DNA from: a virus
Reading direction: 5' to 3' (one strand)
Length of the DNA: 23,510 nucleotides
IMG/VR virus record: IMGVR_UViG_3300032006_000088
Span: 1 to 23,510 of that record
The notes beneath the pieces are model-generated. The model made no database searches. It saw only the letters and a program-made list of their open reading frames with translations, and was not told the DNA's origin. The translations under genes were made by a program, and so were the position numbers. Of this stretch, positions 1 through 23,510 are shown in pieces. Position 1 is the stretch's first letter. The number at the start of each line of letters is the position of its first letter.

Positions 1-1
1 T

Positions 2-256
2 AGTCCAAACTACTTTTCAAATGGTCGTAGAGTTGCAAGAGATATATACTATAGAAGATGTAAAAAGGAACTTCAAAGATTGTTGGCAGTTACACCAAAT
101 GTAATATGTGTTGGAATATTAAACAACGCAAATGCAGAAACAAGAATGAAGAAACTATTTGGGTCTAAACACGTAGTATTTGTTAATTCATTCGACTATG
201 CAGCCGAAAAGGTTATAAAACAATTCAAACAAGTTGTATCAAATGCATTACATTAG
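2..256 (+). CDS. C-terminal part of a protein cut by the window edge, unknown function
   Basis: The frame is open from base 2 to a TAG at 254-256 and encodes 84 residues with no convincing start, so the gene begins outside the window. The visible part runs from a basic stretch (RRVARDIYYRRCKKELQRL) into a hydrophobic strand (NVICVGIL), then an NANAETRMKKLFG segment, a second strand (HVVFVNSF) and an amphipathic C-terminal helix. This strand/helix alternation resembles the last part of a Rossmann-like or von Willebrand factor A fold, but that is only a resemblance seen by eye. The next gene starts 12 bases downstream on the same strand, so they are probably cotranscribed. Confidence 0.6.
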   Translation, partial: SPNYFSNGRRVARDIYYRRCKKELQRLLAVTPNVICVGILNNANAETRMKKLFGSKHVVFVNSFDYAAEKVIKQFKQVVSNALH

Positions 257-268
257 AGGTAAAAGTAA

Positions 269-529
269 ATGAATCAAAAGAGTATAAGAGACAAAATGAT
301 CAAAAGGATCATGCAGTTGGAGAAGGAATTATGGATGCCAAAGCACATACCTGCTGGCACCGAAGAAGATCCGAAACCTGCTGATATGAGAGAGTTCACA
401 CAACAAGAGATAGACGACTGTGGTTGTTCTAACTGTAAATATCCATACGAATATTGGAATGGAAAAACAGATGAACAGCTTCAGAAAGATCTATCTTCAC
501 TTGAATTTACAAAGGTGAACCCTGTATGA
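269..529 (+). CDS. Small hypothetical protein with a CGCSNC cysteine cluster
   Basis: An 86-residue protein of unrecognised family. The first 25 residues are basic and helical; the second half has a C-x-C-x2-C cluster (CGCSNC, about residues 51-56) followed by an aromatic patch (YPYEYW), which could hold a metal or a disulfide. The ATG has an AGAGGT ribosome-binding-like stretch a few bases upstream (about 255-260). Its stop codon overlaps the ATG of the next gene as ATGA (526-529), so the two are translationally coupled. No function can be assigned. Confidence 0.7.
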   Translation: MNQKSIRDKMIKRIMQLEKELWMPKHIPAGTEEDPKPADMREFTQQEIDDCGCSNCKYPYEYWNGKTDEQLQKDLSSLEFTKVNPV

Positions 530-804
530 CCTTAACGGAGAGAGAACGATTCATACAACACTTTTCTACAATCTCAACAATGAGATTAATGATGGAAAAG
601 TTTATAGTTGATACTGGTTCCTCTCCCTCCAGATTTTTTTCTAAGGAAAGACCTGATATGGAAAGTGACTTAAAAGCTATAAGAGAAACTAGATGTAGAA
701 AGTTATCAGATCAAGATATCTCAGATCTTTTTGAAGAATTGTCCGAAGAAGCTTTACTTGGTGGAAGTGTGCTTCAAGAAATGTTAGAAGAGAATTATAA
801 GTAA
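526..804 (+). CDS. Small acidic hypothetical protein
   Basis: A 92-residue soluble, probably all-helical protein with an acidic C-terminus (DISDLFEELSEEALLGGSVLQEMLEEN). It starts at an ATG overlapping the previous stop by four bases, with an AAGGTG ribosome-binding site at about 511-516. No known domain is recognisable and there are no membrane segments or cysteine pairs. It is the last gene of the short plus-strand group before a new promoter at about 808. Its use of coupled translation argues that it is real. Confidence 0.65.
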   Translation: MTLTERERFIQHFSTISTMRLMMEKFIVDTGSSPSRFFSKERPDMESDLKAIRETRCRKLSDQDISDLFEELSEEALLGGSVLQEMLEENYK

Positions 805-807
805 CAC

Positions 808-815
808 TTATATTA
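808..815 (+). promoter_or_regulatory. Archaeal TATA box for a leaderless gene at 836
   Basis: TTATATTA is centred about 25 bases upstream of the ATG at 836, and no ribosome-binding site lies between them. The same spacing recurs at several other gene groups here (7161/7135, 9931/9957, 10808/10832, 18340/18316), as expected if transcription starts at or next to the A of the start codon. Confidence 0.55.
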
Positions 816-835
816 GTTACAAGTAAATTATAATC

Positions 836-1057
836 ATGTGTAAAAACGTATGTAATACATTTAAGAGAAAATCTTATTTGGAAAAGAATCACTATTGCCA
901 AGACTGTGCAAAGTTTATACCATATAGATTTCTTTTCAAGGAAAAGAAAACTCATGGAAGACTAAGATGCAGTTGTTGTCATGGTTTGGTTAGAACAAAA
1001 CCTAAAATGCTTTCTCAAAGCAAAAACACCTCCGTAATGAAATTGAAGTTTACTTAA
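836..1057 (+). CDS. Small zinc-ribbon protein
   Basis: A 73-residue basic protein with a likely four-cysteine zinc site: C21-x2-C24 and C45-x2-C48 (the second half reads CSCC followed by H49). Two further cysteines (C2, C6) lie near the N-terminus. Zinc ribbons of this size commonly bind nucleic acid or serve as adaptors, but no specific family is recognised. It appears leaderless, with its own TATA box at 808-815. It converges with the minus-strand gene that ends at 1050, and the two coding ends overlap by eight bases. Confidence 0.7.
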   Translation: MCKNVCNTFKRKSYLEKNHYCQDCAKFIPYRFLFKEKKTHGRLRCSCCHGLVRTKPKMLSQSKNTSVMKLKFT

Positions 1058-1595
1058 TAGTAAACTCTTTTCTATTATTTGTTATATCGGTTATATCAAC
1101 ACCAATAAAAGGCATTGTTTTAAACCTAGATATCTTTCTTCTAAATATTTTTGTTTTACCCTCTGTCACTCTATCATGTACTTCTGAACTAAAAAATTTT
1201 CTAGAGTCACCTGCTTTACCATGAAAATCATTATGTCTCATTTTAACAATCTTATCTGGATAATAAACCATTAAAATCATATGTGCTAACTCATGGCAAA
1301 TAACATTCATATTTTGCATTGTGTATAATGAATTTTTATTATCTTCTATATAACAAATAATTTTTTCTTTCATTGTTACTCCATGTGGTATGGAAAAATC
1401 TAATTCTTCTGCTCTTGGGTCATTACTATAAAATGAAACATCATAATCACTTGTTTTTTTTATAACTATTTCCCATTTATCTTGTTTTAAAAGTCTTTTA
1501 TGATCTTTATAGTTATAATGTTCATAAATATAAAATAAAATTAATTGTTCATATAATTTTTTGTCTATTTTATCTGTTGTAAACTCAATATTCAT
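1050..1595 (-). CDS. Zincin-type metallopeptidase, HELAH motif
   Basis: About 181 residues from the ATG at 1595, which lies one base after the upstream stop (TAG-T-ATG). A longer reading from 1646 would overlap the upstream gene by 50 bases and is less likely. The centre holds HELAH (residues 101-105), the zinc-binding and catalytic HExxH signature, followed by a His-rich stretch (MRHNDFHGKAGDSRKFFSSEVHDR) that could give the third ligand. This recalls SprT-like or small gluzincin proteases, but the exact family is not settled. No signal peptide is visible, so it probably acts inside the cell. It is the last gene of the 2774-1050 operon, next to a small membrane protein. Roles in virion processing, lysis or host takeover are all possible. 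Confidence 0.75.
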   Translation of the reverse strand: MNIEFTTDKIDKKLYEQLILFYIYEHYNYKDHKRLLKQDKWEIVIKKTSDYDVSFYSNDPRAEELDFSIPHGVTMKEKIICYIEDNKNSLYTMQNMNVICHELAHMILMVYYPDKIVKMRHNDFHGKAGDSRKFFSSEVHDRVTEGKTKIFRRKISRFKTMPFIGVDITDITNNRKEFTIK

Positions 1596-1596
1596 A

Positions 1597-1854
1597 CTAA
1601 TGTTTAAGATGTGGGTTCTTATTATATCTTTCTGCACGTTTTTCAAAGAAACGCCTAAAACAATATGATCTAATTAATGAAACACCTGTATAAACCAATC
1701 CAATTATTATGGCAGTTGTGAATATTTGATTTGATATATCTTCAACAAAAAATGGTAAGAAATATAGATTAAGCAATAATGATATAATATATCCCACACT
1801 AACACTAATAATTGTCTCAATGGCAGAATTTACTTTACTTTGCGACACTACCAT
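1597..1854 (-). CDS. Small two-helix membrane protein, DUF7220-like
   Basis: An 85-residue integral membrane protein with two transmembrane helices (about residues 14-34 and 43-63) and a basic C-terminus (RSYCFRRFFEKRAERY). The layout, a SQSKVNSAIE-type N-terminus, a GYIISLLLN helix, then a second helix ending in RSYxxRR, closely matches a small family common in tailed phages, which I remember as DUF7220; its function is unknown. Two-helix proteins of this size include holins, but nothing here proves that role. The ATG at 1854 overlaps the stop of the zinc-ribbon microprotein by seven bases, and the peptidase gene follows after one base. Confidence 0.75.
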   Translation of the reverse strand: MVVSQSKVNSAIETIISVSVGYIISLLLNLYFLPFFVEDISNQIFTTAIIIGLVYTGVSLIRSYCFRRFFEKRAERYNKNPHLKH

Positions 1855-1985
1855 ACACTTCCTTTATCAGAACAATCCATATGAGCCCCACAATTTGGAC
1901 ATCTTAAATGACATGGTTGTAATTCTTCCATAAGAAACCCACATTGTTCACACACTTCGCTTGTTTTTTTACTACTTCCACTCAT
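1848..1985 (-). CDS. Zinc-ribbon microprotein, 45 residues
   Basis: A 45-codon gene tucked between the methyltransferase and the small membrane protein. It has a clean zinc-ribbon layout: C12-x2-C15-G and C29-P-x-C32-G, plus C25, H26, H35 and C38. The ATG overlaps the methyltransferase stop as ATGA (1985-1982), and its own stop overlaps the next start, so it is coupled on both sides. The CPNCG knuckle is typical of archaeal zinc ribbons. Its role is unknown; binding nucleic acid or a protein partner are the usual options. Confidence 0.7.
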   Translation of the reverse strand: MSGSSKKTSEVCEQCGFLMEELQPCHLRCPNCGAHMDCSDKGSVW

Positions 1986-2524
1986 ACCTCATTCCCCCAT
2001 ACGTCCCATTTATACGTTTCGTTCCTTGCAAACATTTCTAGGCGTGGTAAATCACCACAAAGTTCTATTATTTTATCTCTCACAATATCAGGTTTTTTTG
2101 AATGTTCAGCTCTCGGTTCCATTAAAACACTTGATACTGAATTACTCTCTATTGGTGGTTTTCCTTTTACTCCAATTAAACAACACTCACAATTTGATTT
2201 TGTATAATGACCTATACCAAAGAATGGTTTTTTATTTTTTTTATTGAGTTTTATCCACGAAAAGCCTAAAGTCTTATATTTAAACCCCCATGCTTTTATT
2301 ACATCTAAACCTTCTTGCAAATTAGGAAATGTTGTCCAAAGAAATAACATACAATCATCATCTGCTACATCATTAACAGGTAAGTTTTTTATATCTTCTA
2401 TTGACATTGTGTTGTAATGAACGGTTGCACCCCCACATAATCTTGGGTGTTTATCTCGTTTATCTTTGTAGCTCCACGGAGGATCTGCATATATGATTTT
2501 ATATTTTTTAGTTGGAAAGTCTAT
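1982..2524 (-). CDS. MT-A70 family DNA adenine-N6 methyltransferase, non-standard start
   Basis: It probably transfers a methyl group from S-adenosylmethionine to adenine N6 in DNA, protecting viral DNA or evading host nucleases. The family's catalytic D-P-P-W is at 2485-2474, within a YADPPWSY strand, followed by GGATVHYNTM, then CMLFLWTTFPNL, GIGHYTKSNCE, a GVKGKP segment, EHSKKPD and a C-terminal LEMFAR...WDVWGNE: a complete MT-A70 core. The only ATG (2407) comes after DPPW and would give a 141-residue protein without the catalytic loop. The frame is open upstream to a TGA at 2533-2531 but contains no ATG, GTG or TTG before DPPW. I give 2524 (an ATA codon) as a working start. Rare-codon initiation, a +1 shift from the overlapping upstream gene, or a sequence error are the alternatives. 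Confidence 0.8.
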   Translation of the reverse strand: MDFPTKKYKIIYADPPWSYKDKRDKHPRLCGGATVHYNTMSIEDIKNLPVNDVADDDCMLFLWTTFPNLQEGLDVIKAWGFKYKTLGFSWIKLNKKNKKPFFGIGHYTKSNCECCLIGVKGKPPIESNSVSSVLMEPRAEHSKKPDIVRDKIIELCGDLPRLEMFARNETYKWDVWGNEV

Positions 2525-2774
2525 TTTGTTTCACCCTTGCTATTATTGCTAACGTCACACCTATTATTGGAATTAGTTCTAATAAATCAATTCCGTATAA
2601 TAAGAAATCTGTTATTGGGTGTATTCCAAATAACCCCACATTACCATCAAAAAAGCACTCGGCAGCACTTATTGTGTGAGGTATCTGTAAATAAAGAATG
2701 AATGCACTTAGAGCCAATGACTCTGTTAGGTGCCTATCATACCATTTGAAGAAATTACCCACGAACTCAAGCAT
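2508..2774 (-). CDS. Small membrane protein, unknown function
   Basis: An 88-residue protein, mostly hydrophobic, with about two to three membrane segments (roughly residues 18-34, 50-62 and 66-79) and a short basic C-terminal tail (RVKQNRLSN). No family is recognised. It is the first gene of the 2774-1050 operon. The ATG at 2774 lies 23 bases from the centre of the TATA-like CTTATTATTAAG at 2792-2803, so it is probably leaderless. Its 3' end overlaps the open frame of the methyltransferase, which lies in the +1 frame. Confidence 0.7.
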   Translation of the reverse strand: MLEFVGNFFKWYDRHLTESLALSAFILYLQIPHTISAAECFFDGNVGLFGIHPITDFLLYGIDLLELIPIIGVTLAIIARVKQNRLSN

Positions 2775-2820
2775 ATTAAAATACCATCAATCTTAATAAT
2801 AAGTCTTTCTAAAGTTAGGT
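2775..2820. promoter_or_regulatory. Divergent promoter with one shared TATA box
   Basis: The 46-base gap between the minus-strand gene starting at 2774 and the plus-strand gene starting at 2821 holds a near-symmetrical AT box, CTTAATAATAAG (2792-2803; the other strand reads CTTATTATTAAG). Its centre is about 23-24 bases from both start codons, the spacing seen at the other leaderless genes here. One box could therefore serve both directions. Confidence 0.5.
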
Positions 2821-3066
2821 ATGCCTGACTTGAAAATGGAACTTAAATGTAGTCAAAGCGATAATAGGGGAATCTATTATGCTGAAACAAAAAGAGCTAT
2901 GATATATCTTGCTATGCATGAATCATTAGATGATTTATATAAGACTATAGATCATGAAACTTACCATCATTGTTTCAATGAAAATGGTGAAACAGATGGT
3001 ATGGACGAGCATATGGAAGAACGTGTTATCTATTGTTTACAATGGGCAAGATTTGATCTTATTTAA
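2821..3066 (+). CDS. Mini zinc-metalloprotease-like protein, HETYH motif
   Basis: An 81-residue protein whose centre carries the zincin signature H45-E46-x2-H49 (HETYHH), followed about 15 residues later by an acidic, His-containing stretch (DEHMEERV) that could supply a glutamate third ligand, as in very small gluzincins. Before it comes an edge-strand-like segment (RAMIYLAM), also expected of that fold. It has no signal peptide. It is a lone plus-strand gene between two minus-strand operons, leaving from a shared promoter and converging on the nuclease gene at 3059, with an eight-base overlap of coding ends. It may be an accessory (moron-like) gene; its substrate is unknown. Confidence 0.65.
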   Translation: MPDLKMELKCSQSDNRGIYYAETKRAMIYLAMHESLDDLYKTIDHETYHHCFNENGETDGMDEHMEERVIYCLQWARFDLI

Positions 3067-3508
3067 TTAAATCATGTTTTCTAAGAAAGAACATAACTTC
3101 TTCCATTGAGTCTTCATTAACTATATCTTTCCAAAGAGTTGGGCACTCTTGATGAGGTAAATCTACAACCTGACAACCATTCCACTCTAACATTTGGCGT
3201 TGAACTACATCTTGTGAGGTTTTCAATATACTATCATGGTGTTTATCTTGTATTCTGAACACTATTGTTGGTTTTACAGGTCTAAAAACAACAATATCAA
3301 GTGTTTCTTTCTTTTGTCTTTCTGATAAAGTATCAAGAAAATCACCTTTCATTAATTTTGCAAATAAATATTGTATTTTATACTCACACTCTTCACCAAA
3401 AACTGTCTTTAAAATAGATAGGGCTGCACGTTCACCCTGACCTATAAATCTATCATCAATATTATCTATTTTTTTAAGTTCAGAATCTCCCATCACTTCT
3501 ACTTTCAT
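3059..3508 (-). CDS. PD-(D/E)XK-like nuclease, last gene of the replication operon
   Basis: A 149-residue protein that looks like a small restriction-endonuclease-fold nuclease: an N-terminal helix with E26 (GERAALSILKTVFG), a strand LDIVVF with D71, a strand VFRIQDKHH with K89 (Q87-x-K89 in place of the usual E-x-K), then a helix and a final strand (MLEWNGCQVVDL) as in Vsr- or DUF2726-like proteins. It could resolve or trim recombination intermediates made by RadA, but the fold is assigned by eye only. The ATG at 3508 overlaps the HNH gene; a second ATG at 3493 is also possible. Confidence 0.6.
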   Translation of the reverse strand: MKVEVMGDSELKKIDNIDDRFIGQGERAALSILKTVFGEECEYKIQYLFAKLMKGDFLDTLSERQKKETLDIVVFRPVKPTIVFRIQDKHHDSILKTSQDVVQRQMLEWNGCQVVDLPHQECPTLWKDIVNEDSMEEVMFFLRKHDLIK

Positions 3509-3815
3509 TTGTGACTCTAATAAGCCTTTCGTAGTTTTCTTTTTTAAACATTTTCAACATTTCAACGACTTTATGATGTTTTTTACAAAGTAGGGCAAAT
3601 CTGTTTGGGTCTTTTTTGATTATTGGAAGAACATATTCATTATAAGCATATGTATCTTTAAAATCAGAATAAATCTTATCACCTGTTAAGTATTTTTTAT
3701 GATGAAATACAAAATACTTACCAAATTTTCTATGACAAACAGCACATTTTAAGTCAAATTGTGGCATAGATGCTACTTCACGCTTTAATTTATTAACAAT
3801 ATCTCTCTTACTCAT
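3480..3815 (-). CDS. HNH-type nuclease-like zinc protein
   Basis: A 111-residue basic protein with a typical HNH/zinc-knuckle layout: C24-x2-C27, a following FVFHHKK segment (H38, H39), and a distal C77-x2-H80-H81 in NRFALLCKKHH. In HNH proteins the cysteines bind structural zinc and the His pair forms the beta-beta-alpha metal site. It probably nicks or cuts DNA during replication, recombination or packaging. Its ATG overlaps the RadA stop as ATGA (3815-3812) and its end overlaps the next nuclease, so all are made together. The motif is clear; the target is unknown. Confidence 0.7.
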   Translation of the reverse strand: MSKRDIVNKLKREVASMPQFDLKCAVCHRKFGKYFVFHHKKYLTGDKIYSDFKDTYAYNEYVLPIIKKDPNRFALLCKKHHKVVEMLKMFKKENYERLIRVTNESRSDGRF

Positions 3816-4885
3816 TCAGGGTCAACAAGACCTTTTTCGGTCAAGATATATTCTGCATCAGCTTGTGCGTGTTCAGGGCTATCTACCATACGAGCAAGTC
3901 TTTTCTTACCTGATTTCTTAAAGTATATTCTATATGTAGAAGCATGAGCTACCACATTACCTCCAATAGGTTTTATTGGATCACCAAACATCATACTAGG
4001 ATCTGATTGAACTTGGTTTGTAAATACTACAGGGCATCTAAAATAAAATGATATATTCTTAATATGTGTCATTAACCTTGCTATCTGCATTTGTCTTTCA
4101 GCAAGTGTCCCTCTACCAAGATATTCTTCTCTAAATTGACCTATTGCACCATCAAGTACAACTAATGTTGGTTTCTTTTCAAGCATTAAAGGTGATAACC
4201 CATTTATAGTTCCAAGTAATTGTTCAGTATTTGGAGTATAAAGATATGTTATCTTATTAAGTAATTCTTTGGCTTCATCTTCTTCTATTTCATTTCTTGC
4301 CATAAGTATTTCAACTATCCTTCTAGGTTTAAATGTGTCTTCACAATCTATCCAAACAACATTACCTCCATTTGTAATCGTTTCACAAGTTAGTGAGTTA
4401 CAAAATTGTGTTTTACCAGCACCAAACTCTCCATATATTTCATATGTTGCTTCAGGTCTTACACCACCACCCATTAAATTATCAACTTCAGAACACTTAG
4501 TTGGTATGGTTGGAAGATTTTCATGGTAATCCATTAAGTCCATAACTCCCATATCTGATTTTCTAATTAAATTATTATCTTCTAATAGTTTTTGTGCTTT
4601 AAATACCCAAGTATCACAAGTTGCTTTACTAACACTTGTTATTTCAGATACTTCTCTTGAACCTCTAACACAAATATCTATTAAATTAGTTACTCCAAAT
4701 GTTTCTAATTTCTTTTGAGTAACAGCACCAACACCGTCTAATTGTGACACAGATAAATCTAACTCAGGCTCTGCATCATTGAGATCTCCAGAAGGAAGAT
4801 CATCTATAACTAACTCTTCACCTACGGTTGTTGTTTCTTCTTTCTTTTTTTTCATTTCATCATCATATACGTTTATAGCTTCCAT
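3812..4885 (-). CDS. radA: RadA recombinase (archaeal RecA/Rad51 family)
   Basis: A full-length 357-residue RadA, the ATPase that coats single-stranded DNA and drives strand exchange. After an acidic N-terminal extension comes a helix-hairpin-helix domain (about residues 47-104), then the RecA core: Walker A GEFGAGKTQ (152-160), Walker B LVVLD (241-245), the FREEYLGRGTLAERQ helix (251-265), TNQVQSDP (289-296) and the L2/ATP-cap part (GGNVVAHAST, then RMVDSPEH). The usual GEFGSGKT serine is alanine, and VDS after Walker B is LDG; both are mild departures. I do not see the FxxA-type polymerisation motif in the linker. The start overlaps the end of mcm by 23 bases. Cotranscription with MCM and two nucleases points to recombination-linked viral replication or repair. 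Confidence 0.93.
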   Translation of the reverse strand: MEAINVYDDEMKKKKEETTTVGEELVIDDLPSGDLNDAEPELDLSVSQLDGVGAVTQKKLETFGVTNLIDICVRGSREVSEITSVSKATCDTWVFKAQKLLEDNNLIRKSDMGVMDLMDYHENLPTIPTKCSEVDNLMGGGVRPEATYEIYGEFGAGKTQFCNSLTCETITNGGNVVWIDCEDTFKPRRIVEILMARNEIEEDEAKELLNKITYLYTPNTEQLLGTINGLSPLMLEKKPTLVVLDGAIGQFREEYLGRGTLAERQMQIARLMTHIKNISFYFRCPVVFTNQVQSDPSMMFGDPIKPIGGNVVAHASTYRIYFKKSGKKRLARMVDSPEHAQADAEYILTEKGLVDPE

Positions 4886-6806
4886 CTTTATTCAACTTCA
4901 CTACATTATTCTTCTCCCATCCATCTATTAAACGTTTTGCTTCATCTTCTTGTAAACCTGCTTCTACTAACGCTTTTTGGAACTTTAATAATCTCACATT
5001 ACCTTCTTCATCTTTACAAGTATTCCATATTTGTAAAGCATCATGTTGTTTGGTATTTTTCTTATCAAAGAAAATTTGTTGTTGTAATGAGCCAGTATCT
5101 AATGATTGACCAAATGCTTCATACATAATTTTAATAAGACTCTCAATATTTTCTATATCAGAGATTCTAACTTCTTCACGTAAATTAAGTTTTGCATAAG
5201 CCATAGAAAGTCTAACTAATGCTTCAAGTTGTCTTGTACCAACTGGCATTTCTGATTGAGCAGAAGCACTTCTCATTTTTTCATATATGTTTAAAAGTTT
5301 CGACCTTGACTCTTCAAGTAAAACAGGTTTTAGTTTTCTTGCATAATTCAAATATGACATTAAATGCTCACTATCAAAATAAGTAGAAATATCTTTTTGT
5401 GTAAACGAATTTAAAATATGGTTTGCTTTCTCCATATCTTCTGTTACATGAACCCTATCCTTTATCAACCAAATCATATCAAATCTACTAAGTAATGGTG
5501 CTGGAATATCTATATTATCTCTCAACGTAACATCACTATCATACATACCATATTTTGGATTGGCTGCTGCCAAAATAGAAGTTCTTGTTGGTAATGTCAT
5601 TTGAATCCCTGCTTTAGCAATACTTACAGTTTGCTGTTCCATAGCTTCATGCATTGAGCTTCTATCTTCTTTATTCATTTTATCAAACTCATCAATAAAT
5701 GCAAATCCATTATCACATATTGGTAATACACCTGCTTGTGCTACAAACTTTCCACTATCCATTTTTACCATACCAATAGTTAATCCAGCAGCACTAGAGC
5801 CACGACCACTTGTATATATTGACCTGTTTGTTACGGTCTTTGCAAATTTCAAAAGCTCTGATTTTGCCATACTAGGATCACCGACCAATAATGTATTAAT
5901 ATCACCACGTTTGTTTGTTCTTACACCACCAACGAGTTCTAATAAAATAGCTAATTTTATATCTCTATATCCATAAATATGTGGTGCAAATGATCCAATA
6001 ATATCATCAATAAAAGAATCTTTTCCACTATCCTCGATTATTTTTGCCAATTCTTCCTTAGAAGGCTCGGTTGGTTTGTTTTCTTCTAGATTATCAAGAC
6101 ATAAAATATCAATAAAAATCTCATTCTCATTACTTTTTAAGTCAACAATACTTCTAAATAACCCTGTTATTCTTTTACGCTGACCAACAAATGACGTTCT
6201 TACATTATTACCAACCATCTTACCTGTTAAAATAACAGGTGAACTATTCTCTGAATCTTCCATAAACTGTTGCATTAATATGGTTTGAATATCATCAGTA
6301 ATTATACTCTTAGTATCAACCCCCATCTTTAAATTCTTACAAGGAGGGTTTGGACAAAATGGTTGTGCTATCTTTCTATCCAAATTACAATTAATTTTCA
6401 CATCTCTACCACATGAATCACATATGAAGTTAGCAGATTTAACATATGTTTTAGGTAAATCAGTTGCTATAATCTGACAATCAAAAGTGATTGTTGTGTT
6501 CTCATGTTTAGAAGTAATATCATGCATTTGAATTAACTTATCAGTAGTTAATTTTATCACCAAATCACTATAAGCACTCTTTATCATGGCTAAATTACCA
6601 CGTTTTTCTGCTAAAACACTAAATATAGCATCCTTTAAAACATCAATAAAATTCTTTGCATCTTCTAAATAAACATCTAAAAATGGTTCTTCTGAAGGAT
6701 TGAAAGAAAAAGTAGAGTTAGGTCTAAGTCCGTCAATAGTATCAATGTACTTATTGTCGTATAGACCTTGTTTAATAAGGTCAAACTTAGCCGATTCTGT
6801 CATCAT
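4863..6806 (-). CDS. mcm: MCM replicative DNA helicase
   Basis: A complete 647-residue MCM, the hexameric 3'-to-5' helicase that unwinds DNA at archaeal forks. The N-terminal domain has a zinc finger (C129-x2-C132, then C151-x4-C156). The AAA+ core shows Walker A GDPSMAKS (309-316), the TSGRGSSAAGLT hairpin region (332-343), Walker B FIDEFDKM (370-377), sensor 1 AAANP (413-417) and arginine finger LSRFD (439-443); a winged-helix-like C-terminus follows. All catalytic residues are present, so it should be active. The ATG-ATG start (6806 or 6803) overlaps the upstream stop, with a strong AGGAGGTG ribosome-binding site at 6825-6818. A virus carrying its own MCM does not depend on the host for fork unwinding; no polymerase or primase is in this window. 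Confidence 0.96.
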   Translation of the reverse strand: MMTESAKFDLIKQGLYDNKYIDTIDGLRPNSTFSFNPSEEPFLDVYLEDAKNFIDVLKDAIFSVLAEKRGNLAMIKSAYSDLVIKLTTDKLIQMHDITSKHENTTITFDCQIIATDLPKTYVKSANFICDSCGRDVKINCNLDRKIAQPFCPNPPCKNLKMGVDTKSIITDDIQTILMQQFMEDSENSSPVILTGKMVGNNVRTSFVGQRKRITGLFRSIVDLKSNENEIFIDILCLDNLEENKPTEPSKEELAKIIEDSGKDSFIDDIIGSFAPHIYGYRDIKLAILLELVGGVRTNKRGDINTLLVGDPSMAKSELLKFAKTVTNRSIYTSGRGSSAAGLTIGMVKMDSGKFVAQAGVLPICDNGFAFIDEFDKMNKEDRSSMHEAMEQQTVSIAKAGIQMTLPTRTSILAAANPKYGMYDSDVTLRDNIDIPAPLLSRFDMIWLIKDRVHVTEDMEKANHILNSFTQKDISTYFDSEHLMSYLNYARKLKPVLLEESRSKLLNIYEKMRSASAQSEMPVGTRQLEALVRLSMAYAKLNLREEVRISDIENIESLIKIMYEAFGQSLDTGSLQQQIFFDKKNTKQHDALQIWNTCKDEEGNVRLLKFQKALVEAGLQEDEAKRLIDGWEKNNVVKLNKDGSYKRI

Positions 6807-7135
6807 AATCTTTTTGACACCTCCTTTCTAACTAAGTTTGAAACTTGCGTTAAACGATCTTGTAATTTTATGAGATCATCATTTGATAATCCATTTATAC
6901 ATACATTCCATTTCTCCATAGTAGCCATCATTAATGGAAACTTTGAAGATATTGCAACTGAATCAAACTCAGTTATTTTAGAATTTTTTCCAGAGTGGTT
7001 TTTCACATATTCGTCAACTGCTATTGCAAGTAGTAAACTGTATGAAAGATGTGATGGTCTAATTTTTTCTAATGACTCAAAAATTGGTTTTGTTTTTTCG
7101 CCAATAGAAATTGTTGTTGTTTTCCTAAAATTCAT
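6803..7135 (-). CDS. Ribbon-helix-helix-like DNA-binding protein heading the mcm operon
   Basis: About 110 residues from the ATG at 7135. A longer in-frame reading begins at 7186, but the TATA box GACTTATAAAA at 7166-7156 lies inside that extension and exactly 26 bases before 7135, which fits the leaderless pattern of this genome, so 7135 is preferred. The N-terminus shows an RKTTTISI strand followed by two helices (about residues 12-25 and 30-46, ending AIAVDEYVKNH), the layout of MetJ/Arc/CopG regulators; the C-terminal half is helical and unassigned. It is cotranscribed with mcm and lies next to the repeat-rich region 7190-7312, so it may bind there and control the replication operon. The fold call is by pattern only. 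Confidence 0.65.
   Translation of the reverse strand: MNFRKTTTISIGEKTKPIFESLEKIRPSHLSYSLLLAIAVDEYVKNHSGKNSKITEFDSVAISSKFPLMMATMEKWNVCINGLSNDDLIKLQDRLTQVSNLVRKEVSKRL
6818..6825 (-). promoter_or_regulatory. Strong Shine-Dalgarno site for mcm
   Basis: AGGAGGTG, within the 3' end of the upstream gene, ends 11 bases before the first mcm ATG (6806). It contrasts with the leaderless first gene of the same operon and shows that internal cistrons use anti-Shine-Dalgarno initiation. Confidence 0.7.
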
Positions 7136-7155
7136 AATAATGATATGTGTATTTG

Positions 7156-7166
7156 TTTTATAAGTC
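7156..7166 (-). promoter_or_regulatory. TATA box of the replication operon
   Basis: Read on the minus strand as GACTTATAAAA, centred about 26 bases before the ATG at 7135. It decides the start of that gene and should drive the whole 7135-3059 operon. It lies immediately downstream of the palindrome-rich region 7190-7312. Confidence 0.6.
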
Positions 7167-7189
7167 TTTCTACTAAAATTGATCAAGAG

Positions 7190-7312
7190 TTAATTAAGTA
7201 TAAGCTGAAAGAAAAAGTTACTTAAGTTAAGTAAAGTAAGGTTAAAGCTTGAGTTACTTAACATTTAGTTAAGCAATAAAGAGAAGTTAAGTTACTTAAG
7301 TTAGTTAACAAA
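7190..7312. repeat. Iteron-like palindromic AT-rich region, candidate origin or operator
   Basis: A non-coding stretch of about 120 bases built almost entirely from TTAAGT/ACTTAA words. GTTACTTAA occurs three times in direct orientation (7217-7225, 7253-7261, 7291-7299), spaced 36 and 38 bases. The first copy is in a perfect inverted repeat, TTACTTAA-G-TTAAGTAA (7218-7234); the last is in TTAAGT-T-ACTTAA (7287-7299). Further GTTAA/TTAAC half-sites fill the gaps. Its place upstream of the mcm-radA operon suggests initiator-protein binding sites of an origin, or operators for the RHH-like protein. Confidence 0.55.
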
Positions 7313-7313
7313 C

Positions 7314-7448
7314 TTATGCATTAAGCTCTAACTCTGGACAAACGTTTTTACTAACAAATCCATTTATAAAACCTTGAACTTTTGTTGACTCTACAACTGT
7401 CTCTTTTATCTCTCCCTTTGAATTTTTCCAAGAAATCTTGATAAACAT
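7314..7448 (-). CDS. Small hypothetical protein, 44 residues
   Basis: A 44-codon open frame (begins MFIKISWKNSKGEIKETVVE) between the iteron-like region and the winged-helix gene. The sequence looks like a short beta-sheet followed by a helix and has one cysteine. An AT-rich box (AATTAAAT, about 7471-7479 on the plus strand) lies about 27 bases upstream of the ATG, so it may be leaderless with its own promoter. There is no recognisable family; it is called mainly because its codon use and composition look coding and it fits the gap. Confidence 0.45.
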   Translation of the reverse strand: MFIKISWKNSKGEIKETVVESTKVQGFINGFVSKNVCPELELNA

Positions 7449-7497
7449 AAAGTTGATATGTTGAGGGACTATTTAATTATTTCTAATTATAACAGAG

Positions 7498-7782
7498 TTA
7501 TAATCTTTTGAAAACTCTGGCTTTTGCTCTTGCACCTGACTTGTATTTAAGTACTTTGTTTTCTGAAGCAAACAATCCTTTTTTTTCCAAGTCAACTAAG
7601 TGCATTAATGCATTTCTAGGTGTTATACCAAGGGCTTTACTAATGATGTTAGCATATGTTGTCTTACCTTTTGGTACTGATTCTAATATATGTTCAGGCG
7701 TTGATTTAACTACAAATACATCTTCACAATCTTCTAAAGCGATAACGTATTTTGTCTTTGTTGGTTTCAAACGTAACTCCAC
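7498..7782 (-). CDS. Winged-helix DNA-binding protein
   Basis: A 94-residue basic protein starting at GTG (7782) behind an AGAGG-like ribosome-binding site. The centre (about residues 37-73: PKGKTTYANIISKALGITPR, then LMHLVDLEKKGLF) reads as helix-turn-helix plus wing. The C-terminus is strongly basic (KYKSGARAKARVFKRL). It is probably a transcription regulator acting on viral or host promoters. It is last in the gene group after the phosphoesterase and overlaps the zinc microprotein upstream. Confidence 0.65.
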   Translation of the reverse strand: MELRLKPTKTKYVIALEDCEDVFVVKSTPEHILESVPKGKTTYANIISKALGITPRNALMHLVDLEKKGLFASENKVLKYKSGARAKARVFKRL

Positions 7783-7874
7783 CTCTTACTTTTAAAGCAA
7801 TTCATACACATTCTTAACCCAACTTTTAAACATTCTATTGATGGAGTCTCACCACATTCTTCACACTTAGACAA
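7767..7874 (-). CDS. Zinc-ribbon microprotein, 35 residues, TTG start
   Basis: A 35-codon gene bridging the phosphoesterase and the winged-helix gene, overlapping both (8 and 16 bases). It carries C4-x2-C7-G and C23-x2-C26 with an extra C15, a minimal zinc ribbon, and ends KSKRWSYV. No ATG lies before the first CxxC, so TTG at 7874 is the likely start. The pattern matches the other zinc microproteins in this window, which also sit at gene junctions. Confidence 0.55.
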   Translation of the reverse strand: MSKCEECGETPSIECLKVGLRMCMNCFKSKRWSYV

Positions 7875-8706
7875 TTTGTGTCACCTTTGCTTTCATATCT
7901 ATTTCTGCAATATGTTTTTTAATTATTATTTCACCGTTTGGTTCAATGATTGTTTCAACCATTCCAATATCAGGTGTTGTACCTGCCACACCACCACGGA
8001 AAAGGTGTCCGTCAGGGTACTTCCATGCAGGTAATATAATTCCATGTGAATGTACAAATTCTACATGAACAAAATAGTGTACATGACTTCTTATAATAAC
8101 ATCTACTTTACCGAGTTTATCATATTCATAGTGCATATTTGCCATTTCTCTTGATAGTGCTGCTGCCCTTGTTTGTAATCCTTTACTAAATCCTATATGA
8201 TGAGAATAATTGAAAACTTTACCATTTGCTTGTACGTTTGCAAACCAATCTGTTGCCCCACTACCACCATATGCTTTATATCTTATTGCACCAAGTCTAT
8301 CTGCCATTATCTCTTCTATGTTTGTTGCATCTAACTGATCATGGTAAATTGAACCTCTTGTTAATAATATATCATCATAAGGTATTTTATCAATTAATTT
8401 AACACAATCATTCATTTGATCTTGTAGGTTTGTTGACCATGTTTCTTGACCTATTTGTTTCTTATTTGCTCCATCTATGGTTTCACCATTAATTACAAAT
8501 AGATTAGGTTTTTGTTGTAAAGCATCAGGTATTGAATTCCAATGTTTTAATAATGTTTTATTAATTATATTAGGTTTGTAGTATGAGCCTAGTTCACTTT
8601 GTTCTGGAGCTTCCGAACATACCGAGGTTCTTCCTCCAACGTGTATGTCACCACCATTCAAAAATGATTTTGAACTTTTACTTCTACCTTTAATCTTATA
8701 ATTCAT
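7867..8706 (-). CDS. Calcineurin-like metallophosphoesterase, divergent motifs
   Basis: A 279-residue two-metal phosphoesterase. The family's metal-binding motifs appear in order: GGDIHVG (D20, H22), NGETIDG (73-79, matching GDxxD but with E at the first acidic position), TRGSIYHD (116-123, a degenerate GNHD), YSHHIG (167-172) and RSHVHYFVH (206-214, matching GHxH). Family members hydrolyse phosphomonoesters or phosphodiesters, including nucleic acids and cyclic nucleotides. The substrate cannot be read here, and the changed second and third motifs warn that metal use may differ. It starts two bases after the preceding stop, in one transcription unit with zinc-finger and winged-helix genes, which favours a nucleic-acid or signal-nucleotide substrate. 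Confidence 0.75.
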   Translation of the reverse strand: MNYKIKGRSKSSKSFLNGGDIHVGGRTSVCSEAPEQSELGSYYKPNIINKTLLKHWNSIPDALQQKPNLFVINGETIDGANKKQIGQETWSTNLQDQMNDCVKLIDKIPYDDILLTRGSIYHDQLDATNIEEIMADRLGAIRYKAYGGSGATDWFANVQANGKVFNYSHHIGFSKGLQTRAAALSREMANMHYEYDKLGKVDVIIRSHVHYFVHVEFVHSHGIILPAWKYPDGHLFRGGVAGTTPDIGMVETIIEPNGEIIIKKHIAEIDMKAKVTQIV

Positions 8707-8708
8707 AG

Positions 8709-9107
8709 TTATTGTACTAACCCCTTCTTTATAAGTCTATCCCAATGTTTTTTGAAGTGTGGATCACTAGACCAATTCTTTAAAACACTAGAATGAAACT
8801 CTCCACTTGTCTTATACATATAATCTAAATTTGTTAATATTTCTTTATTAGGATGATATGTTTTTACATGAATGTTATAGTCTTTTTCTGTTCTACATAA
8901 TCCAAAATTTGATTCTAAACAATATTCACAAAGTCTTGGTTTTTCTTTTGGTTTAGTTATTATTGGTTTTGAGGAACTATTTCTAACACACCATTCACCT
9001 TTCTTATTCTTATGATCTATTAATTGCCATTTACCAGTCTTTTCAAAGTGTTTTTTATTCCACCATAAACCTTTAACGCCACATTTATTACAAGTTTTAT
9101 CCGTCAT
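8709..9107 (-). CDS. Double zinc-finger protein
   Basis: A 132-residue protein from the ATG at 9107. An upstream extension to 9224 would run through a poly-phenylalanine stretch encoded by a T-tract and into the previous gene, so it is rejected. The N-terminus has C-x2-C (TCNKCG) with a distal EWC; the middle has C-x2-C (LCEYCLE) followed by DYNIHVKTYHP, a C2H2-like finger. The C-terminus is helical and basic (HFKKHWDRLIKKG). This suggests DNA or RNA binding. It lies directly upstream of the phosphoesterase gene with two bases between them. Confidence 0.7.
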   Translation of the reverse strand: MTDKTCNKCGVKGLWWNKKHFEKTGKWQLIDHKNKKGEWCVRNSSSKPIITKPKEKPRLCEYCLESNFGLCRTEKDYNIHVKTYHPNKEILTNLDYMYKTSGEFHSSVLKNWSSDPHFKKHWDRLIKKGLVQ

Positions 9108-9111
9108 AATT

Positions 9112-9127
9112 AAAAAAAAGAAAAAGA
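9112..9127 (-). terminator. T-rich archaeal-type terminator
   Basis: On the minus strand the bases just after the stop of the 9483-9136 gene read TTCTTTTTC followed by a run of about eight T. Archaeal RNA polymerase terminates at such U-tracts without a hairpin. It lies directly before the ATG of the zinc-finger gene at 9107, so termination may be partial. Confidence 0.45.
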
Positions 9128-9135
9128 ATGTATTA

Positions 9136-9483
9136 CTATTCTTGAACTGTAGTGGTTTTAGGCTCGTACATTGACAATGCCAACATCTCTCTACCTGAAC
9201 CCTCAGCTTCTTTAGTAATAACATATACTTCTAAACCATCAGATGCATCTTTGTCCACAGCCTTTTGAACTGTGTCAATCCAATATTTGGACTCTGCTTG
9301 ACCAACTATTGTTTTTGCAAAAGAATATCTCAATCCTTTAGTGGTTTGAATTTCTGCTACTTTTGATTGAATTTCTTCTGAGAACTTCACATTAAATTTT
9401 TGAACGAGTATTACTTCGCCTGCTTTTAATGGTGTTGATCTCTCAAAAGAGCCATCAATATCTAGTACTTCTGAAACTTTCAT
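9136..9483 (-). CDS. Small beta-rich protein, possibly OB-fold-like
   Basis: A 115-residue protein with its own strong AT-rich promoter. The alternating strands (GEVILVQKFNVKF, SKVAEIQTTKGLRYSFA, GLEVYVITKE, REMLALSMYEP), with a helix in the middle, look like a small single-stranded-DNA-binding or OB-type domain, but no diagnostic motif is present and I do not recognise the family. A single short gene between a double TATA region and a T-tract suggests high, separate expression, as expected of a coating or binding protein. The function remains open. Confidence 0.65.
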   Translation of the reverse strand: MKVSEVLDIDGSFERSTPLKAGEVILVQKFNVKFSEEIQSKVAEIQTTKGLRYSFAKTIVGQAESKYWIDTVQKAVDKDASDGLEVYVITKEAEGSGREMLALSMYEPKTTTVQE

Positions 9484-9518
9484 TCTTATATCTATAATAT
9501 ATAACGCCTTATATATAC
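9484..9518 (-). promoter_or_regulatory. Promoter of the 9483 gene, two TATA-like boxes
   Basis: The 35-base gap reads on the minus strand GTATATATAAGG (centre about 29 bases from the ATG) followed by GTTATATATTATAG (centre about 19 bases from it). The first has the better spacing for leaderless transcription. No ribosome-binding site is visible before the ATG. Confidence 0.5.
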
Positions 9519-9923
9519 TTATTGTTTTACCATTTGAATTAATGACATAAGTTGATCCATCATTTTTGAACGTATTTGTCCAAAGCGATCACCATTAACA
9601 TCTTCTTCTGGATAAACTGCTTTGGTTTTATGATGTGCAACTAGGAAAAATTGATCCCAATATTCTGTTATTTTTTTCACTTCATCACTTACTGTAACAT
9701 CTTCAGGTAGTTTTGTTACGATTGGTGTTTTATTCCAACCACCTGTAAATGTTGTTTGTCCAGATTTAAATGGAGTGAATTTACCACCTTGTTCTTCAAA
9801 ACAGGTCTTATTTACGCATATTGCTTTTGGTTCTTTTTGGTAAAAAATATCATCACCAACTTCCCATTCATTACCACATATTTTACAATTTCCAGCGTAT
9901 TTGCCTTTTATCTTGGTACCCAT
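9519..9923 (-). CDS. Zinc-ribbon protein, unknown function
   Basis: A 134-residue protein. Residues about 10-47 form a zinc ribbon: C13-x2-C16-G-NEWEVGDDIFYQ, then C36 and C41 (ICVNKTCFEE). The C-terminal half is helical (DEVKKITEYWDQFFLVAHHKTK, then MMDQLMSLIQMVK). Ribbons of this layout are common in small archaeal and phage proteins that bind DNA or a protein partner. The start at 9923 is fixed by a TTTATAAA box at 9945-9952, about 25 bases upstream, and the divergent matrixin gene starts 34 bases away on the other strand. Confidence 0.65.
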   Translation of the reverse strand: MGTKIKGKYAGNCKICGNEWEVGDDIFYQKEPKAICVNKTCFEEQGGKFTPFKSGQTTFTGGWNKTPIVTKLPEDVTVSDEVKKITEYWDQFFLVAHHKTKAVYPEEDVNGDRFGQIRSKMMDQLMSLIQMVKQ

Positions 9924-9956
9924 GAAACTTATAAGTTACTCGAATTTATAAATGTT
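9924..9956. promoter_or_regulatory. Divergent promoter pair with interleaved TATA boxes
   Basis: The 33-base gap holds the palindrome ACTTATAAGT (9927-9936), centred about 25 bases before the plus-strand ATG at 9957, and TTTATAAA (9945-9952), centred about 25 bases before the minus-strand ATG at 9923. Each box lies close to the other gene's start, so the two transcription complexes would overlap and could exclude each other. Confidence 0.55.
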
Positions 9957-10790
9957 ATGGATAATATAGAAAAAGCATTATGGATAATTCTTATATCAGC
10001 TTTAATTACTTTTGGTAGTGTGGTATCAGTTTTTGGACAATACCCAGAAAATGATAAATATGAATATTTGGGTATAAGACATGATGTACGACCACAAGTT
10101 TGTCTTTTTGAACCTAACCCTACTCATGTAGATTGGAAGTATTGGAAAGAAGTAGAGTTTGAATCATGGAAAGCAATACTTGATTGGCAATTAGAAATGC
10201 AAGAGTTTCTACCTGAAGGTGATTGGAGTATGTATATACATTCAACAGTTCCTTACCATGAGCATTGGAATAAGACACCTGATGATTATAGACATTGTAC
10301 TATTTTTTTAACATATGAAGCATGGAATGACGATGAAGATAAGGCTTTAGGATATACAGGTATTGATTTTTCTAACAGTTCTCATAAATATACATTCATA
10401 GTTATATTCTTACACGCAACTAATGGTACTAGCTTAACATTAGATTTTGCTGATGGTTACAAAGATCCAGAAACAGGTGTTACTAAATTTGAGATTAATC
10501 TTGATAGAGAAGAACTACCATTACAAACTATTTACAATATAGTGTTACATGAAATGGGTCATGGTTTAGGTCTTGGACATTATGAAAGTGTGGCACCAAA
10601 CGGATTATATAGATCAACAATGACACCTAGTTTAAAGCCATTTAGTGACGATGTGTTTGAAATAAAAATAGCAGATAAGTTTATGCTGGGTTATCTTTAT
10701 GGTGTTGATGGCTATAAGAAACCACAACCACCTTGGATAGATGATTATTGTCTATTTGACCATGGAATAAAAGTTCTTGGTTGCTACTAA
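9957..10790 (+). CDS. Secreted matrixin-type zinc metalloprotease
   Basis: 277 residues from the ATG at 9957; a longer open frame from 9756 runs antisense through the neighbour and skips the promoter, so it is rejected. Residues 8-27 form a hydrophobic signal sequence ending near SVFGQ, so the protein is exported or membrane-anchored. The catalytic domain carries the full metzincin motif HEMGHGLGLGH (198-208: H198, E199, H202, H208) and a Met-turn (STMTP, M222), as in matrixin (M10) peptidases. The C-terminus has two cysteines (DYC and LGC) that could form a disulfide. Outside the cell it could cut the host S-layer or other surface proteins for release, entry or exclusion of rival viruses, or act on virion parts. 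Matrixin-like proteins are also annotated in Nitrosopumilus genomes (recalled), so capture from a host is plausible. Confidence 0.85.
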   Translation: MDNIEKALWIILISALITFGSVVSVFGQYPENDKYEYLGIRHDVRPQVCLFEPNPTHVDWKYWKEVEFESWKAILDWQLEMQEFLPEGDWSMYIHSTVPYHEHWNKTPDDYRHCTIFLTYEAWNDDEDKALGYTGIDFSNSSHKYTFIVIFLHATNGTSLTLDFADGYKDPETGVTKFEINLDREELPLQTIYNIVLHEMGHGLGLGHYESVAPNGLYRSTMTPSLKPFSDDVFEIKIADKFMLGYLYGVDGYKKPQPPWIDDYCLFDHGIKVLGCY

Positions 10791-10802
10791 ATCAACGAAA
10801 GA

Positions 10803-10813
10803 CTTATATATTA
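10803..10813 (+). promoter_or_regulatory. TATA box for the gene at 10832
   Basis: CTTATATATTA centred about 24 bases before the ATG at 10832, with no ribosome-binding site between: the same leaderless layout as elsewhere in the window. Confidence 0.6.
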
Positions 10814-10831
10814 TTCTAATTATAAACTATT

Positions 10832-11047
10832 ATGGCAAGGCGTAAAATAGGTAATTCGCACACAACAATTTGTGTAACATGGGAAGATAAAGAGCTATTT
10901 AGAAAATTCGCTAAGTTTGTAAAGAAAACAAAAACTGGTGATTTATACGAAAGTGATGCTGTTCTTTTTCATAAACTTCTAGTAGAGTTTAAAAAAGATA
11001 ATGTTGAAAGTGAAAGACCAAACACAACTTATCCTACTAGAACATAA
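10832..11047 (+). CDS. Small basic protein, possibly ribbon-helix-helix
   Basis: A 71-residue basic protein: SHTTICVTW (a strand), then EDKELFRKFAKFVKK and a second helix (YESDAVLFHKLLVEFKK), then a disordered tail. Strand-helix-helix with TTIxVT suggests an MetJ/Arc-type DNA-binding regulator, but helix spacing is unusual and the call is tentative. It is transcribed from its own leaderless promoter after the matrixin gene. Its stop abuts, base to base, the stop of the convergent zinc microprotein, in a T-rich stretch (11048-11062) that may also serve as a terminator. Confidence 0.6.
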   Translation: MARRKIGNSHTTICVTWEDKELFRKFAKFVKKTKTGDLYESDAVLFHKLLVEFKKDNVESERPNTTYPTRT

Positions 11048-11176
11048 TTATTTTTTATTTTTAGCACAGTAAAGTTTTCTACACATGGGTGAACAGTAAA
11101 TTCTTTGCCTACCCTTATATCTCCAAGGTAAAATGGCACCACATTCTATACAGTTGTGAGTATCATCTTTTCTCAT
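11048..11176 (-). CDS. Zinc-finger microprotein, 42 residues
   Basis: A 42-codon gene with C9-x2-C12-G and Y-C28-S-P-M-C32-R, a compact treble-clef/FCS-like zinc finger, plus C37, and a basic tail (AKNKK). The YCSxxCR pattern is common in small nucleic-acid-binding or adaptor zinc fingers. It lies downstream of the charged protein genes and converges exactly with the gene ending at 11047. A CTTTATATA box is 16-24 bases upstream, so it may have its own promoter. Confidence 0.65.
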   Translation of the reverse strand: MRKDDTHNCIECGAILPWRYKGRQRIYCSPMCRKLYCAKNKK

Positions 11177-11214
11177 AAGTTATGTATATAAAGGTATTAT
11201 TTAAGGGTTTATAA
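11177..11214 (-). promoter_or_regulatory. Short AT-rich gap with a possible promoter
   Basis: On the minus strand the gap reads AGTTATAAACCC, TTAAATAATA and CTTTATATA before the ATG at 11176. TTAAATAATA has the spacing expected of a leaderless promoter in this genome; CTTTATATA is the best TATA match but is rather close to the ATG. Confidence 0.35.
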
Positions 11215-13044
11215 CTATGCTTTATCAGTTTGAGGGTTGTATGACCTATAGTTTGGGTCTTTTGCTACTTTTTTATTATGTTCTGCCATACCTCTTGCAT
11301 GAGCTTCTGGATCATCATAAACGTTTTCTATACTTCCATCTCTATGTATGATTCCACCAGTAGGTTTTGGCATAGATCCTCTTGCTTTTGGATTATCTTT
11401 TGGTTTTCGTTTGAACGGATTACTTATTTTACTTACTTCTTTATTAGTCTTAAGTATGTTTTGTTGTATTAATTCTAATTTTATCTGTTCAAGTGATTTT
11501 TTCTTTAATTTCTTCTTGGCACTTGCTCTTCTGTTTTTCTCTGTTCTTTTGATATATTTTTCTTTTTCTTCAGGGGTCATCTTTTTAAACTTTTCTCTAG
11601 CTGCTTTTGAACCAATACCTTTTGCAAATTTACCATGAGCAGTTTCTTGTTTTAATCTAGCAATCTCTTTTTTACTAAATTCTTCATCTGCTCTTTTTTT
11701 CTCTTCTTTTTCAGCTTGTTGTTTTTTATCTTCACGACCTTGTGCTGTGTTTTCAAGATAATCTTCTTTAGTTGTAGATTCATCAGAGCCAGAATATCCA
11801 CTACTTGTGTCACCTTCTGCTGTATGTTGCTCATATTTTGAACTGTGAGATTGTTCATAGTCTTTTAATTCTTTAATTTTCTTTGATTTTTCTTCTTCTG
11901 AACCTGTATGAGATGTTACGGAATCTCTTAGTCGTTTTAATTCTTTAAGGTTTGCACTTTCTTTTGGTGGCACCTTATGTGTACTTAGATATTCATGGGC
12001 TTCTTTTCCCTTACCACCAGTTCTTCCACTAGTCCCATATTTATTACCAGTTAGTTTAATATTTGAAGGAACTTCAGCAACTTTTCCATCTTGTCCTTGC
12101 ATTTTAGTTGGTATTTTTGCTACTCTTTTACGCATAAGATGTTTTCCACCACCACTACTAGGTGTTTGCCCAGTGTTGGTTCGTAAGTGTTTATCTTCCT
12201 TAACACCTTGTTTACTATCAGCTCCTATTAGACCCTGTAATTTTTTAGTATCTGCTGCTGTAGGCTCTTTCACCTCTCCTTGATTAAAACCTACTTCTTG
12301 TACTTTGTTTACAAATGAGGACTTTAACTTTAAAAGCTTACATTTCATTAATATCTCATCTATTGATCTTTTAATTTCTCTCTTTACATTTGTATGTTTA
12401 TCTTCACTTTCTGTGTTTACTGTACCAATACTACCTTCTGGAACTACTGCTCCAGCCCAACCTTTTGGAAGTGTGGCAGATGATGGGTTAGTGGTTGGTT
12501 GGTTTTGATCTATTGGTTTTACTTCACCTTTTGGGTGTGAAGCAGTTTCTCTTGCTGAAAGTGGATTCAACCCAGCTCTTTGGGTGTTTGCTCTTTTTGC
12601 TTGTTGTTCTTTAGTTTCTTTTAATGCTTTTGCATCTCTTGCTTTTGCATCTGCAATATCGATTTTAGTATTAGTATCTATTTTATCAGGTAATAGTTTT
12701 TCTCTCTGTTTTGGACTTTCTTGTTTACCACCTGTTTGTACTTCTGAAGAAGGTTTAGTTATTGTCTCTTCAGTTATTTCTGCTGGTGGTGCTTTTGCAT
12801 CTTCTTTTTCTTTGTCTTTTTCTTTTTGATATTCTTCATGTGCTTCCAGTTGTGCTTTTGACCATTTACCTTCACCAGCAGGATTTTTGAATTTTTTACC
12901 TTTACCTTTCTTACCTTTAGGTTTCTTTTTTGGTAAAGTTTTAGGATCTTTCGATGCTACATATTCTTGTTCTGCTGGAGCTTTAATAATTTCATATCTT
13001 ATTCCCCAAGTATTGAGATTAATCTCAGGTTCGCCTACGGTCAT
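11215..13044 (-). CDS. Long lysine/glutamate-rich, mostly disordered protein in the packaging block
   Basis: A 609-residue protein of low complexity, very rich in K, E, S and G, with a lysine cluster at about residues 38-53 (PKKKPKGKKGKGKKFK) and probable coiled-coil stretches at about residues 430-530. A less extreme part lies near residues 225-252 (REIKRSIDEILMKCKLLKLKSSFVNKV). The N-terminus (INLNTWGIRYEIIKAP) could be a short folded or docking element. It has no WExWL motif, unlike the two preceding genes. Its ATG overlaps the upstream stop as ATGA. Being third after TerL, it may be a scaffold, internal head protein or DNA-condensing protein; no family is recognised. Confidence 0.75.
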   Translation of the reverse strand: MTVGEPEINLNTWGIRYEIIKAPAEQEYVASKDPKTLPKKKPKGKKGKGKKFKNPAGEGKWSKAQLEAHEEYQKEKDKEKEDAKAPPAEITEETITKPSSEVQTGGKQESPKQREKLLPDKIDTNTKIDIADAKARDAKALKETKEQQAKRANTQRAGLNPLSARETASHPKGEVKPIDQNQPTTNPSSATLPKGWAGAVVPEGSIGTVNTESEDKHTNVKREIKRSIDEILMKCKLLKLKSSFVNKVQEVGFNQGEVKEPTAADTKKLQGLIGADSKQGVKEDKHLRTNTGQTPSSGGGKHLMRKRVAKIPTKMQGQDGKVAEVPSNIKLTGNKYGTSGRTGGKGKEAHEYLSTHKVPPKESANLKELKRLRDSVTSHTGSEEEKSKKIKELKDYEQSHSSKYEQHTAEGDTSSGYSGSDESTTKEDYLENTAQGREDKKQQAEKEEKKRADEEFSKKEIARLKQETAHGKFAKGIGSKAAREKFKKMTPEEKEKYIKRTEKNRRASAKKKLKKKSLEQIKLELIQQNILKTNKEVSKISNPFKRKPKDNPKARGSMPKPTGGIIHRDGSIENVYDDPEAHARGMAEHNKKVAKDPNYRSYNPQTDKA

Positions 13045-14057
13045 TCTCTTCTCTCTTCTTTTTCGTCTTCGTCTTCTTTACGTTCTTTTTTATCTTTCTC
13101 TTGATCTCTGTAACGACCTTTACTATCAGAATATCTTGCATTATAAACACCAGTTGTTTCTGTTGAAGTTACGCCACTATTACCAGCACCGTCACCTTCT
13201 TTTGCTAACAACCATGCTTCCCATAAATCATTTGGTTGTATTTCGCCTGCATTTTTAAGGTCTTCTTCTTGTAATTTTTTACCTGCTTCACCTCTTCCCA
13301 ATAATTTTCCAGTGGTTGATCTGTATTCTGTATTCTCATCACCTACTGCTCGGTCATTATGTGAAAGTTTTCCACCATATGTATCTGCCATTTCACTTGA
13401 TGTTATTCCACCACTAAGACTTGGGTTATTAACAAATTTGTTTCCACCTTGTTGAATTTTATTTACATAATTTTTCTGTTTATCATCATTACCACCATTC
13501 TTTCTCCAATCTTCATTCATATCATCTTTATCTTCTTTATGTGATTCTTCAATACCATTATTTTTTTCTACTTTAGGTTTCTTATCTTCTAATTTAAATT
13601 CTTCTTTTGTTTGCTTGTCTCTATCATCTGATTCACCTTTATAGTCTTCAGGTGTTTCTACATCTGTATCTGTTGACACACCTGCTCTATTTCCACCTAT
13701 TTGACCATGTGTTGATTCTTCAATGTTTGTTTTTGCTAAAATATTTTTAAGTTCTTCTGGAAGTTGTTCCCATGTTTTTGATAGAAATCTTGGGCTAAAT
13801 GCGTGAGCCTTTACTAATTCATCTGTTTTTTCCTCAAGTGTCATGGAATTCCATGTTTTGTTTGTTAGTATATCTTTTACAAAAAAGGTATCATTTATAT
13901 GAATTTCATCAATAACCCCAGAATCTTTTAAAACAGATAAATATGCATTATTCATCTTAACAACAACTCCACGGTCTTCTTTACCATTTACATAGAAATG
14001 AATATTATCTCCTATTTTTGTGTGAGTTATCTTGTTTATATCTTCCATCTTACTCAT
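13041..14057 (-). CDS. Charged disordered protein with a beta-barrel-like N-terminus and a WExWL motif
   Basis: About 338 residues. Start candidates are GTG 14066, ATG 14057 and ATG 14048; 14057 overlaps the upstream stop and is used here. Residues about 15-110 look folded: strands GDNIHFYVNG, DRGVVVKM and NAYLSVLK suggest a small SH3-like barrel, followed by helices (TLEEKTDELVKAHAF, LPEELKNILAK). The rest is charged, G/N/D-rich and probably disordered, with a single LWEAWLLAKEG element near residues 281-291. That element matches three copies in the preceding gene. Its location right after TerL suggests a head or portal-region role, but no portal signature is recognised. Confidence 0.7.
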   Translation of the reverse strand: MSKMEDINKITHTKIGDNIHFYVNGKEDRGVVVKMNNAYLSVLKDSGVIDEIHINDTFFVKDILTNKTWNSMTLEEKTDELVKAHAFSPRFLSKTWEQLPEELKNILAKTNIEESTHGQIGGNRAGVSTDTDVETPEDYKGESDDRDKQTKEEFKLEDKKPKVEKNNGIEESHKEDKDDMNEDWRKNGGNDDKQKNYVNKIQQGGNKFVNNPSLSGGITSSEMADTYGGKLSHNDRAVGDENTEYRSTTGKLLGRGEAGKKLQEEDLKNAGEIQPNDLWEAWLLAKEGDGAGNSGVTSTETTGVYNARYSDSKGRYRDQEKDKKERKEDEDEKEERRE

Positions 14058-15126
14058 CTTTTTCACGCTTTCTTTCTATATAAGGTTTATTATCCTCTTT
14101 CTCTTCTTTTTCCTTTTCTAATGAAAAATCATCTTTTGATGTTTGTAAAACCCTAGGATCTTCAAAGCCAGTTTCATGTGGATTACCATATCTTGCATCT
14201 CCCTGACCCTGATCTTTTCTCAATTCTAGCCAATTTTCCCATGATTTGTCCTTCAAAGCCCTCCAATGTATAGGCTTATTTATGTGAGTTTGATAATTAT
14301 TGTCTTTATTTGGTGATTCTGCGTGTTCTTTCTGTGGAACTTTGTTTTTTTTCTCTAACCATTCTTCCCATGCTTTTTGTTTTATCTTTCTTTTCTTTTT
14401 ACGTGCTTCTATGGCTTCAGGTGTGTTGAATTCTTCTGCTTCCTTTGCATTGAATTCTGCATCTAGTTCTTTTTGTGTTTTTGGTACTACTCTTGTGCTA
14501 CCAGCCCCACTATGTTCATGTTCTGGGTCTTTTAAATATTGTAATTCTATACCTTTTGGAAGATTTTTAACATTTTCAGGCTTTAAGTAATTACTTGTAC
14601 TTCTACCTGTTTGTGTACTTCTACGCAGTTTTGTGCCTGTTACTGCTGGTTTCTCATCTCTTGTGTTTGCAAAATGACCTTTTATTCTTTTTGGTGCATT
14701 TGTTATATTCATCTGTGTTATATCACTAGCTGTGTCACCTTCTTTTTGTTGTGCCACATCAACTCCTTCAGTTCCACCCATAGCTTTTTCTAACCATATT
14801 TCCCATGATTTTTTCTTCTCTACTTCTTCTAATTCACCATCTGTTAATTCTTCCAAGTCTTCTTCTTCGTCCATAGCCTGATTTTTACCTTCTGTGGCTT
14901 CATATAATTTTATTTGGTCTTCTCCTTGATCTGCAATAAATTCTTTTTCTCTCTCCAATTCTGTTATACGTTTTGGGCTAAGTTTTGGTTTTGACATTTT
15001 TCTAGTTTTAGGAATACTTCGTCCTTTTCCACTTCTATTTGATACTTCTGCGATTTTTTCCTTCATAGCATCTAGTTTAGCTTGTGTTGCTCGTATCTCT
15101 GGATTTGATGAAGCCCTTTTTACCAT
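14050..15126 (-). CDS. Charged disordered protein with three WExWL motifs
   Basis: A 358-residue protein, rich in K, E and D and lacking long hydrophobic stretches. It holds three copies of a short aromatic element: SWEIWLEK (W108-L112), AWEEWLEK (W253-L257) and SWENWLEL (W296-L300), each preceded by lysines. Between them are coiled-coil-like segments and S/T/G-rich linkers. Repeated short amphipathic elements on a flexible chain suggest multivalent binding to one partner, for example capsid or portal subunits. It starts at ATG 15126 behind its own TATA box, 33 bases after the TerL stop, so the three charged genes form a separately controlled unit. Family unknown. Confidence 0.75.
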   Translation of the reverse strand: MVKRASSNPEIRATQAKLDAMKEKIAEVSNRSGKGRSIPKTRKMSKPKLSPKRITELEREKEFIADQGEDQIKLYEATEGKNQAMDEEEDLEELTDGELEEVEKKKSWEIWLEKAMGGTEGVDVAQQKEGDTASDITQMNITNAPKRIKGHFANTRDEKPAVTGTKLRRSTQTGRSTSNYLKPENVKNLPKGIELQYLKDPEHEHSGAGSTRVVPKTQKELDAEFNAKEAEEFNTPEAIEARKKKRKIKQKAWEEWLEKKNKVPQKEHAESPNKDNNYQTHINKPIHWRALKDKSWENWLELRKDQGQGDARYGNPHETGFEDPRVLQTSKDDFSLEKEKEEKEDNKPYIERKREKDE

Positions 15127-15140
15127 ATAAGCATTTGGTT

Positions 15141-15156
15141 GGTATAATATATAAAG
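15141..15156 (-). promoter_or_regulatory. TATA box for the charged-protein operon
   Basis: On the minus strand CTTTATATATTATACC lies 15-30 bases before the ATG at 15126, in the short gap after TerL. It would allow the three charged proteins to be made independently of, or more strongly than, TerL. Confidence 0.55.
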
Positions 15157-15159
15157 ATT

Positions 15160-16551
15160 TTAACCAAAAAGATGTTTTTGAAGGTGTTCTTTTATGTCCA
15201 TAACGTGCCATCCTCCACCACCTTGAACTGCTCTACAAGCCAAAACAAGGCTATCAGGATAATCATCATGCTCTTCTGATTTTATTTTCATTACGCCTGT
15301 TTCAGTATATTCTCTTCTTAAATAAGATAGTTGGTAAACTAATTTATTTATCTCTTTTAATTTGATTTTATGGTTTTCAAATAATAATCTCAAATTTTTA
15401 TACATCTCTGCTTTTTCTTGTAATGTAAAAACAACTCCTCTAACTGGAAGATCTCTCTCTCTTGCTAAATCAACAAGTCCACCACCCAAACCAGTTTCAT
15501 CTATAAATACACTCTCTACTTTATAATCTCTAACAAGATCTCCTATTCTGCCACAAACATCAACTACATTGGATTGTGCTTCTGCAATAACATCTTCAAC
15601 AAAAACAACCTCGTCTTCATCTACACCTATAACCGTGAAAACCGTTTCATCACGACCTGTTCGTGCAATATCAACTCCCATATAATAGTTAATCCTTCCT
15701 CTTGGTTTATAATCAACAATCGCTTCTTTTATTAAATTATTTGGTATAAGTGCATTACCTATATCTAGGAATTCTCCTTCAACCTCTTGAACATATTCAT
15801 CTCTTGTAAGCTTCTTTATTTCTTCTAAAAATGAAGGATCTTCTTGAATTAATGGAGAATCTGTAGATTTTACATGAAACTCTGTCCACATACCATCAGG
15901 GTTTGATGGTTTAGCATTTTGACAAGCTTCAAAAAAGTAACCTGATTTTGAAAACGGAGTTGATGTAAGCCATACTCTAGCGTGTGTAGCCATTCCAGAA
16001 GGTAAGAATGCTTTTAGAATACTTGATTTAATGAAAGAACATTCGTCAGCAATAATACAATGTGGTGAATAACCTCTAAGTGATACACCAGTTTCACCTG
16101 TTGCCCTAGTGATTATTTTTGACATACCTTTACCGTCAAGATAATTAACCCAAAGTTCTGATTGTGTGTTTCTTACTATATAGCCTTTTAAGAAATCATT
16201 ATTTATGACAAGACTTCTTATTCTATCAAACATGATTGTAGCCTGATTTTGTGTAGGTGCTGCGATAACTATTGTACATTCATCTTTTACTGTTTTAAGT
16301 TGTAATGGTGCAAAGAACGCAAAATGTATTGCTTTTACTGCTGTTGACATTGTTTTACCCACCTGTCTTCCACTACGATACACAATAAATCTATCTTTAC
16401 AGTTTACATATTTTTGATTGTAATCAAATAGTTTATGGTTAAGAAACACTTCACTAAATTTACTTGGATTTGTAGCACACTCAGCTATAACTTGCATAAA
16501 ATCTTTTCTTTCTTTTACCTCTTCATTTGTGGGTCTAACCAATGGTTTCAC
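15160..16551 (-). CDS. Terminase large subunit (packaging ATPase and nuclease)
   Basis: A 463-residue TerL, the motor that pumps viral DNA into the prohead and cuts concatemers. ATPase part: Walker A RSGRQVGKT (59-67), Walker B IIADE (166-170) and a coupling motif around TSTPF (196-200). RNase-H-like nuclease part: GVDIARTGRD (D294), VFIDETG (D351) and HDDYPDSLVLA (D430, D434), all acidic metal-binding residues present. The start is GTG at 16551, overlapping the zinc microprotein by 17 bases. Complete domains imply an active motor, which defines a tailed, HK97-type virus. In most tailed viruses the portal gene follows TerL; here three charged proteins follow instead. Confidence 0.95.
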   Translation of the reverse strand: MKPLVRPTNEEVKERKDFMQVIAECATNPSKFSEVFLNHKLFDYNQKYVNCKDRFIVYRSGRQVGKTMSTAVKAIHFAFFAPLQLKTVKDECTIVIAAPTQNQATIMFDRIRSLVINNDFLKGYIVRNTQSELWVNYLDGKGMSKIITRATGETGVSLRGYSPHCIIADECSFIKSSILKAFLPSGMATHARVWLTSTPFSKSGYFFEACQNAKPSNPDGMWTEFHVKSTDSPLIQEDPSFLEEIKKLTRDEYVQEVEGEFLDIGNALIPNNLIKEAIVDYKPRGRINYYMGVDIARTGRDETVFTVIGVDEDEVVFVEDVIAEAQSNVVDVCGRIGDLVRDYKVESVFIDETGLGGGLVDLARERDLPVRGVVFTLQEKAEMYKNLRLLFENHKIKLKEINKLVYQLSYLRREYTETGVMKIKSEEHDDYPDSLVLACRAVQGGGGWHVMDIKEHLQKHLFG

Positions 16552-16660
16552 CTGTTAGTTCTTTTATTTTTTTTTCATAATCATGGCAAATACACTTACA
16601 ATCAACAAACCACTCATCTTCGTGTTTATCTTCACACGCCAAACATCCTTTAAGAACCAT
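16535..16660 (-). CDS. Zinc-binding microprotein, 41 residues, CxCxCH type
   Basis: A 41-codon gene wedged between the 83-residue gene and TerL, overlapping both (11 and 17 bases). It holds C6-x2-C9, then D-C-K-C-I-C-H-D (C21, C23, C25, H26) and a helical tail (YEKKIKELTG). The C-x-C-x-C-H element recurs in the microprotein at 17448-17564. It is probably a metal-binding accessory of the packaging machinery, judged only by position. Confidence 0.65.
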   Translation of the reverse strand: MVLKGCLACEDKHEDEWFVDCKCICHDYEKKIKELTGETIG

Positions 16661-16889
16661 CTTCCACCCACACCCATTTGCCTTTATTATTGAGTCTTAT
16701 CGGCTTTTTTGGTTTCTTCTTATTAATAATTTGATTTAAAATCATAAGCTGGTTTGCCAACATATATGTTAATCTAGTCTTTTCAGAACCTTTAGAATCT
16801 TTCAATTTTTCCTCTATCTCACTAACAAGTTTACGCTGATATTCCTCTGGAGGTAAGACAAAATTTTCTCTTTTTAACCAACCAAACAT
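16650..16889 (-). CDS. Small basic helical protein upstream of TerL
   Basis: 79 residues from ATG 16889 (a GTG at 16901 would add four residues and overlap the upstream gene). It starts MFGWLKREN, contains a helical middle (EEYQRKLVSEIEEKLKD, then RLTYMLANQLMILNQIIN) and ends with PIRLNNKGKWVW. No family is recognised. It lies between the putative small terminase subunit and TerL, and a packaging or head-assembly role is suggested by position only. Confidence 0.65.
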   Translation of the reverse strand: MFGWLKRENFVLPPEEYQRKLVSEIEEKLKDSKGSEKTRLTYMLANQLMILNQIINKKKPKKPIRLNNKGKWVWVEDGS

Positions 16890-16890
16890 A

Positions 16891-17451
16891 TTAATCCCCA
16901 CTTCCTTGGGCTTTTATCTGCCTGAATATATTAGCAATATCACCCTCTTTATCATATTCTTGTTTTTCTGAAACAACTATTTTACTATTTAAATCATTTA
17001 TGGATTTTACTATATCCAACAATGTTTTAATTTCTGATTTTGTGTTTCTATCAGGTATATTACCGTCCATTTTGGCTTGTGTAAGAGCCATAAGAACATT
17101 TTCAAATGATATTTTTGCAATCATATCAATCATGGCTTTTAAATCTTCTGGATTCCTTGTGTCAAGCTCATTTATGAATTTTAGAAAGTCTTCTCTAATT
17201 GCACAAACAGCACCAGCTTCATATTTAGGGCATTTACCATTACCACCGTCTTCAATAGACCTATAGACACATTGATCACATAATGCAGGTATATTTGCTG
17301 CCTTGAAATGTTTTGTAGAGTTGAAAGGACTTACTGTTTTTCTTTTATCTTCTACGACTATGTTTTTGTTTCCGACAGGCTTTATCTTAAATAAATCTTC
17401 CTTTTTATCCATTATATAACAGTTATTTCCTTCATTATTAAAGTTTTTCAT
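16891..17451 (-). CDS. Putative small terminase subunit with a zinc site
   Basis: A 186-residue protein. After a disordered N-terminus comes a four-cysteine site: ALCDQC (C58, C61), then GKCPKYEAGAVC (C74, C83). The C-terminal half is helical, with KFINELDTRNPEDLKAMIDMIAKISFENVLMALTQAKMDG followed by a long coiled-coil-like segment (KTLLDIVKSINDLNSKI). Position just upstream of TerL, a nucleic-acid-binding zinc module and a helical oligomerisation region fit a small terminase subunit, but no sequence family is proven. The ATG at 17451 overlaps the upstream stop as ATGA; a second ATG at 17412 is possible. Confidence 0.65.
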   Translation of the reverse strand: MKNFNNEGNNCYIMDKKEDLFKIKPVGNKNIVVEDKRKTVSPFNSTKHFKAANIPALCDQCVYRSIEDGGNGKCPKYEAGAVCAIREDFLKFINELDTRNPEDLKAMIDMIAKISFENVLMALTQAKMDGNIPDRNTKSEIKTLLDIVKSINDLNSKIVVSEKQEYDKEGDIANIFRQIKAQGSGD

Positions 17452-17564
17452 TCACCGACAATTTTGTGACATAAACATTCACATTTTAGACTTAATCTAA
17501 CTTTTGGGCAATCTACATGATCATGTCTAACACATTCAGGTGAAACGTGTTTTATTCCGACCAT
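17448..17564 (-). CDS. Zinc-binding microprotein, 38 residues, CxCxCH type
   Basis: A 38-codon gene between the Fe-S nuclease and the putative TerS, overlapping both (13 and 4 bases). Potential ligands are C11, H14, H16, C19 and the C-terminal K-C28-E-C30-L-C32-H33. The C-x-C-x-C-H element is shared with the microprotein next to TerL (16535-16660). It is coupled to the next gene by an ATGA overlap. Confidence 0.65.
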   Translation of the reverse strand: MVGIKHVSPECVRHDHVDCPKVRLSLKCECLCHKIVGE

Positions 17565-18316
17565 TTTTCCCTATTATCTTCAAAACACTTTGTTGCAAAT
17601 GGACACATACCGTCACAAAGAAAACATTTTGTTCTTTCTGGGAGAATTTCTTTTGATAAAGAAGTTTTGATGATATTTGCCTTTTCTATAATATCAATTA
17701 ATGTTTCTTCTATTGGTTTTAGTTTAAAAGACATGACTACAGGTTTGTCTCTTGAGTCTTTTTCTATTCTATTTGAAATGTAAATAACACACCCAAATTC
17801 TGCATCAATATCATAGCATTTTTTTAAAAGAACTCTATATCTATTAATTTGATCTCTATGTGAGTCACTAACTTTTCCACTTGCTCTTCCAAAATAATCT
17901 ATAGAACCAGTCGTCTTTTTATCACAAATTATCCATTTTCCTCCAACTTTCATCAGGTCATCAATACTACCATAAATAATATCTAGTTGTCTTGGGTCAT
18001 CTTCTTTTATTTTTAATGCTTCTTCTCTTGTCAAAGATACATCTCTAACATAATCATATGCAAGAAATTTTTCATGGTTTTCTTCAGTTGCTAATTGTGA
18101 GTTTGAATGAACACATTGACCAAAATATAATGATTTGACATCTTCTGTAGAAGCACCTGTTTTTGGTTCAGTTTTATTATAAATAACATTTCTCATACAT
18201 GGTTTAATTATATCAGAAACGTGTATTTGACCTAACCTTTCGGTCTTCAAAGCATCCATTTGAGCCCTTCTAAACTCAAAATAAATTTCATTATTAATAT
18301 CTTCTAGCTTTAGCAT
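17552..18316 (-). CDS. Cas4/RecB-like Fe-S PD-(D/E)XK exonuclease
   Basis: A 254-residue nuclease of the Cas4/RecB-C group, which digests single-stranded DNA ends and carries a [4Fe-4S] cluster. Seen here: SDIIKPC with C40, FGQCVH with H70, YGSIDDLM with D119/D120, ICDKKT with D132 and K134 (the D-x-K core), DQINRY with Q156 and Y160, and the C-terminal cluster C231-x2-C234-x3-C238-x5-C244. All catalytic and cluster positions are present. It is the first gene after the palindromic promoter at 18334-18347, heading the packaging unit with TerS, TerL and two microproteins. That setting suggests processing of replication ends before packaging, not CRISPR adaptation: no cas1 or array is present. 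Confidence 0.85.
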   Translation of the reverse strand: MLKLEDINNEIYFEFRRAQMDALKTERLGQIHVSDIIKPCMRNVIYNKTEPKTGASTEDVKSLYFGQCVHSNSQLATEENHEKFLAYDYVRDVSLTREEALKIKEDDPRQLDIIYGSIDDLMKVGGKWIICDKKTTGSIDYFGRASGKVSDSHRDQINRYRVLLKKCYDIDAEFGCVIYISNRIEKDSRDKPVVMSFKLKPIEETLIDIIEKANIIKTSLSKEILPERTKCFLCDGMCPFATKCFEDNREKWSE

Positions 18317-18333
18317 GAAAATACTAAGTGAAT

Positions 18334-18347
18334 GCCTTATATAAGGC
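18334..18347 (-). promoter_or_regulatory. Palindromic TATA promoter of the packaging operon
   Basis: GCCTTATATAAGGC is a perfect 14-base palindrome centred 24 bases before the ATG at 18316, so it holds the TATA box of that leaderless gene. Its symmetry extends beyond the usual TATA box and could also form an operator for a dimeric regulator. Confidence 0.6.
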
Positions 18348-18350
18348 TAT

Positions 18351-18473
18351 CTACCCAACTGTGTTTGTACAATCGCAACCTTCAACGCTACATCCATTTG
18401 TGCCTTCATGGTCATGTATTCCATGTTCACAAATTTCACACGTTCCACTTGCAATTTTTACTATATCTGCCAT
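18351..18473 (-). CDS. Cys/His-rich microprotein, 40 residues
   Basis: A 40-codon gene with C12-x2-C15-E-H17, then H20, H22, C28, C33 and C35 (GCSVEGCDCTN), enough ligands for one or two zinc ions. Its ATG shares a base with the BppU-like gene's stop (TGATG), and a GAGGAG ribosome-binding site lies just upstream inside that gene. It ends before the palindromic promoter at 18334, so it closes the tail-protein operon. Function unknown. Confidence 0.65.
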   Translation of the reverse strand: MADIVKIASGTCEICEHGIHDHEGTNGCSVEGCDCTNTVG

Positions 18474-18826
18474 CAATAACTCTCCTCAATTACAAAGTTA
18501 AAAGTTTTCGTTTGTTCTGAAATAGCTCCACTATTATCTTTCAATTCAACTTCACCTGACCAATTTCCAGCATTTGCTATGACTGTATCTGAAGTTTGTA
18601 ATGTGTAAGTAATTATACCATTTGATCTGTCAGAGAATACAATATTACCATTTATAAGAAGTGTTCCATCTGGCTTCCAAACTTTCCATTTACCTGTATT
18701 ATAATTTACCGTGTTTGAAAGGTTTTTTGCTGTACCTGCATCATTTGTTATTGTTAATTGTAAACTAATCAAGCTACCAGCTTTTACTCTAAATTCCGTT
18801 GATCTTCCTACCATATTCATACTCAT
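18473..18826 (-). CDS. BppU-like baseplate/tail protein with an Ig-like domain
   Basis: A 117-residue all-beta protein. The layout, EFRVKAGSLISLQLTITND, a KNLSN segment, KWKVWKPDGTLLINGNI, SNGIITYTLQTSD, NAGNWSGEVELKD and a closing strand TFNFVIEES, follows the N-terminal Ig-like domain of phage baseplate upper proteins (BppU), which attach receptor-binding proteins to the tail tip. It starts immediately after the stop of the giant fibre gene, supporting a host-recognition module. ATG codons at 18826, 18820 and 18814 are all possible starts; the first is used. Confidence 0.75.
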   Translation of the reverse strand: MSMNMVGRSTEFRVKAGSLISLQLTITNDAGTAKNLSNTVNYNTGKWKVWKPDGTLLINGNIVFSDRSNGIITYTLQTSDTVIANAGNWSGEVELKDNSGAISEQTKTFNFVIEESY

Positions 18827-21800
18827 CTAATTTCCACCTTCTACATTCTCTTCCGTGTCCCCACTACTTATAGTTTGTGAACTATCTGAGGTAGAAGCAC
18901 TCTCACTTGTTATACCTGTGCTTGTAGATTGTGATGTTGCTTCAGTTGAAGATGTCTCTGAAGTCCAATATGTTCCCAAATTCTGAGTTTGAATTATTAC
19001 TGTATTATATAGGTCTTTAAAGAAACTCTGTGTGATACCAATACTTTCATTGACAAACTGTTTAATTACAAATATTCTTTCTCTAAATGACTCTATTCCA
19101 ATATTTTCACCTATGAACATTTGTCTTCCTCTAACAAATATACTACTAAATGTAATTCCAATGTTTTCACCGATCAATACTGAGATATGCTTGAATGATT
19201 TTATTACTTCTGTCACACCAACAGTTGATGCAATTAATTTGGTAATCGCCCTTGTGTATATTTTTGATTCTGTAACTCCTATAGTTGAAGAAACAAATGC
19301 TTGTCTTATTCTTGAAAATACTGCTAATGTTGTAATTCCAACTGTTTCAGTTTGAATCTTCTTAAATACTCTTGTCCATTCTTCTGAATGTGTAATTCCA
19401 AGATTTTCACTTACAAAGTGTTGTAATACACGAATTCTTCTTCTAAATGATTGAATACCAACAGTAGATGTATTGAATCTTTGTAATACAGCTAATCTGA
19501 TTAATGACTCTGTTAAACCTATCTGAGTATTTATTAGTTTTATTATTGCCTTTATTCTTTCTTTTGATTCTGTTAATCCAATAGATTCATCAATGAATTT
19601 ACCAATTACTTTCACTCTTTCCTTTATTTCAGTAATTCCAATAGTAGATGTAGTAAACTTTTGTAATACTCTTGCAATTTGAGTTGTTGTTGTTATACCG
19701 ACTGTTTCAACAAATACTCTTGTCCATAATTTGAAGAAGTTTTCTGTTACACCTAAACTCTCATTAACAAAGTGTTGTAATGCTCTTACTCTTTTCCTAA
19801 ATGACTGTATTCCAACAGTTGAATTATTAAAGACTTGTAAGACTCTTAATCTTAATTCGTCTTGAGTAACACCTATTGTGTTGTCTATGAATCTTTGTAA
19901 AACTCTTGTTCTTAATTTTGATTCGGTAATACCAATGGTTGACTCTTTGAATCTTTGTATGACTCTGTTTGATACTTCTAAATGTGTAATTCCAATGGTT
20001 TCAGTTACTACAATTCTTAATAATGTTCTAACTCTCTTTCTGAATGACTCTATTCCAACTATTGATGTGTGGAATATTTGTAATACTCTTGAGGTTTCTT
20101 CAGAGGAACTTATACCAATAGTTGATGTGTGTAATCTTGCTTTTACCATTGTTGTTATAAATTCAACTTTTGTTTGGAATATGCTAGTTTGGAATATACT
20201 TTGGAATAAGTCTATTGCACCAATCCTCATTGTTTCTGATATGAATTTAAGCCTACCTCTTATTGTTATACTTGAAGATGTTATTCTCATGTCTTCTGTA
20301 ATTCTTTTAACAAAATTCTTTGCTCTTATTCTGAAAGATTGAATACCAACTGTTGACTCATGGAATATTTGTAATACTCTAGCAAACTTTGGTTTGGTTG
20401 TTACACCAATATTGGATTGATGGAATTGTTTAAAGTCTAATGCTTTCTTTGAATCTGTAGCTATACCAACTGTGCTTGTTGCCAATACACCTAACACTCT
20501 TGAGAACTTTTGTGAAGAAGTAATACCAACTGTACTATCAATAACAGATTTAATTATTGTTCTAACTCTTCTTCTAAATGATTGTATTCCGACTGTTGAT
20601 TTATGGAACATTTGAAGTGTTCTTGCGAACAAGAATGATGTTGTAACACCAACTGTTTCTGTAAACACTCTTGTCCATAATTTGAAGAAGTTTTCTGTTA
20701 CGCCAACAGTTGACTCATGGAATTGTTTAAAGTCTTGTGCCTTCTTGGAAGAAGTGGCTATACCAACTGTGCTTGTTACAAAGTGTATTAATGTTCTAAC
20801 TCTCTTTCTGAATGATTGTATTCCTATTGTGGACTCATGGAACATTTGTAATGTTCTTGCAAACAGTTGTGTTGAAGTAATACCTACTGTGGTTTCAAGG
20901 AATCTTTGTAAGACTCTTGAGGACTTGAATGAAGTTGTAATTCCAATAGTGGTTTCAATGAACTTTTGGATAGTCTTTGAGAACAATGCATCAGTTGTAA
21001 TACCAACACTTTCTGTAAAGTATTCAAATAATCCCAATGTTCTTGCAGTTTCATGTCCTTTAAAGAATATTCGACCTTGGAATGTATTTCTTTGGAAAAG
21101 AGGATTTTTCTTTACTACATCAACGGTTTCATTAACAAAGTGTATTAATGTTCTAACTCTTTTCCTAAACGACTGTATTCCTACAGTTGATTCATGGAAC
21201 ATCTGTAATACTCTTACTCTCAACTCACTTTGAGTTATTCCTACTGTAGTTTCATGGAATCTTTGATAAACTGCTGTTCTAAATTTATCTTCTGTGTTTC
21301 CAATACTTTCCTCTATGAATTTATTAATTACTCTTACTCTACGTCTAAATGACTCTATACCAACAGTTGTAGAAATGAATTTTTGTATTACTTTTGAAGT
21401 TTCAAATGAGGTAGTTATACCAACACTTTCTGCAAAGAATCTTGCCCATAACTTAATGAATCCTTCTGTGTTTCCAATAGTTTCATCAATGAATTTTAAT
21501 AGGACTTTTGATCTAGTTCTAAATGAAGCCACACCTACAGTTTCAGTAAAGGCAACAACAAATCCTAAAACCACTTGTCGAGCTTCTGTAACACCAATCG
21601 TAGATGTGTTAAATCTGTTAAGAACTCTTGTCCAATTATATCCTTCCGTACTACCTATTGTTTCTGTTATGAATTTTAATAATACTCTTGCTCTCTTTCT
21701 AAACGATTGTATTCCAATAGATTCTTCAAATGCTTTAAATATAACCGAAGCTGTTTCTAAACTAGAAGTGATACCAATAGTATCATCTACAAATCTTACA

Positions 21801-22510
21801 AAGTCTTTTGCTCTAATTCTAAAGGATTCTACTCCTACAGTTGATTTGTGGAATCTTTGCATAGCCCTTACTCTTAATTCATCTTGAGTAACACCTATGG
21901 TTGAATTATCTGTTCGTATCTTTCCAAGTGTTGTAACTGCTTCTGTTACAAAATGAAATACATTGTTTTGGAATAATGTTTGGAATGTTTGTGGTATTAT
22001 AACTTTTACAGTTTCGGTGAATACTCTTACCCATTTCTTTGTAAATGACTGAGTTATTCCTACTGTAGTTTCATGGAATCTTTGTAATATTCTTGAACTT
22101 AGTTTTGTTTCTGTAAGACCAACATCTTCTTCAAGCATACTAATGATTGCTCTTAATCTTTCATATCCCTCAGTAGTTCCCATTTGCTCTTCAAATGCTT
22201 TAAGTATGGTTCTAGTGAATTTGGAACTTTCGGTATATCCTAATGATTCTGTGACAAAATGTATTAATGCTCTAGTTCTAATTCTAAAGGATTCTACTCC
22301 CATTTCCTCTGTTAATGCTTTTACTAACACTCTGACAGTTTCTCTTGATTCTGTTATACCATAAGACTCATTAACTAATTTTACTATTGCCTGTAATACA
22401 TCAAACACATTTGGCTGGAATATACCCCTGTCATATGTTATATCACCCCATGCTTTTTGAAAAGCATTACTTTGAAATTCGTCTTGAAAGACTTGACTTA
22501 TTTTAGCCAA
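18827..22510 (-). CDS. Giant 20-residue-repeat fibre protein
   Basis: A 1227-residue protein starting at TTG (22510; no ATG occurs before about residue 70). It has three parts: an N-terminal segment (1-50) with FQDEFQSNAFQ, a shaft of about 51 tandem units (51-1157), and a Ser/Thr-rich tail (about 1184-1227). The unit is about G-[IV]-[TQE]-[ES]-[SF]-x4-R-V-L-x2-F-x-E-S-[TV]-[IV], nearly always exactly 20 residues; four units have an 18-residue W-containing form (e.g. NFFKLWTRVF) and two have 21. Three units carry inserts with an FQxxFQxxxF-like motif. I find no cysteine. The regular strand-helix pattern fits a long trimeric or solenoid tail fibre or stalk. Its place between a lectin-like protein and a BppU-like protein supports a role in host binding. 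Family unknown; ES-x-T-[DE]-S repeats recall thaumarchaeal surface proteins. Confidence 0.85.
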   Translation of the reverse strand: MAKISQVFQDEFQSNAFQKAWGDITYDRGIFQPNVFDVLQAIVKLVNESYGITESRETVRVLVKALTEEMGVESFRIRTRALIHFVTESLGYTESSKFTRTILKAFEEQMGTTEGYERLRAIISMLEEDVGLTETKLSSRILQRFHETTVGITQSFTKKWVRVFTETVKVIIPQTFQTLFQNNVFHFVTEAVTTLGKIRTDNSTIGVTQDELRVRAMQRFHKSTVGVESFRIRAKDFVRFVDDTIGITSSLETASVIFKAFEESIGIQSFRKRARVLLKFITETIGSTEGYNWTRVLNRFNTSTIGVTEARQVVLGFVVAFTETVGVASFRTRSKVLLKFIDETIGNTEGFIKLWARFFAESVGITTSFETSKVIQKFISTTVGIESFRRRVRVINKFIEESIGNTEDKFRTAVYQRFHETTVGITQSELRVRVLQMFHESTVGIQSFRKRVRTLIHFVNETVDVVKKNPLFQRNTFQGRIFFKGHETARTLGLFEYFTESVGITTDALFSKTIQKFIETTIGITTSFKSSRVLQRFLETTVGITSTQLFARTLQMFHESTIGIQSFRKRVRTLIHFVTSTVGIATSSKKAQDFKQFHESTVGVTENFFKLWTRVFTETVGVTTSFLFARTLQMFHKSTVGIQSFRRRVRTIIKSVIDSTVGITSSQKFSRVLGVLATSTVGIATDSKKALDFKQFHQSNIGVTTKPKFARVLQIFHESTVGIQSFRIRAKNFVKRITEDMRITSSSITIRGRLKFISETMRIGAIDLFQSIFQTSIFQTKVEFITTMVKARLHTSTIGISSSEETSRVLQIFHTSIVGIESFRKRVRTLLRIVVTETIGITHLEVSNRVIQRFKESTIGITESKLRTRVLQRFIDNTIGVTQDELRLRVLQVFNNSTVGIQSFRKRVRALQHFVNESLGVTENFFKLWTRVFVETVGITTTTQIARVLQKFTTSTIGITEIKERVKVIGKFIDESIGLTESKERIKAIIKLINTQIGLTESLIRLAVLQRFNTSTVGIQSFRRRIRVLQHFVSENLGITHSEEWTRVFKKIQTETVGITTLAVFSRIRQAFVSSTIGVTESKIYTRAITKLIASTVGVTEVIKSFKHISVLIGENIGITFSSIFVRGRQMFIGENIGIESFRERIFVIKQFVNESIGITQSFFKDLYNTVIIQTQNLGTYWTSETSSTEATSQSTSTGITSESASTSDSSQTISSGDTEENVEGGN
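19015..22360 (-). repeat. 60-bp tandem repeat array coding the fibre shaft
   Basis: About 51 coding units with a 60-bp period run through the fibre gene. The SFR-type unit (G-I-Q-S-F-R-x-R) recurs at units 2, 8, 10, 13, 16, 19, 23, 27, 31, 35, 39, 45 and 51, so a 4-unit (about 240 bp) super-period holds over units 19-39. Some copies are nearly identical in DNA, for example around 19711-19755 and 20668-20705, indicating recent duplication or gene conversion. Confidence 0.9.
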
Positions 22511-22519
22511 GTTATGTCA

Positions 22520-23509
22520 CTATGCTATTTCTGTCCAAGTACTCGTAGTTGCGTTCCAAATATAGTGTTTACCGTCATCTGTTGCTTCCATGATTGAACC
22601 TGCTGGTAAGTTTGTTATTGGTGAAGCATCTGAATAGTCGTTAGGGCATTTACTGTCACTTGATGTTGTTGTAGCATCCCACACTTGAACATCATCTATT
22701 ATACCAGTAAGTTGACCACCATAACCCCATTGTGAACATTTTATACCAAAGTATTTTAAATTATCTATGCCAGCACAAGTTGTTAAATTTCTTGGCGTTC
22801 CCAATGCTGTGTCTCCAGTATGCGAACCTGTTCTAATTGTCATTGTTGCATTAGCATCACTTGTTCTTTTAATCTCACAATAATAATTTGTTCCAGTAGA
22901 GAAACTACTCCAACCTGTTTGACCAGCTCCATCAAGACTATTTGTTGCATCATTCTGTCTTGCAAAATAAGTTCTATCTGTTCCATCTCTATCTAAATGT
23001 AGGTCTAGGTATATAGCTGATTTTGCCGTACTAGAGTGGAAACCTACTGTTTCATCAACATCAAACATTCCTATTGCAACTGCATGACGATCCGTGCCTG
23101 GGGCGAGTCCAGAATTATCTGCTGTTGAAATATTAAATCTGAAACGACATATCCATTCTGTATTACTTAATGTGCTTCCTAACTCATAACTTATAGAATC
23201 GTTTGAATCATCCTCTACCGAATTAAAGTCTATATCTTTATCTGAAATATTCACTCTAACTTTTGCAGTATCACTTGATTTCCATACTGCATCTGCTGAT
23301 GTTTGGTTTGCGTATGATGAGAAATCATCGTCTAATGAAGCTGATGCAGGTGTTGTGTTCATAGTATAATGTGCTTTTAGGTTTGCTTTATTACTTAATG
23401 ATGAAACTAATGCACCGTTTATTGTTAAAGTTGAATCATATATCTTAATTTGAGGATCACGACCTGTCATGTTATCGTAACTACCTGATGCTGTTTTTGT
23501 AGCATAATT
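22520..23509 (-). CDS. Lectin/LamG-like virion protein, N-terminus beyond the window
   Basis: At least 330 residues. An ATG occurs at 23470, but the frame stays open to the window edge with plausible protein sequence before it (NYATKTASGSYDN), so the true start probably lies outside. The body is beta-rich: LKAHYTMN, DDDFSSYANQ, WICRFRFNIS, AIYLDLHLDRDGT, YYCEIKRTSD, TMTIRTG and GIIDDVQVWD form the sandwich pattern of concanavalin A/LamG domains, which bind sugars. The end (SIMEATDDGKHYIWNATTSTWTEIA) resembles the closing domain of many phage tail and appendage proteins. The fibre gene starts nine bases after its stop. A role in attachment to a glycosylated host surface is likely. Confidence 0.75.
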   Translation of the reverse strand, partial: NYATKTASGSYDNMTGRDPQIKIYDSTLTINGALVSSLSNKANLKAHYTMNTTPASASLDDDFSSYANQTSADAVWKSSDTAKVRVNISDKDIDFNSVEDDSNDSISYELGSTLSNTEWICRFRFNISTADNSGLAPGTDRHAVAIGMFDVDETVGFHSSTAKSAIYLDLHLDRDGTDRTYFARQNDATNSLDGAGQTGWSSFSTGTNYYCEIKRTSDANATMTIRTGSHTGDTALGTPRNLTTCAGIDNLKYFGIKCSQWGYGGQLTGIIDDVQVWDATTTSSDSKCPNDYSDASPITNLPAGSIMEATDDGKHYIWNATTSTWTEIA

Positions 23510-23510
23510 A

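Follow-up and report, generated by a model that had tools for sequence, protein, structure and literature searches.

Proteins built from 20-residue units as probable tail fibres of marine tailed viruses

The repeat gene and its relatives

The stretch of DNA analysed here (the window) is the whole of IMG/VR virus record IMGVR_UViG_3300032006_000088, a linear sequence of 23,510 bases that is probably a fragment. The repeat gene, its parts and the neighbouring genes used below are the following.

15160..16551, minus strand: TerL (PF03237/PF17289; phrog_2, E 7.5e-46), the query for relatives
18473..18826, minus strand: BppU_N-like baseplate protein of 117 aa, adjoining downstream (PF10651, E 6e-8, 32.9 bits against a cut-off of 23.1)
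18827..22510, minus strand: gene for the repeat-built, putative fibre protein, an open frame with a TTG start, 1227 aa
22364..22510, minus strand: N-terminal FQ module (MAKISQVFQDEFQSNAFQKAWG...), a conserved end and the proposed attachment end
22010..22363, minus strand: putative shaft block 1, units 1-6, from the profile scan
21899..22009, minus strand: internal FQ module 1 (QTFQTLFQNNVF), an insert between units 6 and 7
21125..21898, minus strand: putative shaft block 2, units 7-19, from the profile scan
21008..21124, minus strand: internal FQ module 2 (LFQRNTFQGRIF), an insert between units 19 and 20
20231..21007, minus strand: putative shaft block 3, units 20-32, with a local four-unit recurrence 19-23-27-31, from the profile scan and a unit-by-unit DNA comparison
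20120..20230, minus strand: internal FQ module 3 (LFQSIFQTSIFQ), an insert between units 32 and 33
19043..20119, minus strand: putative shaft block 4, units 33-50, from the profile scan
18827..19042, minus strand: C-terminal part, a partial unit followed by a Ser/Thr/Glu-rich tail (...SQTISSGDTEENVEGGN), common to L002 and L003
22520..23509, minus strand: upstream gene, truncated by the window end, without a Pfam match; in relatives this slot holds LamG or glycine-rich adhesin-like genes

An iterated 20-column profile, refined from the protein's own sequence, placed 50 units in the window protein. Start-to-start spacing was 20 residues in 41 of 49 cases, 18 in three and 21 in two, and the remaining three spacings span an FQ-rich insert of 35-39 residues. 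Shuffling the protein left 0.26 units above the same profile cut-off, so that the 20-residue periodicity is real and well past chance. Self-identity was 25% at a lag of 20 residues and 21, 17 and 14% at lags of 40, 60 and 80. This internal repeat analysis, which the initial annotation had proposed as a check, bears out its reading of about 51 units, nearly all of exactly 20 residues.

Relatives were gathered by a TerL search, which gave 55 related loci, and repeats were detected in these with the profile of the window's units first and a family profile second. Most of the 55 loci hold the repeat; 17 were without a match, many of them contigs that reach little upstream of TerL. An alignment of the N-terminal end brought in further loci beyond the TerL set: eight of the twelve records reached mainly by this route hold this TerL (73-81% identity), and the others may be fragments. 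Dozens of related marine virus contigs, with TerL 73-90% identical, carry the repeat gene, as a rule a short way upstream of TerL. The N-terminus of the window protein lines up with the ATG or TTG starts of these relatives, among which the F8, Q9, Q18 and G22-type columns of the N-terminal FQ module are invariant.

The first 27 aligned proteins, window included, contain 848 units with the consensus VSISESxxRLRGLVRIINET, and 730 of their 777 short spacings are exactly 20 residues. Among distinct family units, position 15 is R/K in 92% and position 19 is D/E in 73%. Protein size across the family ranges from about 350 to more than 3,300 residues and unit number from about 10 to more than 100, the longest members (3,328 and 3,022 aa) being rich in FQ modules. 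In L073 (1065-11048) and L074 (5097-14162), proteins of 3,000-3,300 residues, 20-residue units and FQ modules, the latter in dozens, alternate along the chain, with more than 70 FQ-type motifs in each protein. Two MAFFT alignments (A1 and A2) were gap-ridden, probably because SFR-type units attract each other, and a third (A3) was used instead.

No match in Pfam, NCBIfam, PHROGs or PDB sequences explains the repeat, which agrees with the initial annotation, to which no described fibre fold with this consensus was known, and the unit profile found no relative among PDB sequences. The few low-E family matches of the repeat protein had no significant single stretch, and other matches of the window protein stayed below the cut-off. 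Two of the candidates, DUF2853 in the window protein and DUF2642 in L012, the only relative to exceed a cut-off, were rejected on these grounds, their scores being summed over the repeats. A direct search of viral contigs with the full window protein gave no match, probably because patterns from a single sequence are too specific, and tblastn against a phage collection with the window protein, a relative and an FQ-rich region as queries gave none either. In genome scans, neither the N-terminal alignment nor RadA gave a confirmed match, a negative made weak by the pattern method. Family, sequence-structure and phage-collection searches thus returned no characterised protein for the repeat. Judged from its sequence, the repeat is real and family-wide and belongs to a previously unclassified type.

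Length changes and the recurrence of SFR units

Between close relatives, insertions and deletions measured 180, 20+20, 18 and 2 residues, with 40 also among the size differences; the exception was one of 9 residues, which lies within a C-terminal tail. In a wider tally, some entries of which come from near-duplicate pairs, near-multiples of 20 dominated the larger sizes, and 22, 25 and 33 also occurred. Whole-unit changes of this kind would be expected if each unit formed one structural element. Together with the family-wide spacings, these largely whole-unit changes uphold the strict length control that had been claimed for the window protein. The comparisons show that the putative fibre evolves in length through gain, loss and copying of whole units, with the register of the chain kept.

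The window and L002 are 89% identical in TerL, 85% (84.6%) in the BppU_N-like protein and 82% in the nuclease. Within the repeat protein, identity was 67.5% at the N-terminal end, 63% over 62 aa at the C-terminal end and 29% in the shaft. The upstream gene, two downstream genes and a metalloprotease gene are also only 29-39% identical between the two, so rapid divergence is not peculiar to the shaft. The C-terminal tails are of two main kinds, Ser/Thr/Glu-rich (window, L002 and L003) and Lys/Arg-rich with a KGADR-like ending, and look as if they were exchanged tips. We know of no receptor-binding tip that the tail of the window protein resembles.

SFR-type units occupy positions 2, 8, 10, 13, 16, 19, 23, 27, 31, 34, 38, 44 and 50 of the window protein, at intervals of 6, 2, 3, 3, 3, 4, 4, 4, 3, 4, 6 and 6 units. 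Successive steps of four are confined to the stretch from unit 19 to unit 31. A return at units 19, 23, 27, 31, 35 and 39, as originally described, requires that the insert at unit 32 be counted as a unit and the insert at unit 19 not. In residues, the steps from unit 19 are 119, 78, 81, 97 and 81, then 118 and 120, and the three FQ-rich inserts break the four-unit regularity. The run of three fours had P = 0.011 under random placement in a test that was picked post hoc.

It had been proposed that this recurrence is a structural super-period, with a turn or contact every four units. SFR units are indeed spaced more evenly than random in the window protein (P = 0.004), and SFR-like units are so in L012, L024, L058, L060 and L064 (P≤0.002), although L024 and L058 are close relatives. 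A fixed structural period is nonetheless hard to reconcile with intervals that vary from 2 to 6 in the window protein and from 1 to 31, mostly 2-9, in 17 related proteins, without a common period. Furthermore, units 18, 22 and 26 and the SFR units 19, 23 and 27 have 68-78% DNA identity where listed, and local DNA blocks that are 79-85% identical at lags of 119 and 78 residues link these unit pairs. Duplication of a DNA block holding a unit pair accounts for the 19-23-27 recurrence. The recurrence is therefore local, coincides with a segmental duplication and is not conserved, and we regard a four-unit structural period as highly improbable. The only explanations that we can offer for the even spread of SFR units are block copying or a stabilising role at spaced intervals.

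Fold of the 20-residue unit

AlphaFold2 monomer models were unusable, with a pLDDT of 40 for 11 units (from a gap-free 30-row alignment) and of 44 for the N-terminus. The hydrophobicity of the averaged family unit peaked at a period of 3.33 residues, with 42% of the power (P = 0.011-0.023), and the same period was weaker in the window protein alone (P = 0.05-0.19). Unit positions 4-18 had a helix-like hydrophobic moment (P = 0.035) and no excess in the beta band (P = 0.62). Ten harmonics were inspected, so that these P values are indicative only, and a hydrophobic average does not separate a trimer from other assemblies. The conserved pairs E5/R9 and R15/E19 are each four residues apart, as in helices. 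These features weakly favour a helical trimer with regular breaks, and we place little confidence in any one exact form of it. Each unit might then be one structural step, in which a short amphipathic helix over about positions 5-17 leads into a short link in extended form, and a homotrimer of such chains might form a helical fibre broken once per unit.

A shaft of triple beta-structure (a beta-spiral or beta-helix to which each unit adds two strands, as in fibre shafts of the adenovirus kind) would suit the abundance of V, I, S and T in the unit and the alternation V1-S2-I3-S4, and a unit of 18 rather than 20 residues, being two shorter, would keep strand alternation. The lack of a beta periodicity over positions 4-18 and the helix-style spacing of the two charged pairs argue against it. 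The adenovirus-type triple beta-spiral has a repeat of 15 residues, a length that the 20-residue unit does not share. We consider a beta-structured shaft rather unlikely.

The broken-helix fibre could, more specifically, be a parallel trimeric coiled coil in which six residues are inserted for every two heptads, giving a triangular beta-layer in each unit. Hartmann et al. (2016, PMC4786415) showed that 2 or 6 residues inserted into heptads break helices into beta-layers and that such layers are present in the tail fibre of a streptococcal prophage. The unit length of 20 equals 14 + 6, one residue less than three heptads and six more than two, and its hydrophobic columns 3, 6, 10, 13 and 17 fit one heptad register, with 3, 10 and 17, and likewise 6 and 13, seven apart. 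The 3.33-residue period also coincides with the lowest value given for an uninterrupted coiled coil (PMC4786415). However, the published motif aliphatic-A-T-K-polar-D/E was absent from the family profile, where the nearest stretch, T-V-S-I-S-E, is without A-T-K, and it fits no register cleanly; an alternative register with the beta-layer at I17-N18-E19 was rejected for the same reason. With a capping box S2-x-x-E5, position e is I/V and not K/R. In addition, the 18-residue units sit less well with the 14 + 6 register and are not derivable from its arithmetic. We hold this coiled coil to be a tentative possibility.

The alpha/beta coiled coils of PMC4786415 would resemble the favoured broken helical trimer in being broken trimeric helical fibres with short beta elements at a set spacing, six residues per two heptads and a presence in phage tail fibres, but they have 9-residue repeats with an A-T-K-x-D/E motif and no sequence match to the 20-residue unit. 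The fibres of R-type pyocins and the head fibre stem of phi29 (PMC6116203) are likewise trimeric, with short helices and turns along the axis. Pyocin helices are of 3-4 residues with variable linkers and are undetectable as sequence repeats (PMC6116203), whereas here the sequence unit is strictly 20 residues. The unit may possibly be a natural broken-helix element, a helix plus a beta-layer or turn, present in up to more than 100 copies per chain and letting marine archaeal viruses tune fibre length unit by unit, with the FQ modules as a second undescribed block, although we put this forward with some doubt. Should the unit prove to be a trimeric helix broken at regular points, a fibre class otherwise represented by a few short examples would be extended.

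Gene order, probable role and host

Gene order was followed in two fuller relatives. G015 has, in order, capsid, tail tube, a large protein, baseplate-like genes, LamG and glycine-rich adhesins, the repeat gene, the BppU_N-like gene (117 aa), nuclease and TerL, and G006 matches this order for tail tube, large protein, adhesin-like genes, repeat gene and TerL. Domain matches in these relatives were PF18906 for the tail tube (E 2.4e-21), PF13385 for LamG (E 2e-13) and PF21722 for the glycine-rich domain (E 3e-20). The BppU_N match reached the curated cut-off in just 4 of 15 related records. Adhesin-like gene arrays with LamG or glycine-rich domains and an N-terminal motif like YLAGNRLQGT also lie upstream of the fibre gene in L057, L063, L065 and L006.

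Because the gene follows the tail-tube and adhesin genes and precedes that of the BppU_N-like protein, it may be assigned to the tail or baseplate. We think that it probably encodes a long tail fibre fixed on or close to the baseplate, and that the tailed virus bearing it infects marine archaea, most likely Thaumarchaeota that oxidise ammonia. A very long, repetitive protein whose length shifts by whole units could also be a tape measure protein, with unit number setting tail length. However, the usual slot for that protein in G015 and G006, from tail tube to baseplate-like genes, is taken by the other large protein (646 and 799 aa, no family match), and the repeat gene comes after the baseplate-like and adhesin genes. 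A tape measure role was therefore rejected as very unlikely.

In the proposed tail fibre, the conserved N-terminal FQ module would anchor the protein, the approximately 50 exchangeable 20-residue units would make up the shaft, FQ modules at intervals could act as nodes or hinges, and the short low-complexity C-terminal tail may serve as the tip or contact a partner. The fibre would hold the virus on the host envelope or search it, alongside the lectin-like and glycine-rich adhesins whose genes lie immediately upstream. The BppU_N-like protein encoded directly downstream recalls the receptor-binding modules of lactococcal siphophage baseplates (PF10651). The fibre itself, however, is without a BppU domain, and the downstream 117-aa protein corresponds to the N-terminal domain only.

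To our knowledge, the attachment of tailed viruses to marine ammonia oxidisers is largely unknown. The repeat gene offers a concrete candidate for attachment and length control, found in dozens of contigs, with whole-unit shaft changes between two steadier ends. A marine archaeon that oxidises ammonia is the probable host, since amoC scored above the curated cut-off in three related records, G011, G021 and G012 (L078 1483-2061, L076 and L077); the 192-aa amoC protein of one record looks archaeal. Ammonia-oxidising Thaumarchaeota are thus the probable hosts, an assignment that for the window virus is drawn from its clade. Marine Thaumarchaeota tailed viruses carrying amoC were described by Ahlgren et al. 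(2019), as cited in PMC8115048, and tailed-virus records of this clade likewise hold amoC. Among the frames of the 23.5 kb window itself, no amoC gene was noticed.

Besides TerL, the window encodes a PDDEXK-type nuclease, an MCM-type helicase and a RadA-like protein, the last two of which we named by the look of their sequences. On the opposite strand, 9756-10790 (plus strand) encodes a matrixin-like metalloprotease whose zinc motif reads HEMGHGLGLGH and whose N-terminal part includes a hydrophobic stretch; its PF00413 score is below the cut-off, and its L002 counterpart is 39% identical. Adjoining TerL at 14050-15126 (minus strand) is the gene of a protein that is charged and probably disordered and in which W-x-x-W-L-E is repeated (WEIWLE, WEEWLE and WENWLE); this sequence recurs in 3-6 copies at the equivalent place in relatives and is perhaps a short binding motif.
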